In this document: piece by piece, positions 1-64,000 of the stretch
Layout of the letters: the number at the start of each line of letters is the position of its first letter
Numbering within the stretch: the first letter of the stretch is position 1
Source: Mucinivorans hirudinis
GTDB taxonomy: Bacteria > Bacteroidota > Bacteroidia > Bacteroidales > Rikenellaceae
Reading direction: 5' to 3'
Assembly (NCBI GenBank): GCA_000723505.1
Contig: HG934468.1
Location: 248,001 to 312,000, forward strand
DNA length: 64,000 nt
The notes under the pieces: model-generated
Seen by the model: the letters and a program-made list of their open reading frames with translations, nothing else
The model's database searches: none
Told to the model about the DNA's origin: nothing
Position numbers and translations under genes: made by a program

Positions 1-689
1 CAATGGGGGCACTGCCCCACTCCACTTTCCTAAGCATCTCGTTACCAAGCGATATTTCGATTGAGTGGTGCGAAGGTTTTTTTGCAGGCTATCGTGCACA
101 CAATGTCGCGCTGCTCGGGGGAGACACAACTAAATCTACGGAGAAAATCACAATCAACGTTACGGCGATTGGCACGGTTGATAACGAGAATATTAAGCTA
201 CGCAAGGGGGCAAAAGCCGGCGATAAAATATATGTCACCTCCACGCTTGGAGATTCGGCAGGGGGGTTGCAATCTATTCTACAAAACAGACCTAACAAAG
301 AACTTATAAAAGCTCACAATCTACCTCGCCCACATATCGCCGAGGGACTGGAACTCAGTGTTAATAAGAATGTTACAGCAATGATGGATATTTCGGACGG
401 TCTAGCCTCCGATATAAGACATATATTGGAGGCATCAAATGTGGGAGCTAAGATAGAATTATCTAAAATTCCGATAAGCAATACTCTGTTAAACAGTGGC
501 TTGAACGCTATGGAGTTGGCTCTAACCGGAGGTGAGGATTACTGCTTACTTTTTTGTGCCGCGCCCGATGCGGAATTTGCGAAATACCGACAAATAGGTG
601 AGATAACCTCCTCTAATATATGTAAGATAGTATGGTGTGAGCACGATATTCCGACCGAAAGGAGTTTCGACGGATTTACTCATTTTTAG
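1..689 (+). CDS. thiL: Thiamine-monophosphate kinase, 5' end outside the window
   Basis: Phosphorylates thiamine monophosphate to the diphosphate cofactor with ATP. The visible 228 residues carry family motifs: LLGGDTTKS near residue 40, MDISDGLASDI near 128 and LTGGEDYCLLF near 175, in the order expected for the AIRS/PurM-like fold. About 100 N-terminal residues are missing because the window starts inside the gene; the first ATG (position 3) is an internal methionine, since ThiL proteins have Met-Gly-Ala at this point. The gene stands alone before a 359-base gap. Identity is clear from motifs; regulation cannot be seen. Confidence 0.9.
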   Translation, partial: MGALPHSTFLSISLPSDISIEWCEGFFAGYRAHNVALLGGDTTKSTEKITINVTAIGTVDNENIKLRKGAKAGDKIYVTSTLGDSAGGLQSILQNRPNKELIKAHNLPRPHIAEGLELSVNKNVTAMMDISDGLASDIRHILEASNVGAKIELSKIPISNTLLNSGLNAMELALTGGEDYCLLFCAAPDAEFAKYRQIGEITSSNICKIVWCEHDIPTERSFDGFTHF

Positions 690-1048
690 TCTCATCAGGT
701 ATTTATTGAAACGAACTTGCATCCAAAAGTCTCTCATTGACAATGTGCAACACGTATTACTCTATCCTGCAAGTTTTTGTTGATAAAACATTGCAATAGT
801 TCGTTAAAAATTCCCCTAACGTTCTGATATTAAGCATAATACACCTTAATCATTACCCACACCGCCGCTAGGTCTCAGTCGAAATAGCTATCTGATATTC
901 AAGGGCAAAGCGACCCCAAGACAAGCGCAGGGTGACAGAAGCCAAAAATTTTTAACGAGCTATTGTTACTATATAGAGAAAAAATTCCTATTTTTGTGGG
1001 ATTATTGAAATTTCAAAAAAATCTAACATAAATAAAAGTCGAATCATT
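690..1048. other. Intergenic gap thiL-mutA
   Basis: No credible reading frame, tRNA or strong hairpin was seen in this 359-base stretch. Its right end holds the putative mutA promoter. The rest is AT-rich and featureless. Confidence 0.5.
963..996 (+). promoter_or_regulatory. Putative mutA promoter, Bacteroidetes type
   Basis: A TATTTTTG box at 989-996 matches the Bacteroidetes -7 consensus TAnnTTTG. A possible -33 TTG lies at 963-965, but the 23-base spacing is longer than the usual 19-20. The box is about 53 bases upstream of the mutA start. Confidence 0.4.
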
Positions 1049-2911
1049 ATGGCAGAGAAAAAACAACTGATGGCGGAATTTCCACCCGTATCCACCCAAA
1101 AGTGGAAAGAGGTCATCACAGCCGACCTTAAAGGGGCTGACTACGAGAAAAAACTCGTATGGAAAACGCTCGAAGGCTTCGCGGTAGAGCCATTTTACAG
1201 GGCAGAAGACCTTGCGGGTCTCAAACATATCGGGGGCAAAGCCGGTGAGTTTCCCTATGTGAACGGAGCGAAAATGCGCAATGATTGGTTTGTGCGTCAG
1301 ACAATTAAGGTAGATTGCCCAAAGGAGGCAAACAAACAAGCCCTCGATGTGCTTATGCGTGGAGTAGATTCGATTGGCTTTGTTGTGGGCGACAAAGAGT
1401 TCTCAAAGGCTGACCTCGATGTGCTCTTGAACGGGATAGAACTCAAAGCAGTAGAGGTAGCATTTAGCGGCTGCGGAGTTAAAAACGTTGCAACGCTATT
1501 TATCGAGAATTATGCCGCCGAAGGCGTACGCGCCACGTTCGACATCGACCCTCTGAAAAAGGCTACCAAGAAAGGTGGATACTGCAAAGGTTGCGGCGAA
1601 AGTTGCAACTGCTTCAACAAACTTGTCGAGCTTATAAAAGCCAAGGGCGAGAGCAAAATTCGTATTGTTGGTGTTGGTGGCGTGCTGTTTAATGCGGCGG
1701 GTGCAAATGCGGTTCAGGAGTTGGCATTTAGCCTTGCTATGGGACACGAATACTTGGCAGCTTTAATTGGTATGGGTTTGAGTGTAGACCAAGCCGCTTG
1801 CTCGATGAAGTTCACGATGGCAATCAGTTCCAACTACTTTATGGAGATTGCAAAATTCCGCGCAGCTCGTATGTTGTGGGCGAACATTGTTAAGCAATAT
1901 AACCCACAGACAAGTTGCGCTTCAAAAATGCGCGTACATACGGTTACCTCTGAGTGGAATATGACCGTTTACGACCCATATGTAAATATGCTGCGCGGAA
2001 CTACAGAGGCTATGTCGGCAGCCATTGCGGGGGTAGACTCTATCGAGGTTCTTCCTTTTGACCACTGCTTCGAGTCTCCGACCGAATTCTCGACCCGCAT
2101 AGCTCGCAACGCGCAACTCCTTCTGAAAGAGGAATCTCATTTAGACCAAGTAGTCGACCCATCGGCAGGCTCATACTATATTGAGACGCTTACTGCAAAA
2201 ATTGCCGAGGCAGCTTGGGAACTTTTCAAGAAAGTTGAAGATAAGGGCGGCTACTGCGCCTCATTGCAAGAGGGTTTCATACAAGATATAATCAAGGCAA
2301 CGTCCGACGCTCGCGACAAGAGCATAGCTACACGCCGCGAAACCCTGCTTGGCACAAACCAATATCCAAATTTTAATGAAGTGGCAGACAAGGCTGTAAC
2401 GGCTCAGGATGTTACTCGTTGCACGGGTCAGGGCACGTGTGGTTGTGGCGGAACTGAGACAGCGTTCAAACCTTTGCGTACCTATCGCGGCGCAATGGAG
2501 TTCGAGGCGCTTCGCTTCAAAACAGACAAGGCGGCAAAAGAGCCTAAGGCATTTATGCTCACTTGCGGTGCTTTGGCATTCGCTCGCGCACGCGCTCAAT
2601 TCTCTTGCAATTTCTTTGCTTGCGCAGGTATCCGCGTTCAGGATAACACATATTTCAATAGTGTTGCGCAGGGTGCCGCGGCGGCTTTGGAGGCTAAGGC
2701 TGAGATTGTGGTTGTTTGTGCCGCGGACGACGACTATGCTACATTGGCTGTGGAGGCTTACAACCTGTTGAAGGGTAAGGCTATCGTGGTTGTAGCGGGT
2801 GCCCCTGCCTGCCGAGCGGAGTTAGAGGCAGCCGGAATCAAGCACTTTATCTCGGTAAAGGATAATGTTTTGGAAACTCTAAAAGCATACCAGACCGAAT
2901 TAGGAATCTAA
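1049..2911 (+). CDS. mutA: Methylmalonyl-CoA mutase small (beta) subunit
   Basis: Structural subunit of the B12-dependent mutase that interconverts succinyl-CoA and methylmalonyl-CoA in the propionate pathway. The 620 residues show the mutase TIM-barrel region (for example YFMEIAKFRAARMLWANIVK near 270) and a C-terminal flavodoxin-like domain that lacks the cobalamin-binding DxHxxG motif, as expected for this subunit. Two cysteine-rich stretches stand out: CKGCGESCNCF near residue 180 and CTGQGTCGCGG near 460. The mutB gene follows 100 bases downstream in the same direction, so co-expression is likely. Confidence 0.93.
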   Translation: MAEKKQLMAEFPPVSTQKWKEVITADLKGADYEKKLVWKTLEGFAVEPFYRAEDLAGLKHIGGKAGEFPYVNGAKMRNDWFVRQTIKVDCPKEANKQALDVLMRGVDSIGFVVGDKEFSKADLDVLLNGIELKAVEVAFSGCGVKNVATLFIENYAAEGVRATFDIDPLKKATKKGGYCKGCGESCNCFNKLVELIKAKGESKIRIVGVGGVLFNAAGANAVQELAFSLAMGHEYLAALIGMGLSVDQAACSMKFTMAISSNYFMEIAKFRAARMLWANIVKQYNPQTSCASKMRVHTVTSEWNMTVYDPYVNMLRGTTEAMSAAIAGVDSIEVLPFDHCFESPTEFSTRIARNAQLLLKEESHLDQVVDPSAGSYYIETLTAKIAEAAWELFKKVEDKGGYCASLQEGFIQDIIKATSDARDKSIATRRETLLGTNQYPNFNEVADKAVTAQDVTRCTGQGTCGCGGTETAFKPLRTYRGAMEFEALRFKTDKAAKEPKAFMLTCGALAFARARAQFSCNFFACAGIRVQDNTYFNSVAQGAAAALEAKAEIVVVCAADDDYATLAVEAYNLLKGKAIVVVAGAPACRAELEAAGIKHFISVKDNVLETLKAYQTELGI

Positions 2912-3011
2912 AAAAAAGCCGTAGATGTCGTTGCGGCTTGCGATGCAATTTACGCGGAATTCTATGTGTAAGATTGTAGGTCAAGATCGCAATTAAAAAT
3001 ACAAAGAAATA

Positions 3012-5150
3012 ATGAGAGCAAATTTTTCAGAAATAAATTATAAAGGAGAGGCGACAGGCAGTTGCTGTTGCTCTTCAAAAACCCCTTGCGAAAAAGAGGT
3101 TTGGATGTCGCCGGAATTGATTCCCGTTAAAGGAACATACTCGGCAGAGGATTTGAACGGTATGGAGCACCTGAATTATGCAGCAGGTGTTGCCCCATTC
3201 CTTCGCGGACCCTACTCCACGATGTATGTTATGCGTCCGTGGACAGTGCGTCAGTATGCCGGTTTCTCGACTGCTGCCGAGTCTAATGCGTTCTACAAGC
3301 GCAACTTGGCTTCGGGACAAAAGGGTCTTTCCGTGGCTTTTGACTTGGCTACTCACCGCGGTTACGATGCAGACCACCCACGCGTTGTGGGCGACGTTGG
3401 TAAGGCGGGGGTATCCATCTGCTCGGTGGAGGATATGAAGGTGCTATTCGACGGTATTCCGCTGAACCAAATGTCTGTTTCGATGACTATGAACGGAGCG
3501 GTACTTCCCGTTTTGGCATTCTATATCGTTGCAGGTATGGAGCAAGGAGCATCACTCGACCAACTTTCAGGTACTATTCAGAACGATATTTTGAAGGAGT
3601 TTATGGTGCGTAACACCTATATCTACCCTCCAAAATTCTCGATGAAGATTATCGCAGATATTTTTGCATACACTTCAAAGAATATGCCTAAGTTCAACTC
3701 TATCTCAATCTCGGGCTACCATATGCAGGAGGCGGGTGCAACCTGCGATATCGAGTTGGCATATACATTGGCGGATGGTCTGGAATATTTGAGAGCAGGC
3801 ACAAATGCAGGTATGTCTATCGACTCATTTGCTCCACGTTTGTCCTTCTTCTGGGCGATTGGTATGAACCACTTTATGGAGATTGCCAAGATGCGTGCGG
3901 CACGTCTTTTGTGGGCAAAGATTGTTAAACAATTTAACCCTAAATCCGAAAAGTCGTTAGCATTGCGTACCCACTCGCAAACTTCGGGTTGGTCGCTCAC
4001 CGAACAAGACCCATTCAACAACGTTGCCCGCACCGCTATCGAGGCTATGGCATCGGCTCTGGGACACACTCAGTCGCTCCACACCAACGCCTTGGACGAA
4101 GCTATCGCTCTGCCAACAGACTTTTCGGCACGTATTGCTCGTAACACCCAAATCTATATCCAAGAGGAGACTAATATTTGCAAAGCAGTAGACCCTTGGG
4201 CAGGTTCTTACTATGTGGAGACTCTGACCAACGAAATTGCACACAAGGCGTGGGCTTTGATTGAAGAGGTTGAGTCGCTCGGCGGTATGGCAGCAGCAAT
4301 CGAAACGGGCGTACCAAAGATGCGTATCGAAGAGGCGGCAGCCCGCACTCAGGCTAAGATTGACTCGGGTGAGCAGACTATTGTCGGTCTGAATAAATAT
4401 CGTTTGGAAAAGGAAGACCCAATCGATATTTTGGACGTAGACAACACGGCTGTACGCCTTTCGCAAATAGAGCGTCTGAAAGAGCTTCGGGCGAACCGCG
4501 ACGAGGCAGCTGTTAAAGTGGCACTGGCGGCAATTACCAAGTGCGTTGAGACGGGCGAAGGTAACCTATTGGAGTTGGCTGTGGAGGCTGCCAAGGTTCG
4601 CGCTTCTCTGGGTGAAATATCTGATGCCTGCGAAATTATCGTGGGGCGTTATAGAGCTACAATCCGTACAATTTCAGGCGTTTATTCATCAACTGTGAAA
4701 GATAACGAAAAGTTTGCTCAGGCGAAAGGCTTGGCAGAGGCGTTTGCAAAGAAGGAGGGTCGCCAACCTCGTATTATGATTGCCAAGTTGGGTCAGGATG
4801 GACACGACCGCGGTGCAAAAGTTGTTTCAACCGGCTATGCCGATATAGGCTTTGACGTGGATATGGGACCTCTGTTCCAAACTCCGGAGGAGGCTGCTAA
4901 ACAAGCAGTTGAAAATGACGTACACGTAGTAGGCGTATCCTCGCTCGCGGCGGGACACAAAACACTTGTTCCACAAATCGTTGCGGAGCTTGAGAAATTG
5001 GGTCGCCCGGACATCGTGGTGGTTGTGGGTGGTGTTATCCCTGCTCAGGACTACGCGGCATTGTATGATGCAGGTGCAGCGGCAATCTTCGGACCCGGTA
5101 CACCTGTTACGGATGCGGCGATTAAGATTCTCGAGATATTATCCGAGTAA
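3012..5150 (+). CDS. mutB: Methylmalonyl-CoA mutase large (alpha) subunit
   Basis: Catalytic, adenosylcobalamin-binding subunit, 712 residues. The N-terminal substrate barrel contains [19 protein letters not shown] near residue 75. The C-terminal B12 domain has [13 protein letters not shown] near residue 595, where the His of DxHxRG is the lower cobalt ligand. The N-terminus carries an unusual Cys cluster, [13 protein letters not shown], around residues 18-30. It pairs with mutA just upstream; together they allow propionate formation from succinate, a common Bacteroidales fermentation route. Confidence 0.95.
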
Positions 5151-5166
5151 TACCCTTATTAACCCA

Positions 5167-5229
5167 ACACCCCAAACTAGGAACTTATTTGCAAGTCTTA
5201 CCGACAAATGAGTTCCTAGTTTGGGGTGT
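5167..5229. terminator. Long-stem hairpin between convergent genes
   Basis: The 18 bases at 5167-5184 are exactly complementary to 5212-5229, with about 27 bases of loop; one more pair extends inward. It sits between the mutB stop and the stop of the converging glycosyltransferase gene, so a bidirectional terminator is the simplest reading. The long stem and large loop are unusual for an intrinsic terminator and there is no strong T run. Confidence 0.55.
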
Positions 5230-5240
5230 CGAGTTAAAAA

Positions 5241-6125
5241 CTATAAAGCGGGAGGGATATTTTTCTCACTTGCCTTTTTGTGGCGAAATCCGGAGTCTCC
5301 CTCTATTTTCTTTCTCAGCAATTTAGAGTATATCAGTGCTCGGATAGCGGAGGGCATAATCCTCACAGGAAAACGCACCGCTATATTCCTCAACATATCA
5401 ACGAAACGGATAACCCCCATTTTATAAAACCGATACATCAAGCAAACCTCCCCTTTAGCATACCTCCATCCCCCGCGGCGAGTAGCCATAGAAACGCCAC
5501 CACGAACGTTGACCAGCCTTTGTTGGACATTGTAAAGTGTTGCTCCACAGGCAATCATTCGACCCCAAAGCCAATAATCTTCCAATAGGTAAAAGTGCTG
5601 ATAACCTCCTGCTTCTAAAACCCTGCCACGACGGAACATAACGGTCACGTGGTTCACTGGTGTCTTCTTTCGGAAGTATTTTTTGAGCTGGTCATCTGTT
5701 TCCGGCGCTCGGCGTTCTGATACTATTTCGGCTGGGTCGTCTTCAAATTCGCTTATCCAACCGCCCACAATCGACAGTTCCGGGTTCTCGGCAAATGCTT
5801 TTAATTGCAGTTCAAAGCGTTGTGGCATCGAAATGTCATCACTATCCATCCGCGCCACCAGGTCGTATTGGCACACTTTCAACCCCTCGTTAAGAGCCAT
5901 ACCAAGCCCCACGTTTTCAGGTAATGACAGCACCTTTAAGGATTTATACTTTGACTCAAACTCATCAACCACCTCGTCGAGTTCCGCCGTTAGCGCGCCA
6001 TCTTTGACCAAAACCACCTCATCAGGCTCTATTGTCTGTTCAAAAACACTACGTAGTGCCTCCCGCAGGTATTCCTTTTTTTCGCGATGATATACAGAGA
6101 TTAGAACGCTAAATTTCTCCATCAT
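5241..6125 (-). CDS. Family 2 glycosyltransferase
   Basis: A 294-residue GT-A enzyme that likely transfers a sugar from a nucleotide sugar onto a glycan. The N-terminus KFSVLISVYHREKKEYL begins the nucleotide-binding fold, and LVARMDSDDIS near residue 90 carries the metal-binding DxD. EDYWLWGRM near 180 is the acceptor-side ED motif typical of GT2. A basic C-terminal tail suggests membrane association. It overlaps the upstream GT4 gene by 17 bases, so the two are translationally coupled and probably act on the same surface polysaccharide. Donor and acceptor cannot be told. Confidence 0.85.
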   Translation of the reverse strand: MMEKFSVLISVYHREKKEYLREALRSVFEQTIEPDEVVLVKDGALTAELDEVVDEFESKYKSLKVLSLPENVGLGMALNEGLKVCQYDLVARMDSDDISMPQRFELQLKAFAENPELSIVGGWISEFEDDPAEIVSERRAPETDDQLKKYFRKKTPVNHVTVMFRRGRVLEAGGYQHFYLLEDYWLWGRMIACGATLYNVQQRLVNVRGGVSMATRRGGWRYAKGEVCLMYRFYKMGVIRFVDMLRNIAVRFPVRIMPSAIRALIYSKLLRKKIEGDSGFRHKKASEKNIPPAL

Positions 6126-7152
6126 AAATTTTTATATGCCTATCATAAAAGGCTCTAGGTGAGTATTTTTCTAAATATAGCGCATAAATATTTCGCGAGA
6201 GAACATCGCGATTTAACATCGCATCCCCTATCGCTCCCACTATCGAATTTTCTGTGTCCAACTCAAACATCTCTACCTCAGTGCCTTTAGTCACTATTTC
6301 GCGGAAAATCTCAATATCAGACACTACGCAGGCTTTTCCGTAACAAGCCGCCTCTAAGAGTGACAATGGAAATCCCTCGCTACGACTCGGCATCGCAAAA
6401 ATATCATAGTGAGGCAGATACCGATACGCTTCGGGTTGCGTACCCGCAAAAAAACATCTATCGTAAACTCCCACCTTGCGCGCCTGCTTTTCCAGCTCCT
6501 CGCGCGAGCGCCCGTCACCAACAATATACAACTTGTGGTTGGGCAACTCAGCCAACGCATCTATCAATATATCAATACCTTTCACTGTGGATAACACAGC
6601 ATTAACACCAATGAGAGTTGCCTCTCCCTTAAACTTTTGCAGTGTCACAAGTTCATCATTTGTAATCTTTTTCGTATAATCTACCGTGCGAGTATTGTAG
6701 GCATAGGTCAGTTTTGCGGGAGTAATCCACTGTTTGTAATACTCCTTGGCGGTCTTGCTCAACGTAATGACGCGGTCTAATTTCCCAAGGCTGCGCATCC
6801 ACAACCGTCCGAAGACTTGAGCGACAAACCAATTGTATTGATACCTAAAATCCTGAAAGACAAATGGATGCACGGTAGACATATACTTCACTCGTCCGCT
6901 ATGCTCTCTAAATCTGCTCACGTACTTATCGGGACGCATTCCGTGGCTGTGAACAACGTCAAACTGCACGAAATCAATGGCTTGATTTGCCTGAATTTTC
7001 ACAGTCGTGCACGGAAAATCGAGCGGAGGTTTCTCGTCGAAATAGAAGACCGTGCACAGATGATCATTCTCCATCATAACCTTAACCAACTCATAGACAA
7101 CTAAAACCGGCCCCTTTGCCGCAAGTGACGGAACGATATATGCTATATTCAT
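6109..7152 (-). CDS. Family 4 glycosyltransferase
   Basis: A 347-residue GT-B enzyme. The N-terminal half starts MNIAYIVPSLAAKGPVLVVYE. The C-terminal donor domain contains IVGDGRSREELEKQA and the signature MPSRSEGFPLSLLEAACYGK near 255-275, with the Glu residues of the EX7E motif of GT4. It is preceded by the WG-repeat gene with a 4-base overlap and followed by the GT2 gene. The pair probably extends a cell-surface glycan; the sugar is unknown. Confidence 0.87.
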   Translation of the reverse strand: MNIAYIVPSLAAKGPVLVVYELVKVMMENDHLCTVFYFDEKPPLDFPCTTVKIQANQAIDFVQFDVVHSHGMRPDKYVSRFREHSGRVKYMSTVHPFVFQDFRYQYNWFVAQVFGRLWMRSLGKLDRVITLSKTAKEYYKQWITPAKLTYAYNTRTVDYTKKITNDELVTLQKFKGEATLIGVNAVLSTVKGIDILIDALAELPNHKLYIVGDGRSREELEKQARKVGVYDRCFFAGTQPEAYRYLPHYDIFAMPSRSEGFPLSLLEAACYGKACVVSDIEIFREIVTKGTEVEMFELDTENSIVGAIGDAMLNRDVLSRNIYALYLEKYSPRAFYDRHIKIYDGEI

Positions 7153-7988
7153 TGCACCTCTCCTTTTGTATTTATTACTAAATCCTTGCCCGCCAGACGT
7201 ACCCGCGCAAAACCGCTCTCGTCGAAAGAAGTTGCATTTTCGTATGCGGGCGTAATAGCTTCAACACCCTGCAAATCAACATATCCATACTTGCCACCAC
7301 TGCGCACCAGCAGTAATCCATCAGAAAATTCGCCCATCCAATCATATCTGCAACCTACAATTTCACGCCCACTGCGGTCGAAACAGCCCCACTTTCCCTT
7401 TTTGTTGCAGTAGGCAATCGCCGAGCCATCCCACGAAATTTCGTCAAAAATAGTATTAATCACCAATTTACCGTCCGGTTTACTCAGCCCGCTCAGACCC
7501 TTTCGAACCACAACTGCACGCCCCTCTTCAAACTCCTCCACACGGTCGTACATAGCCTCGATCACCACCTCGCCAGTCTCCTTCTCCTTATACCCCCAAA
7601 GCCCACCACTCTCAAAAGGAATCAACCCCTCATTATATATAGCAGCCTCATCTGCAACACGCTCATTATCAAACTCTAGGAAAATAGGGTAATAATCCCC
7701 CGATTGGTGGTCGTCAAAGACCAAAAGTTCACTCTCCACAACAGAGCCGTGAATAATGCCGGCTGCTGCGAGACAACTCGTTCGCTCATACCCCTTTACA
7801 GAGGTAAAACACTTCAAAGCAGCAACTTTACCACTACACTCAACCATAAATGTTACCACCCCTTTAGATGAATAGAATAGCGGATACCCCTCCTTGTCGA
7901 ACACCGTTCTAATGTCCGACAAGGTGAGCAATCTGCTGTGGAGGTTCATAACTGCCTCAATATAATTGTTAATCGAAGGAAAGCGCAT
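7149..7988 (-). CDS. WG-repeat protein with kinase-like N-terminus
   Basis: About 279 residues from the ATG at 7988; a GTG at 8063, immediately after the VWA stop codon, would add 25 residues. The N-terminal 100 residues resemble a truncated protein kinase N-lobe: VVTFMVECSGKVAALKCFTS contains an invariant-Lys-like ALK. No HRD or DFG motif follows. The rest is a series of WG (KWG) repeats such as LWGYKEKETG, GKWGCFDRSG and GKYGYVDLQG. The VWA gene is directly upstream. I infer a decayed partner of a TerY-P-type signalling module; the function is unproven. Confidence 0.6.
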   Translation of the reverse strand: MRFPSINNYIEAVMNLHSRLLTLSDIRTVFDKEGYPLFYSSKGVVTFMVECSGKVAALKCFTSVKGYERTSCLAAAGIIHGSVVESELLVFDDHQSGDYYPIFLEFDNERVADEAAIYNEGLIPFESGGLWGYKEKETGEVVIEAMYDRVEEFEEGRAVVVRKGLSGLSKPDGKLVINTIFDEISWDGSAIAYCNKKGKWGCFDRSGREIVGCRYDWMGEFSDGLLLVRSGGKYGYVDLQGVEAITPAYENATSFDESGFARVRLAGKDLVINTKGEVQ

Positions 7989-8063
7989 TGTTTCAGTGAA
8001 AAATAAAAAGTGAGAAATCGCGTAAAATGAGGTAGCGAAAATATTTTTCGCCGCATTTTTCAC

Positions 8064-8915
8064 CTATAATTTATATACTGTTGTGCTGCCAATATTTATG
8101 AATTTTACGAGGTCGGACATCGAGGCATTAAAAGCCATACCACGGTATTCGCCAACAATAGGGTGGTCGAAATGTATGGCAATTTCTCGCGCAAAACAGT
8201 CAGGCATTTTGCTCGATATGGAGTATAATAGATGGGCGTACTTGTCCTCGGGCAACTCACTTTCGTTTTCAGGAAAAATGATTGAACTCTCGGAGCTGCC
8301 ACTCAAATGAATATTCATCAGAATTGGCTCACCATCAGACGTTTGCAAAGTTTTTATCTGCGCAACAACCTCCACCAACTCCCTCTCTGTCGAGTCGGTC
8401 GCTTCGCCATCCGAGATGTTGATGATAAGCGGCGGAAACGAATCGTAATGCTCACCACACCAATCTTTTATCTCGCCATACACCCTGCTGAAAGCCGCAC
8501 GCATCGGAGTTCTGCCGTGCGCGGTTGCCTCCACCCAAACTCGCTGCAATACGTTGGTTACGGCAACCTTTCCATCGGGCATTAATCTTTGTCTTTGAAC
8601 GTTTTGCGTCTCTTTTACTATGCCCACTAACTTTTCAGGCGAGACAAAATAGCTATTCGAGTCCGCCAGCAGCGACTGCACACCCGCACCCGAATAGCCC
8701 ACTACCATTATATCATAATAGTGTTTATATCCGCTCTCGCAGCGAGAGCGAGCTACAAACTCCTCCAACAAGTTGTTGATTATCTCCGCAACAGCTATAC
8801 ACTTGGGTTTCCATCCATCACGCCACGCTATGGTCTCCCACATCGAACCCGACTGGTCTACCATAATCACAACCGCCATTGGGTTGCGCACCGATATTTT
8901 CGCCTGATGAGCCAA
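8064..8915 (-). CDS. VWA-domain protein, TerY-like
   Basis: A 283-residue von Willebrand factor A protein. The MIDAS motif is VIMVDQSGSM with Asp20, Ser22 and Ser24, followed by NISDGEATDS near 165, so divalent-metal binding is probably intact. No signal peptide is visible, so it should be cytoplasmic. Its layout resembles TerY-type VWA proteins, which in TerY-P triads travel with a PP2C phosphatase and a kinase. Here the next gene is a WG-repeat protein with a kinase-like start, and no phosphatase gene lies between them. Confidence 0.75.
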   Translation of the reverse strand: MAHQAKISVRNPMAVVIMVDQSGSMWETIAWRDGWKPKCIAVAEIINNLLEEFVARSRCESGYKHYYDIMVVGYSGAGVQSLLADSNSYFVSPEKLVGIVKETQNVQRQRLMPDGKVAVTNVLQRVWVEATAHGRTPMRAAFSRVYGEIKDWCGEHYDSFPPLIINISDGEATDSTERELVEVVAQIKTLQTSDGEPILMNIHLSGSSESSIIFPENESELPEDKYAHLLYSISSKMPDCFAREIAIHFDHPIVGEYRGMAFNASMSDLVKFINIGSTTVYKL

Positions 8916-8921
8916 CTCAAA

Positions 8922-9620
8922 TTAATCTTCCAAAAAATATTCGATTGTCGTTACCACGCGCAAAATTTTGATATCTTGTGTGTTCTCATCTCTATCCAAT
9001 ATTGTGAGTTGTCCCTGAGACGCAGTTTTAATTTTACCAAGCTTGCTTTGAGAATCCTCAGCGAACTTTTCGGCAGAGGCACGGGCATTTTTGGTAGCCT
9101 CTTCAATCATCCTTGGTTTGATGTCGTTGAGCTTTGTAAATTGATATTTTGTCTGGAATTGCCAATTTGATACCAACGCAATGTTCTGTTTGAGTAGTTG
9201 AACCTGCTTGGAAATTAACTCGCGCACCAACTCAACATTTTCGCTACTGACGGTTATAACATTAGTTGTGTTGTAACGATACGGAGCATTTCCCGGTGAG
9301 TACATCTCCGCTTGGCGGTCTTGCACCACGGGAGAGGAGAGGGTTATATCCTCTTTTTTAATGCCATTATCTGTCAAGAACTTGATTATATGGTTGTTCT
9401 TTTGCTCGATTTGCGAGAAAATTTGTTGCAGGTCATTACCAACCTCCATATAGGATATAGGCCAAATTACGCGGTCGGCAGGAGTTTCAATCTCTGAGAG
9501 ACCCTTAACGACAACCGTTCTATCCAACATTTTGAAATTCTTCACGGCACTGTTTATACAGAAGCCGACAACTACCAAACCAATGGCTATGTATAGCCCT
9601 ATTAATTGATTGCTTTTCAT
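8922..9620 (-). CDS. SIMPL-domain (DUF541) membrane-anchored protein
   Basis: A 232-residue protein with one N-terminal membrane segment (LIGLYIAIGLVVVGFCINSA) and an extracytoplasmic SIMPL domain starting at RTVVVKGLSEIETPADRV. The pattern of an oligomeric domain with ITLSSPVVQDRQ and a C-terminal ILRVVTTIEYFLED strand fits the family. Relatives are linked to outer-membrane stress functions, but no biochemical role is established. It lies 17 bases downstream of metG and 6 bases upstream of the VWA gene, all on the minus strand. Confidence 0.8.
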   Translation of the reverse strand: MKSNQLIGLYIAIGLVVVGFCINSAVKNFKMLDRTVVVKGLSEIETPADRVIWPISYMEVGNDLQQIFSQIEQKNNHIIKFLTDNGIKKEDITLSSPVVQDRQAEMYSPGNAPYRYNTTNVITVSSENVELVRELISKQVQLLKQNIALVSNWQFQTKYQFTKLNDIKPRMIEEATKNARASAEKFAEDSQSKLGKIKTASQGQLTILDRDENTQDIKILRVVTTIEYFLED

Positions 9621-9637
9621 TATTTTATGTGTATTTT

Positions 9638-11665
9638 TTAACCAATAGTTGAGCCAACGGGTGCATCAGCAACCGCCAGTGTAAGCCTACCCGTGGGGTC
9701 AGCCGCCATCAGAATCATACCTTGCGACTCGATGCCCTTAATCACGCGCGGCGCAAGGTTAGCCAGCACCAAAATCTGTCGACCCACCATATCCTCGGGC
9801 GAGTAATATTCCGCAATGCCGGAGACGATTGTGCGTCTATCCAAGCCCGTATCGATGATGAGTTTGAGCAACTTTTGGGTTTTAGGAACTCTCTCTGCCT
9901 CCAAAACCTTAGCCACGCGGATGTCCATTTTCCCGTAGTCGTCAAACTGCACAGTATCTTTTGCGGGGGCAAGTTCTGCGTTAGCCGCCTCGTTTGCCTG
10001 CTTGGTTGCCTCTAATTTAGCGAGTTGAGCTTCGACAACAGAATCCTCAATCTTTTCAAACAGCAACTCTGCCACCCCCAGCTCGTGTCCCGCCTCCAGT
10101 AGTGAAGCACTGCCTATCTCCTCCCAATTAAAGCCGGTTTTATTCAACATTTTCAGAAGTTTAGCAGCCGTAAACGGCATAAATGGCTCGCAAGCAATAG
10201 CCATATTGGCAGCAATTTGCAGCGACACATTCAAGATTGCGGCTGTGCGTTCGGGGTCGGTCTTGTACACCTTCCAAGGCTCGGTGTCTGCCAAATATTT
10301 GTTACCCAAGCGGGCAATATTCATCACCTCCTTCAACGCCTCGCGGAATTTATAGGTCTCGATATTTCGCTCAATCTCCGTCTTGATTTTAGGAAGTTCC
10401 GCCAAAACCTCTCTGTCATAATCGGTCGGAGCAGTTGCAAGCGGCACTTTATTGTCGAAGTATTTAGAGGTCAGCACCAAAGCGCGATTTATAAAATTTC
10501 CGTAGATAGCTACCAACTCTGAGTTGTTGCGCGCTTGGAAATCGCGCCACGTGAAGTCGTTATCCTTGGTTTCGGGGGCATTGGCACACAATACATAGCG
10601 TAAAACGTCCTGCTTACCGGGAAACTCCTCCAGATATTCGTGCAGCCAAACAGCCCAGTTGCGCGAGGTCGAAATCTTATCATTTTCCAAGTTAAGAAAC
10701 TCATTTGCAGGCACATTTTCGGGCAGAATATACCCGCCGTGTGCACGCAACATTGCGGGAAAGACAATGCAATGGAACACAATATTATCTTTGCCGATAA
10801 AGTGCACCATCTTTGTCTGCTCGTCCTTCCAATATTTCTCCCAGTCGGGCGTTAAATCCTTCGTTGCCGATATGTAACCGATTGGTGCATCGAACCATAC
10901 ATATAGAACCTTGCCCTCTGCGCCGGCTACGGGAACGGGTATACCCCAATCCAAATCGCGACTCACTGCCCGCGGTAGCAACCCGCCGTCCAACCAACTC
11001 TTGCACTGCCCGTAAACATTTGATTTCCAATCCTTATGCCCTTCCAGAATCCACTCCTTCAAAAACGGTTCGTGCTTATCCAGTGGCAAAAACCAGTGCT
11101 TGGTCTCCTTAAGAACGGGAGTTGCGCCGCTGATAGTCGACTTGGGGTTGATAAGCTCTGTTGCAGAGAGAGTTGAACCACACTTTTCGCACTGGTCGCC
11201 ATAAGCACCCTCTGCGCCACATTTGGGGCAAGTGCCTGTAATATAGCGGTCTGCAAGGAATTGTTGAGCTTCAGGGTCGAAATACTGTTCGGTGGTTTGC
11301 TCTATGAACTCTCCGTCGTTGTATAGTTTCAGGAAAAAATCGGATGCCGTCTGACGGTGTGTCGGGGAGGTTGTGCGCGAATAAATATCGAAACTTATGC
11401 CAAGTCCCGCAAAGGCGTTTTTGATAATATTATGATAACGATCTACCACCTGTTGGGGTGTAACACCCTCTTTACGAGCCTTTATCGTTATGGGCACACC
11501 GTGCTCATCCGAGCCGCAGATGCTGATAACGTCTTCGCCTTTCAATCGCAAATAGCGAACATAAATATCCGAGGGAACGTAAACCCCTGCCAAATGTCCA
11601 ATGTGCACCGGTCCGTTGGCATAGGGCAGAGCCGAGGTAACTAAGTGGCGTTTATATTTTTTCAT
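9638..11665 (-). CDS. metG: Methionyl-tRNA synthetase
   Basis: Charges tRNA-Met with methionine; 675 residues from the ATG at 11665. Motifs: the HIGH signature at residues 21-24 ([10 protein letters not shown]), a zinc knuckle with CPKCG and QCEKCG near 145-165, a KMSKS variant [10 protein letters not shown] near 340, and a C-terminal OB-fold tRNA-binding domain ([18 protein letters not shown]). An upstream extension to 11749 is open but has no family-like sequence, and a good promoter begins at 11691, so the shorter start is preferred. Confidence 0.96.
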
Positions 11666-11690
11666 AATTTTCGTGAAAGTATTTATCTCA

Positions 11691-11722
11691 CAAAAATAGT
11701 GAAAAAAGCGTTGATTAACAAA
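11691..11722 (-). promoter_or_regulatory. metG promoter, Bacteroidetes type
   Basis: On the minus strand a TTTG at 11722-11719 is followed after 20 bases by TATTTTTG at 11698-11691. This matches the -33 TTTG / -7 TAnnTTTG consensus. Transcription would start near 11685, shortly before the ATG at 11665, which also rules out the longer metG start. The -33 element overlaps the terminator hairpin of eno. Confidence 0.6.
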
Positions 11723-11766
11723 TTTTTTATTGAGACGGTGCCAAGGCACCGTCTCAATAAAAAATT
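11721..11766. terminator. Terminator palindrome between eno and metG
   Basis: Arms 11721-11742 and 11745-11766 are perfectly complementary over 22 bases with a 2-base centre. The stem has a GC core (GACGGTGCC) and is flanked by A and T runs, as in a bidirectional intrinsic terminator. It starts right at the eno stop codon, so it probably ends the eno transcript before metG. Confidence 0.8.
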
Positions 11767-13924
<2,158 letters not shown>

Positions 13925-14512
13925 TTGTTAACCATAGTGAAAAGTGCCACAAAGCTACAAAAATAATATATCAAAAATAGATTCATATCAAATAAAAATT
14001 AGAGAAAAACCTCTTTTTCCAAATATTATTTATAACTTTGTTAGGGACTGCGGTCCGCCATAGAACTTTTGGTAGTGTTTCAAACTTGCTGAATGTCATT
14101 GCAGCCTTCGCAGCAATGACAACTGAGAGAGTTGAGCTATGATGCGGCACCACCTTTCAGAAGACCCGTTAGGAAACTTTAGAAATAAGGTGAAAATATG
14201 AGGCTCAAGAGGCGCAATATAAAGGGGACTTCTAAAAATTAATCGATTGAGATTTTTGATCTATTTTGCGCAGCTTTGGATTTGATAATCCAAAGACAGT
14301 ATCGGGATACGGCTTTGATAATCAAATCCAAAGATGTGTAAAAGAAATTAAAAATATCATCGAAAAAAGAAACCTCCACATTTTTGTTTAATTTTTAGAA
14401 GTCCCCTAAAGCCAATTTCATATAGTTGCTAAGGTTGCGGAACGATATTGATAAAAGAAAATTTAGGAGTGCGAACTCCTTTGAGCATAAACTAATAACG
14501 AAAATAAAGTCA
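13925..14512. other. Intergenic gap holding a MITE-like element
   Basis: This 588-base gap between divergent genes has no convincing reading frame. It contains a small hairpin (14095-14102 against 14113-14120), the MITE-like element at 14223-14407, and a TAACTTTG box at 14033-14040 that could be a distant plus-strand promoter separated from the kinase gene by the element. Confidence 0.5.
14223..14407. repeat. MITE-like element with 20-bp terminal inverted repeats
   Basis: Bases 14223-14242 (AGGGGACTTCTAAAAATTAA) are exactly complementary to 14388-14407. The 185-base element encodes nothing and contains an inner imperfect inverted repeat based on TTTGGATTTGATAATC around 14274-14335. The same terminal sequence recurs at 24435, 26719 and 28482, so this is a repeat family. 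No clear target duplication is visible. Confidence 0.75.
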
Positions 14513-15712
14513 ATGAAGAACGAATTTGAACTCACCACCGAGCAATTAATTGAGATTGCCAACGACCTTGATGCCAAGATTTACAGGGGTTTAACTGTAA
14601 ACGGCACAGAAATAAAATGTATCCCCACTTACGTTAAGCCCTGCAAAAATGCACTCGAGGGAGAGGCTGTAGCTTTCGACCTGGGGGGTACAAATTTCCG
14701 CGCCGCAAAAGTCCGAATCGGAGAGCATACGGATGTTTTAGAGGACTTTAAGAAAAATTTTGAACATATGAAAGAGCCGCGCTACACGCGCGAAGACCTC
14801 TTCGAGGATATTTCCAATGTCGCCGATAAACTCGATATTGCAGACAATGCAAGCATCGGTTACTGCTTCTCGTATCCGTCAGAGTCTACAATGAATGGAG
14901 ATGCAGAACTAATAGAGTGGACAAAGGGGGTGAATATAGATGGGATGATAGGCAAGCCCATAGGTCAGACCCTACTCGACTATCTGAACGAGAAAAATCC
15001 GAAACGTTACAGTAAAGTGGTAGTTATCAACGACACGATAGCAACCCTTTTCGCCGGTCTATCCACTCCCCACAAGGATGCTTACATAGGTCTTATCGTG
15101 GGCACGGGGACAAATATGGCAACCATCTACCCCTCATCCCATATATCAAAGATAAAGAACGTAAAGAGCTGGAAGGGCGAAACGCCGGTTAATCTCGAGT
15201 CGGGCAACTTCAATCCGCCCCACTTGACCAAATATGATAATGCGGTAGATGCTAAATCCGAGAAACCGGGAGCACAACGGTTCGAGAAAGCAATATCGGG
15301 AATGTATATCGGACGAGTATTTTTGGAGGTTTTTCCCGAAGCCGGCTTCGAGCCGACACTATCGGGCAAAGACCTTAACTTTATCATCAACAACCCAACC
15401 GAATATACCTCCGAGCAGGTGGAGGTTGCATATCAAATCAATGTCCGTTCGGCAAAATTAGTAGCAGCCTCCATCGCGGGCTTGGTATCTAACCTTGCAA
15501 AAGTCAATGCCAACACACGAAACATTATGTTGCTTGCCGAAGGGACAATGTTCTGGAGCAAAGCTGTTTACAAGGACTTCGACTATAAGAGTGTCGTGCA
15601 CGACACCCTACGCACCATCCTTCGAGGTATGGGCTACGAGGATATTAATGTGGATATTCCACTCACGAGCAATGCCAACCTGATAGGATCGGCGGTTGCG
15701 GTACTATCTTAG
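14513..15712 (+). CDS. Hexokinase-family sugar kinase
   Basis: A 399-residue member of the hexokinase (Hexokinase_1/2) family, which phosphorylates glucose or related hexoses with ATP. The phosphate-binding motif is VAFDLGGTNFRAAKV near residue 50, and GLIVGTGTNMA near 185 is the second nucleotide loop. This is the eukaryotic-type hexokinase fold, as found in several Bacteroidetes, rather than the short ROK or Glk glucokinases. The ATG at 14513 (MKNEFELTT) is chosen because the preceding open stretch from 14426 lacks family similarity. tadA follows after 10 bases. Confidence 0.85.
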   Translation: MKNEFELTTEQLIEIANDLDAKIYRGLTVNGTEIKCIPTYVKPCKNALEGEAVAFDLGGTNFRAAKVRIGEHTDVLEDFKKNFEHMKEPRYTREDLFEDISNVADKLDIADNASIGYCFSYPSESTMNGDAELIEWTKGVNIDGMIGKPIGQTLLDYLNEKNPKRYSKVVVINDTIATLFAGLSTPHKDAYIGLIVGTGTNMATIYPSSHISKIKNVKSWKGETPVNLESGNFNPPHLTKYDNAVDAKSEKPGAQRFEKAISGMYIGRVFLEVFPEAGFEPTLSGKDLNFIINNPTEYTSEQVEVAYQINVRSAKLVAASIAGLVSNLAKVNANTRNIMLLAEGTMFWSKAVYKDFDYKSVVHDTLRTILRGMGYEDINVDIPLTSNANLIGSAVAVLS

Positions 15713-15722
15713 AAATAGGCGG

Positions 15723-16148
15723 ATGATTAGAGAAGCAATAGTGGAAGCACAGAGGGCTTTAGCGCGTGGCGAAGTGCCCGTGGGGGCTGTTGTGGCGTGC
15801 CGAGGGCGGATTATCGCACGGGCACATAATATGGTTGAGACCCTGAACGACCCCACAGCACACGCCGAAATGCAAGCAATCACGGCGGCGGCTAACGCCC
15901 TTGGAGGTAAATATTTGGGTGATTGCACGATGTACGTAACACTCGAACCCTGCCCTATGTGTGCCGCCGCAATGTATAATGCGCATTTGGGCGAGTTGGT
16001 CTATGGTGCGTCAGACACAAAACGCGGCTATAGAACAATATCCCCCAATTTGCTGCACCCAAAGACAACTGTTCAAAGCGGCATTTTGGAGGAAGAATGT
16101 GCCGCGCTTATGAAACTATTTTTTCGGGAGCTCAGAAAAAAATTTTGA
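15723..16148 (+). CDS. tadA: tRNA-specific adenosine deaminase
   Basis: Converts adenosine to inosine at the wobble position of tRNA-Arg(ACG). The 141 residues contain the zinc-binding deaminase motifs HAE (residues 47-49, with catalytic Glu49) and PCPMC (Cys77 and Cys80). The start at 15723 (MIREAIVEAQ) follows the kinase stop by 10 bases; an in-frame ATG at 15696 would overlap that gene and adds no family sequence. The C-terminal LLHPKTTVQSGILEEECA is typical of TadA. Confidence 0.93.
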   Translation: MIREAIVEAQRALARGEVPVGAVVACRGRIIARAHNMVETLNDPTAHAEMQAITAAANALGGKYLGDCTMYVTLEPCPMCAAAMYNAHLGELVYGASDTKRGYRTISPNLLHPKTTVQSGILEEECAALMKLFFRELRKKF

Positions 16149-16210
16149 ATTTCAGTAAAAAATGTACACCTTTGTTGTGGAAAATAAATAATATCAAAAC
16201 CGATAAAATT

Positions 16211-17176
16211 ATGAAAAGAGTAAAAGTTGTATTGATTACCTTAGTTGCGACCCTATTCACTGTAGTGGCTTCTGCTCAAACTGTGGAAGAAGCCGGCGAA
16301 AAGTACAATCAAGCTATGGCTAAGGCGCAGGGTGGCGATTTGAACAACGCTATTAAACTTATGGAAGAGGCTATGAATCTTGCTATTGATCTCGGGGAAG
16401 ATGGTACGGAAATCCTTGCGGAGACGCACAATTGGCTACCTAAATTATATATGGCTAAGGGTTCGAATGATGCAAAAAACAAAAAATACGATGATGCAGT
16501 TGTCGCATTGAGTAAGGCTGAAGAGTTGGCGGATCTATGGGGTAATGCACAGGTCAAGGCAGGTGCATCACGAGCAATATCAACTGTTTATATGGCTATG
16601 GGTATCGAGGCTTTTAATGGAGACCAATTTGAAAAGGCTCTTGAATCTTTCAGCAAAGGTTACGAACAAGATCCGGGAAACATTACCCTTGCGGGATACA
16701 CCGCGAAATCTTACGCAAAGACAGGCAACTTGAATAAATCTTTAGAAATATACAAAGGTATCATTGAAATAGGAGCAGCGAACTCGAAGTACGCTGCCGC
16801 AGCTAAAGAGGCAGCAGCAGATGCGACAGGCTTTGTTTTGGAAGCTTTGGCTGAAGCCGGCAAAGAGCAAAATTTGGAAAAAGCTGTTGCGTTGGCAGAT
16901 ACCTTAGCAGGAATTTCGCCCAACGAGCCTCAATCGAATATGCTTGTTATTCAGCTGGCTAACAACCTCAAAAAGTATGACGTAGTTATCGAGCGCGGTG
17001 CTATGTCGGCTGAGGCGCAGTCAAGTCCTGAGTTGAAATCGGACGCTTACTTCATATTGGGCGTGGCATATGAAGCAAAGGGCGACAAAGCAAAAGCTAC
17101 AGAAGCCTACAAAAAAGTGACTGCCGGCAAAAACGTAGCTGCAGCAAAAACCGCTGTTACAAACCTAAGCAAATAA
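16211..17176 (+). CDS. Secreted TPR-repeat protein
   Basis: A 321-residue protein with a signal peptide (MKRVKVVLITLVATLFTVVA, cleavage near SAQ) and at least four tetratricopeptide-like helical pairs, for example GIEAFNGDQFEKALESFSKG and AYFILGVAYEAKGDKAKATE. It should lie in the periplasm or be surface bound and act as a protein-interaction scaffold. The ATG at 16211 is chosen because it begins the signal peptide; the open extension upstream overlaps tadA. No specific partner can be named. A good terminator follows. Confidence 0.8.
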   Translation: MKRVKVVLITLVATLFTVVASAQTVEEAGEKYNQAMAKAQGGDLNNAIKLMEEAMNLAIDLGEDGTEILAETHNWLPKLYMAKGSNDAKNKKYDDAVVALSKAEELADLWGNAQVKAGASRAISTVYMAMGIEAFNGDQFEKALESFSKGYEQDPGNITLAGYTAKSYAKTGNLNKSLEIYKGIIEIGAANSKYAAAAKEAAADATGFVLEALAEAGKEQNLEKAVALADTLAGISPNEPQSNMLVIQLANNLKKYDVVIERGAMSAEAQSSPELKSDAYFILGVAYEAKGDKAKATEAYKKVTAGKNVAAAKTAVTNLSK

Positions 17177-17200
17177 TATTTTCTCGAAATATTTCCGGCA

Positions 17201-17228
17201 GGGGCACAAGAAGTTGTGCCCCCTTTTA
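17201..17228 (+). terminator. Intrinsic terminator after the TPR gene
   Basis: GGGGCACAA (17201-17209) pairs with TTGTGCCCC (17214-17222) around a GAAG loop and is followed by a short T run. This is a textbook rho-independent terminator, 8 bases before the murE start. Confidence 0.85.
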
Positions 17229-17235
17229 TTAAAAG

Positions 17236-18684
17236 ATGGTTCACAAAATTATAGCCGCAAGCGAGCCCTTAGAAGTAATCGGCTCCGCGCCCGCTACGAT
17301 TGACTCCTTAGCTTTCGACTCGCGTAAAGTGGGCAATCATACGGCATTCTTTGCCCTTCGCGGCACACACACCGATGGGCACAACTATATCGAAAATGCA
17401 ATCCAAAGAGGCGCAAACCTCATCTTTTGCGAGAAGTTGCCCGAGTCAATGCACAACGAGCTGTGCTATGTGAGGGTTGCCGACTGCTCGGTGGCTCTTG
17501 CCCTAGCTGCAAAAGTGTTCTACTCAGACCCATCCGCTAAAATCAAACTCGTGGGCGTTACCGGCACAAATGGCAAAACAACAATCGCCACCTTGCTGCA
17601 CGACCTATTCGAGAAGTTGGGATATCGTTGCGGACTACTATCTACGGTTGTGTACAAAATCGACAAACGCGAAATACCGGCATCACACACAACACCTGAC
17701 GCACTACAAATAAATGTCTTGCTAAGTGAAATGGTCGAGTGTGGTTGCGAATATTGTTTTATGGAGGTGAGTTCCCACAGCGTTGTTCAAAATCGAATCA
17801 AAGGCATCGAATTTGAGGGCGGCATATTCACCAACCTCACCCACGACCACTTAGACTACCACGGCACATTTCTCGCCTACCGCGATGCTAAGAAGGCATT
17901 TTTCGACAATCTACCACCCAAAGCCTTTGCACTGACTAACTTAGACGACAAGAACGGGGAGGTGATGCTACAAAATTGCCGCGCACGCCGCCGAAGCTAC
18001 TCGCTGAGAACCATTGCCCACTACCACTGCCTCATACGAGAGAGTCACCTAGACGGCACACTGATATCACTAAACAATAGCGAGCTTTGGGTTCAGTTCA
18101 TCGGCAGATTCAACGCCTATAACCTTGCGGCAATATATGGCGCTGCAATGGAACTTGGGGCTGATAGAGAGCAGGTTATGATCACTCTATCAACACTACA
18201 ACCAGTAGCCGGCAGGTTTGAGTGCGTCCGCGGGCGAGATGGAAAGTTGGCAATTATAGACTATGCCCATACACCGGACGCACTACAAAATGTACTCGAA
18301 ACCATTGGCGAGCTCAAGGGTGGTGCGCGTGTCTACACTGTTGTGGGCTGCGGCGGAGACCGCGACGCAACAAAACGCCCTTTGATGGCGCGTATAGCGG
18401 TAAATATGAGCAATATGACTATTCTAACTACCGACAATCCGCGCACGGAAAGCCCCGACGATATTTTGCGACAGATGCGTGAGGGTTTAGACTGCACGGA
18501 GGTGCGTCGCTCGCTGGTAATCAACGATAGGCGCGAGGCTATCCGCACAGCAATCACGCTAGCATCCCCGGGTGACATCATCCTCATAGCCGGCAAAGGA
18601 CACGAAACATATCAGGAGATTGACGGCATACGTCACCATTTCGACGACAAAGAGGAGGCTGAGAGAGAGTTAGGTGTGAGGTAG
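17236..18684 (+). CDS. murE: UDP-MurNAc-tripeptide ligase, DAP-adding
   Basis: Adds the third residue, meso-diaminopimelate, to UDP-MurNAc-Ala-Glu in peptidoglycan synthesis. The 482 residues show the Mur ligase order: N-terminal domain with LAFDSRKV, ATP loop VTGTNGKTTIATLL near residue 112, carbamylated-Lys region, and a C-terminal domain with DNPRTESPDDI near 400. DNPR is the DAP-specificity motif; Lys-adding enzymes differ there. It appears isolated from the usual mur/fts cluster. Confidence 0.95.
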   Translation: MVHKIIAASEPLEVIGSAPATIDSLAFDSRKVGNHTAFFALRGTHTDGHNYIENAIQRGANLIFCEKLPESMHNELCYVRVADCSVALALAAKVFYSDPSAKIKLVGVTGTNGKTTIATLLHDLFEKLGYRCGLLSTVVYKIDKREIPASHTTPDALQINVLLSEMVECGCEYCFMEVSSHSVVQNRIKGIEFEGGIFTNLTHDHLDYHGTFLAYRDAKKAFFDNLPPKAFALTNLDDKNGEVMLQNCRARRRSYSLRTIAHYHCLIRESHLDGTLISLNNSELWVQFIGRFNAYNLAAIYGAAMELGADREQVMITLSTLQPVAGRFECVRGRDGKLAIIDYAHTPDALQNVLETIGELKGGARVYTVVGCGGDRDATKRPLMARIAVNMSNMTILTTDNPRTESPDDILRQMREGLDCTEVRRSLVINDRREAIRTAITLASPGDIILIAGKGHETYQEIDGIRHHFDDKEEAERELGVR

Positions 18685-18686
18685 GT

Positions 18687-18722
18687 AATTTTTCTGGGAG
18701 GGGGGATATCCTCCCTGGAAAA
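18687..18722. terminator. Bidirectional terminator between murE and the amidohydrolase
   Basis: GGGAGG at 697-702 of the 18 kb block (18697-18702) pairs with CCTCCC at 18710-18715, flanked by a T run on the left and an A run on the right. It fills the 38-base gap between converging stop codons. Confidence 0.65.
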
Positions 18723-19862
18723 TCACAACTTTTCTGCCAACTCAGCCATAAATGCCGCGCCGTAAGCCAAACACCCCTCATCGGCCACAAACTCCGCATT
18801 ATGCAACGGCGCGGACTCCCCAACCCCAAGTCTATAAAATAGTGACGGATATCGAGCCGCGTAGAAGCCAAAATCCTCCGCCGTCATTCTCATCGGAATA
18901 TTTACGACTGCCTCACCACCAAATTCTTCGAGGCAAACTGCTATGGCTCTCTTCGTAAGTTCGGGGTTGTTGTAAACACTTGGATAACCAGTCTTTATCT
19001 CAACATCCGCATCAACATCGTATGATAACGCCGTATTCTTGGCAATCTCCTCTACACGTTTGTGAGCTTGCGCTCTAAATTCCTCACTCATAGTGCGTAA
19101 AGTCCCCTCTATATATACCTCATCGGGTATAATATTAGTAGCCCCATCTGCAATAACTCTTCCAAAGGACAAAACCGCGGGAGTGAGGGCATTGTTATTA
19201 CGCGAAACGATGGTCTGCATCGCAAGTACCATCGCCGCACTCGCCACCACAGGGTCTTTGAGAAGGTGAGGCATAGCCGCGTGCCCGCCGCGTCCGCGCA
19301 TCGTGATGTGAATTTCGTCTGTGGAAGCCATAAACGTACCTCCGCGAAAGCCAAAGACCCCGACCGGCAGTTCGGGTGAAACGTGCTGACCGACAAAGCA
19401 TCTCGGCTCTAAACCATCAAAAACCCCCTCTTTTAGAACTATTGAAGCACCACCCGGATGCATCTCCTCGCCCGGCTGGAAAAGCCCCCAAATAGTACCC
19501 TTGTAACCATTAATTTTAAGCAATATCAACGCCGCTAAGAGCGACGTTGTATGAATATCGTGTCCGCAAGCGTGCATTTTTCCGGACTTGCAGGCATACG
19601 GCAAGTTGTTCCTCTCGTGAATTGGGAGCGCGTCCATATCTGCGCGCAGAACAATCGGATTTTCGGGTTTATCTCCCGTCAATTTTGCTAATAGTCCCGT
19701 GCCGGCAACCTTAACATACGGGATGGCGTACTCGTCCAATACTGCAGCCACAAAAGCCTGAGTGTTATACTCTTCAAAGGATAGTTCGGCATTTTGGTGT
19801 ATATATCTCCGCCACTCAACTATCCGTGGCATCATCTTCTTTGCTAATTCAAAATAGCTCAT
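18723..19862 (-). CDS. M20-family N-acyl-amino-acid amidohydrolase
   Basis: A 379-residue M20D metallopeptidase that cleaves N-acylated amino acids or similar amides. Metal and catalytic motifs are visible: VLRADMDALPI, MHACGHDIHT and LFQPGEEMHPGGA (catalytic Glu pair), then the dimerisation domain with GRGGHAAMPH. No signal peptide is seen, so it is cytoplasmic. The family includes hippurate and IAA-amino-acid hydrolases; the exact substrate is not deducible. It is the last gene of a minus-strand group with murA, the methyltransferase and the nitroreductase upstream. Confidence 0.88.
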   Translation of the reverse strand: MSYFELAKKMMPRIVEWRRYIHQNAELSFEEYNTQAFVAAVLDEYAIPYVKVAGTGLLAKLTGDKPENPIVLRADMDALPIHERNNLPYACKSGKMHACGHDIHTTSLLAALILLKINGYKGTIWGLFQPGEEMHPGGASIVLKEGVFDGLEPRCFVGQHVSPELPVGVFGFRGGTFMASTDEIHITMRGRGGHAAMPHLLKDPVVASAAMVLAMQTIVSRNNNALTPAVLSFGRVIADGATNIIPDEVYIEGTLRTMSEEFRAQAHKRVEEIAKNTALSYDVDADVEIKTGYPSVYNNPELTKRAIAVCLEEFGGEAVVNIPMRMTAEDFGFYAARYPSLFYRLGVGESAPLHNAEFVADEGCLAYGAAFMAELAEKL

Positions 19863-19910
19863 AACAATATATCAAATTTATGATAATAAGGCACATATAT
19901 TAACTCAGCA

Positions 19911-20657
19911 TTAAAACTCTATAAATCCCTGCTGGGCAAGCACCTCAAAATACTCTTTCGAGAATTTCAAGCTATCCTCACCCTTGTATCTTCGCTCTGT
20001 GAAAATTTTCGCAAGATTTTCCAGACCATTTTCATCTAATAACTTTTTGGTGAAATCTGAATTTTCCATTTCAGAATACAATTCATCTATTTTTTCGGAG
20101 GTGAATGGCGTATACCTCTCATACTGCACCACTGCCTCCATCGGCAGACGCGGCGTAAGAGGCGGATTGACTGATGGATAGCCAACCGCAACTGTCGTCA
20201 CGGGCACAACTCCGCGCGGCAACTCCAAGATTTCTATAATGCGCCGTGCTGTGTAGGTTGTCGTGCCGAGGTATACTATGCCAAGACCTTGATTTTCAGC
20301 CTCTAATGCAAAGTTTTCGGACGCTAACAGAGCATCAATCGCAGCATTGACCCACCACATAAAGTTGTGATAATCAGGCTCTGCCCCTCGCTGCAAACAC
20401 CACTGCGTGAAACGATTCACGTCCGCACAAAAGGTCACCACAGCCCCAGCCTGCCGAACGCAAGGTTGATTGAAATGGCAGGGAGAAAGCAGTTCCTTAC
20501 CCTGATCGCTCTGGGTTACCACCATCGAATAGAGCTGCATCCCACCCGTTGTCGAAGCACGAGAGGCGGCAACCAATATTTCATCGAGAATGTTATTATC
20601 AATTTTTCGTTCCGAAAATGCACGAATCGTACGATGCGTGGCAATAGCTTTAATCAT
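19911..20657 (-). CDS. Nitroreductase-family flavoprotein
   Basis: A 248-residue FMN-dependent oxidoreductase. The N-terminus KAIATHRTIRAFSERKID is the FMN-phosphate-binding start, and SRASTTGGMQLYSMVV and the central NAAIDALLASENFALEAENQ with GLGIVYLGT follow the NfsA/FRP-like pattern. It likely uses NADPH to reduce nitro compounds or quinones; the natural substrate is unknown. It ends before the amidohydrolase and starts 14 bases after the methyltransferase gene stops. Confidence 0.85.
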   Translation of the reverse strand: MIKAIATHRTIRAFSERKIDNNILDEILVAASRASTTGGMQLYSMVVTQSDQGKELLSPCHFNQPCVRQAGAVVTFCADVNRFTQWCLQRGAEPDYHNFMWWVNAAIDALLASENFALEAENQGLGIVYLGTTTYTARRIIEILELPRGVVPVTTVAVGYPSVNPPLTPRLPMEAVVQYERYTPFTSEKIDELYSEMENSDFTKKLLDENGLENLAKIFTERRYKGEDSLKFSKEYFEVLAQQGFIEF

Positions 20658-20671
20658 AGCAAATTAGTCTC

Positions 20672-21391
20672 TTAGAATCGTAAGTAAAATGGTGAGGTAA
20701 GCTCTCTGTACTCGCGACTGTATTCGCGGGGATTGGTGGTTTCTATGGTGAGATTCTCTTCCAGTAATTCGGTTTTGGCAAACGAAAACTCTGCTGCGAT
20801 GCGCTTCACGGAACGCCCGGCGATAGGGGTGATATTCAACTTTTTATTACAATAGAGACCCTCACGCGCTGCCTTAGCCATAAAAATCCCTGCCTCACTG
20901 TATGGAAATATTGCACAAAAACGCCCCTCAGGTTTTAACAAAGAGATAACTCCGTCCACCAAATCCGAATATGGCAAGAGTGCGGCGTGGCGTGCAGCAG
21001 TGCGCGTAAGTTGCATATTATGAGAGGAGTTAAGGAAAAAAGGCGGATTGGAAATAATCAAGCAATATCTCTTTTCACTCGTTGCGGCATACTCCTGCAA
21101 GGAGATTTCGCGCACAAAAATTCTTTCGTTCCATCGCGAACGCCTAGCATTCAAGGCTGCCTCCTGTGCGGCAAGTGGCTCAATTTCAATGGCATCCACC
21201 ACCACTTTAGAATTACGCTGCGCCACCATCAACGCCAAGAGTCCCGTACCGCATCCGACATCTAAAACCCGCTGCTCATCTCCCCTCACATCTGCCCACG
21301 CCCCAAGCAGAACACCGTCCGTGCCCACACGCATAGCACTCTGACGCTGCTCAATCTCGAACTGCTTGAAACGGAAATAGTCGGACGGCAT
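20672..21391 (-). CDS. tRNA1(Val) (adenine-37-N6)-methyltransferase-like
   Basis: A 239-residue class I SAM methyltransferase. The SAM loop is VLDVGCGTGLLALMVA near residue 42, and the N6-adenine active-site motif is ISNPPFF near residue 113. Opening sequence FRFKQFEIEQRQSAMRVGTDGVLLG is characteristic of TrmN6 (YfiC), which modifies A37 of tRNA-Val. The start abuts the murA stop with no gap, so the two are probably co-transcribed. Confidence 0.85.
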   Translation of the reverse strand: MPSDYFRFKQFEIEQRQSAMRVGTDGVLLGAWADVRGDEQRVLDVGCGTGLLALMVAQRNSKVVVDAIEIEPLAAQEAALNARRSRWNERIFVREISLQEYAATSEKRYCLIISNPPFFLNSSHNMQLTRTAARHAALLPYSDLVDGVISLLKPEGRFCAIFPYSEAGIFMAKAAREGLYCNKKLNITPIAGRSVKRIAAEFSFAKTELLEENLTIETTNPREYSREYRELTSPFYLRF

Positions 21392-22705
21392 CTACTCTAT
21401 TCTCTTTATATTCGCACCCAAAGCATTCAATCGCCCGTCAATATTTTGGTAGCCACGGTCTATCTGCTCCACATTCTGAATCACGCTCCTACCCTGCGCA
21501 CTCATTGCAGCAATCAGCAGTGCAACGCCGGCTCGAATATCGGGTGAGGTCATCCGCGTACCTCGAAGCTGCACCTGGTGGTTGTGTCCGATGACTGTCG
21601 CACGGTGAGGGTCGCATAGAATAATTTGCGCTCCCATATCAATTAGTTTATCAACAAAGAACAAACGACTCTCGAACATCTTTTGGTGAATCAACACCGA
21701 ACCCTTTGCCTGTGTGGCAACCACAAGAAATACAGAGAGTAAATCGGGAGTAAGTCCGGGCCAAGGGGCATCTGCAATGGTCATAATCGAGCCATCGAGA
21801 AAACTCTCTATCTCGTAATTGTCGTGGCAGGGGATGTAAATATCGTCACCCCGCTGCTCAAAATGAATACCCATACGATTGAATTGGGTGGGTATGATTC
21901 CAAGATTGTCGAACGAAACATCCTTGATGGTAATCTCGGAACGAGTCATTGCTGCCATTCCGATAAAGCTACCCACTTCAATCATATCGGGCAACATCGT
22001 GTGTGTGGTACCGCCAAGATAATCGACCCCTTCAATAGTAAGAAGGTTTGAGGCTATACCCGTGATATTCGCCCCCATACGCACCAACATTTTGCAGAGC
22101 TGTTGCAAATACGGTTCGCACGCTGCGTTGTAAATCACCGTTTTACCTCGCGCCATCACGGCTGCCATAACAATGTTTGCCGTTCCCGTAACAGATGCTT
22201 CGTCCAAGAGCATATACCCACCCTGCAAACCACCATCTGGCGCAGCGAGAACGTTCAACGAATTATCCTCATTTGGCTCATACCTCGCCCCAAGATTTTG
22301 GAAACCAATAATATGAGTATCCAGCCGCCTACGACCAATCTTATCACCACCGGGCTTGGGCATCGCAGCCCTACCAAAACGAGCCAACATCGGTCCGAGC
22401 ATCATCACCGACCCGCGTAGGCGACTCGCCGCCCGCGAAAATTCAGGACTGAACATATAATCAACATCCACATCAACCGCTCGGAACGAGTAACTACCCT
22501 CCCCCACCTTCTCGGTCTCCACACCCATTTTGCCGAGCAACTCTATAAGCTGCATCACATCAACAATATCGGGAATATTATGAATCGTAACCTTTTCAGG
22601 CGTTAACAGAACAGCGCAGAGAATCTGCAGCGCCTCATTTTTAGCACCTTGCGGAGTAATTTCACCTTTCATCGGACATCCGCCCAAAACTTCAAAAGTA
22701 GCCAT
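21392..22705 (-). CDS. murA: UDP-GlcNAc 1-carboxyvinyltransferase with Asp in place of Cys
   Basis: First committed step of peptidoglycan synthesis: transfers enolpyruvate from PEP to UDP-GlcNAc. The 437 residues match MurA, with GGCPMKGEITPQGAKNEALQ at the N-terminus and RGSVMMLGPMLARFGRAAMP near 98-115. The active-site loop reads PKPGGDKIGRR, so residue 121 is Asp where E. coli has the fosfomycin-reactive Cys115. Enzymes with this change are active but insensitive to fosfomycin, so intrinsic resistance at the target level is expected. Confidence 0.95.
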   Translation of the reverse strand: MATFEVLGGCPMKGEITPQGAKNEALQILCAVLLTPEKVTIHNIPDIVDVMQLIELLGKMGVETEKVGEGSYSFRAVDVDVDYMFSPEFSRAASRLRGSVMMLGPMLARFGRAAMPKPGGDKIGRRRLDTHIIGFQNLGARYEPNEDNSLNVLAAPDGGLQGGYMLLDEASVTGTANIVMAAVMARGKTVIYNAACEPYLQQLCKMLVRMGANITGIASNLLTIEGVDYLGGTTHTMLPDMIEVGSFIGMAAMTRSEITIKDVSFDNLGIIPTQFNRMGIHFEQRGDDIYIPCHDNYEIESFLDGSIMTIADAPWPGLTPDLLSVFLVVATQAKGSVLIHQKMFESRLFFVDKLIDMGAQIILCDPHRATVIGHNHQVQLRGTRMTSPDIRAGVALLIAAMSAQGRSVIQNVEQIDRGYQNIDGRLNALGANIKRIE

Positions 22706-22741
22706 ACAATACCTATTTTTACGTAGTAAAGTTAATATTTT

Positions 22742-22772
22742 TTTGAATATCTACAAAATCGAATTACATTTG
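22742..22772 (+). promoter_or_regulatory. Near-consensus promoter abutting a start codon
   Basis: TTTG at 22742-22745, a 19-base spacer, then TACATTTG at 22765-22772: a complete match to the Bacteroidetes consensus TTTG-N19-TAnnTTTG. The ATG of the glycosyltransferase gene is at 22777, only four bases after the -7 box, so the transcript should begin at or next to the start codon (leaderless). Confidence 0.7.
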
Positions 22773-22776
22773 TGGT

Positions 22777-23496
22777 ATGACTCAAAAAAAGTTATCCATA
22801 ATAACAGTAGTATGGAATGCGGCGGCGGAGTTAGAAAGGACACTCGCTAACATTTACGCCCTGAAAACCCCGGAAATTGAGAGCATCGTAATAGACGGCG
22901 GCTCCACGGACGGCACTCGAGAAGTTATCGAGCGATACGCGCCCGATTATTGGGTGAGCGAGCGCGATAATGGGCTCTATGATGCTATGAATAAGGGGAT
23001 TGAGGCTGCGAATGGTAAGTATATCTGGTTTGTGAATGCGGGGGATAGGATTCACCAAATGCCCCAATTAGAGGATAAAGACATCTATTTCGGAGAGACG
23101 CTCATAACGGATATGGAGGGTTGCCACCTTGGACTGCGAAGTAAGCGGTTACCGGAACACCTTACTTGGCGTTCGCTTGTGAGCGGAATGGTGGTTTGTC
23201 ACCAATCGTTTATCGTGCGGCGAGAGATTGCACCGCTATATAATTTGGAGTATCGCTATGCGGCGGATATTGAGTGGGTCATAGAATGTTTGGAGCGCGC
23301 TCGTACCATTGAGAATACCCATCTGATATTATCCGAATTTGCCGAAGGTGGCATCTCAACTGCCAATCGCTACGCCAGCCTACGAGAACGTTGGAGAATT
23401 ATGGTTGCCAAATACGGATTTTTCCGCACCGTGACTGCGCACATTGGCTTTGTATTGGCAAAGCCATTCGGCAAAAAGTATAGACAAAAGCATTGA
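22777..23496 (+). CDS. Family 2 glycosyltransferase
   Basis: A 239-residue GT-A enzyme. KLSIITVVWNAAAELERTL opens the fold, IDGGSTDGTREVIERY carries the nucleotide-binding Asp, and SERDNGLYDAMNKGIEAANG followed by FVNAGD supplies the metal-binding Asp, a pattern of WcaA/colanic-acid-like GT2 enzymes. The ATG at 22777 is required because the family begins at KLSIITVV. The UbiA gene follows after 36 bases. Its acceptor glycan is unknown. Confidence 0.87.
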   Translation: MTQKKLSIITVVWNAAAELERTLANIYALKTPEIESIVIDGGSTDGTREVIERYAPDYWVSERDNGLYDAMNKGIEAANGKYIWFVNAGDRIHQMPQLEDKDIYFGETLITDMEGCHLGLRSKRLPEHLTWRSLVSGMVVCHQSFIVRREIAPLYNLEYRYAADIEWVIECLERARTIENTHLILSEFAEGGISTANRYASLRERWRIMVAKYGFFRTVTAHIGFVLAKPFGKKYRQKH

Positions 23497-23532
23497 ATAT
23501 CAAGAAAGTCCCGATAGATACAAAAATTCCAG

Positions 23533-24393
23533 ATGAAGAGATACCTGTCATTAATCAAATTCTCACATACAATATTTGCAATGCCCTTTGCTCTGATTGG
23601 TTACGCAATGGGGGTACGAGATGGTGGATTTTCGTGGCAGATACTGGTGGGCGTTATTGCTTGTATGGTGTTGGCACGCTCGGCGGCAATGGCTTTCAAC
23701 AGGGTTGTAGACAGGCGTTTTGATGCCGCAAACCCACGTACGGCAACACGGGAGATTCCGGCAGGAAAAATATCGGTTGCAGCGGCTCGTCTGTTTGTGG
23801 TGATTTGCTCGGTAGGCTTTATTGCTGTGGCAGCTACTTTCAACACACTAACTCTGATTCTTTCGCCCGTGGCATTGGCGGTGATTTTGGGATATAGTTA
23901 TATGAAGCGGTTTACCTCGCTATGTCACTTGGTACTTGGGTTGGGGCTGGCTATTGCTCCCTCAGCGGCATACATAGCAGCAACAGGCACTCTTACCCTC
24001 CTTTCTATACTCTACTCTTTTGTGGTGCTCACTTGGGTTGCGGGTTTCGACATCATCTTCGCCCTGCAGGACGTGGAGTTTGATAGCTCCGCCGGACTAT
24101 TCTCTATTCCGTCAAAGATTGGCATCGGAAATGGACTCATTGTCAGTGGCGCACTACATTTTTTAACGCTCTGTTCCGCCATCGCTGCCGCAGGGTTGAT
24201 GATAGATCAATATCAAGCAAACAGACCTTTGTTATGGAGTGGCGTAGTGGCATTCGGCATATTACTGCTCTATCAGCACCTAATCGTAAAACCCACCGAT
24301 TTGAGCCGCGTAAATCTCGCATTCGGCACAACAAACGGCATCGCAAGCATAGTATATGCAACCCTTGTGATTGCATCTATCTGGTTTGCATAA
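23533..24393 (+). CDS. UbiA-family polyprenyltransferase, MqnP-like
   Basis: A 286-residue membrane prenyltransferase with eight or nine hydrophobic helices. The first Asp-rich motif is NRVVDRRFDAANPRTATREI near residue 58, and FALQDVEFDSSAG near 175 is the second. The NPRT..REIPAG pattern fits the subgroup labelled 4-hydroxybenzoate polyprenyltransferase-like, which in several lineages is MqnP of the futalosine menaquinone pathway. That assignment is an inference: no other mqn gene is in the window, and MenA or UbiA roles cannot be excluded. Confidence 0.8.
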   Translation: MKRYLSLIKFSHTIFAMPFALIGYAMGVRDGGFSWQILVGVIACMVLARSAAMAFNRVVDRRFDAANPRTATREIPAGKISVAAARLFVVICSVGFIAVAATFNTLTLILSPVALAVILGYSYMKRFTSLCHLVLGLGLAIAPSAAYIAATGTLTLLSILYSFVVLTWVAGFDIIFALQDVEFDSSAGLFSIPSKIGIGNGLIVSGALHFLTLCSAIAAAGLMIDQYQANRPLLWSGVVAFGILLLYQHLIVKPTDLSRVNLAFGTTNGIASIVYATLVIASIWFA

Positions 24394-24434
24394 CCTTCAG
24401 AAAGATAACATCTCGGCACGGAGGTAACTCATAT

Positions 24435-24486
24435 GGAGGCTTCTAGAAATTAGCCGCTGTGTTATTTTGGAATTTTTATAAGCCGT
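24435..24486. repeat. Short palindromic repeat, family copy 2
   Basis: GGAGGCTTCTAGAAATTAGC at 24435 and the reverse-complement-like half ending in AAGCC near 24484 match copies at 26719 and 28482. It overlaps the last codons of dusB, so the repeat supplies that gene's stop region. Confidence 0.55.
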
Positions 24487-25498
24487 CATATATATATGGC
24501 GGTGGTGTATGGCTCATATCATAATCTCCCCATCGCTCCGTGATTTGTTCTAAGATATTGCGAACACCTTCGGCGGTAGGCTCGGTGACCAATCTCAAAC
24601 GAGTCTCCTTGAAGTTGGGCAGAGATTTGAAATAGCAACTCAAGTGCCGGCGAAGCTCCAACACCCCCACTCGCTCACCTTTATAGCTCACAGAAACATC
24701 CAAATGCCTCTTGGCAAGCTCAACACGTTCCCTGACAGATGGTTGAGCCATTTTAATTCCATTCTCTAAGAAGTGCTTGACCTCGCGAAAAACCCAAGGA
24801 CGTCCGAATGTTGCTCTGCCAATCATCACACCATCAACACCATATCTATCGAAAACCTCGGACGCCCGCTCCCCACCGGTAATATCTCCATTGCCGATAA
24901 TGGGAATTTTAATTAGAGGATTATTTTTGACTTTTCCTATTAGCGTCCAATCTGCCTCGCCTCTGTACATCTGTGCCCGCGTCCTTCCGTGAATTGTGAG
25001 CGCCTGTATACCAACATCCTGCAAGCGCAGAGCAATCTCTTCTATATTCTTGTTCTCCTCGTCCCATCCCAGGCGAGTTTTCACCGTCACCGGCAATTTG
25101 ACACTCTCTACTATCCTACGCGTCATCTCCACCATCTTCGCCACATCTCGCATCATTCCCGACCCTGCACCACGCCCGGCAATTTTCTTAACGGGACATC
25201 CAAAGTTAATATCAATCAATTCAGGGGAGGCACTCTGAGCTATCAAAGCAGCCTCTACCATAGGCTCAATTTCACTTCCGTATATCTGAACTCCTATCGG
25301 TCTCTCCGCCGGGTCGATGGCAAGTTTGGCTACCGACTTTGCGGCATCTCGTATCAGCGCATCGGCATTAATAAACTCCGTATAGACCATATCCGCCCCA
25401 AACTCCCTACAAATTAGTCTAAACGACTGGTCTGTCACATCCTCCATAGGCGCAAGCAACAGCGGACGCTCACCCAAATCCAAACTAGCTATCTTCAT
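24476..25498 (-). CDS. dusB: tRNA-dihydrouridine synthase
   Basis: FMN enzyme that reduces uridines in tRNA D-loops; 340 residues. Motifs: LLLAPMEDVTDQSFR at the N-terminus, DINFGCPVKKIAGRGAGSG near 95 with the catalytic Cys, VKTRLGWDE, LTIHGRTRAQMYRG near 165 and IGNGDITG near 200. Assignment to the DusB-like group is by overall sequence. It overlaps the rmuC gene by 14 bases. The final codons run into a palindromic repeat. Confidence 0.9.
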   Translation of the reverse strand: MKIASLDLGERPLLLAPMEDVTDQSFRLICREFGADMVYTEFINADALIRDAAKSVAKLAIDPAERPIGVQIYGSEIEPMVEAALIAQSASPELIDINFGCPVKKIAGRGAGSGMMRDVAKMVEMTRRIVESVKLPVTVKTRLGWDEENKNIEEIALRLQDVGIQALTIHGRTRAQMYRGEADWTLIGKVKNNPLIKIPIIGNGDITGGERASEVFDRYGVDGVMIGRATFGRPWVFREVKHFLENGIKMAQPSVRERVELAKRHLDVSVSYKGERVGVLELRRHLSCYFKSLPNFKETRLRLVTEPTAEGVRNILEQITERWGDYDMSHTPPPYIYDGL

Positions 25499-26702
25499 AA
25501 TTATCGGTTAATTGCTGTGGCAACTTCTTGGAATTTTTTATACCCATCTGACGCAATCTCTCGGCTCTGCGAACTAGATTACCCGCACCAGAATTTAGTT
25601 GCGAGTAACTCTTTTCATATAGCTCCTCGCTCTTTTTTATGGACTTACCAAGTTCGGAAATGGTATCTACAAAGCCTACGAATTTGTCGTAGAGTTCGCC
25701 ACCCTGCCGTGCTATTTCGAGCGCGTTTTTGCTCTGCGAATCGCGTTTCCAGAGGTCGTCCACAATCCTAAGAATAGCAAAAAGATTTGTCGGGCTACTC
25801 ATTATCACCCCCTTAGAATATGCATCGTACCACAAATCGTTGTCGTTCTGCAGTGCGAGAAGAAATGCCGGCTCGTTGGGAATAAACATTATTGTAAAGT
25901 CGGGCGAGGCTACAAGTTTTTGATATGATTTCTGACTCAGTGAGTTAATATGATTTCTAATGGAGGCAAGGTGCAGTGATAGCTCCTTGGCATCCTGATT
26001 CTCGCAATAGGTGACATAGTTAACAAGAGAAACCTTTGAGTCGATGACAACCTGCTTGCCTTCAGGTAAAAAGAGAATCACGTCGGGGCGAACCGTGCGC
26101 CCGTTACCATCCTTGAGAGAGTGTTGGGCTTGAAAATGAACATCACGCGTAAGACCCGAATTTTCGAGCAGTGTCTCAAGAATCATCTCACCCCAATCAC
26201 CCTGCGCCTTTGAGTTGCCCTTGAGTGCCGCAGTTAAATTATTCGCCTCGCGACTCATCTGTAAATTCAATTCAGCCAATCGCTTAACCTCCATTTGAAG
26301 CGCAAATCGTTGTTTAGACTCCTGCTCGATACGCTCACGAAATTTGTCTATCTGTTCGCCGAATGGTTTGAGCAAAGCGCTCAAAGAGTCGTTATTTTGC
26401 ATACTCATCGCCCGCGACTTGTTCTCCAAAATCTCGTTTGCCAATACATTGAACTTTGCCGAAAACTGCTCGCTCATCTGCCCTCGCTCGCTATTGAACA
26501 GAGCCAAAAGTTCAGTCCGCTCGTTATCCATATCGCGCTGTCTCTGAACATTCATAGCCACCCTCTCGGCGAGAATTGCCGAGTTGAGTCGCTCTTGAGT
26601 GAGATCCGCAGCCAACTCAGCATTCTGCTTGCACTTCTTCAGGTAAAGGAAGATGAAAAAGGTTGCAGCAACTGCACCTACTATTGCAAAAAATATCTCC
26701 AT
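25485..26702 (-). CDS. rmuC: DNA recombination protein RmuC
   Basis: A 405-residue protein with one N-terminal membrane segment (FFAIVGAVAATFFIFLYL), a long coiled coil to about residue 170, and the RmuC domain beginning near KGNSKAQGDWGEMILETLLE. The VRPDVILFLPEGKQVVIDSK stretch resembles a PD-(D/E)XK nuclease core. Relatives limit recombination at inverted repeats. Overlap with dusB suggests one transcript. Confidence 0.92.
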   Translation of the reverse strand: MEIFFAIVGAVAATFFIFLYLKKCKQNAELAADLTQERLNSAILAERVAMNVQRQRDMDNERTELLALFNSERGQMSEQFSAKFNVLANEILENKSRAMSMQNNDSLSALLKPFGEQIDKFRERIEQESKQRFALQMEVKRLAELNLQMSREANNLTAALKGNSKAQGDWGEMILETLLENSGLTRDVHFQAQHSLKDGNGRTVRPDVILFLPEGKQVVIDSKVSLVNYVTYCENQDAKELSLHLASIRNHINSLSQKSYQKLVASPDFTIMFIPNEPAFLLALQNDNDLWYDAYSKGVIMSSPTNLFAILRIVDDLWKRDSQSKNALEIARQGGELYDKFVGFVDTISELGKSIKKSEELYEKSYSQLNSGAGNLVRRAERLRQMGIKNSKKLPQQLTDNYEDS

Positions 26703-26718
26703 CCGCCCTATGTGAAAT

Positions 26719-26777
26719 GGGGACTTCTAAAAATTAGCCATCGGTTATTTTGGAATTTTCACAAGCCCCCTTAATTA
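26719..26777. repeat. Short palindromic repeat, family copy 3
   Basis: GGGGACTTCTAAAAATTAGC at 26719 is followed by TTTTGGAATTTT and ends in AAGCCCCC near 26770, an imperfect palindrome of about 52 bases. The left arm is identical to the end of the element at 14223. It lies between the rmuC start and the phosphatase stop. Confidence 0.7.
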
Positions 26778-26797
26778 ATAATGAACTCTCTACACGC

Positions 26798-28105
26798 CTA
26801 TGGTTTCATCAACGTGTCAATCTTCCGCGGTATATCCGTATTATCAATCTTACCACTAAACCGCTCAGCACCAACACCAATAGCAAACACGGGTACATAA
26901 GCCGGTGTGTGCGAACCTGTGGTGAAGCCTACACCCGCTTTTGAAGCCAACATATCGACAGCCGCATTAGCGCAATTCTTCTTACTCTTCTCAAATGCAA
27001 CCAACAGCTCCAACTCATCGCGCGATGACACCTTAACACTATTCCAGAAACCCATATAGTCGGTCAAAACTTTACGCGCCGCCTGCCAATCCTCGCACTG
27101 CTCCAAAAGCGTAACAAGCTCTGCACGAGATGATTTCTGACTAAAAAGTAGCGACAAATTCGTGTCGTAGCCCATTGAGTTGAGTCCCAATGTTAGTCCG
27201 CCCGTCTCGTGGTCAGCAGTAACAATGATTAGCGTCTCGTTCGGATATCTATGATAAAACTCCAAAGCCTTTGCAATAGCATTATCCATATCCTTGACTT
27301 CGTGCACAATAGACGCAGCGTCGTTTGCGTGTGCCGCCCAGTCTATCTGTCCGCCCTCTATCATAATGAAGAAACCTCTCTTATTCATCAAGAAGTTGAT
27401 GGCTCTTTCGGTCATATCTGTCAGCGTCAAATCATCCTCTTTAGAGTCGATAGCAAGCGGAAGATTTGCCGGATTTTTACCCTCAGCCTGTTCCCAATAC
27501 ATTTTAGCTCCCTTCAAATCCGTACCTAAACCCTTCATTATCTCATACCCACCTGCCAGCAGCTCATCATAACGATTTTTTTCGCCCTTAGGTTTCAACA
27601 TACCAGCACCTGCGTAAAGGTCGAAACCCGTTGTGGGCATCCAACCCGCTATCTCGTAGTACATATTGCGGTCAGGTTCGTGGGCATAGAATGCGGCAGG
27701 AGTTGCGTGGTCGATACTCACCGAGGTCACCACACCGACTTTATATCCGCGCGCCTTTACTTTTTCAGCAATAGTCTCCATCTTTTGGGTGCGGTCGGCA
27801 TTCATCGAGATGGTATTTATTGATGTTTTGTTTCCCGTTGCCAGCGCTGTACCTGCTGCCGCCGAGCAGGTCGTTAGGCGATTGGCTGCTTGTGTGGTCA
27901 CCATTCCCGAGTATGGAAATTGTGTGAAATTCAACTTTTCAAAGCCTATTTTACCATCGCGCGCCGCAAGGGCTGCTTCGGCAAGAGCGACTTGTGTAAA
28001 ACCCATACCGTCACCTATGAAAAGAAACACATACTTGGGTGTTTTAGCCCCTTGTACCGCTATAACGGTAAAGAAAGCAATGACAATGGTAATAATTTTT
28101 TTCAT
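26798..28105 (-). CDS. Alkaline phosphatase, periplasmic
   Basis: A 435-residue PhoA-superfamily phosphomonoesterase. The signal peptide is MKKIITIVIAFFTVIAVQGA. Metal-binding Asp32 lies in FIGDGMGF, the nucleophile Ser in RLTTCSAAAGTALATG near residue 80, then EGGQIDWAAHAND and TADHETGGLTLG supply zinc ligands. The start at 28105 (or 28108) is preferred over 28135 because the putative promoter box at 28131-28124 lies between them. It would release phosphate from organic esters outside the cytoplasm. Confidence 0.92.
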   Translation of the reverse strand: MKKIITIVIAFFTVIAVQGAKTPKYVFLFIGDGMGFTQVALAEAALAARDGKIGFEKLNFTQFPYSGMVTTQAANRLTTCSAAAGTALATGNKTSINTISMNADRTQKMETIAEKVKARGYKVGVVTSVSIDHATPAAFYAHEPDRNMYYEIAGWMPTTGFDLYAGAGMLKPKGEKNRYDELLAGGYEIMKGLGTDLKGAKMYWEQAEGKNPANLPLAIDSKEDDLTLTDMTERAINFLMNKRGFFIMIEGGQIDWAAHANDAASIVHEVKDMDNAIAKALEFYHRYPNETLIIVTADHETGGLTLGLNSMGYDTNLSLLFSQKSSRAELVTLLEQCEDWQAARKVLTDYMGFWNSVKVSSRDELELLVAFEKSKKNCANAAVDMLASKAGVGFTTGSHTPAYVPVFAIGVGAERFSGKIDNTDIPRKIDTLMKP

Positions 28106-28123
28106 CATATACATTTTATTGTA

Positions 28124-28131
28124 CAAAGATA
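28124..28131 (-). promoter_or_regulatory. Putative phosphatase -7 box
   Basis: Minus-strand TATCTTTG matches TAnnTTTG and lies 19 bases before the ATG at 28105. A poor -33 element (TTCG, 28154-28151) is at the right distance. Confidence 0.45.
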
Positions 28132-28135
28132 ACAT

Positions 28136-28675
28136 AAAAAAGTGAAACTACGAAAAGCGAAGAAACAGTATTTCAGAGGCAACTCATATGAAAGTTATGT
28201 AAAAAACTGGTTACTAGCATCTTTACTTTATTAAAACCACGCTAGCAGAATTGAGTTTGCCTTACTCTATGGCGGTAGAGTCCAATTTCTCAAATATGTG
28301 ACAAACAATGTTTTCGCAGTAAAATCAACGAGTAATTTCGCGGCAAAACATTGTTTGCTCAAAATATTTTGCGTAAATTGGAGCTGAAAAGTGCTTATCA
28401 TTAATAGACACCCCACTTATTTTCCAATACTCTATCCTGCACTTGACACGGGTGCTGATTGCGATATTTATCAATGAAGTACAGGATCTTCTAAAAATTA
28501 GCCGTTGGTTGTTTTGTAATTTTAGAAGCCCCCCCCCCCCCTTAAATAAATTTACAAGATAGTATTGTGCAATAAATTCGTCATAAAAATATGGGGTGAT
28601 TGATTAAAATTAGCAGTAAAGTGCCACGAAATCAACTCGCTTGTTCGATGGAAGTCTTAATAACGTCCGCAATTT
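28136..28675. other. Intergenic gap with repeat and 13-C run
   Basis: No credible gene in about 540 bases between the BlaR1-like stop and the phosphatase promoter. It contains palindromic repeat copy 4 at 28482-28545, including a run of 13 C at 28529-28541. Confidence 0.5.
28482..28545. repeat. Short palindromic repeat, family copy 4, with poly-C
   Basis: The left arm GATCTTCTAAAAATTAGCC and right arm GTAATTTTAGAAGCC are nearly complementary and match the other copies. The right end carries 13 consecutive C bases, longer than the 4-5 in other copies, which suggests slippage expansion. Confidence 0.7.
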
Positions 28676-30742
28676 TTAACGGTATTCATTCGGTTGTGGT
28701 CTGTTTAGAAACTTCTGCACATCAATGACATAGTCTCTGGTAATTGCCCGATTGAGAGGATATTCGTAATTCTCAGCCTTGAGGTGAGTTAGAATCACTT
28801 GCTCCACACCATCTTTCAAACGTGGGAATACATAGTCCATCTCTACAATTTTGCCATTCATTCCTTTTATTATCAACACCTTATTGTTTGGCACTCCCTC
28901 CATACGACGATAGTGATATCGATCGCCGGTGGATGGGTCTAACAAGATGGTTTCTGTGGCATTAGGTGCGTGCCATTGGGCATCCCACGAGATGGGGAGC
29001 GCCACTGTAACGATTGCCTCAGTGTCGGTGTTACGAAGGCTTACAACACCTCTAAAGTCAGGCACGCCTTTGTATTCACGAATCTGTTCCGGCTTCAGAA
29101 TATAGCAGTCCAATCTATCGACAAAACTAAAAAGCTGGTCTTCCTCGCTGAGCGAAGTATTAGTCGGCAACACTTTGTTGAGTGCACCCTCAAAAGGTTT
29201 CAGGCTAATAATCGTAGCACCATTAATTCCGGCAATACCATATTTTGCGACAGCTTTTGCGGCAGATATTGTATTAATATTCTTGATTAACTCCTTGTTC
29301 ACAGTCATTGGAAGTGTTTGGTGAGCTGTTGATAGCGGGTAGCGAGCAGGATAAAAATCTCCATTACTCTTTTCCAGAATAACAGTCGGTTTTGCCTCTT
29401 TCAATATCTCACCAACCCTGGCACGATAGCTCTCCCCTCCAATTTCCAAGATACGACCAAAAGCGCCCTGCGGGTCTCTATCATCTTCATCCCGAAGTGT
29501 TATATAGATAGCTTGGCCATCAACATTGGCTATCTTCTTGGCTTGAGCAGAGGTTAGTAATTTTATCTGTCCGATACGCGACGGAGAGAGTGATACCAAT
29601 AGCTGGCGATTCATCTCTTTGCCGGTTATGTTTTTGAATAATTTTTCAAAATTAGAATTGTCAGAGGCGAAAATTACCGGAATTTGCTGTTCCGAATTTA
29701 GTACTGTAAAATATTTTCGTTCAATCACGGCGGACTCTCGTTTTTTCTCTTTGGCGATTTGTTCCGTTTTTTCTGCAATTTTAGGAGTTTCGTTTGATTG
29801 GGGAGCGGCTACGGCAGCCGTTTCCTCCTTGGGAAGAAAAACCGTGTTAATTTCTGTTGTCACCGCAAAGGCGAAAGTCAGCAACGAAAGTGCCGGTAGA
29901 ACCAATAGCGCTCTTAACGCCGAGCGTTTTGGAAAGGTGTTTGTAATCATCAGTAGTCTTTTTTTTGTTACCGAGTAGCTAAACGAATGGACAAACGGGG
30001 GTACGCGACTGTAATCCGCCTCTATCAGTAGGTTAAGATATTCTTTAATTGATGCGCCGCTGCGCACGATTGAGTTATCAACTTGATATTCGTGCACTCT
30101 TTTGAGCAGAACTGTCAAATGCCACACGACAGGGTTAAACCAAAGTAGTGCACGACAGAGAAGCATTATACTTAAATCGACCGAGTGGCAGTATTTAGAA
30201 TGTGCCGCCTCGTGGAGTATAACCAGACGAAGTGACGGAGAACTTCGTAATGAGCTGTTAATAAATATATAATTGAAAAACGAATAGGCAGCTGCCCTCT
30301 TACGAAGAAAGATAACGCTGTGTCCAAATATCTTTTCGATTTTTGTAAAAAGTATCGTCGAGAAAATCGAAAAAAGCCCGACCAACAGCCACAAAATCAT
30401 CACGACAACTCCGACCGCATAGAGCCATTGAGCGTTCAATCCCTGTTTATCAATAACATAGAAGACTCCGACATCCTGCATCGCGTCACCTTCAAAGCTA
30501 CTGACTACTGCGGGGAAATCCTGCACCCCGGCTGAGGGCGCATCAACGGGCAGTTCGACATATTCTTTCACGGTTTGCAGCGGAATTTTCGTAAGGGAGA
30601 TAGCAAGCGAGAAGGGAACTATCAACAAGATTATCGTGCGAGCAACAGCAGTTCTCACTCTATTGTGAATCGCAAAATAGTAAATTGCCCAAAGCACAAT
30701 GAGCGAAATCTGAAGATCCACGAAAAAGCCTAATGAAAACAT
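28676..30742 (-). CDS. BlaR1/MecR1-like M56 membrane metallopeptidase
   Basis: A 688-residue sensor-type protein with four or five N-terminal membrane segments and a zinc-protease motif LHEAAHSKYCHS (His177, Glu178, His181) in a cytoplasmic loop. A further membrane segment (LRALLVLPALSLLTFAFAV) near 285 precedes a 400-residue extracytoplasmic region without a penicillin-binding sensor motif that I can recognise. The blaI-like gene is 7 bases upstream. Known pairs work by signal-induced cleavage of the repressor; the inducer here is unknown and need not be a beta-lactam. Confidence 0.87.
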   Translation of the reverse strand: MFSLGFFVDLQISLIVLWAIYYFAIHNRVRTAVARTIILLIVPFSLAISLTKIPLQTVKEYVELPVDAPSAGVQDFPAVVSSFEGDAMQDVGVFYVIDKQGLNAQWLYAVGVVVMILWLLVGLFSIFSTILFTKIEKIFGHSVIFLRKRAAAYSFFNYIFINSSLRSSPSLRLVILHEAAHSKYCHSVDLSIMLLCRALLWFNPVVWHLTVLLKRVHEYQVDNSIVRSGASIKEYLNLLIEADYSRVPPFVHSFSYSVTKKRLLMITNTFPKRSALRALLVLPALSLLTFAFAVTTEINTVFLPKEETAAVAAPQSNETPKIAEKTEQIAKEKKRESAVIERKYFTVLNSEQQIPVIFASDNSNFEKLFKNITGKEMNRQLLVSLSPSRIGQIKLLTSAQAKKIANVDGQAIYITLRDEDDRDPQGAFGRILEIGGESYRARVGEILKEAKPTVILEKSNGDFYPARYPLSTAHQTLPMTVNKELIKNINTISAAKAVAKYGIAGINGATIISLKPFEGALNKVLPTNTSLSEEDQLFSFVDRLDCYILKPEQIREYKGVPDFRGVVSLRNTDTEAIVTVALPISWDAQWHAPNATETILLDPSTGDRYHYRRMEGVPNNKVLIIKGMNGKIVEMDYVFPRLKDGVEQVILTHLKAENYEYPLNRAITRDYVIDVQKFLNRPQPNEYR

Positions 30743-30749
30743 TGTATTA

Positions 30750-31139
30750 CTATTTTTTAGATTCTACAATTTGACGTGCAATCTCTCTCAAATCCTCATA
30801 TTCCTTGTTTGTAAGCGTTCCGCTATCATTCAGAAAAGCGACCAATTGTGCGGGCGAGTTGTCAAAAAAGCGGCCGAGAGTGTGGCGCAGAGTGGTGGCA
30901 CGATAATCATCTTTTCGTAAAACGGCAAAGTATTGATGTGACTTGTTCCACACCCTGTAGCCCACATATCCTTTGTTAACCAACACCTTGAGTGTCGATG
31001 CCACCGTATTATAGGCAGGCTTGGGCTCGGCAATAGCCTCGGTAATCTCTCCAAGAAAACATTCGCCAAGCTCCCAAATAGCCTGCATAATCTCTAACTC
31101 GGCACGCGTAAGCTCGTTTGTTTTTAGTTCTCTCCTCAT
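30750..31139 (-). CDS. BlaI/MecI-family repressor
   Basis: A 129-residue winged-helix repressor. LTRAELEIMQAIWELGECFL and YNTVASTLKVLVNKGYVGYR (recognition helix and wing) are typical of BlaI. The ATG at 31139 (MRRELKTNEL) is chosen because the promoter lies just upstream. The M56 peptidase gene follows after 7 bases and is the likely signal partner that cleaves this repressor. An operator-like sequence sits within the promoter, pointing to autoregulation. Confidence 0.9.
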   Translation of the reverse strand: MRRELKTNELTRAELEIMQAIWELGECFLGEITEAIAEPKPAYNTVASTLKVLVNKGYVGYRVWNKSHQYFAVLRKDDYRATTLRHTLGRFFDNSPAQLVAFLNDSGTLTNKEYEDLREIARQIVESKK

Positions 31140-31161
31140 AATAGTTATATTTTTATTATTG

Positions 31162-31192
31162 CAAATATACAACTGTTTTTTTAATTATCAAA
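31162..31192 (-). promoter_or_regulatory. Promoter with BlaI-type operator in the spacer
   Basis: On the minus strand TTTG (31192-31189), 19 bases, then TATATTTG (31169-31162): full consensus. The plus-strand sequence TACAACTGTT at 31169-31178 matches nine of ten positions of the BlaI/MecI operator TACAnnTGTA and overlaps the -7 box, so bound repressor would block transcription. Confidence 0.7.
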
Positions 31193-31241
31193 ATTTATTT
31201 TATATTTTGCGGTGTAAAGGGCAAATTTTGGGCGGAACACC

Positions 31242-32311
31242 TAACCCAACTTCAACGCCAAAAAGTTTTTTCGGTGTTTTTTTGCTCAAAAATGGGGGTG
31301 ATTTCATACTATTGAGTTGATTTTCAGAAGATGCTTATTTGGTGAAGTGCTTTGTAATACCCACGGGAGTAAATTTTATGTTGTACCTTAGCGGGCATGT
31401 ACTTCACATCGAACATACGCTTGAGCGCCGAGCACGGCAGGGAACTCCCTTATTATAAAATCAAGGAGTCCTTCCGTGACGTTATAGGACGTGTGCATAC
31501 CCGTGTAATGTTGACTCCGGGCTATCTTCCCGATTTGTGCAGCGATGAGATTGTGCAGATTGCCGCGGTCTGACCTATATGATAGAGCAGAGTGCGTATA
31601 TCCCAGCTCAGCAGGCGATGTTTACTGCCGATCCCAGAGGAGAGTACAGTGAAAAGGTTCGTGGATACATCGAGAAGTTTTGGAGTCAGATAAAGGATAG
31701 CGGCAAGATTGATTCCGCACGAGCAAGTTATGATGAGGCAGATGGCAAATCAAAATCAGCCAAGACCAGGCTGAGCAAGGCTTTGGTACATACTTCCTGC
31801 GCACCAACGTAGCCACCCTTGACGAGCGAACTACGTGGGACTACTATAACTTGATTAGAGAGATAGAGACATCAAACCGGCAACTCAAAACAGACCTGGA
31901 ATTGCGCCCCATCTACCATCAGACAGATGACAACTCCGATGCCCATCTATTCTTCGGACTCCTATCATACTGGATTGTAAACACGCTTCGACACAAACTA
32001 AAGTTACAAGGCATAACCCATTACTGGGCTGAATTAAAACGCATCCTATCCACCCAAAAGGCTATCACCACCAAAGCAGAAAACGCACTCGGAGAACAAA
32101 TAGAACTACGTATCTGTTCAGACCCAACAGATGCCGCCTCGGAACTATATCGAACGCTCGGATACAACCCCATACCATTTAGACGACACACAATCAAAAC
32201 TGCACCACCACCTCCGAATTGAAAAATCTGTAGTACCCACGCAGAAAGCCAAAAACAGGTAAGGCTTAAAGAACAGAGGATTTGCATACATATTACGTTG
32301 AAGTTGGGTTA
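31242..32311. mobile_element. Decayed insertion sequence with intact terminal repeats
   Basis: TAACCCAACTTCAACG at 31242-31257 is exactly inverted at 32296-32311, giving 16-bp terminal repeats around a 1,070-base element. Inside is a broken DDE transposase. The element has lost roughly the middle of its transposase. Its right end forms the 3' part of the neighbouring minus-strand gene. Confidence 0.8.
31399..32222 (+). pseudogene. Remnant of an IS4/IS1634-type DDE transposase
   Basis: Three pieces in different frames are recognisable. The N-terminus (YYKIKESFRDVIGRVHTRVM, from 31399) ends at a stop near 31572. A short middle piece starts near 31579. The C-terminus from about 31790 includes NVATLDERTTWDYYNLIREI, ETSNRQLKTDLELRPIYHQT and LFFGLLSYWIVNTLRHKL, the conserved end of Bacteroidales transposases with the catalytic Glu region. 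Internal deletion plus frameshifts make it inactive. Confidence 0.75.
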
Positions 32312-33317
32312 AGATTAATTTCAATTCAATGGCAAACTGTTTCGACTTGAGACTCGGAATATCAGATACAGGCTCACGATATTTAGAACTGTAGTAACTT
32401 TCGGATATTTCCAATTTGCGAAGCATCTCGACACGCCACACAGCTTTGTCTGCTCCTTTAATTTTTTCGCTAAGGCAGTGAATTAAATAGCATATTCGTG
32501 TCTTCTCACCCGACTTGATTTTCAGCACAGCCAATGTGGCTTGATTATTCAGCGTAGCATACAAATCGAGTTCTGAAATCGCTTCAAACTGCTGGTCGTT
32601 ACAAAGTTTATGAATAGCCGAAACAAGCCCCATATCGAAATATCCTACTGACGGAGCAGTTGGGGCGACTGGTGCAACAGTTGGCGTAACTGTTTTTATT
32701 TCAGTGGGCAGGTATTTTTCGACAATCTCTTGGAAGGTCTCCAATAGGTCGCATAGGCTTGCAAATGGATTAAAGTGGTATCTTTTTGCAATCGCATCAC
32801 ACTCTTTATGCTTTTGATAGACGGTATAGAGTTGTTCCGTAATAGATTGATGTTGTGCAAGTGCTGACTCGTACTTATTCCAAGCATCATCATCGCTCAA
32901 GCCTTCGGGACGATCTACATCTTGATTTACCATTGCTGCATACTCGCAAAACTCAGCCCCACAACTATTTATCTTCGGGATAAGTTCTTCTATCTCACTG
33001 TGATGGCTCATCTCGATATTGTTGCTAATACATTCTGGCTCTGCTCCATCAAATACAGCATCACTTTCGTAATATATTTCCAGAATTTTATCGAGTTCAT
33101 TCTTTAGGCTTGACAAAACTATTGCCAATGTCTGCTTGTCCTTTTCAAAGAGCATATCGAGCATCATCTTCTCGAACTGCCCAACATCACGGTGTGTATA
33201 ATAAAAATCCACCGCCTTGCGGAAGGCGTCGAAATCCATCTCGTCAAGCTCAATAAAATCGGTGTATACCGTCCTGAGCTGCTGAAGTTGCGGTAAAAAT
33301 TCTGTTATTTGGCTCAT
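32145..33317 (-). CDS. Unknown protein downstream of AbiE, 3' end replaced by an IS
   Basis: A 390-residue product of which the first 335 (33317-32312) are native; the rest is encoded by the terminal repeat and inside of the decayed IS. I do not recognise a family. The protein is acidic and mostly helical, with a likely coiled coil around residues 130-190 and a Pro/Val/Thr-rich linker (TVTPTVAPVAPTAPSVG) near 215. It follows the AbiEii gene by 7 bases, so it belongs to the same transcript and may be a third component of that toxin-antitoxin locus. Confidence 0.55.
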   Translation of the reverse strand: MSQITEFLPQLQQLRTVYTDFIELDEMDFDAFRKAVDFYYTHRDVGQFEKMMLDMLFEKDKQTLAIVLSSLKNELDKILEIYYESDAVFDGAEPECISNNIEMSHHSEIEELIPKINSCGAEFCEYAAMVNQDVDRPEGLSDDDAWNKYESALAQHQSITEQLYTVYQKHKECDAIAKRYHFNPFASLCDLLETFQEIVEKYLPTEIKTVTPTVAPVAPTAPSVGYFDMGLVSAIHKLCNDQQFEAISELDLYATLNNQATLAVLKIKSGEKTRICYLIHCLSEKIKGADKAVWRVEMLRKLEISESYYSSKYREPVSDIPSLKSKQFAIELKLILTQLQRNMYANPLFFKPYLFLAFCVGTTDFSIRRWWCSFDCVSSKWYGVVSERSI

Positions 33318-33324
33318 AGTTACA

Positions 33325-34125
33325 TTACTTTTTTAGCCTCTCTATAAATATCTCTTTTACTTGCTCATAAGCCTCCAATGCTTTGGCTTTATCAAACTGT
33401 TCTTCTGCACGTAATAACCCTTGAATATCTCCAATAAAATCAGGATCTTCCATTTTGTCCTCCATATTTTGAATGAATTGCTTATATGTCGGAGGTGCAT
33501 CCACAACAAAATCCATATATCGATTATAGCACTGTATTATTCTATCGGGATTAATAGTATGCGACATAGCTTTGTGCATATCGAATAAATCTCGCCCTTT
33601 CTTGCGTTGATATAATGCACGCAGTTTAGTTCCAAGCAATTCGTCAAGCTCATAGGTTGTTATCTCGCAACTGCCAGTAAACCAACTACTATTAACTTCA
33701 AAAGGTATTTTCACAAGCCCCAGTTCTGTAAAATGTTCCTTGCAGTTTATCTCAACTTTTAAACGAATAGGCACAATAGGTGGAATTTCCGACTCCATTC
33801 TGAATACCATCGTGTTGTTGTGCTTTTTTACTTTGGTCACTTTGTTGGGTAAAAAATCGAGCACCTCACCCAAACGCTGCATAATCGGTTTGATTGGTCC
33901 GGCGTTTATCTGTACAAGGTCAATATCTTCGCTATATCGCGGCTGTGGCGATAGATATAGCTTATGCAAAGCCGTTCCACCACGAAAAGCCAACTCACTT
34001 GCTAAAAACTCATCGCTAAATATAGCGACCAGTGCTCGACAAATTATTAGATCTTGCTCTACTTGCTCATTCGTATTCCAAGGTACTTGCGTACGCCACT
34101 GTGTTATTGCTGCTCTATTTATCAT
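33325..34125 (-). CDS. AbiEii-type nucleotidyltransferase toxin
   Basis: A 266-residue nucleotidyltransferase. The family motifs are GGTALHKLYL (Gly49-Gly50-Thr51) and RYSEDIDLVQ (Ser65, Asp67 and Asp69), the GG(T)-SxDxD active site of AbiEii toxins, which transfer nucleotides (to tRNA in studied cases). A later LGTKLRALYQRKKGRDLFDM near 165 is also conserved. Its start overlaps the upstream AbiEi gene by 4 bases, the usual coupled antitoxin-toxin layout. AbiE systems can act in plasmid maintenance and phage exclusion. Confidence 0.88.
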   Translation of the reverse strand: MINRAAITQWRTQVPWNTNEQVEQDLIICRALVAIFSDEFLASELAFRGGTALHKLYLSPQPRYSEDIDLVQINAGPIKPIMQRLGEVLDFLPNKVTKVKKHNNTMVFRMESEIPPIVPIRLKVEINCKEHFTELGLVKIPFEVNSSWFTGSCEITTYELDELLGTKLRALYQRKKGRDLFDMHKAMSHTINPDRIIQCYNRYMDFVVDAPPTYKQFIQNMEDKMEDPDFIGDIQGLLRAEEQFDKAKALEAYEQVKEIFIERLKK

Positions 34126-34928
34126 ACGTCATCTACCTCTATTTCGATGTTAATATCTATTTTCCATTTTTTATTTTTCTCTCCACTCTCTTCTGCCTGA
34201 TTAGATAGTGGCACATAGACCATTCTCTTGTTTAAGGCTATGAGTTGCTTGTATATCACATCTGCTTGCTCTGACTCCTCTAAAATATCGTCCAAAATAT
34301 ACCCTAAGCGTTGTAGTGTTGCAGTAGTGGTGAACTGAAGTAATTCTTCAATTTTATTTTCAAAGTTTGTTATCTCTGTAAGTTCATACAACAGCGTTGA
34401 AGCTCTCGACAATCCCCCGATATGTGAGGAATATTGCAAAATATCTACTGCTGTAAGTTCGGCATTAGAGTATCGGATAGTTCCGGTCTCCGAATTTTTA
34501 GTAAGTAAAAAGCTCTCCGGTATATCTTTGCGATAAACCCAATATAGAGTAGCGTTTTTACTCTTTGATGTGGTTGCGTATGGCTGAATGGTAGTTACAT
34601 AAAATCGCTGTGGTCGTTGATGAGCACAGCCCAATAATTCCGCTGCATTGAGTAGTGAGACATAGTAAGGTTTTCCAATGTTACTCATCAACTGATCGAT
34701 GTAGTATAATGGAGGAATTACTCCTTTTGCAGCATACTGCACAGGAATAATCACATAAAACCCTCGATAAATCGATGTAATGACACCCTGTGAACTTAGT
34801 CGATAAAGTTCATTTTTAATCTGTTGCTCAGGAGTGTTTTCAAAGGTGTGCTGAACCTCATCAATACTAAAATGTGAAGTCCCTGCAATCTCTTTATTCT
34901 TTATCCATTCTCTAATTGTCATACTCAT
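34122..34928 (-). CDS. AbiEi-type antitoxin and autorepressor
   Basis: A 268-residue protein with an N-terminal winged-helix domain (IDEVQHTFENTPEQQIKNEL and LSSQGVITSIYRGFYVII), the AbiEi_4-like arrangement, and a C-terminal domain that neutralises the toxin. It is directly coupled to the AbiEii gene downstream. Characterised AbiEi proteins bind inverted repeats in their own promoter; an inverted repeat is present at 34950-34968. Confidence 0.83.
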   Translation of the reverse strand: MSMTIREWIKNKEIAGTSHFSIDEVQHTFENTPEQQIKNELYRLSSQGVITSIYRGFYVIIPVQYAAKGVIPPLYYIDQLMSNIGKPYYVSLLNAAELLGCAHQRPQRFYVTTIQPYATTSKSKNATLYWVYRKDIPESFLLTKNSETGTIRYSNAELTAVDILQYSSHIGGLSRASTLLYELTEITNFENKIEELLQFTTTATLQRLGYILDDILEESEQADVIYKQLIALNKRMVYVPLSNQAEESGEKNKKWKIDINIEIEVDDV

Positions 34929-34949
34929 CGTGCAAATTATATAGCAAAG

Positions 34950-34968
34950 GTAATCAATTTATGATTAC
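34950..34968. promoter_or_regulatory. Candidate AbiEi operator
   Basis: GTAATCA (34950-34956) and TGATTAC (34962-34968) form a perfect inverted repeat with a 5-base centre, 22 bases upstream of the AbiEi start, where an autorepressor would act. Confidence 0.4.
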
Positions 34969-35460
34969 TTGCGCTATGTTTTATGCTTATTTTTCGCTAA
35001 ATGCACTAATGCTAAGTTTACAGCTTATTAAACTTGTCCATCGAAGTCGCTTTGGTTTTGTCGATGTTGAGGTTTATTATTATGCGTTGCATTATGCAGT
35101 TATTTAATTGTTATAGTTAGCTTTGTGTTATTCTGATTGATATTAGCTAACCATTTTATTTTACGCTCTATTTCTTTAATATACTGCTCTTGTACTTGTA
35201 ATTCAATACTGTTTTTAAAATTGCTTGCAATTGATATTTCGGATAAGATATCTATATCGCCACTGCTTAACTTTAGTGGCTCTAAGCTGTCTATAAGGCA
35301 AAAGAAAAATAGAAGTGGGTGCTTCGCAAATGTGATTTTTCTTTCGTTTTCATTAACTATAAAATCATTTAAACCGTACGATTCATATTGCGTTGCACGG
35401 CTACCCTTATTTACAAAAAGGTTCTACAGGATTTCGTGTGAGAATAGTTATCTTTGCCGA
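34969..35460. other. Gap between AbiE operon and transposase fragment
   Basis: No convincing gene in about 490 AT-rich bases; short frames here match nothing recognisable. A sequence around 35412-35437 (GGTTCTACAGGATTTCGTGT) may be the left end of the ISAon1-like element whose N-terminal gene follows. Confidence 0.4.
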
Positions 35461-35772
35461 ATGACAGCAACCGAAGTATTGAGTAAATTATTATTGCCTA
35501 GGAGTAGTGATTGGTCGATAGGCAGTGTAGACATCGACGAGCAAAACGAGGAAGTTCGTATTGAGCTTGTTTATAACAATGAATTGGTAATTATTGATGG
35601 TGTAAGTTATCCTATCTATGACTATCGTTCAGTTCGAGAGTGGCGACACTTGGATTTGTGGCAATATAAGAGTTACCTTGTTGCCCGTATTCCGCGTTAT
35701 ATTGTTGGAGATAAGGTAATAAGCTTGGGTATAATACTTCCCTCTATTCGGACAGTTTTTGTATCTGCTTAA
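35461..35772 (+). pseudogene. ISAon1-like transposase N-terminal protein, probably truncated
   Basis: A 103-residue product starting MTATEVLSKLLLPRSSDWSI. The stretch YDYRSVREWRHLDLWQYKSY with VARIPRY resembles the separate N-terminal-region protein of ISAon1 (ISL3-like) transposases of Bacteroidetes. The expected continuation after VARIPRY is lost and no catalytic-domain gene follows, so this is a fragment cut off near 35772. The larger open frame starting at 35137 is rejected because its first 108 residues look like noise. Confidence 0.5.
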
Positions 35773-35822
35773 GATAGTATTTGTTTCTTTGCTCTCGGGT
35801 TATTGTTAGTTGTTGTTTTAGT

Positions 35823-35868
35823 GTTTGTTTCATTTCGTTGCCCTTAAGGGCAACGAAATGAAACAAAC
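35823..35868. repeat. 46-bp perfect palindrome
   Basis: The 23 bases 35823-35845 are exactly complementary to 35846-35868 with no loop. The centre is GGGCAACG-type sequence around CCCTTAAGGG. It lies 5 bases beyond the stop of the IS3 transposase, so it may act as its terminator or mark a junction. Confidence 0.85.
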
Positions 35869-35873
35869 TTTTT

Positions 35874-36728
35874 CTATGCCGCCGTCATATAGACCTCACT
35901 CGGAGTCTTGTATTCAAGCGATTGATGTAGCCTTTCGGTGTTGTAAAGACGAAAATAGTCAGTCAAGCCATCATATAACTCTTTGCCGCTGCCGGGGTTC
36001 GACAGGTAAATATACTCATATTTTACGCTGCGCCACAACCTTTCGACAAAAATATTATCCAAAGCCCTACCTTTACCGTCCATACTTATCTGTATCTCAT
36101 TTTCTTCAAGTATCTTAACGAACTCCTTGGCCGTGAACTCACTCCCTTGGTCGGTGTTGAATATCTCCGGCTTGCCGTATCTGGCAATAGCCTCTTTGAG
36201 CAACTCTTGGCAGAACTCGCTATCGTGAGTATTGCTTATCCCCCAAGCCAACACAAAGCGCGAATGCCAATCAATGATGGCGCACAGGTACATATAACCT
36301 CCATTCATTGGGATATAGGTGATGTCGGTACTCCAAACCTGATTTACCCTGTCAATAGTTAATCCTCGCAATAGATAGGGGTATATCTTATGCTCCTTAT
36401 TATGCCACGTGGTGTTAGGCTTGGGGTAGATAGCACTGATGCACATATCCCGAAAGTAACGACGCACTCGCTTAGGGCTTATCGTAAAACCCTTCTTTCG
36501 CAAGTGTTCAGTCATCCGCTCGACACCATAGAAAGGCATTTTGGTATAGGTGCGGTCTATCTCTGCTTTAACAGCAAGCTCATCTGCACTTGCTCTTCCT
36601 TTGCTCGCATAGTATATGCCACTGCGGCAAATGTTTAGCAATATGCACTGCTGAACTAAACTCAGCCGAGGATGATTCTTTTCTACCATCTCTCTACGCT
36701 CGGCTAACGGGATTTGAGTAGCTCCCAC
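35874..36728 (-). CDS. IS3-family transposase OrfB
   Basis: A DDE integrase-type domain: first Asp in VWSTDITYIP, second in FNTDQGSEFTAKEF, Glu in DNIFVERLWRSVKYEY, with an N-terminal HTH_21 region (KAEIDRTYTKMPFYGVERM). The frame has only a GTG near its start and is normally made as an OrfAB fusion by -1 frameshifting on the A9 run at 36731-36739. The domain looks complete. Confidence 0.93.
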   Translation of the reverse strand: MGATQIPLAERREMVEKNHPRLSLVQQCILLNICRSGIYYASKGRASADELAVKAEIDRTYTKMPFYGVERMTEHLRKKGFTISPKRVRRYFRDMCISAIYPKPNTTWHNKEHKIYPYLLRGLTIDRVNQVWSTDITYIPMNGGYMYLCAIIDWHSRFVLAWGISNTHDSEFCQELLKEAIARYGKPEIFNTDQGSEFTAKEFVKILEENEIQISMDGKGRALDNIFVERLWRSVKYEYIYLSNPGSGKELYDGLTDYFRLYNTERLHQSLEYKTPSEVYMTAA

Positions 36729-37003
36729 TTTTTTTTTAAGAACTCGTTCTCTATCTCAAGCTGACCAATCTTGCGATAAAGATTGTTCTCTACCTGCTCA
36801 TCAGACTTGACTTTACGCTCCTTGTCAGTCGAGAAAATGGCGGTCGCTCCCTCCTTGAACTGCTTCTTCCATACCCCAACCTGCGTCGGATGAACTTCAT
36901 AAATCGAAGCAATCTCATTGACTGTCTTCAAGCCCTTGATAGCTTCCAAGGCTACTGCCGCTTTGGTCTCTGCCGAAATCTTTTTCCTCATAGTTTGTCT
37001 CAT
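36704..37003 (-). CDS. IS3-family transposase OrfA
   Basis: A 99-residue DNA-binding protein with a helix-turn-helix (ALEAIKGLKTVNEIASIYEV, then HPTQVGVWKKQF) and a C-terminal leucine-zipper-like segment. It ends within OrfB; an A9 run near codon 91 allows the -1 shift that joins them. Confidence 0.92.
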   Translation of the reverse strand: MRQTMRKKISAETKAAVALEAIKGLKTVNEIASIYEVHPTQVGVWKKQFKEGATAIFSTDKERKVKSDEQVENNLYRKIGQLEIENEFLKKKWELLKSR

Positions 37004-37065
37004 TTTTTATGAGACCAAAGATAACCAAATTATAGCTTAAACTGCTGTCCTATTTTGGGGGAGTA

Positions 37066-37497
37066 TTATATCACCACACGATCCGCAATAATGGGACAGA
37101 ATATGTAGTCCATCGTAGCAATCGTATTGACAACACTGGCATTGTTAATCGTACCGGGCAGGTCGAAGAAGATAAAATCAAGAGGCTGTCCCGAATTGAT
37201 TAGTCGGATAGCTGTGTCGGCAGCATCTTCAGGGCGGCTTTCAACAACGATGTAAGCCTTCTTTTGCAGACGCGTAAATTGTTCATAAGCCATCATTTTG
37301 TAATGGTCATCGTTTGTTACTGATGCTAAATCCCGCTCTCGCATATCTTTTATGCTGTACTGCGGAAAGTCGCAATCTACTACTGCTACATTGTAGCCTT
37401 TAACATAGTGGAGATAACTGGCGGCAAGCACCGTTAAAGTTGTTTTGCCTGCTCCACCTTTCTGGGTGGAGAAAGCTACATAAATTGGTTCGTTCAT
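37066..37497 (-). pseudogene. ParA/TraA-type ATPase truncated by the IS3 element
   Basis: The 143 remaining residues carry the deviant Walker A loop STQKGGAGKTTLTVLAASY and the Walker B region DFIFFDLPGTINN. Conjugative elements of Bacteroides encode a ParA-like TraA of about 250 residues next to the mob region and transcribed away from it, as here. The C-terminal part is missing at the IS3 right end, with the stop codon formed by junction sequence, so function is doubtful. Confidence 0.8.
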
Positions 37498-37860
37498 TTT
37501 TACATTTGTTTTATTAGTGATACAATCGTTTTTTTATCTGTTTTTACCAAGATTAGTTTTCCAATTTGGGTACATAGTGAAATATTTATTCTGCTATATA
37601 CTCCAATCTTTATACTGACCAATGTTGCGATAGAACAACAGAGTGATGTTGTGCTGTTTGTTAAAAGCGATCATTCGACAATCAGTTTTAAGTCGTACCG
37701 GTCATTGTATAATTAGGTTGGTTTTTGCGTTGCCGCAATAAATATCGAAACGGTCTTATGTTCGATTATTCCAATATTCATCCGGCTATGACAACCAATT
37801 CTTCGACAAATAAACAATGAATAATGAGCAGTTGTATCCCTTTTAGCCCTCGTGGCAGCT
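37498..37860. other. Gap upstream of ParA
   Basis: About 360 AT-rich bases with no recognisable gene, probably the traA leader and spacer of the mobile element. Confidence 0.4.
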
Positions 37861-38169
37861 TGTGGCGTTGGAATGGAAGCTACTGGCTCTTTCGCATCTC
37901 AAAATCAGCTCTATAAACCCCCTAACTTTGCACCCAAGCAACAAGGCTCACCGATGATGTTCGCCGCACCGTTGAGATAAGCTCTCTCCAATCCGTCCCC
38001 CTGACGGATTTTTATGTTCATCGGAACATAGCAAGGTGTCTTTTGAGTTACTCAAAAGGCAATGGGTTACTCCCATCGCACCTTGCTCTTGCAGAGGGCT
38101 GGGTTATTTACTCGGAACTCGTAAATAACTCGGTGTCGCCGTGGCGACCCTCCGAAGTCGGAAAGCCCT
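37861..38169. other. Candidate oriT region, dense inverted repeats
   Basis: Within 310 bases lie a terminator-like hairpin (ATCCGT / ACGGAT then T run, near 37996-38013), GCAAGGTG at 38031 facing CACCTTGC near 38080, CTTTTGAGT-T-ACTCAAAAG at 38040-38058, GTTATTTAC / GTAAATAAC near 38104-38130, and GTCGCC-GT-GGCGAC near 38134-38147. It lies between the ParA gene and mobA, where relaxases of this type act. The nick site itself is not identified. Confidence 0.45.
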
Positions 38170-38289
38170 TTTTCATCTGTGTATATTTTTGTATTAATTT
38201 GTATAATAGCTATTTAAGGTATAATTAAGAGATTAAATTTTCATCTTCGTACTCCGTGCCTATAAAGGCAGTGGTAACACCTGTTGGTT

Positions 38290-38385
38290 CTTAATTTTGT
38301 GCCCAAATCTCTTTGGACATAGGTCAATTTCATACTCAAGCTCTTCTAAGGGAAGTCTCAGAAAAAATGCGACCTATGTTGTTGC
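38290..38385 (-). ncRNA. Candidate IS110 bridge RNA segment
   Basis: The 278-base non-coding end downstream of the recombinase contains ACATAGGTC (38317-38325) inverted at 38371-38379. Inside this stem, CAATTTCATA (38325-38334) repeats the last ten bases of the element's other end. Bridge RNAs of IS110 elements pair with donor ends through such loops. Exact RNA limits and strand are not known. Confidence 0.4.
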
Positions 38386-38447
38386 CTTAAATATAATGCT
38401 TGCTTAAAACGAAATAAAAAATGTAGCTTGGTGAGATGCAGCCCATT

Positions 38448-39673
38448 TCATAAAAATACACTAACATCAACACCTAATGCCGATAAACGATTCAAATAGT
38501 TCCGTATCTGCTTCTTCTGCTTGCGAGGATTTTTGTCGTGTAACTCAGGCTCACGATATGGTTGTTTGTTCAACAAAATGAAGTATGCGGCTACAATAAT
38601 TTTATGCCCAATGGCTACAAGTGCTCGCTTCTTACCTCGTCTGCCTACCAAACTCTCATACTTTCGCTTCAAATAGCAATCCTTCTTACGTGTCGCCCCC
38701 CACCCACACTCTACCAATATCGAAGTAATATGGCTATTACCCTTTATGGTCTTTGTACTTTTTTTTTACCGGCACTCTCATTATTGCCCGGACTTACACC
38801 ACAATAAGAACTTAAATGGTTCTCATCAGGAAATCGTTCCATATCAACACCTATCTCGCTTATAATACCAATGGCACTATCTCGCCCAACACCCGGTATG
38901 GTCTCCAATAGCTCCAATTCAACTTCATAATCAGAAACAGCCTTGGCTATTTCTGCATCCAACCGCTCCAACATAGCATCATCATTAGCTATCACATCTC
39001 GATGAAACTGCAACATAAAACGATGATGATCGCTAACCTTACCCTGCAAAGCTTTGACAAACTCACTACGAGGTGTCTTTATCTTGCCGTGATAAAACCG
39101 CATTAATTGATTTACATCACTCTCTCCATCTATCAATGCACTGATGATATTGCGACCAACGGCTCCATCAACATCACTCAATACACTTGATAACTTGATA
39201 TTGCAATCCTCCAATATCTTGATTATACGATTCTTCTCTGATGCACTATGAGCTACTAACTTCTTCTTGTAGCGAACTAAATCTCGTAAATCTCTTATGT
39301 CGCGTGGAGGGATAAAGCTACCTTTGAGTAGTCCGCTTACCAATAATTTGCTCAACCATTTGCTATCCTTCTTGTCGGTCTTATGACCAGGCACATTCTT
39401 TACGTGCCGAGCATTAACCAAAATAACCTCAAAATCATCCTCCAAAATATTGAACACAGGCTTCCAATAAATACCGGTGCTCTCCATCGCAATATGAGTG
39501 ACACCCGCATCTTTGCACCAATCACGCAAAGATTCCAAGGAAACGGTAAAACCGTCAAACTCCTTTGTGCCGACAACTTCGTTGCCTCGTTGAATGGTTG
39601 CAACTATCAAATCCTTATGGACATCAATCCCGCAACCAACCCCAATGTAGGGGGTAAATAGTATCTCTTCCAT
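38448..39673 (-). CDS. IS110-family recombinase, read through a -1 frameshift
   Basis: The N-terminal DEDD RuvC-like domain (39673-38744) has YIGVGCGIDVHKDLIVATI and the later conserved ETIPGVGRDSAIGIISEIG helix-hairpin region. It stops at 38744 just after GNNESAGKKK. A -1 shift on the nine-A run (38759-38767) continues as STKTIKGNSHITSILVECGW into the C-terminal Tnp_20 domain with the catalytic-Ser region, ending at 38448. Together they make a normal-length protein. The identical shift in copy 2 argues for programmed slippage rather than decay. Confidence 0.85.
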
Positions 39674-39878
39674 TGAACATAGTGTTAGTTAATCAATAGG
39701 CAAAGATACTCATCTCTGTTGGTATGCTCAAAATTTGAGATTATGACAATTTCATACCTGCGGTAGGCGTTAAGCGGTGGCTTATGTGGCGAAACCACAA
39801 AATTCTTAGGAGCGAAGGCAAACGAGCTTGCTCGGTTTGCTGAGTGACGACAGAATTTATGCAAAATCCACAGTTAAA

Positions 39879-40304
39879 ATGAGAGAAAAACAGAAGAGAA
39901 CGGGACGAGTCCCGAAGTTGAACCCCAAGACGCACTGCGTGATGGTGCGTTTTGATGATGAGGAACACGCCCGTTTCCTCACGATGTACGAGCAATCGGG
40001 AGAGTATGCCAAGGCGGTTTTTATCAAAGCACGGGTCTTTGGTGAGGTGTTCAAGGTGATAAAAGTGGATAACTCCACACCCGAATACTACGCTAAACTC
40101 TCCGATTTGCACGCACAATTTCGTCGCATCGGAGTTAATTACAACCAAGTTGTGAAAGAGTTAAAGAGCCGATTTTCGGAGAAAAAGGCGTTGGCACTGC
40201 TCTATAAGTTGGAGGAAATCACACGGGAATTGGTTGTCGTGAGCCGTGAAGTGTTAGTCTTGACACAGAAATTTGAACAGCAATGGTCGCAAAAATCAAT
40301 GTAG
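39879..40304 (+). CDS. mobA: Mobilisation accessory protein MobA
   Basis: A 141-residue basic DNA-binding protein of the Bacteroides conjugative-transposon type. HCVMVRFDDEEHARFLTMYE resembles a ribbon-helix-helix start and IGVNYNQVVKELKSRFSEKK is the conserved C-terminal helix of the MobC/relaxosome family. The ATG at 39879 is chosen; the 17 codons before it come from the flank next to IS110. It overlaps mobB by 22 bases and should help the relaxase find oriT. Confidence 0.8.
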   Translation: MREKQKRTGRVPKLNPKTHCVMVRFDDEEHARFLTMYEQSGEYAKAVFIKARVFGEVFKVIKVDNSTPEYYAKLSDLHAQFRRIGVNYNQVVKELKSRFSEKKALALLYKLEEITRELVVVSREVLVLTQKFEQQWSQKSM

Positions 40305-41539
40305 GCAGCAGCCTCTACGGAGCGTTATCCTACAACGGAGAGAAGGTAAACGAGGGAGAAGGCAAACTCCTTACCTCAAATAAAATCTTCGATAACGGTA
40401 CGGGAACGGTGGACATCGCTCGTGCGATGGCGGACTTCGAGCGGTATCTGCCCGAGCGTATGCGAACAGAAAAACACGTGATGCACATCTCGCTAAATCC
40501 GCATCCGGACGATAAACTGACCGATACCGAACTGGCAGACATCGCCCGTGAGTATATGGAGAAAATCGGTTATGGCGAGCAGCCCTTTGTTGTTTTTAAG
40601 CACGAGGACATCGACCGCCAGCACCTGCATATCGTCTCCGTCCGTGTGGGCAAAGATGGCAAGCGGCTCAATAACGACTACATCCACCGCCGCAGCAAAC
40701 GGGCGACCGAGGCTCTGGAAAAGCAGTACAACTTGCGTCCGTCGGGTAGCCGTCGGCAACGGATGGAGCTGGGGGCGTTGCACAAGGTGAACCCAGCCGA
40801 GGGCAATGTGAAACGGCAGGTGGGCAATGTACTCAAAAGCATTTCGGGCAACTACCGTTTTCAGACGCTCGGTGAATATCGTGCCTTGCTATCGCTCTAT
40901 AACATCACCGTCGAGGAGACACGAGGCAAGGTCAGCGGTAGGGAGTATCGGGGCTTTGTCTACTCGGCATTAGACGAGAAAGGCAACAAGGTTGGCAATC
41001 CGCTCAAAGCCTCCCTTTTTGGCAAGTATGCCGGATGTGATGCTTTCGATAAGCGGTGCAGTAGCTCCAAAACGGAGATTGAAAGCAAAGATTTGGGCAA
41101 GTACACCAAAGGGAAAGTGTTTGCCGCTATGGGCAAATCTTCGGGCAAGCAGGAGCTAATCACCAACCTCAAAGCCAAAGGTATTGATGTGGTGTTGCGT
41201 GAGACGGACACAGGGCGGATTTACGGAGTAACATTTATCGACCACAACACAGGGTGCGTGCTCAATGGCTCACGAATGGGCAAAGAGCTTTCGGCAAATG
41301 CACTGGAACAGTGGGTAGAGCGAAAAGAGGCTCAATATGCCGACAAGCCCGCCTATACTCCGCAAGGCGAAGCACCTGAGCAACGAGAGCTATTTGAGAA
41401 ACAGAGCGAGAACGATTCGCCAACGGGAGGGTTGTTCGACAACCTATCGTTGCTCCCCGATGGGACAGACCCCGAAGAGGAGGCGTTCCGTCGTCAGATG
41501 CAACGCAAAAAGAAGAAGAGAAAAGGAATGAAAATTTAA
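40283..41539 (+). CDS. mobB: Relaxase MobB
   Basis: A 418-residue MobB-type (MOBP-like) relaxase that nicks oriT and leads the transferred strand. The N-terminus KINVGSSLYGALSYNGEKVN bears the candidate catalytic Tyr, and the metal-binding motif is FKHEDIDRQHLHIVSVRV near residue 108 with the His cluster. The C-terminal tail is basic and Arg/Lys-rich. The mobA-mobB-mobC order matches CTnDOT-like elements. Confidence 0.88.
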   Translation: MVAKINVGSSLYGALSYNGEKVNEGEGKLLTSNKIFDNGTGTVDIARAMADFERYLPERMRTEKHVMHISLNPHPDDKLTDTELADIAREYMEKIGYGEQPFVVFKHEDIDRQHLHIVSVRVGKDGKRLNNDYIHRRSKRATEALEKQYNLRPSGSRRQRMELGALHKVNPAEGNVKRQVGNVLKSISGNYRFQTLGEYRALLSLYNITVEETRGKVSGREYRGFVYSALDEKGNKVGNPLKASLFGKYAGCDAFDKRCSSSKTEIESKDLGKYTKGKVFAAMGKSSGKQELITNLKAKGIDVVLRETDTGRIYGVTFIDHNTGCVLNGSRMGKELSANALEQWVERKEAQYADKPAYTPQGEAPEQRELFEKQSENDSPTGGLFDNLSLLPDGTDPEEEAFRRQMQRKKKKRKGMKI

Positions 41540-41559
41540 CAACTTAAAAATCAATTATT

Positions 41560-43572
41560 ATGTCACAACAAGAGGACGATTTAAGGGCGTTAGCCAAGAT
41601 TATGGATTTCTTACGAGCCGTAAGTATCCTATTTGTAGTTATCAACATCTATTGGTATTGCTACGAAGCAATTAAACTATGGGGTGTAAATATCGGTGTG
41701 GTAGATAAGATTCTGATGAATTTCCACCGCAGCGCAGGGCTGTTCGGCAGCATTGTTTACACCAAACTTGCCGCCGTATTGCTACTCGCACTATCCTGTC
41801 TGGGTACGTCGGGGGTGAAGGAGGAGAAAATCACGTGGACAAAGATATGGACGTTTATGTGCGTTGGCTTTGTCTTCTTTTTCCTTAATTGGTGGGTACT
41901 TGCCCTGCCGCTGGGGGCAGAGGCAAATACGGCTCTCTACCTGTTTTCAATGACGGTGGGCTATATCTGCCTATTGATGTCGGGACTCTATATGAGCCGC
42001 CTTTTGAAAAATAATATGATGGACGACCCGTTCAATATGGAGAACGAGTCGTTTATGCAGGAGACAAGGTTGCTTGAGAATGAATTTTCCATCAACCTGC
42101 CTACACGTTTCTACTATAAAAAGAGGTGGAACAACGGCTGGATTAACGTGGTCAATCCGTTTCGTGCCAGCATTGTGTTGGGCACTCCGGGCAGTGGAAA
42201 ATCTTATGCAGTGGTAAACTCTTTCATCAAACAGCAGATTGAAAAGGGCTACTCGCAATACGTTTACGATTTCAAGTTTCCCGACCTGTCGATGATTGCC
42301 TACAACCATCTTGTCAATAATTTAGATGGGTACAAGGTCAAGCCGAAGTTCTACGTGATTAACTTTGACGACCCACGCCGCTCACACCGTTGCAACCCCA
42401 TACATCCCGATTTTATGGAGGATATTACCGATGCTTACGAATCGGCTTACACCATAATGCTCAACCTCAATAAGACGTGGGTACAGAAGCAGGGCGATTT
42501 CTTCGTCGAATCTCCTATCATTCTGTTTGCCAGTATTATATGGTATTTGAAAATCTATGAAAACGGAAAATATTGCACTTTTCCGCACGCCATTGAGTTT
42601 CTGAACCGTCGTTACGAGGATATTTTCCCGATTTTGACCTCTTATCCCGACCTCGAAAACTACCTTTCTCCCTTTATGGATGCGTGGTTGGGCGGAGCTG
42701 CCGAGCAGCTCCAAGGGCAGATAGCATCGGCGAAAATTCCGCTATCCCGTATGATTTCGCCGCAACTCTATTGGGTGATGTCCGACAGCGAATTTACCCT
42801 CGATATTAACAACCCCGAAGAGCCTAAGATACTGTGCGTGGGCAATAATCCCGACCGCCAGAATATCTATGGGGCGGCTCTCGGGCTGTATAACTCCCGT
42901 ATCGTGAAGCTGATTAATAAGAAAGGGCAGTTGAAAAGTTCGGTTATCATTGATGAGTTGCCAACCATCTATTTCAAGGGGTTGGATAATCTTATCGCCA
43001 CGGCACGTTCCAACAAGGTTGCCGTCTGTCTGGGCTTTCAAGATTTCAGCCAGTTGGTGCGTGACTATGGCGACAAGGAAGCCAAAGTCGTGATGAACAC
43101 CGTTGGCAATATCTTCTCCGGACAAGTGGTAGGCGAAACCGCCAAGAACCTATCCGAGCGTTTCGGCAAGGTGTTGCAGAAACGCCAATCCATCACCATC
43201 AACCGCCAAGATAAGTCCACATCCATCAATACCCAGATGGATAGCCTGATTCCGCCGAGCAAGATTTCGGGCTTGACACAGGGTATGTTTGTCGGCTCGG
43301 TGTCGGATAACTTCACGGAACGCATCGAGCAGAAGATTTTCCACTGCGAGATTGTCGTGGATGCCGACAAGGTGAAGCGAGAGGAGTTCGCCTACAAGAA
43401 AATCCCCATCATTACGGATTTCACCGATGCCGATGGCAACGACCGGATGAAGGAGCAGATTCAAGAGAACTACAACCGCATCAAAGCGGAGGTAAAGCAG
43501 ATTGTCGCCGAAGAGCTGCAACGCATCGCTGATGACCCTGAGCTTTCGCACCTGATTCAGAATAGGGAATAA
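41560..43572 (+). CDS. mobC: Coupling protein MobC (TraG/VirD4 family)
   Basis: A 670-residue type IV coupling ATPase. Four N-terminal membrane helices (residues 20-145) are followed by Walker A VLGTPGSGKSYAVVNSFIK near 205 and a Walker B-like SVIIDELPTIYFKG near 460. It links the relaxosome to a transfer channel. The tra channel genes are not in the window, so transfer would need them elsewhere or from a helper element. Confidence 0.9.
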   Translation: MSQQEDDLRALAKIMDFLRAVSILFVVINIYWYCYEAIKLWGVNIGVVDKILMNFHRSAGLFGSIVYTKLAAVLLLALSCLGTSGVKEEKITWTKIWTFMCVGFVFFFLNWWVLALPLGAEANTALYLFSMTVGYICLLMSGLYMSRLLKNNMMDDPFNMENESFMQETRLLENEFSINLPTRFYYKKRWNNGWINVVNPFRASIVLGTPGSGKSYAVVNSFIKQQIEKGYSQYVYDFKFPDLSMIAYNHLVNNLDGYKVKPKFYVINFDDPRRSHRCNPIHPDFMEDITDAYESAYTIMLNLNKTWVQKQGDFFVESPIILFASIIWYLKIYENGKYCTFPHAIEFLNRRYEDIFPILTSYPDLENYLSPFMDAWLGGAAEQLQGQIASAKIPLSRMISPQLYWVMSDSEFTLDINNPEEPKILCVGNNPDRQNIYGAALGLYNSRIVKLINKKGQLKSSVIIDELPTIYFKGLDNLIATARSNKVAVCLGFQDFSQLVRDYGDKEAKVVMNTVGNIFSGQVVGETAKNLSERFGKVLQKRQSITINRQDKSTSINTQMDSLIPPSKISGLTQGMFVGSVSDNFTERIEQKIFHCEIVVDADKVKREEFAYKKIPIITDFTDADGNDRMKEQIQENYNRIKAEVKQIVAEELQRIADDPELSHLIQNRE

Positions 43573-43578
43573 TATGAT

Positions 43579-43605
43579 AACGGGAGGCGATGACAGCCTC
43601 CCGTT
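43579..43605. terminator. Bidirectional terminator between mobC and rteC
   Basis: AACGGGAGGC (43579-43588) pairs with GCCTCCCGTT (43596-43605) around a 7-base loop. It separates the converging mobC and rteC stops. Confidence 0.8.
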
Positions 43606-43607
43606 CT

Positions 43608-44459
43608 CTATTTCTTACGCTTGCGTTCCTTATCTTCGTCCCGCTCCATTCGCTGATTGAGCCGCTCTCGCATCTTATCCAGAAAGTAGGTGCGGCTATC
43701 ATCCTTACGCCTCTTCATATCAACATAGGCACTGTAACAATCCTTAATATCCACCCCGAGCACAGCTCCGACAAAGGCGGCAAGCTCATTGATGGAGGTG
43801 TCGCCGTTGTTGATGCACTTCATCTCGTCAAGTCCGTATATCAGCTCCGCCAATTCGATAATCGAACCCGTCCAACGATACGAACCCTGCATCAAAGCGA
43901 CACTATTGCCCCCTTGCAGGCAGGTGCGGCGATGGGAGAGAAAGGCATATAGCATCTCCATAGAGATAATGCGGGCGACAAGGTGGTCGTAGCCTGTGGA
44001 GAACTCCGGGTTGTCGTCAAAGGGGCATACATCCACATCAATTACACTCTCTTGCCGCCCCCGCAGGAAGTAGTGGCTATCCATATGCGTAGCTCCGCTG
44101 CGGTAGTATTGGAAAAATGGCAGATGGCGGTCAAAGAATCGTTTCAGCTCCCCCTGCTGTTTTTGATAGTATTCGTCCAACTCGCTCTCATCCACGGGGC
44201 GTTGGCTCTCGATGCGTAGAATCTTATAGAAATAGAGTAGCCGACCCAGCAAAGTCGGCTTGTAATACTTGAAAAATTGCACCTCGTCCGACTCCGTTTC
44301 GAGAGGGTGGGACAAAAGATGCTGCTTAATTTCACTTAGCTTCTCCTTCAAGAGGTGAATCATCTCCTTGCAATCGTTGATGATTTGTCTCCCGTTCAGG
44401 TCGATGGTTGTCATCCTTGCATCCACCTGCTGCATAATTGTGGTGTACTTTTTTTGCAT
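43608..44459 (-). CDS. rteC: RteC-type excision regulator
   Basis: A 283-residue RteC-domain protein. In CTnDOT, RteC activates excision genes in response to the RteA-RteB cascade. The C-terminal half contains IELAELIYGLDEMKCINNGD and INELAAFVGAVLGVDIKDCY, the winged-helix region of RteC. Converges on mobC. No rteA, rteB, integrase or excision genes are visible, so the element appears incomplete in this window. Confidence 0.88.
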   Translation of the reverse strand: MQKKYTTIMQQVDARMTTIDLNGRQIINDCKEMIHLLKEKLSEIKQHLLSHPLETESDEVQFFKYYKPTLLGRLLYFYKILRIESQRPVDESELDEYYQKQQGELKRFFDRHLPFFQYYRSGATHMDSHYFLRGRQESVIDVDVCPFDDNPEFSTGYDHLVARIISMEMLYAFLSHRRTCLQGGNSVALMQGSYRWTGSIIELAELIYGLDEMKCINNGDTSINELAAFVGAVLGVDIKDCYSAYVDMKRRKDDSRTYFLDKMRERLNQRMERDEDKERKRKK

Positions 44460-44552
44460 TAATTTTCTCTAAAATAATTTCGGTGCAAAGTTAAGAACAA
44501 CATAATTATTGGCTTTTACATATCCTTTGACAATATTTTCACATTGTGATAT

Positions 44553-45462
44553 TCACTTGGATTCGACCTCTTGATTTTCCAGAAATATTAAGCGCAGCTT
44601 ACTGGGAGTGCCTCCCAGATGCTGTTTGCAGAAAGTTGTAAAGTGGGCATTCGACGAGAAATTAAACTCGTCAATAATATCAGTGAATGTTATGTGTGTC
44701 TTAGATAACCTGTATTTGATATGTTCAGCTTTTTTCATCATCAGCCATTTATAGGGAGAGACTCCGAACTCTTGCTTGAACAACTTGCGGAAATTATGCA
44801 GCCCGTAACCGCACATCTCAGCCAACTTTTCCGTATATTCGGCTTTACGATAATGCGTAAGTACCAAACTTTTGAATGGTACTTGTTCGTCGGTCATAGG
44901 GTGGAAAAATGAGCGGAGTTGGTCTGAATGAAAATAGCGAGTAAACCACCATACGAACTCTTTGTGTTTCAAAAACCAAATAGGAAGGTCGTATTTATCG
45001 TCGCAAATGTAGGACTCCACGCTGCTCATCAGCCCCCGCACGGAGTCGGGAGCGATGAGTTTACAACGATAGATTTCATTATCTATACGTCTATGGCTGT
45101 AAAGGAACGATAGAATGCAATTTTCTACTGCATACCGTATTATTGAACGTATGGAAAAAAAGCGACACATCACTCAATGCCTCGCCACTATATTCACTCG
45201 TGCGGGGGATGAACATTATCTCTCCTGCGCACAAGGTCTCATTATGGAATAGTGTACTGTTTATACGCGCACGACCTGAACGACAATAAATCAGGTGATT
45301 CGCATTTATATTACTGTTATGAATGGCTACTCCTGCTTGATAATTTCTAATTTCAAAATGACAATCGGTGGGGGTTTCACTACAAAGTGTGGGATTATAA
45401 TTAAATATCATATACTTTTGCGAACAAAAATCGGGCGTTACTTTTACAAACTCCAATAGCAA
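44553..45462 (-). pseudogene. AraC-family regulator with a frameshift
   Basis: Two overlapping frames form one AraC protein. The sensor half starts at 45462 (MLLEFVKVTPDFCSQKYMIF) and stops at 45091. The DNA-binding half, in another frame, runs to 44553 and has both helix-turn-helix motifs (YTEKLAEMCGYGLHNFRKLF and FTDIIDEFNFSSNAHFTTFC). The break lies near 45091-45110, where HSIVPLQ should continue into RIDNEIYRCK. A one-base indel would join them. Either a real mutation or a sequence error; similar AraC genes often neighbour mobile-element cargo. Confidence 0.75.
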
Positions 45463-45632
45463 CCAACTGCCGGAACTTACGTGTTTAACTAAACTTGCAA
45501 ACTTAGCACAAGAACATTGAGCTTACTTGGTTTCGTGTGAGAAAGAGATTATTTACTGGGTCATACCGTCGCCGTACTTGTATGTGGTTGATGTTTCCTA
45601 TCGCAAAATTACTACTTCCGGGGAATTATCCC

Positions 45633-46964
45633 CTATTTCTTATAAAGTTTTTTTTGTCGGTCAGTAATATAAAAATATACTGGTCTCCATTTTTCTATCC
45701 CTCTAAACATTTTGTTCTGTAAAGTTTTATCCTTGATAAGCTCTGCCAACTTTTCCTTTGCACTTTCAAGAGAATGAACCTCTACTCCCCAATCATCGAC
45801 TAAAGGATAGTAACATCCGTCTGTTGTCGGGTCTAAAACAAATGGAATAGAGTTGTGAACAAGACTTTCGATAATTGTGGAGGAGAATATAGAGACAGAA
45901 ATCAGTGTTCTTTCAAAAACCTCATATAAAGGAATATCCGATACAAATTCGACATTGTTCATTTGCTCAAATTTTAGCTTTTGCTCTGTACGCAATCTAT
46001 ACTCAGGATGTTCTCTAATTAGAACTATAACATTAGAGTGCTGAATTGCGATATAGCGGGCAAGTTGAAGTAGTTGGTCAAAATAATCATCGTCCGAAAT
46101 AATTATCGGAGCTTGTAAAAAGAAGGTTACAGCATTGCCAATCTTGCACTTACAAATCGAATATGGATAGCACCCCGTTTCAAATTTTACAGCAGGGTTG
46201 TATCTGCGCCACAATTCATTAAATTCCTCTCCCCAAGTGATGAATCTATCGTAACCCATATCTCTGAAACGTGTGTGCATCACAGATGGCCAACCTTGCT
46301 GATAACATACCGTCTCGATGGATTGTGGGCGACAAACTGCTGCAAGTATCTCGGTTTCAAAATGACACCCCTCCATTACCATTACTTGTTGCGGTTTCAA
46401 AACATTTATCAGCATCGTAAAAAGATTCGCATATTCAAAAACCGCTGTAAAACAACGCTCTAAATAGCTGTTATGGATATATCTGTCTGATAGAAAGCTA
46501 AGTTCCAATACCGTGAAATTACCGTCAGCAAAAATGGATTTTTCGGTATCGAAATTGCATAACATTAAAACGGAGCTATCATTTTGTGATATAATCGGTA
46601 TCCAAAGGTCTATTTGTCGTGCATTCATACAAAAGACAACTATCGTTCCTTTGTACTGCCTTAGAAAGTCGTAATTAGTAAAGTCGTCATTATGAATTAA
46701 TTTCGCTGTATCGTCATCGGCAATGCCGTATTTTTGGGATAACAATAATAATATTTCAGATTTTAGTTCTGAAACAGATACTCCTTGTTTTCTACATTTG
46801 TTATAATATTCACGTGTTCCGTCCAATATTAATTTAGACCACAGAGTATTTTTAACAGCCTTGTTTGCGGATGTTTTGCCGAGAAGCATAAATCGTTCCT
46901 TTTGAGAAACGAACTCAGATAATATATCATCGAGCGTATCAAGATATTCCCTATAATAATCCAT
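45633..46964 (-). CDS. GT-B transferase, CDP-glycerol/capsule-transferase-like
   Basis: About 443 residues from MDYYREYLDT (46964); an ATG at 46997 overlaps the upstream gene more. The C-terminal half has LIREHPEYRLRTEQKLKFEQ, then ISVSIFSSTIIESLVHNSIP near 375, a pattern seen in CDP-glycerol phosphotransferases and sialyl/Kdo-type capsule transferases, with the conserved His and Ser-Glu pair. It directly follows the CMP-sugar synthetase-like gene with a 14-base overlap, so it probably uses that activated sugar. It is the last gene of the peptide cluster. Family level only. Confidence 0.65.
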   Translation of the reverse strand: MDYYREYLDTLDDILSEFVSQKERFMLLGKTSANKAVKNTLWSKLILDGTREYYNKCRKQGVSVSELKSEILLLLSQKYGIADDDTAKLIHNDDFTNYDFLRQYKGTIVVFCMNARQIDLWIPIISQNDSSVLMLCNFDTEKSIFADGNFTVLELSFLSDRYIHNSYLERCFTAVFEYANLFTMLINVLKPQQVMVMEGCHFETEILAAVCRPQSIETVCYQQGWPSVMHTRFRDMGYDRFITWGEEFNELWRRYNPAVKFETGCYPYSICKCKIGNAVTFFLQAPIIISDDDYFDQLLQLARYIAIQHSNVIVLIREHPEYRLRTEQKLKFEQMNNVEFVSDIPLYEVFERTLISVSIFSSTIIESLVHNSIPFVLDPTTDGCYYPLVDDWGVEVHSLESAKEKLAELIKDKTLQNKMFRGIEKWRPVYFYITDRQKKLYKK

Positions 46965-47619
46965 ATTCAATAAATGTTTCAGCCATTGCAAAGTCAATGA
47001 GATTGTCGATATCTAAAGCTGTCGTTTCGCTTATCTCTACAACTTCCGCCGGTGATGTTATAAGTTGCTTTGATTGTTCGATTGACGATATTTTGGAGGC
47101 ATAGAATGCTCCGGCTTCAAGCAACACCCCTTCGTAATCTTGACGACGAGGTTTGTTACTCCACGAATAGTCTAACGGCACACCTTCACTACTCCACCTA
47201 AAACGCTTTGAACGGTAACAGGCGACAACAGACACCTTGTCTGTTTGCCCAATAACAGCACACAATTTTTTAATCTCCTCTTGTCTTGTAAATGGCGATG
47301 TTGCTTGAAATAGGACAAACCAGTCGCCCCCGGCGTATGACTTAGTCGATAAAAATTCCATAACAACATCTATCGTAGGCGATAGGTCTGTCGCACTTTC
47401 ACTACTTCGGTCAAAGAGAGATACATTTGGGTAGCTATTCCCAAGAATAGAACGTACACAATCGCAATCGGTCGCCACCCATATCTCGTCAAACTCCGAG
47501 CAAGATATGACCGTATCAAGTATCCAACAAAACAGAGGCTTACCTCGTAACGCTTTGGTGTTTTTCCCTTCAATCCCTTTACTTTGAGCCCGAAGGGGTA
47601 TAAAAGCAATCTTTTTCAT
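46951..47619 (-). CDS. CMP-sugar synthetase (NeuA-like cytidylyltransferase)
   Basis: A 222-residue cytidylyltransferase. The CTP-binding N-terminus is IAFIPLRAQSKGIEGKNTKA (normally IPARxGSKGIxxKN), then WVATDCD and VLFQATSPFTRQEEI. It should activate a nonulosonic acid or related acidic sugar with CMP. The usual RxGSKG reads RAQSKG. The ATG at 47619 overlaps the upstream stop by 4 bases (ATGA). No sugar-synthesis genes (NeuB/NeuC) are in the window, so the sugar is supplied from elsewhere. Confidence 0.78.
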   Translation of the reverse strand: MKKIAFIPLRAQSKGIEGKNTKALRGKPLFCWILDTVISCSEFDEIWVATDCDCVRSILGNSYPNVSLFDRSSESATDLSPTIDVVMEFLSTKSYAGGDWFVLFQATSPFTRQEEIKKLCAVIGQTDKVSVVACYRSKRFRWSSEGVPLDYSWSNKPRRQDYEGVLLEAGAFYASKISSIEQSKQLITSPAEVVEISETTALDIDNLIDFAMAETFIEYGLL

Positions 47620-48353
47620 TTTACACGGCATATTTCAAGTAAAGTTTTCAGAGCATCTTTTTTGATTTGACTGTTGAAGTACCTGCTATTCTCGCCTATT
47701 GGATGCCAAAGATGATAAATTGCCCCTTGAGTGCGCAGGACTCTGCAACTGAGAACCTCCCACCGTTTATAACGCTCCAAATCCTCCGGTGCCCAAGCTA
47801 TGAAACGTTCGTTCTCTCCGCCGGCTTGTGTGTAGGCTTCTCTTCTGACCATAAACGCTCCGCCGCAGGAGTGGTGTCCAAAGACTAAAAGGTGATTATC
47901 TCTATTCTCGGTTAGAATCTTCTCGTCTCTGTTCTGCAAAAACTCGTCAAGCAACGAGCCGTGGACGTTGTAAAACCGACCATCGTAGGGATAGACCATA
48001 TCAGCACTATTACTTCTGAGCAGCTCCAAAGCGTCATCAAACTGCTCCAAAGGAACAATCACATCCGAATCCCAGACACCGAGAAGCTTGGTATCTGCCA
48101 AGCTATTCAAAATATTGATATACTTTGTTCGGTGGAAAAGAGGGTTGCAATCCTCGACAAAGACTTTACGTACACCTTCGTAGTTATCTGTCTTGGGAAC
48201 TATATCGGCTTCAAGAACTATAATTTTCAAACCTTCAAGCTCTCGCAACCGGTTCAGCACAAAATTCAGATTTCGCAGCCGCTCTGCCGAATCTATGCGA
48301 ACGGGGATTACGATGGTTAGGTCAGAGTAATGTTTCAGATTTGGAGATTCCAT
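47616..48353 (-). CDS. GT2/galactosyltransferase-like enzyme
   Basis: A 245-residue GT-A protein starting DLTIVIPVRIDSAERLRNLN. DVIVP preceded by GVWDS carries the metal-binding DSD near residue 95, and APEDLERYKRWEVL near 190 is the acceptor ED motif with galactosyltransferase (GT7C)-like flanks. It is clearly homologous to the first half of the 49231-50598 protein, so the two arose by duplication. It belongs to the peptide cluster and likely decorates the peptide. Confidence 0.82.
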   Translation of the reverse strand: MESPNLKHYSDLTIVIPVRIDSAERLRNLNFVLNRLRELEGLKIIVLEADIVPKTDNYEGVRKVFVEDCNPLFHRTKYINILNSLADTKLLGVWDSDVIVPLEQFDDALELLRSNSADMVYPYDGRFYNVHGSLLDEFLQNRDEKILTENRDNHLLVFGHHSCGGAFMVRREAYTQAGGENERFIAWAPEDLERYKRWEVLSCRVLRTQGAIYHLWHPIGENSRYFNSQIKKDALKTLLEICRVK

Positions 48354-48370
48354 ATATACCGCAAATGAGG

Positions 48371-49234
48371 TTAGTTAATTAGGAAATATCGTGCTGTGTC
48401 ATATTCGTTAAGTTGCGCCCAGATTATATTCAAAGGGTTCAGAAAGTACAAGATTCTTCGTTTCTCTCGCAAGATAAATGGTAGTTGCTTCTGATAGTAT
48501 CCCTCATTAATACAATTAATAATTGTTTCGATGGATTCCTCGATTCGCATTACATCTATACGGGTGAATGCGCGATGGTCAATATATTGTTCAACGTTAC
48601 TGCAACCATCATAAAAACAATATGATTCTCCGACAACAGCGTCAAGCAGTTTTTCGGTGAAATATCCGTTGAGAAAAGAATTCTCACAGTTAATATGATA
48701 TTCATACGGTATTATACCATCGTATTTGATTTTAAGCTCACCACGATAATTGCCCATTTGTGCAAACACACTACCAGTATATTGTTTGCCGTAAATATCC
48801 AAACCTTCGGCAACCAAACTGTCAAATGCAGCCAAAAACGTCAATCTTTTGCGATGTCCATCCAAATATACCAATTCACTTGTTACTGATGATGCTAACT
48901 TTGTTTTATTTCCAAAAACTCCGACCTTTATTACCTCGTTTTTGTTTGGATAATCTATCCACCAAGGCAATGGCAAATACATCTGACATACAACATCTGC
49001 ACAATTACGATGGTGATGCGATGATGGAGGCTCGGTCAAAAAACATATTGCATCCGATGGATTGAAATTGCGGCACTGATGCCAAGGCGCAGTCAATACC
49101 ACCACCACATCAAAATCATCGCCATTGATGAATTCTATGTTTTTCCACACCGTACTGCCAAAACCATAACAGCGTATTGTCTCCAAGAGCGAGGCATCGT
49201 CTTGCCAAAAACAGGTGGCATACACTTTAATCAT
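48371..49234 (-). CDS. GT10 (fucosyltransferase)-like enzyme
   Basis: A 287-residue protein resembling the C-terminal donor domain of alpha-1,3-fucosyltransferases. The signature is NGYFTEKLLDAVVGESYCFY followed by DGCSNVEQYI near 205-230 (compare YVTEK...NIExY), with ENSFLNGYFTEK as the GDP-binding region. The N-terminal half is shorter than usual. It overlaps the fused glycosyltransferase by 4 bases. Donor is inferred as a GDP-deoxyhexose. Confidence 0.65.
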   Translation of the reverse strand: MIKVYATCFWQDDASLLETIRCYGFGSTVWKNIEFINGDDFDVVVVLTAPWHQCRNFNPSDAICFLTEPPSSHHHRNCADVVCQMYLPLPWWIDYPNKNEVIKVGVFGNKTKLASSVTSELVYLDGHRKRLTFLAAFDSLVAEGLDIYGKQYTGSVFAQMGNYRGELKIKYDGIIPYEYHINCENSFLNGYFTEKLLDAVVGESYCFYDGCSNVEQYIDHRAFTRIDVMRIEESIETIINCINEGYYQKQLPFILREKRRILYFLNPLNIIWAQLNEYDTARYFLIN

Positions 49235-50598
49235 ATTCTGTACGCTTTACTAACACTATCAATTACTGACAACCTCATTGTTGCATTATTGAAGAGGCGG
49301 CTCATCTCATTTTCGCGGTTGTTGTTAAGAGTAATGTCTGAATATCCGAAATCTTGCTGGCGAGAGATAAAGGGATAGAGGGTTAATTTGCGAGTGAATA
49401 ATGCAGATAACACTCCATCTGCCGTATCCGTATCCTTGAAATCGTATTCGAGAATCTTATCAAAAGAGTGTGCGTAAACCACCACAAACTGAGTACACCA
49501 AAACCAATCAACCCAATAGCGCGAATAGGCAACGGGAACAGCTGTCCCGAAGCCACCGACACCCCCCATCAATATGTCGCACCCTTGTTCGGCTGCTTCA
49601 ACGATATTTCTGATAAAGCTAATCGCAGAATAATTCTCGGTGAAAATATGGTCGTCCTCACATAGTATTATTACATCGTCCCCGCGCTTTTTTGCCTGCA
49701 TTACAGCTTTAACTATGCTATGCCACAAACCAACCGCACCTATGGGATGAATACAAGCATCAATGAGTATAGGTTCAAACTCTGGGCGTAGTGCGAATTG
49801 CGAAATAATATGTTCTCGGCGTTCGTCTCTTTGGGGAAGATTGAAGATGAAGACAGGAATGTATATATCCGAAAACTCACCAGGCTCACGGCAGCTTTCA
49901 AGTAGAGCCTGCAAAGTTGAACGTTTCAATTCAGCACTATAATAACGACTATTAGCCCCGCGAATGTGGTCGAGATGGTAAATTGCACCTTCAGTGCGAT
50001 GAACCCTATAACCTCTGATTTCCCATCTCTTGTAACGTTCCAAATCCTCTGCTCCCCAGCCTGTGAATTGCTCGTTATCACCTCCCGCCTCAATAAAGGC
50101 ATTGCGATTCGCAAGAAAAGCACCTCCGCAAGTGTGCTTACCATATATACACGACAACCTATCACTGCCCGAGGTTAGAATACTCTCATCCGATGTCGAG
50201 ATATACTCTTCCAAAACATTATTGCTAACATTGTAGCAGCGTCCGTCAAAAGGATAGAACATATCTGCCTTACCTTTGCGAAGAGCCGTAATAGCTTCAT
50301 CAATCTGTCTCTTGGGAACTATCACATCGCAATCCCAAACGCCGATAAACTGTCTGCGCACCATACTGCACAGAAGATTCACATATTTAGTGTGGTAAAA
50401 GAGAGGGTTGTAATCTTCCACAAAGATGCGCCGAACATTGTCTATATGCTCTATTTTAGAGTGCTTGTCAGCCTCTAATATGACAATCTCTATACCATCA
50501 AGTTTTGATAGGCTATCCGTAACAAAATTCAGATTTCGCAGCCGCTCTGCCGAATCTATGCGCACGGGGATTACGATTGTTAGGTCAGCGTAAGTCAT
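49231..50598 (-). CDS. Two-domain glycosyltransferase, GT2 fused to GT25-like
   Basis: A 455-residue bifunctional protein. Residues 1-230 are GT2-like (TIVIPVRIDSAERLRNLN, GVWDCDVIVP, GAEDLERYKRW) and paralogous to the gene at 47616. Residues 245-455 resemble GT25/LPS galactosyltransferases: IPVFIFNLPQRDERREHIIS, then the metal-binding VIILCEDDHIF near 325. It probably adds two sugars in turn. It overlaps the LanC-like gene by 14 bases. Confidence 0.78.
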   Translation of the reverse strand: MTYADLTIVIPVRIDSAERLRNLNFVTDSLSKLDGIEIVILEADKHSKIEHIDNVRRIFVEDYNPLFYHTKYVNLLCSMVRRQFIGVWDCDVIVPKRQIDEAITALRKGKADMFYPFDGRCYNVSNNVLEEYISTSDESILTSGSDRLSCIYGKHTCGGAFLANRNAFIEAGGDNEQFTGWGAEDLERYKRWEIRGYRVHRTEGAIYHLDHIRGANSRYYSAELKRSTLQALLESCREPGEFSDIYIPVFIFNLPQRDERREHIISQFALRPEFEPILIDACIHPIGAVGLWHSIVKAVMQAKKRGDDVIILCEDDHIFTENYSAISFIRNIVEAAEQGCDILMGGVGGFGTAVPVAYSRYWVDWFWCTQFVVVYAHSFDKILEYDFKDTDTADGVLSALFTRKLTLYPFISRQQDFGYSDITLNNNRENEMSRLFNNATMRLSVIDSVSKAYRI

Positions 50599-51379
50599 TG
50601 TCGTTAATTATTTTTTGCAACCCTATCCCCGCTATACCGTTTTTAACTCCCCAACGCTCCGACTCGGGAATTGAGCTCATATCATACCCCGCGTACTTCG
50701 ATTTTACGTCCGAAGAGTCGAGCAACGTTTCAACCTCCGCCAAAGTAAGCCGAGGAACAAACGGAACAAGAAAATCATACTCCGCAGGCGGAATCTTCGC
50801 TCTGATTTTTTCGACTTTATAGTTGAAAACGCTGAGTTTATGCAGTTCATCAAGCAGGTAGAGAACATCTGCCGAGGGGTTATCGGGATTAATCTTTCTC
50901 TCCAATTCGTCGATAAAGAGAATGGTGTTGTATTTCAAATCCAAGGCGGTAAGGTTCTCTTCGTCATTGGCTCGATAACGAAGCCGAGAGATATAGTAGT
51001 GCCCTATCGAAAGCAGGGTCTCGATGTTGTTGTCCGAGTGGATAAGGGTATTTGTAACTTTTGCATCGAACTCCTCGAGAATATCATCGGCATCGGCTTC
51101 TACAAATCCGTTTTGTATCAGATGCTCAACCGCCCAACCTATGCCCGTTATACCGCTCGCAAACTCCAAGGGCATATCGGCGTGCAGCGACTCGGTTACA
51201 TTATCAATAAGCTCTGAGGCAAACTCTGCAAAAACAGCATTGCCGCTACTGCGTGCCAAATGGTGAAAGTAGAGAGCAATGCCCATTTTGCCGTGCAGCA
51301 GTCCGCAATCCTCCACCGCGGTAGAGTGCAGTATCAAGGCGTTAGTGATTCGTTGTTCGCGGGTAAATTCTATCTTCAT
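50585..51379 (-). CDS. LanC-like protein lacking zinc ligands
   Basis: A 264-residue protein with LanC-type repeats: CGLLHGKMGIALYFHHLAR near residue 25, ASGITGIGWAVEHLIQNGF near 78 and WGVKNGIAGIGLQKI near 245. LanC cyclases form thioethers and need a Cys-Cys-His zinc site; the expected Cys and Cys-His motifs are absent and the protein is about 100 residues short. A scaffold or carrier-binding role is more likely than cyclisation. Placed between the exporter adaptor and the glycosyltransferases. Confidence 0.65.
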   Translation of the reverse strand: MKIEFTREQRITNALILHSTAVEDCGLLHGKMGIALYFHHLARSSGNAVFAEFASELIDNVTESLHADMPLEFASGITGIGWAVEHLIQNGFVEADADDILEEFDAKVTNTLIHSDNNIETLLSIGHYYISRLRYRANDEENLTALDLKYNTILFIDELERKINPDNPSADVLYLLDELHKLSVFNYKVEKIRAKIPPAEYDFLVPFVPRLTLAEVETLLDSSDVKSKYAGYDMSSIPESERWGVKNGIAGIGLQKIINDNDLR

Positions 51380-51381
51380 TG

Positions 51382-52677
51382 TTATCTATCAAAAAACGCC
51401 CTAAGCGGCTGAATAAATCTTTGAATCAGTCTTTGGTCGCGGGTTATAATATCGCCCGTGCCATCCATCCGTTGGATGAGTTGGAGCTGCTCTTTGTAGG
51501 TCGATTGCAGCCCCTGCGGAAAAGTTACCTCCACGATATAGCCATCCTTCTCGGGAACTGACGAGATGCGGTTTACCACACCTTTCAATAACCCGTACTC
51601 AAAGTATGGAAAGCCATTCAACTTCACATTCACCGTCTGACCCACCGCCACCCGTCCGAAGCCCGCCGAGGGCACTTCCATTATACCCACAACCTCGGAG
51701 GAGTCTGCCGGGATGATTGTTGCCAACTTCTCGCCCGCTTGGATGTGTTGGTTGCTGCTCCAGAACTTCGCAAAGGACAATCGCCCCACTATCGGCGAGA
51801 TGAGCAGGTAGTTTTGTTGCCACTGGCGGATTTGTGCCAAGAGGCGTGTGCGGCTCTCGTTGATTTGGTTTTTGTAGGTTGTCGTTTCGTTATCGTATTG
51901 CAGGTCGAGCTCCAAGAGTTGTTGCTCCATCTGCATCACGGTAAGCTCCGTCGTGGTAAGCGAAGCTTCGTAGCTTGCCAGTGCATTTTCTTTTTGGAGC
52001 TTTGCTTGCGCGCTACGTTCATACTCCAAAGAGGAGATTACCCGGTCGGCATATAGTGCCGAATCCCGCCTGAAGTTGATTAGCGTATATTCGTAATCTC
52101 TCTTTATCAACCCTCGCTGCGAGGTGAGTTGGCGGAGATATGTTTTATACTGCTCGGTCTGTCTCTCCAATAGTCGTCTCTTTTTGCCGATATTGTCCGC
52201 CTTGATATAGTGTTGGTAGTTGAGATATTGGGTGCGGAACTCCGAGAAGGGGCTTTGCAATTCACCCATAGAGTAGTTTTGTTCTATCCACGAGTTGTCG
52301 GCAGAGGGGTCGAAGTTTTCGATATGTTCCAGAACTTTGTTTACATCGGGATATTGGGCACTGTTTTGGAGCATAGCCACCACTTCGTCCTGATGGACGG
52401 TTGCTCCCTCTTTTGCAAAGATTGTGTCGATGCGTCCCGTAGTTTTGGCGATAAGGTCTGTTGGTGGGTTGATTGTGGTTATGGTTATTGGGGCAACTAC
52501 GATTTGGGGGTATTTGAGCAGGTAGCTGCCGGCGATGAGTCCGGCGAATATCAGGAATATCACACTCATACCCCAGCGGATTATCCAATGGGGCATCTTG
52601 CCGAAGATTTCGGTGCTCTGGGGGCTGTATTCTCTATTGTCTGATGGCATAATATATAATGATTGGGAGTCGGGCAC
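51382..52677 (-). CDS. HlyD-type periplasmic adaptor
   Basis: A 431-residue membrane-fusion protein. One membrane segment (GMSVIFLIFAGLIAGSYLLK) near 35-55, a lipoyl-like half (AKTTGRIDTIFAKEGATVHQ), a long coiled-coil hairpin from about 140 to 290, and the second lipoyl and beta-barrel part (SPIVGRLSFAKFWSSNQHIQ; AVGQTVNVKLNGFPY). It links the ABC exporter next to it to an outer-membrane channel for peptide secretion. Start at 52677 or, less likely, the second Met at 52650. Confidence 0.9.
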   Translation of the reverse strand: MPDSQSLYIMPSDNREYSPQSTEIFGKMPHWIIRWGMSVIFLIFAGLIAGSYLLKYPQIVVAPITITTINPPTDLIAKTTGRIDTIFAKEGATVHQDEVVAMLQNSAQYPDVNKVLEHIENFDPSADNSWIEQNYSMGELQSPFSEFRTQYLNYQHYIKADNIGKKRRLLERQTEQYKTYLRQLTSQRGLIKRDYEYTLINFRRDSALYADRVISSLEYERSAQAKLQKENALASYEASLTTTELTVMQMEQQLLELDLQYDNETTTYKNQINESRTRLLAQIRQWQQNYLLISPIVGRLSFAKFWSSNQHIQAGEKLATIIPADSSEVVGIMEVPSAGFGRVAVGQTVNVKLNGFPYFEYGLLKGVVNRISSVPEKDGYIVEVTFPQGLQSTYKEQLQLIQRMDGTGDIITRDQRLIQRFIQPLRAFFDR

Positions 52678-52682
52678 CGACC

Positions 52683-53207
52683 TTAGTTTCCTAATTCTAA
52701 CTGATTCCTCACCAGCTCATAATAAGCCCCCCTGCTCGCAACAAGCTCCTGATGAGTCCCCTGCTCAACAACCTCACCGCCCTCCAAAACTACTATCTTG
52801 TCCGCACTACGAACAGTGCTCAACCTATGCGCCACAACAACAACAGTCTTCCCCCGAAAGAAACCCTGCAACTTATCCATTATCACACGCTCATTGTTGG
52901 CATCCAACGAATTGGTAGCCTCGTCGAACATTATATACTCCGCCTCCTTATACGCCGCACGAGCTATCAGCAAACGCTGCTTCTGACCCGTGCTCAGCCC
53001 GTGTCCGTCCGAACCTATCTTCGTGTTGTAACGTAGTGGCAACGACTCGATAAACTCACGGATGTTGGCAATATCCACTGCCTTGTTCACCCGCTTCATA
53101 TCGGGAACCTCGTCCATCACCCCGATATTGCCCGCAATAGTGTCCGAAAAGATATAACCCTCCTGCATCACCGCAGCACAATGACCCCGCCAAACAGTGT
53201 CGCTGTA
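52683..53207 (-). pseudogene. C-terminal piece of the C39-peptidase ABC exporter
   Basis: About 174 residues continuing the gene at 54042-55715 after the IS1 insertion. It holds the ABC signature LSTGQKQRL, Walker B EYIMFDEATNSLD and the H-loop VVVVAHRLST. Without the first half it lacks Walker A and the membrane domain. An open frame extends into the IS to 53279. Joining at the target duplication gives one protein of 732 residues. Confidence 0.9.
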
Positions 53208-53215
53208 CATTTTCA

Positions 53216-54041
53216 GGTAATGTTTCAAAATAGCTGATTTGGTATATTTATGGTGTTCTTTGGTAGAGGTTTTTTTCAATGTATATTCCTATCAGTTTGT
53301 CGTGCACTTGCTCGCTTTTTGAGAAACAAATTGTCTTTCGGCAGAGCCTTTTCAGGTGCGTTCTAAATGTTAAATTCAATCGCTCAATTTTCCAAGTGTA
53401 AGCCTTACTGATAACGTGTTTGTCCGCAGGTAACAGACTTGAATAAGACGCCCAATCATCAGTAAAATACCTATTTATTGGGAAACATTTCATTTTATCA
53501 AGCAACTTTTTACAGGTTTCGTTATCACGCTTGCCGTTCTGCCAAGCTACTACTAATCCGCTGCTGCGGTCGATGGCGTACCAAGTCCAACGACGATTTT
53601 TCTTGTTGCCTACAAAACTCCAAAATTCGTCCATTTCAACATTATAAGCTATTTCAACATCAAGCTCCCTGAGTAAGCCTGCCTCAACCTTGTCGAATAA
53701 ATAGGGGTTAATTTCGCTTGGAGTTTTTTTTAACCTCACCTATTACCGTGTGAGGACTTATCCCTAAAACTCTTGCTGTATCACGTATTCCACTCCCATT
53801 GGTGATCATTGTGATTATCGTCCTTTTTACGTCTGGCAGCCGCCCTTTGTTCTTAAAAGATAGCTGAAAAAACTTCCCGCAAGTCTTACATTTCCACCTT
53901 TGAGTGCCATTGGGGCTATGTCCATTCTTCTGTAAATCTTCGCTACCGCAAAATGGGCAGCTAACTACTTTTACGTGTCTCATTTTCTCCGAGTTTTATA
54001 CCTCAAAGATAAACATAATTCAGCTAATTCGCAACACTACC
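53216..54041 (-). mobile_element. IS1-family element inserted in the exporter gene
   Basis: An 826-base element with imperfect terminal inverted repeats: GGTAATGTTTCAAAATAGCT on the left and GGTAGTGTTGCGAATTAGCT (minus strand) on the right. The 8-base target duplication CATTTTCA occurs at 53208-53215 and 54042-54049. Both transposase frames are intact. The perfect duplication points to a recent insertion. Confidence 0.95.
53248..53983 (-). CDS. IS1-family transposase InsA-InsB
   Basis: InsA (53983-53708, 91 residues) has a zinc-finger start VSCPFCGSEDLQKNGHSPNG with CKTCGKFF and a helix-turn-helix. InsB (53739-53248) has the DDE catalytic domain (MDEFWSFVGNKKNRRWTWYA, FTDDWASY, KIERLNLTFRTHLKRL). 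The frames overlap and join by a -1 shift at the A8C run (53731-53738), as in IS1, giving InsAB'. Confidence 0.92.
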
Positions 54042-55715
54042 CATTTTCAGAGGCACTGAACCTAACAAAACCTCTCCCGAAGCAGGCTCATAAAACCCAA
54101 GCAACAGCTTTAGCAGTGTCGTCTTACCGCTGCCGCTCGTGCCCACAATCGCCGTAACCTTGCCCGCTTCGATATTTAGAGAGACATCATTCAAAACCTT
54201 TTCGGAGTTGGGACCCTCGTATTGAAAAACAACGTTCCTCAAAACTATATCTTCACCCGTGGGAATCTCACGGATTTTACTCTTCGATGCCGGCTCTTCA
54301 TCATCCTTGCTGTGGATTTCGTTCAGACGCTCCAAACTTATTTTTGCATCCTGACTCTCCTGAACAAAGCCGATAAACTGAGACAACGGAGCATTCAACT
54401 GCCCGATGATATACTGCATCGCCATCATCATACCCAAGGTCATATCGCCGTTAATCACAGCCGTAGCAGCCAAAAAGGAGATAAAGACGTTTTTGCTTTG
54501 GTCGATAAAGAGACCTCCCACCTGCTGGGTCTGTTGCAGGGTGAGACCCTTGATGCTGATTTTATAGAGCTTCGCTTGGATACCCTCCCACACCCAACGC
54601 TTCTGCTTCTCGCAGTTGTTGAGCTTAATGTCCTGCATACCGTTTATCAACTGAACGATGTTGCTCTGGTTGGCTGCCGCCTCCTGAAAACGCATATAGT
54701 CCAACTTGCGGCGACGCTTCAAAAATATCAAAATCCAACCCACATACAAAGCACTACCCAAGACAAACACCCCCAGAATCGGCAGGTTGTAGCTCGCCAT
54801 AACACCCGAGTATATCACAAAAGTAATTGCCGCAACGGCAATGCTGATTATCGAACCTGTCAGAAACGACTGGATACGGCTGTGGTCGCCGATGCGCTGC
54901 ATAATATCGCCTACCATCTTTGAATCGAAAAAGGCTATCGGCAACCGCATCAACTTACCCAAGAAGTCCGAAATCAAAGATATGCTGATGCGGGTGGTGA
55001 TATGCAGCATCAGCCAGCTCTTAATCAGGTCGTTAGCCGTCTGTCCCAGTGTCAGCATAACCTGCGCAATAAGAATCGCTATAACGATATTGATGTCGTT
55101 ATTACCGATACCCGTATCCACCACTGACTGCGTCAGAAACGGAAAAATCAGGCTTATAAGGCTACCCGTAAGCAGACCCAGAAACAGCTGAATGATATAG
55201 CGTTTATATGGCGTGAGATAGCGCAGCAGATGTCCGAAGTGGAGCCTACTCTCATCCGGAGTCTCCTCCTCGTAGAACCTTGGAGTTGGCTCCAACAGCA
55301 GTGCCGTGCCCTGAGTGAGGGTCAATTCGCTGCCCTCGGAGGAGGTAGATAACCAACTCTTCAAAAACCGCTCCTTGTCGTAGCAGAGAAGTCCCGCCGC
55401 AGGGTCGGCAATGTAAATCTTACCGCGCTTGATGTTGTAGACCACCGCAAAGTGGTTTTGATTCCAGTGGACGATGCAGGGCAGATTCACCTCATTGCAG
55501 AGCTGCTCAAAAGAGATCTTAACCCCCATAGTGCGAAACCCTACACCCTCCGCCGCATCCGAAATACCAAGCATCGACACCCCCTCGCGAGTGGTATGGC
55601 ACCGCTCCCGAAAAAATGCCGCCGGATAACCCTTGCCATAGAACCGCGCAACCATACGTAAGCAAGTCGCGCCGCAATCCATAGAGTCTAACTGGAAGTA
55701 GTGAGGGAATTTCAT
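54042..55715 (-). pseudogene. N-terminal piece of a C39-peptidase ABC exporter, split by IS1
   Basis: The first 558 residues of a peptidase-containing ABC transporter that cuts double-Gly leaders and exports the peptide. The C39 domain has catalytic Cys14 (MDCGATCLR), His88 (NQNHFAVV) and Asp104 (IADPAAG). Six membrane helices follow (residues 165-440), then Walker A VGTSGSGKTTLLKLL near 525. The IS1 element interrupts it at GSVPLKM; translation stops 12 bases beyond the duplication. The exporter is therefore inactive here unless the IS excises. Confidence 0.93.
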
Positions 55716-55718
55716 ACT

Positions 55719-56921
55719 CTACTCTTTTATCTCTTCAAGTAGTGATAAATATCTTTGTTTCATCAACTTTAATTTATAATTATCAAGGTAATATTTTCTT
55801 GCTTTTTCTCCAAGCATAGCGGACAATGATTTATCATTGAGTAGCTTAATGATGGCTTCGCATAATTCCTGCTCAAATATCATTCTCCCATTTTGGCAAT
55901 CCACAGTTAAGCTATTCTCCATATCCTCAAACATATTGCGAACGCCTCTACCATTTGTTGAAATAACCGATAATCCGTGCATCATCATTTCGATTCCCAC
56001 AAAACTGCACTCTTCCGACAGAGTTGGAAGGATGCCAATATCTGCAATTTGATACCACTTTTCAACCTGAACTCTTGGGATACTTCCCGTAAAAGTAATT
56101 TTTGACGCTGCTCCATTGATAAAAGGAGAGACTAATGAAAAATTACCCTCTCCAACAATAACAAGCCTGCAATTATCAACCGCTTGAAGAACCTTATTGA
56201 ATGCAAGTACTAACATATCAACACCTTTCATCGCATCAATACGCCCAACAAATAGAATAATCTTTTCGTGCTCATTGACGAGTAAATCCCTCTTAATATC
56301 TTCTTTGCAGAGAGATAGGTATTTATCGTTTAGACCATTAGGAATTATTGCCAGCTTATTGGAATCTACTTGATAGGTAGATTTTAATATTGAAAAAGAG
56401 TCATCCGAAAGTGCAACCACTCTATCCAATAAGTGAATTTTATCTTTTTCATCATCAAATGCCGCTACAATATCTTTATTCTTATCTTGCAATCTTCCGC
56501 TACTTATTTTTTCTTTGAATATCATCTCATTACCATTAGTTTGCCATACCCAAGATAGATAATGAATGATACCAATAACTTTAATATCGGGATTAATTTG
56601 TTTGATTGCTTTCGTTAATTCAAATTGAGAGTAAAAGTTCAGAACACAAATAGATTCACCGAAATTATCAATATAGAGAGAAAGCATTTTTATAATACTA
56701 TCATCATTATCCCCTGAAGGATAATCAATAAAGTAACAGTTATCATTATAGCTACGCGTACACTCTTCAATGTCTCGACGGGTAATAATATATAGGTTAT
56801 AGGGTGTGTTTTCAAAAATTTCGCGTAAAATAGAGACATAAGTTCCTATGCCAAAAGATGCTGCACAGGAGATAGCATCATTGAATATTAGTATATTAGT
56901 TTTTTTGTTCAACGTGGACAT
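55719..56921 (-). CDS. GT4 glycosyltransferase of GG-Bacteroidales peptide type
   Basis: A 400-residue GT-B enzyme. N-terminus TNILIFNDAISCAASFGIGT; donor domain with ILFVGRIDAMKGVDMLVLAF near 235 and ILPTLSEECSFVGIEMMMHG near 320, the EX7E-type signature. It is like the glycosyltransferases that accompany radical SAM maturases in GG-Bacteroidales peptide systems (TIGR04157, from memory). Located 5 bases upstream of the second radical-SAM-like gene's end, so within one operon; probably attaches the first sugar to the peptide. Confidence 0.82.
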   Translation of the reverse strand: MSTLNKKTNILIFNDAISCAASFGIGTYVSILREIFENTPYNLYIITRRDIEECTRSYNDNCYFIDYPSGDNDDSIIKMLSLYIDNFGESICVLNFYSQFELTKAIKQINPDIKVIGIIHYLSWVWQTNGNEMIFKEKISSGRLQDKNKDIVAAFDDEKDKIHLLDRVVALSDDSFSILKSTYQVDSNKLAIIPNGLNDKYLSLCKEDIKRDLLVNEHEKIILFVGRIDAMKGVDMLVLAFNKVLQAVDNCRLVIVGEGNFSLVSPFINGAASKITFTGSIPRVQVEKWYQIADIGILPTLSEECSFVGIEMMMHGLSVISTNGRGVRNMFEDMENSLTVDCQNGRMIFEQELCEAIIKLLNDKSLSAMLGEKARKYYLDNYKLKLMKQRYLSLLEEIKE

Positions 56922-56925
56922 ATAC

Positions 56926-58173
56926 TTATTGCTTAGGTAATTTACAAAAATTGTATCTTTGCGTTACGTATTCGTAATTAGAAATAGGCGGACATAGGTA
57001 CTTGCAGATACAATCTTTACACGGTTTGACCGAATCTCTCGTATTACGCCAAACTTTGCCGGAACTCATTTCGTTATTAACCATATCATCTATTGTTTGA
57101 GTAAAAATATTTCCTATGTTACTATGGTTAAAGTTGGCGTAGGAATCGCCTGAGGGAAGTATTGTAAGTTTGCCAAAGTTATTGGAATTTATCACCATAT
57201 TGGAGAAGAGTTCACTCCGCCCCCATTTGGTATCGAGAATATCTGTTAAATCCTGAAAAACATACTCCTCGAAGAAGTCAATATTTGTGCTATTGAAGAA
57301 TGGTATTATTTTTGAGTTCAGATTGTGTTTAGTAGTTATCTCCTCTGCAACTTGATATTCCTCCGGTTTTGATATTAGAAATACCACACTAACACCCGAG
57401 AGGTTTTCTAACTCACTCAATATAGAATCATCTATTTGAGTGTCAATGGCATTAACCAATACAACTAAATTTAATCCTAACTTGCTTATTTGATTAATTT
57501 TATTGATGTGTTTGCTTATTAACCTGTGGTCTATGTAGAATTTTTTATTGAAATGATATTTCTCTAATTCGCTCATTAGTTCGTCGAAATGAGGGTATGA
57601 GAAAACATCTCCTCCAATAAAGTTTACTAAATGGACTGATGCGGTTTGAAGTTGCTCGAGAATTGAGGCGACTTGTTGCATTGTCATTACTTTGTTACCC
57701 TCGGAGCAGCACCAAGTCAGTTGTTTATTGACTGAATTGCAATCGGGGCATTTCAGCGAACAGTTTTCGGTGAGGTGTATGGTGCATTCGAGCAGATTGG
57801 ACATAGCATTCACGCCGCGGTTTACATCTCGTTTTACTGTTTCGGTTTTGAGGTAGGTCTCCTCATTGACAGTTAATTCGGGAATAATCACAACCGGTTT
57901 TTTGGGAAAAAACTCTGTGTCGAATATATCTCCACAAAAATTTTTTCGCAAGTCGGCGATAAAGTCCCCGATTGTTTTTTTCTTCAAATCCTCCTCGCAT
58001 ATTGTGGTGCAATATAGATTGGATTTATCTTTGAGTTGTTCGACGATAGGGTTCAACTCGGCAGAGTTTCTGTATAGGTAACCTTGACCGGAGAGGTGGT
58101 TGTATATGAGTATCTCTTTTTCGTTGCTCCAAAGAAATACGTATGATTCTAATAGTAACCAATATTTTTTCAT
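56926..58173 (-). CDS. Second radical-SAM-like protein of the GG-Bacteroidales system
   Basis: A 415-residue protein that overlaps the radical SAM gene by 1 base. Relatives are called pseudo-rSAM (TIGR04150, from memory), but this one keeps a CxxxCxxC motif: Cys138, Cys142 and Cys145 in ENCSLKCPDCNSV. A C-terminal Cys cluster (CKDCICKYLCPP near 385-400) is SPASM-like. It lacks clear GGEPL; the equivalent is IGGDVFSYP near 190. It may be a partner or a true enzyme. Confidence 0.75.
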   Translation of the reverse strand: MKKYWLLLESYVFLWSNEKEILIYNHLSGQGYLYRNSAELNPIVEQLKDKSNLYCTTICEEDLKKKTIGDFIADLRKNFCGDIFDTEFFPKKPVVIIPELTVNEETYLKTETVKRDVNRGVNAMSNLLECTIHLTENCSLKCPDCNSVNKQLTWCCSEGNKVMTMQQVASILEQLQTASVHLVNFIGGDVFSYPHFDELMSELEKYHFNKKFYIDHRLISKHINKINQISKLGLNLVVLVNAIDTQIDDSILSELENLSGVSVVFLISKPEEYQVAEEITTKHNLNSKIIPFFNSTNIDFFEEYVFQDLTDILDTKWGRSELFSNMVINSNNFGKLTILPSGDSYANFNHSNIGNIFTQTIDDMVNNEMSSGKVWRNTRDSVKPCKDCICKYLCPPISNYEYVTQRYNFCKLPKQ

Positions 58174-59660
58174 TATGCAAAAACCATTTTATTAGCTATC
58201 TCAAAAATCTCGGGGTTTGTTTCGAGCAATTCGAACATTGCGCTTAAGTGTTGCTGATACATATCTTTACTGTACCGGTATTTACACATCGGCATTCCCT
58301 CTTTGTTGATTGGGAATTGGAAAATACATTCGCTGCAAGTGTCAGCTAAGTAACACTCCATACATTGCTCTTTCACAAAGTCGAGATATTTGTTATATTC
58401 GGCTGCGATTGCCTCGGAGTCTAAGTGGATAGCATCGTCTAATGTGCCTAAGACATATTTAGACTCAATTCTTTCGCAGGCAAAAATTTTATTATCTGCC
58501 GTTATGTACATTTTTTTATAAAATGGCAAGCAGGTACCGGTGGGGATTTTCTTTTCCGAACGCTTTGTGTGGTGGAGTAGTTCTGAGTAGTGTTTGAATG
58601 CGTTGTTGAGATTGTAATAGAAGAAGCCTCCTAAGGTTTTTACTCGTCCTGACTGCTCTTTTCGAGCAATAATCACCTCCATTGTCTCTCTGTATTCATT
58701 CGTGATATTAGTAAATTCCTCAAATTTTTCTTTTTTCAGTCCTACCTCCGATATTGGTGAAATAAGTGGAGCTTTATCAAATTCATCCATAATAAATCTA
58801 TTTACCTCCTCAACAGTTGCATTGTGATTTAATACCGAGCTAAAATTTACTTTCTCTTTGAAATATTCAGGATACTCTCGTTTTAATCTTCTGATATTGG
58901 TAAATACTTTGTCGAAAGTTGCTTCACCTCTCTTATTTACCCTCAAACTATCTGCTTTTCTGTCTCCGTCCAAGCTACATAAGAGTGAAAAGTTGTTTTC
59001 GACAATATAATCCATATATCTGTCCAGTAACATCCCATTCGTAGTCATACTGTACACAAATTGAAGACTAAGTTCAACCTCTAACTCTTTACAGTACTCT
59101 ATTGTCTCTTTTATGAGTGAGATATTTAGCAGAGGTTCTCCGCCGTAGAAACCGACACTGACAATGCGTGGAGACGAGTTGTTTTTTTTATTTGCTCTCC
59201 ACCTTGGTATGAAATATGCAAAAGTTTGCTTCACCTTTTCGATGGTCATATAATGGCGAATCTGAGTTTTGTCGTCATCATACATTTCACCAAAGCAACA
59301 ATACTTGCAACTAAAATTACAGTCGCTTGTTACTTGAAAAACTATATGATCCAGATTGTTTAACTGATTTTCTACGGTTTGTGTCGTAACCTTACCCGAT
59401 AATGTACTGCCAATATCCATATCCTCAAAAAAACCTAAGTTGAGCAGATAATCATATTTCGCAATATAAGTATCTACCTCTTCTTCCGTAAGGTATGGAT
59501 ATTCTGCTTGCACCATTGAATTCAACGAGTCTGAATCATTATTTTTGTGCAATTTGTGAATAAATTCTATGGCAGGATGCACATTTATCATTGATAAATG
59601 TTTGGCATTATAGAGGTATCTATTGCCCGACGATGTTGATAGGAATGCGTATGAATCCAT
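58173..59660 (-). CDS. Radical SAM/SPASM peptide maturase
   Basis: A 495-residue radical SAM enzyme. The iron-sulfur motif is CNFSCKYCC with Cys114, Cys118 and Cys121; GFYGGEPLLN near 165 is the GGE motif for SAM; the SPASM domain spans about 375-465 with Cys residues in GTCLPFYKK, KIFACERIE, EQCMECYLADTCSECIF and MPMCKYR. It likely installs a cross-link or other change in a peptide with a GG leader. First enzyme gene of the cluster, 6 bases after the beta-propeller gene. Confidence 0.9.
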   Translation of the reverse strand: MDSYAFLSTSSGNRYLYNAKHLSMINVHPAIEFIHKLHKNNDSDSLNSMVQAEYPYLTEEEVDTYIAKYDYLLNLGFFEDMDIGSTLSGKVTTQTVENQLNNLDHIVFQVTSDCNFSCKYCCFGEMYDDDKTQIRHYMTIEKVKQTFAYFIPRWRANKKNNSSPRIVSVGFYGGEPLLNISLIKETIEYCKELEVELSLQFVYSMTTNGMLLDRYMDYIVENNFSLLCSLDGDRKADSLRVNKRGEATFDKVFTNIRRLKREYPEYFKEKVNFSSVLNHNATVEEVNRFIMDEFDKAPLISPISEVGLKKEKFEEFTNITNEYRETMEVIIARKEQSGRVKTLGGFFYYNLNNAFKHYSELLHHTKRSEKKIPTGTCLPFYKKMYITADNKIFACERIESKYVLGTLDDAIHLDSEAIAAEYNKYLDFVKEQCMECYLADTCSECIFQFPINKEGMPMCKYRYSKDMYQQHLSAMFELLETNPEIFEIANKMVFA

Positions 59661-59665
59661 AATAT

Positions 59666-60844
59666 TTATTTTTTCAGGTGCGCTACAAAGATTACGGGAT
59701 TATCCCCTTCGTTTATCTGTCTTGATAAGGCTTCGAGTTTTGGGTGAATCTTTTCGCCGGCTTTTTTCTTTTTATCAATTATATCGAAGATTTCGTGAGG
59801 CCACAGAGTCTGAAAGATTTTTTCATCGTAGATTTGCAAACTATAAACTCCCAATCCCAAAATATCATCCACAAAATCTTTAGAATTAATGACTTTCGAT
59901 GTTTTCATCTTCTTATTGTAACAAATGTAGTAATTAGATATTTTCCTATCTGACGTTGCGAATCTTAATGCTCTAATGAATAAATAATTATTAGTTTCAT
60001 AAACATTACTAATACTAACTTTGCCACTCCTTACTTCATCAATTCTCGTTCCTCCACTTGCCCAGTCATTCATATAATCAACTATTTTTTCATAAGCCTC
60101 CATTGGTAGTTTTATATCTTTTCCAACATTAATCACCCACATTGGTTGTAAAATCATATCTTTTACATAAAAAACAGTATCGTTAAACCTATTACAATAC
60201 AGAAAATTATCACGATAACTAGTTGTATTCCCAGGGCTATTGTTCCTGACTACATCCAATGTAGCTTTATTATTAACGACAATACGACGATTTACTATTT
60301 GAAAATTTTCTGGATTGACAAAGTAAACAGCATCCGCAGCAGACAAAAATAGATAATTTCTCAATGGAATAATATTAGCATTAGCATTAGCAAGCGAGCT
60401 GCCAACTGCATTGCGATCTCTATTCTCACTCCACAAGTTTTTCACTTTTTTTGTAGGCTTGCCAGTAGCGTCATATTCAATTAACTTATAGCTTTTCGAA
60501 TAAAATTTACCATCCTTAGATGTCACATTAGTAACCCCATCCACTTCTTCATATGGACCTCTACCTCTCTGCCCAATATTTAGTTTCCATCTTCCGTTCC
60601 ATTGAAAAACTTTGTTATCACAAAAAATAAAATCCTTAGTAAATCTAATTCCGAAATTTGAGGGTAAAAAGCACTCTGCTTTTGTTTCAAGCTTAATAAA
60701 TGTTACGCTATCAACTAACTCAGACAGCGGCATCTTGATAGATTTATCCAACATGCTTTTAGTGATAGGAATAGTTGTTTGCGAATGAACAATTAATGAG
60801 CTAAAGTTAAATAGTATTATTAGTATTGTATTTATGTTTTTCAT
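59666..60844 (-). CDS. Six-bladed beta-propeller secreted protein
   Basis: A 392-residue protein with a signal peptide (MKNINTILIILFNFSSLIVH, cut near SQ; no lipobox Cys). PLSELVDSVTFIKLETKAEC near residue 38 and repeats such as KLNIGQRGRGPYEEVDGVTN match the six-bladed beta-propeller family of Bacteroidales. Proteins of this family often sit beside GG-Bacteroidales maturase genes. Its role is unknown: binding or processing of the exported product is a guess. An IS30 remnant ends 28 bases upstream, so its natural promoter may be gone. Confidence 0.8.
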   Translation of the reverse strand: MKNINTILIILFNFSSLIVHSQTTIPITKSMLDKSIKMPLSELVDSVTFIKLETKAECFLPSNFGIRFTKDFIFCDNKVFQWNGRWKLNIGQRGRGPYEEVDGVTNVTSKDGKFYSKSYKLIEYDATGKPTKKVKNLWSENRDRNAVGSSLANANANIIPLRNYLFLSAADAVYFVNPENFQIVNRRIVVNNKATLDVVRNNSPGNTTSYRDNFLYCNRFNDTVFYVKDMILQPMWVINVGKDIKLPMEAYEKIVDYMNDWASGGTRIDEVRSGKVSISNVYETNNYLFIRALRFATSDRKISNYYICYNKKMKTSKVINSKDFVDDILGLGVYSLQIYDEKIFQTLWPHEIFDIIDKKKKAGEKIHPKLEALSRQINEGDNPVIFVAHLKK

Positions 60845-60871
60845 AATTGCAATAATGAATATTAGCTGAAT

Positions 60872-61117
60872 TCAACCTGCAAATGCAACTGAATTCTGGT
60901 TAATAATTTGTTTAAATTTTTCCTTTGGCGTGAGGTATCCGAGTCTTTTACGAGGTCTATTATTTAGTTTGTTTTCAATCCATTTAATCTGCTTGTCGGT
61001 TATCTCACTAAAATCCGTACCCTTTGGGATGTATTGCCTAATCAGTCCGTTGGTGTTCTCATTAGCACCTCTCTGCCACGAGTGGTATGGTTTACAAAAG
61101 TAGAAATTTAATTCTAA
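60872..61117 (-). pseudogene. IS30-family transposase, C-terminal fragment
   Basis: The last 80 or so residues remain: NFYFCKPYHSWQRGANENTN, then QYIPKGTDFSEITDKQIKWI and NNRPRKRLGYLTPKEKF, the DDE-Glu region of IS30. The 5' part is missing at the IS110 junction and was not found on the far side of that IS110, so a deletion accompanied or preceded its insertion. Confidence 0.85.
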
Positions 61118-61237
61118 TTTTCATCTGTGTATATTTTTGTATTAATTTGTATAATAGCTATTTAAGGTATAATTAAGAGATTAAATTTTCATCTTCGTAC
61201 TCCGTGCCTATAAAGGCAGTGGTAACACCTGTTGGTT

Positions 61238-61333
61238 CTTAATTTTGTGCCCAAATCTCTTTGGACATAGGTCAATTTCATACTCAAGCTCTTCTAAGGG
61301 AAGTCTCAGAAAAAATGCGACCTATGTTGTTGC
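61238..61333 (-). ncRNA. Candidate IS110 bridge RNA segment, copy 2
   Basis: Same structure as in copy 1: ACATAGGTC at 61265-61273 inverted at 61319-61327, with the donor-end match CAATTTCATA at 61273-61282. Confidence 0.4.
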
Positions 61334-61395
61334 CTTAAATATAATGCTTGCTTAAAACGAAATAAAAAATGTAGCTTGGTGAGATGCAGCCCATT

Positions 61396-62621
61396 TCATA
61401 AAAATACACTAACATCAACACCTAATGCCGATAAACGATTCAAATAGTTCCGTATCTGCTTCTTCTGCTTGCGAGGATTTTTGTCGTGTAACTCAGGCTC
61501 ACGATATGGTTGTTTGTTCAACAAAATGAAGTATGCGGCTACAATAATTTTATGCCCAATGGCTACAAGTGCTCGCTTCTTACCTCGTCTGCCTACCAAA
61601 CTCTCATACTTTCGCTTCAAATAGCAATCCTTCTTACGTGTCGCCCCCCACCCACACTCTACCAATATCGAAGTAATATGGCTATTACCCTTTATGGTCT
61701 TTGTACTTTTTTTTTACCGGCACTCTCATTATTGCCCGGACTTACACCACAATAAGAACTTAAATGGTTCTCATCAGGAAATCGTTCCATATCAACACCT
61801 ATCTCGCTTATAATACCAATGGCACTATCTCGCCCAACACCCGGTATGGTCTCCAATAGCTCCAATTCAACTTCATAATCAGAAACAGCCTTGGCTATTT
61901 CTGCATCCAACCGCTCTAACATAGCGTCATCATTAGCTATCACATCTCGATGAAACTGCAACATAAAACGATGATGATAGCTAACCTTACCTTGCAAAGC
62001 TTTGACAAACTCACTACGAGGCGTCTTTATCTTGCCGTGATAAAACCGCATTAATTGATTTACATCACTCTCTCCATCTATCAATGCACTGATGATATTG
62101 CGACCAACGGCTCCATCAACATCACTCAATACACTTGATAACTTGATATTGCAATCCTCCAATATCTTGATTATACGATTCTTCTCTGATGCACTATGAG
62201 CTACTAACTTCTTCTTGTAGCGAACTAAATCTCGTAAATCTCTTATGTCGCGTGGAGGGATAAAGCTACCCTTGAGTAGTCCGCTTACCAATAATTTGCT
62301 CAACCATTTGCTATCCTTCTTGTCGGTCTTATGAACAGGCACATTCTTTACGTGCCGAGCATTAACCAAAAGAACCTCAAAATCATCCTCCAAAATATTG
62401 AATACAGGCTTCCAATAAACACCCGTGCTCTCCATTGCAATATGAGTTACGCCCTCATCTTTGCACCAATCACGCAACGATTCCAATGAAACGGTAAAAC
62501 CGTCAAACTCCTTTGTGCCGACAACTTCGTTGCCTCGCTGAATAGTTGCAACTATCAAATCCTTATGGACATCAATCCCGCAACCAACCCCAATGTAGGG
62601 GGTAAATAGTATCTCTTCCAT
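61396..62621 (-). CDS. IS110-family recombinase, copy 2, -1 frameshift
   Basis: Identical organisation to copy 1: DEDD domain 62621-61692, nine-A run (61707-61715), then the C-terminal domain to 61396. It differs from copy 1 by five residues, including NVPVHKTDKK where copy 1 and the family have NVPGHKTDKK, and KVSYHHRF for KVSDHHRF. The frameshift is conserved. Confidence 0.85.
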
Positions 62622-62727
62622 TGAACATAGTGTTAGTTAATCAATAGGCAAAGATACTCATCTCTGTTGGTATGCTCAAAATTTGAGATTATGACAATTT
62701 CATAGTTTTTAGATGTTATTTCATTCA

Positions 62728-62735
62728 CAAATATA
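62728..62735 (-). promoter_or_regulatory. Putative cluster promoter cut off by IS110
   Basis: Minus-strand TATATTTG matches TAnnTTTG; no good -33 TTTG is present. It points toward the peptide cluster and ends at ACTATGAAA at the IS110 junction, where a start codon may have stood. Confidence 0.35.
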
Positions 62736-62919
62736 CATCTAAATTACAAGAATCACATAAAAAAAGCACTCATCAAACGCTTTGCAATACGCTGATAATC
62801 AATGTGAAAAATAAATATTTTATCACCAATCTTTTTTACACTTTCTCACAGCACCTAATGTGCTCATTATAAGCATATTGCATTAATGATATGTATTTAT
62901 TTAACTGAATACCAGTTTA

Positions 62920-63471
62920 TTAAGTAGTAGACAAAGCGATTTTTTCACTTAAAAAAGACTCCAAAGAGGTGTCTAATCCCATTTTTTTAGCTATTTTACC
63001 CTTGCGATTGTAGATTGACCTATCGTGCTCGTAACCTAAAATTACAGATATTACCGAGGATGGAAATTGATTACACAACATCGCTATCATAGATAAATCA
63101 TCATCCTTAAGCATAGGAAATTCGCTATGTAAAGATTCCAACAGTCCGTTAAATTTATGATTTGTATAGAACTGTAAATCTTTAAATGCACCTCTCTCCC
63201 ACTTATTTGCAGCAAGAATTTTAGAGTACTCTCGTATAACTTTCTCTGAATCGCCTTTATAGAGATAGTTTGCTTCTATCAACTTACCGATAAGCTTAAA
63301 GTTATCGTCAATAATTTGAGTGTATCTATCCGAAGGATAATTAGAAAATTTCTTTTTATCACTCTCGTACTCAGCTCGGAGTTTGCCGATAAACTCTATC
63401 TGTTGCGATATTTTACGTCTGTAACGTCTGAAGATATTAAAAGAAATTATGAGTACAACAATAAGCACCAA
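62920..63471 (-). CDS. Truncated membrane-bound helix-turn-helix regulator
   Basis: 183 residues from a TTG/GTG; the frame is open back to a stop at 63493 with no ATG. It starts with a membrane segment (IICLVLIVVLIISFNIF), then a basic coiled coil (RRYRRKISQQIEFIGKLRAE), and ends in a LuxR-like helix-turn-helix (LSMIAMLCNQFPSSVISVIL, then RSIYNRKGKIAKKMGL). Bacteroidales have regulators with N-terminal TPR sensor, one membrane helix and this C-terminus; the sensor is missing. It may have controlled the peptide cluster. An IS4-family element adjoins the cut. Confidence 0.6.
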   Translation of the reverse strand: MVLIVVLIISFNIFRRYRRKISQQIEFIGKLRAEYESDKKKFSNYPSDRYTQIIDDNFKLIGKLIEANYLYKGDSEKVIREYSKILAANKWERGAFKDLQFYTNHKFNGLLESLHSEFPMLKDDDLSMIAMLCNQFPSSVISVILGYEHDRSIYNRKGKIAKKMGLDTSLESFLSEKIALSTT

Positions 63472-63599
63472 ACATATTATTGTAATAATAAATCATTATT
63501 AACCGACTAAAATCGGATTTTTGTTAATTATTTCTGCAATCGTTTAGTAATCAGCATGTATTTCCGCATAAATAGTCATTTCAAAATACCTACCCCCCC

Positions 63600-64000
63600 T
63601 CAAAATAGTGCCATTTGTATCGTTGGGGCTCGGCTCGATGAGCAAAAATTAGCCCCTTTTCGCTTGTGATAAGTGCGTTTGCAGTTCTGAATCATCCAAA
63701 AAATATCCAGATAACTCGTCAAATGTATCCTCACCAACACCGCAACAGTCGAAAATGCTTTGTCAGTCTGCGTTTTGACTTTCAACACCGTCAAAAGTAG
63801 ATGAGCAATGAGCGTTATCCATATCTGCGTCTTAATTCCATTCTCGGTCTCAGAGTAGAAAAAGTGTAGTTGAAAATTCTGCTTCAACTTCTTAAACAAC
63901 AGCTCTATTTGCCAGCGGCACTTGTAGATAAAAGCCACATCCTCTGCACTGATTTGAAAGTTATTGGTGATAAAAACCAATATCCGACCCTTTTCATCAC
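63600..64000 (-). CDS. IS4-family transposase, partial
   Basis: The C-terminal 134 residues lie in the window; the 5' part is beyond the right edge. DEKGRILVFITNNFQISAED and the YREK signature IYKCRWQIELLFKKLKQNF (Tyr, Arg, Glu and Lys in register) identify the IS4 family. The frame is open to the window edge. Confidence 0.85.
   Translation of the reverse strand, partial: DEKGRILVFITNNFQISAEDVAFIYKCRWQIELLFKKLKQNFQLHFFYSETENGIKTQIWITLIAHLLLTVLKVKTQTDKAFSTVAVLVRIHLTSYLDIFWMIQNCKRTYHKRKGANFCSSSRAPTIQMALF

What the first reader, a model, noticed from the sequence alone, without database searches (positions are those of the whole stretch)
7149..8915. Remnant TerY-P-like module: VWA plus WG protein with half a kinase
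A VWA protein with an intact MIDAS is followed directly by a WG-repeat protein whose first 100 residues look like a kinase N-lobe (GKVAALKCFT with a hinge-like YYPIFLEF) but with no catalytic HRD or DFG. In TerY-P triads a PP2C phosphatase and complete kinase accompany TerY. The phosphatase is absent and the kinase C-lobe seems replaced by WG repeats. Either decay or a new non-catalytic sensor.
Basis: partly seen in the sequence, partly recalled or inferred. Interest (0 to 1): 0.55.

Follow-up and report, generated by a model that had tools for sequence, protein, structure and literature searches.

The report
TerY protein with half-pseudokinase partner
A gut bacterium carries a metal-site signalling protein (TerY) next to a conserved partner that keeps only the upper half of a protein kinase joined to a sensor-like propeller, while the working kinase sits elsewhere in the genome; this looks like a rewired, phosphatase-free version of a known phage-defence signalling set rather than a decayed leftover.

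Summary
Window 8064-8915 (-) is a TerY-type VWA protein (PADLOC TerY model, E=2e-57) with an intact MIDAS. Window 7149-7988 (-) is a kinase N-lobe (31% identity over 112 columns to an intact kinase-WG protein elsewhere in the genome) joined to WG repeats, with no C-lobe. No PP2C was found.

Decay does not hold. In the family (Rikenellaceae), TerY is near-core (88 of 101 genomes) and usually followed by a full-length WG pseudokinase, "K2" (catalytic HRD-Asp in 0 of 65); an active-type kinase-WG, "K1" (HRD-Asp in 56 of 57), lies upstream in 55 of 88 loci. PP2C was detected in 0 of 101, but in 11 of 11 TerY loci sampled elsewhere in the phylum. K2 lost its C-lobe at least three times, once in the window + Rikenella clade, where K1 has moved away but been kept. 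The remaining N-lobe is under purifying selection (dN/dS about 0.24).

Best reading: a phosphatase-less TerY-P derivative with K2 as a non-catalytic regulatory subunit. Anatomy and history are shown; control of K1 through the N-lobe is inferred. WG repeats did not replace the C-lobe: full-length K2 already has them. Novelty: new variant of a known kind.

The parts
8064..8915 (-). TerY-type VWA protein, 283 aa, TTG start, no Pfam-level domain besides a weak VWA
   Evidence: PADLOC TerY (PDLC02224) E=2e-57, residues 1-278; single copy in own genome; homologues in 88 of 101 family genomes
8841..8858 (-). MIDAS first motif DQSGSM (D20, S22, S24); the other MIDAS residues are T136 (about 8508-8510) and D169 (about 8409-8411)
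   Evidence: invariant in 30 of 30 aligned sequences, window included; DxSxSM in 85 of 89 tree rows
7149..7988 (-). mini-K2: kinase N-lobe + WG repeats, 279 aa, ATG start at 7988 (the ORF is open from a GTG at 8063)
   Evidence: AlphaFold2 mean pLDDT 92.3
7674..7988 (-). kinase N-lobe, residues 1-105: N-terminal helix, strands beta1-beta3, helix C, beta4-beta5; VAIK-type Lys59 present
   Evidence: 31% identity to the own-genome kinase over 112 columns, E=2e-15; predicted elements H6-14 E38-41 E44-51 E54-61 H64-75 E81-91 E97-105, in the same order as in the full-length relative whose fold matches kinases
7152..7631 (-). WG-repeat beta-propeller-like domain, about residues 120-279
   Evidence: PF14903 E=3.3e-32; best structural matches are propellers, Z up to 8.5 over residues 110-279
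6109..7152 (-). GT4 glycosyltransferase whose ATG overlaps the K2 stop by 4 bases (ATGA); possibly co-transcribed, but other genes follow K2 in related loci

Best explanation
The pair is the linked half of a phosphatase-less, TerY-P-derived phospho-signalling module. Three parts make the module in Rikenellaceae: an active-type kinase joined to WG repeats (K1), the TerY VWA protein with a metal (MIDAS) site, and a catalytically dead kinase joined to WG repeats (K2). In the window's clade K1 lies at another chromosomal locus and K2 has lost its whole C-lobe, leaving an N-lobe fixed to a WG propeller.

Mechanism proposed: the WG propeller of K2 senses a ligand or protein; TerY acts as a MIDAS-dependent scaffold or switch; the K2 N-lobe acts as a non-catalytic regulatory subunit that docks on K1 (N-lobe to N-lobe, as recalled for PknB/PKR-type kinases) or on TerY, and so turns K1 on or off.

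Shown: anatomy, the N-lobe identity, conservation, family-wide loss of catalytic residues in K2, no PP2C detected, retention and matching phylogeny of K1. Inferred: physical contact between the parts, control of K1, and what the WG domain senses.
For: (1) TerY identity: window VWA E=2e-57; own-genome K1 matches the TerY-P kinase model STK_OB at E=2.9e-37.
(2) K1 and K2 contrast over the same columns: HRD-Asp 56 of 57 in K1 against 0 of 65 in full-length K2; DFG-Asp 57 of 57 against 14 of 65; Lys or Arg at the VAIK position 57 of 57 in K1 (50 Lys), Lys 15 of 65 in K2.
(3) C-lobe absent in 12 of 77 scored K2; at least 3 changes on the TerY tree; window + same-genus + Rikenella-group rows form one clade, SH-aLRT 93.
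(4) Purifying selection in 7 Rikenella-group mini-K2: median dN/dS 0.24 N-lobe, 0.20 WG, 0.54 linker.
(5) K1 kept though unlinked: found in 8 of 8 Rikenella-group genomes and 2 of 3 other same-genus genomes searched; HxD and DxD motifs intact in 10 of 10 of these. Nine of them plus the own copy form one clade (91) that branches where the TerY clade branches.
(6) PP2C: 0 of 101 family genomes. The same model rings in 3 of 3 outgroup TerY genomes, and a PP2C relative lies beside TerY in 11 of 11 phylum loci outside the family.
(7) Structure: window K2 pLDDT 92.3; full-length K2 is a kinase fold, best Z 15.3 to PKR, 13.9 to PknB.
Against: No interaction, complex prediction or activity was tested. 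Matching K1 and TerY trees are also what plain vertical descent gives. The short K2 also exists in 3 genomes where K1 stays linked (L067, L079, L122), so C-lobe loss is not tied to K1 moving. In one of these, G005 (L067), K1 has HGN for HGD and TerY has Asn for the first MIDAS Asp, so a working kinase and a full MIDAS are not universal. The WG part of K1 in the Rikenella-group genome G007 has an in-frame stop. No interface-like surface was demonstrated: of the 14 window N-lobe positions shared by K1, full K2 and mini-K2, 11 are hydrophobic, two Ser/Thr and one acidic; they were not mapped on a surface. dS is near saturation in the selection test (mean pS about 0.62). Neither TerY nor a convincing K1 was found in same-genus G043, nor TerY in G033, both incomplete genomes. 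The window mini-K2 itself hits no PADLOC model. No K1 was found in 23 further loci outside the window's clade, some cut short by contig ends, and their genomes were not searched for an unlinked K1 except a few of genus group g15.
Confidence: 0.55

Rival explanations
1. TerY and mini-K2 now work as a stand-alone two-protein sensor, independent of K1. The N-lobe is only a folded cap or a TerY-binding platform, and the WG propeller does the work.
For: TerY and mini-K2 stay adjacent in all 9 loci of the clade while K1 does not. Shared N-lobe positions are mainly hydrophobic. The C-lobe was lost at least three times without loss of the rest.
Against: K1 is found in 8 of 8 Rikenella-group genomes with catalytic motifs intact, and its tree follows that of TerY. 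A whole N-lobe is kept under selection about as strong as that on the WG part.
Confidence: 0.28
2. A decaying remnant of a TerY-P module, on its way to loss.
For: PP2C is not found and the C-lobe is missing. 13 of 101 family genomes show no TerY match, including 4 rated 99% complete. One relative outside the clade (G005) has lost both the K1 catalytic Asp and a MIDAS Asp.
Against: Open frames in 8 of 9 clade members, the ninth being cut by its contig end. dN/dS about 0.24 in the N-lobe. High-confidence predicted fold. The same outcome arose at least three times.
Confidence: 0.05
3. An anti-phage decoy or guard: mini-K2 mimics the N-lobe of K1 so that a phage kinase inhibitor or protease hits the decoy, and TerY reports the attack.
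For: TerY-P sets are reported as anti-phage systems (passages read in PMC11090510, PMC7699616, PMC10889362). Strong sequence divergence: the same-genus TerY of G013 has 40% identity to the window's.
Against: Near-core distribution (88 of 101) and, in 24-26 of 88 loci, aromatic-biosynthesis neighbours (motif search) rather than a sporadic defence island. TerY elsewhere in the phylum is sporadic (11 of 246 other genomes, by the PADLOC model).
Confidence: 0.07
4. A split kinase: the N-lobe pairs in trans with a free C-lobe encoded elsewhere to rebuild an active site.
For: The window N-lobe keeps the VAIK lysine (K59).
Against: A C-lobe query from a full K2 finds only K1 in the own genome, inside a complete kinase. 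The lysine is Thr in all 7 Rikenella-group members. Full-length K2 already lacked the catalytic Asp (0 of 65).
Confidence: 0.02

Closest known systems
TerY-P triad (TerY VWA + PP2C + Ser/Thr kinase fused to zinc ribbon or OB-fold)
   Same: TerY homologue with full MIDAS; a kinase homologous to the TerY-P kinase model (own K1, STK_OB E=2.9e-37); outgroup loci L232, L205 and L225 hold TerY + PP2C + kinase; of 11 phylum loci outside the family 11 have PP2C and 7 a kinase within the fetched flank
   Different: no PP2C detected in 101 genomes; kinase carries WG repeats instead of the zinc ribbon or OB-fold described for TerY-P; a second, dead kinase is present; in the window's clade the active-type kinase is unlinked and the dead one is reduced to its N-lobe
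Pseudokinases that regulate active kinases (IRAK3, KSR, STRAD and JAK JH2 types; regulatory roles recalled)
   Same: kinase fold with catalytic residues lost, kept beside an active-type paralogue; full K2 aligns with the IRAK3 pseudokinase among many kinases, Z 13.6
   Different: bacterial, fused to WG repeats and paired with TerY; in 12 of 77 cases the C-lobe is gone altogether
WG-repeat proteins (PF14903)
   Same: window protein E=3.3e-32; the WG part builds a propeller-like domain in the model
   Different: the WG part is fused to a kinase N-lobe and tied to TerY

Membership tests
TerY-P triad | TerY-type VWA with complete MIDAS | tested here: met
   PADLOC TerY E=2e-57; MIDAS residues invariant in 30 of 30 aligned sequences, window included
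TerY-P triad | PP2C phosphatase in the module | tested here: not met
   0 of 101 family genomes by the PADLOC PP2C model (its 14 built-in control genomes do not ring); the model rings in 3 of 3 outgroup TerY genomes. Pfam PP2C_2 absent from the own genome, a weak test. A very divergent phosphatase is not excluded
TerY-P triad | catalytically competent kinase gene next to TerY | tested here: not met
   the neighbour is an N-lobe only; the intact kinase of the genome is at another locus. In 55 of 88 family loci an active-type K1 does lie upstream of TerY
TerY-P triad | kinase fused to zinc ribbon or OB-fold | tested here: not met
   own K1 carries WG repeats (PF14903 E=3.2e-41, no zinc ribbon or OB family listed) and matches STK_OB only over model positions 2-235 of 562
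TerY-P triad | anti-phage activity | not testable with these tools
   reported for TerY-P sets in passages of PMC11090510, PMC7699616 and PMC10889362; nothing was found for this variant
Pseudokinase | kinase fold by homology and structure | tested here: met
   window N-lobe against K1 E=2e-15; full-length K2 model matches kinases, Z up to 15.3. The window N-lobe was not searched alone
Pseudokinase | catalytic residues lost | tested here: met
   no C-lobe in the window; HRD-Asp in 0 of 65 full-length relatives
Pseudokinase | regulates an active partner | not testable with these tools
   only co-retention and matching trees with K1 are shown
WG-repeat family PF14903 | WG repeats above the curated cut-off | tested here: met
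   110.6 bits against a cut-off of 25.6, 3 stretches
Ter tellurite-resistance system | TerD-family proteins present | tested here: not met
   TerD PF02342 in 0 of 101 family genomes; the control rang in 2 of 14

The most novel reading that the evidence does not exclude
Rikenellaceae domesticated a TerY-P phage-defence or stress triad into a near-core, phosphatase-free switch: the phosphatase's place was taken by a pseudokinase, and that pseudokinase has been pared down, several times independently, to a bare N-lobe on a WG propeller that controls the separate active kinase allosterically through N-lobe pairing. A free-standing half kinase would then be a natural minimal kinase regulator.
Probability: 0.3. 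Interest if true: 0.72.

Novelty: new variant of a known kind. Interest (0 to 1): 0.52.

Why it matters
How the VWA protein, kinase and phosphatase of TerY-P talk to one another is, as far as I know, open. This variant separates the parts: evolution has removed the phosphatase and the C-lobe of one kinase copy while keeping TerY, an N-lobe-WG protein and an active-type kinase. Recurrent loss of only the C-lobe says that the N-lobe plus WG part carries the function of the pseudokinase, which makes the docking idea directly testable with small soluble proteins. It also shows that a module that is sporadic in the rest of the phylum sample has become near-core in a family of common gut bacteria (Alistipes, Rikenella).

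Tried and rejected
Decay: rejected on selection, open frames and recurrence. Frameshifted C-lobe: rejected, the DNA between N-lobe and WG is too short. Split kinase with a free C-lobe: no candidate in the own genome. Tellurite Ter cluster: no TerD in 101 genomes. PP2C motif hits in the 88 loci: two chance matches inside unrelated reading frames. A single-sequence scan of genome contigs found no relative; a profile scan kept the best 80 loci.

Literature. Searches for TerY+VWA+PP2C+kinase, WG repeat+Bacteroides and 'WG containing repeat' gave 0 papers. TerY+phosphatase+kinase+vWA domain (12 of 173 listed), TerY-P (7), WG repeat+kinase+bacteria (5), pseudokinase+von Willebrand+bacterial genomes (3), TerY+Bacteroidetes (10 of 22 listed) and pseudokinase+anti-phage defense (6) listed no paper whose title or abstract start describes this arrangement. 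Only open-licence papers are held. Three papers were seen as passages on TerY only. The 2012 Ter paper of Anantharaman et al. is not held and is known to me only through citations and recall.

Rows dropped before counts. Of 88 TerY loci, 10 had no usable downstream K2: L082, L085 and L086 (K2-like ORFs lie upstream of TerY instead), L094, L132 and L136 (cut by contig ends or gaps), L092, L111, L135 and L137. L061 was dropped because the chosen ORF was only the WG half of a K2 split between two frames. That leaves 77 K2, of which 12 are short. In one search one residue of L122 falls by alignment in the HRD column; it is counted as mini. Two short TerY rows (L094, L136) were left out of the tree. 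The G048 copy of K1 (L146) was left out of the K1 tree; its motifs were read.
Full report
What is there. The upstream one (283 aa, TTG start) is a TerY-type VWA protein. Generic Pfam VWA models score it only E=0.16, but the PADLOC TerY model covers residues 1-278 at E=2e-57. Its MIDAS residues D20, S22, S24, T136 and D169 are invariant in 30 of 30 aligned sequences, window included. The downstream ORF is best started at ATG 7988 (279 aa), because its homologues begin at the same motif. Residues 1-104 align to residues 1-112 of an intact kinase-WG protein of the same genome (E=2e-15, 31% identity), and the rest is WG repeats (PF14903, E=3.3e-32). The AlphaFold2 model has mean pLDDT 92.3, with an N-terminal helix, strands and helix C in kinase N-lobe order up to residue 105, then a further helix and a run of strands. 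Searches with the whole model are filled by propeller matches to about residues 110-279 (Z up to 8.5). The N-lobe assignment therefore rests on sequence homology and on the full-length relative: its model (L163, pLDDT 87.7) has the same N-lobe elements and matches kinases such as PKR (Z 15.3) and PknB (Z 13.9).

The active-type kinase is elsewhere. Pfam Pkinase rings once in the own genome. The protein (460 aa, L001) has HNDLKPDN and LIDYDG and WG repeats, matches the TerY-P kinase model STK_OB at E=2.9e-37, and lies about 1.76 Mb away by contig coordinates, beside a gene that reads by eye as Rex, with no TerY beside it.

Family survey. A relative of the window TerY is found in 88 of 101 sampled family genomes, in 86 of them as one match. 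I fetched the neighbourhoods of the other 87 and compared 88 loci including the window. A kinase-WG gene of active type (K1) lies on the same strand upstream of TerY in 55 of 88 loci, within 250 bases in 40; DUF4954-type genes occur in 12 loci, in several between K1 and TerY. Directly downstream of TerY a second kinase-like WG protein (K2) could be scored in 77 loci; the 11 that could not are listed under Tried and rejected. In one alignment, K1 (56 locus copies plus the own-genome one) keeps the HRD aspartate in 56 of 57, the DFG aspartate in 57 of 57 and Lys or Arg at the VAIK position in 57 of 57. Full-length K2 keeps the HRD aspartate in 0 of 65, the DFG aspartate in 14 of 65 and the VAIK lysine in 15 of 65. 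K2 is thus a pseudokinase throughout the scored set. In 12 of 77 the C-lobe is gone: the window, one same-genus genome, seven Rikenella-group genomes (one cut by its contig end inside the WG part), and L067, L079 and L122.

History. On a TerY tree of 89 rows the full and short states need 3 changes. The window, the same-genus row and the Rikenella group form one clade (SH-aLRT 93). This is a quick tree, and the same-genus row L052 sits on a long branch. In this clade no K1 was seen next to TerY in 9 loci, one of which has only 187 upstream bases. But K1 is found elsewhere in 8 of 8 Rikenella-group genomes, and in G013 and G033 of the window's genus; the incomplete G043 gives only a marginal match. 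All 10 fetched copies keep the HxD and DxD motifs, though in G007 the WG part carries an in-frame stop. In G033 and several Rikenella-group genomes this K1 lies beside the same aminotransferase-like gene (by eye); the own-genome and G013 copies have other neighbours. Nine of these copies plus the own one form one clade (91), branching at the place where the TerY clade branches. So K1 was moved and kept while K2 was cut down. The three other short K2 (L067, L079, L122) keep a linked K1, so the two events are not tied.

Selection. Among seven Rikenella-group mini-K2, median dN/dS is 0.24 for the N-lobe (20 of 21 pairs usable), 0.20 for WG (19 of 21), 0.54 for the linker between them (16 of 21), and 0.15 for TerY (21 of 21). 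Synonymous sites are near saturation, so the values are rough, but the N-lobe behaves like the WG part and unlike the linker. The VAIK lysine, still present in the window, is Thr in all seven, so ATP chemistry is not what is being kept.

Link to TerY-P. Profile hits outside the family include a Pedosphaera contig with TerY, PP2C and kinase in a row (PADLOC E=1.6e-92, 8.2e-32, 7.1e-80), a Runella contig with a PP2C-like gene (E=4.1e-10), another gene, TerY (1.1e-60) and a kinase-WG (2e-46), and a Wallbacteria contig with TerY, PP2C and kinase. In a sample of 247 genomes of the phylum, the PADLOC TerY model rings in 12: the window's own and 11 others (the family count above used the window protein as query instead). 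In those 11 loci a PP2C relative lies beside TerY in 11 and a kinase relative within the fetched flank in 7; the four without belong to one genus group, and the next gene there reads by eye as isocitrate lyase on the other strand. The PADLOC PP2C model itself was run on proteins from 6 of the 11 and matched all 6. In Rikenellaceae that model rings in 0 of 101, although it rings in 3 of 3 outgroup TerY genomes and not in Rikenella microfusus. A very divergent phosphatase cannot be excluded. TerD rings in 0 of 101. Published descriptions, read as passages only, give TerY-P as VWA + PP2C + kinase with a zinc ribbon or OB-fold and report anti-phage activity for some (PMC11090510, PMC7699616, PMC10889362).

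Mechanism. The parts that selection keeps are a MIDAS scaffold, a WG propeller on a dead N-lobe, and an active-type kinase that need not be linked. The simplest account is a regulatory pseudokinase subunit: the WG domain senses, TerY links or gates by metal-dependent binding, and the N-lobe docks on K1 or on TerY. N-lobe pairing as an activating contact in PknB- and PKR-type kinases is recalled, not tested here. Fourteen window N-lobe positions are shared by K1, full K2 and mini-K2; 11 are hydrophobic, so they do not by themselves mark an interface. A stand-alone TerY-WG sensor that no longer needs K1 remains the main rival. Against a universal kinase role stands G005, where K1 has lost its catalytic Asp and TerY a MIDAS Asp.

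Verdict. Filed as a new variant of a known kind: it is derived from TerY-P but fails that family's tests for PP2C, for an adjacent active kinase and for the zinc-ribbon or OB-fold fusion, so it is not filed as a TerY-P member; whether it works like one is open.

Noticed in passing
window 1049-5150 (+): Two adjacent genes that read as the small and large subunits of methylmalonyl-CoA mutase (assignment by eye).
   Followed up: no
window 5241-7152 (-): Two glycosyltransferases (GT2 and GT4 type) follow K2 on the same strand, the first overlapping its stop by 4 bases; other genes stand there in related loci.
   Followed up: partly
L078, L088, L091, L102, L105, L106, L108, L110, L111, L112, L115, L124: In these loci (motif search) a DUF4954/DUF6819 protein with left-handed beta-helix (hexapeptide) character (Pfam run on the L106 copy only) is encoded near TerY, in several between K1 and TerY.
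   Followed up: partly
L067 (G005), K1 and TerY: The active-type kinase has HGN in place of HGD, the only one of 57, and the TerY of the same locus has Asn for the first MIDAS Asp; its K2 is also a short form, so this genome may hold a wholly non-catalytic, metal-free version of the module.
   Followed up: partly
L061/L161 (G008) and L073/L175 (G006): Broken frames in the module: in G008 the K2 is split between reading frames; in G006 the search reported in-frame stops in TerY and in the WG part. Real disruption or sequencing error.
   Followed up: no
genus group g19 genomes (for example G052, G075, G079, G091): Very long WG-repeat proteins (about 1,200-1,300 aa open frames), giving 12-26 WG matches per genome in nine members of this group.
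   Followed up: no
24-26 of the 88 TerY loci (for example L063, L072): Prephenate dehydrogenase-like and DAHP synthase-like genes lie close to the K1-TerY-K2 genes, a housekeeping neighbourhood rather than a defence island (motif search only).
   Followed up: partly
G045, G046, G065: Family genomes rated 99% complete with neither a TerY match nor a WG-protein match to the window query: candidates for loss of the whole module.
   Followed up: no
L241-L244 (genus group g59): TerY and PP2C without a kinase in the fetched flank; the neighbouring gene reads by eye as isocitrate lyase on the other strand.
   Followed up: no
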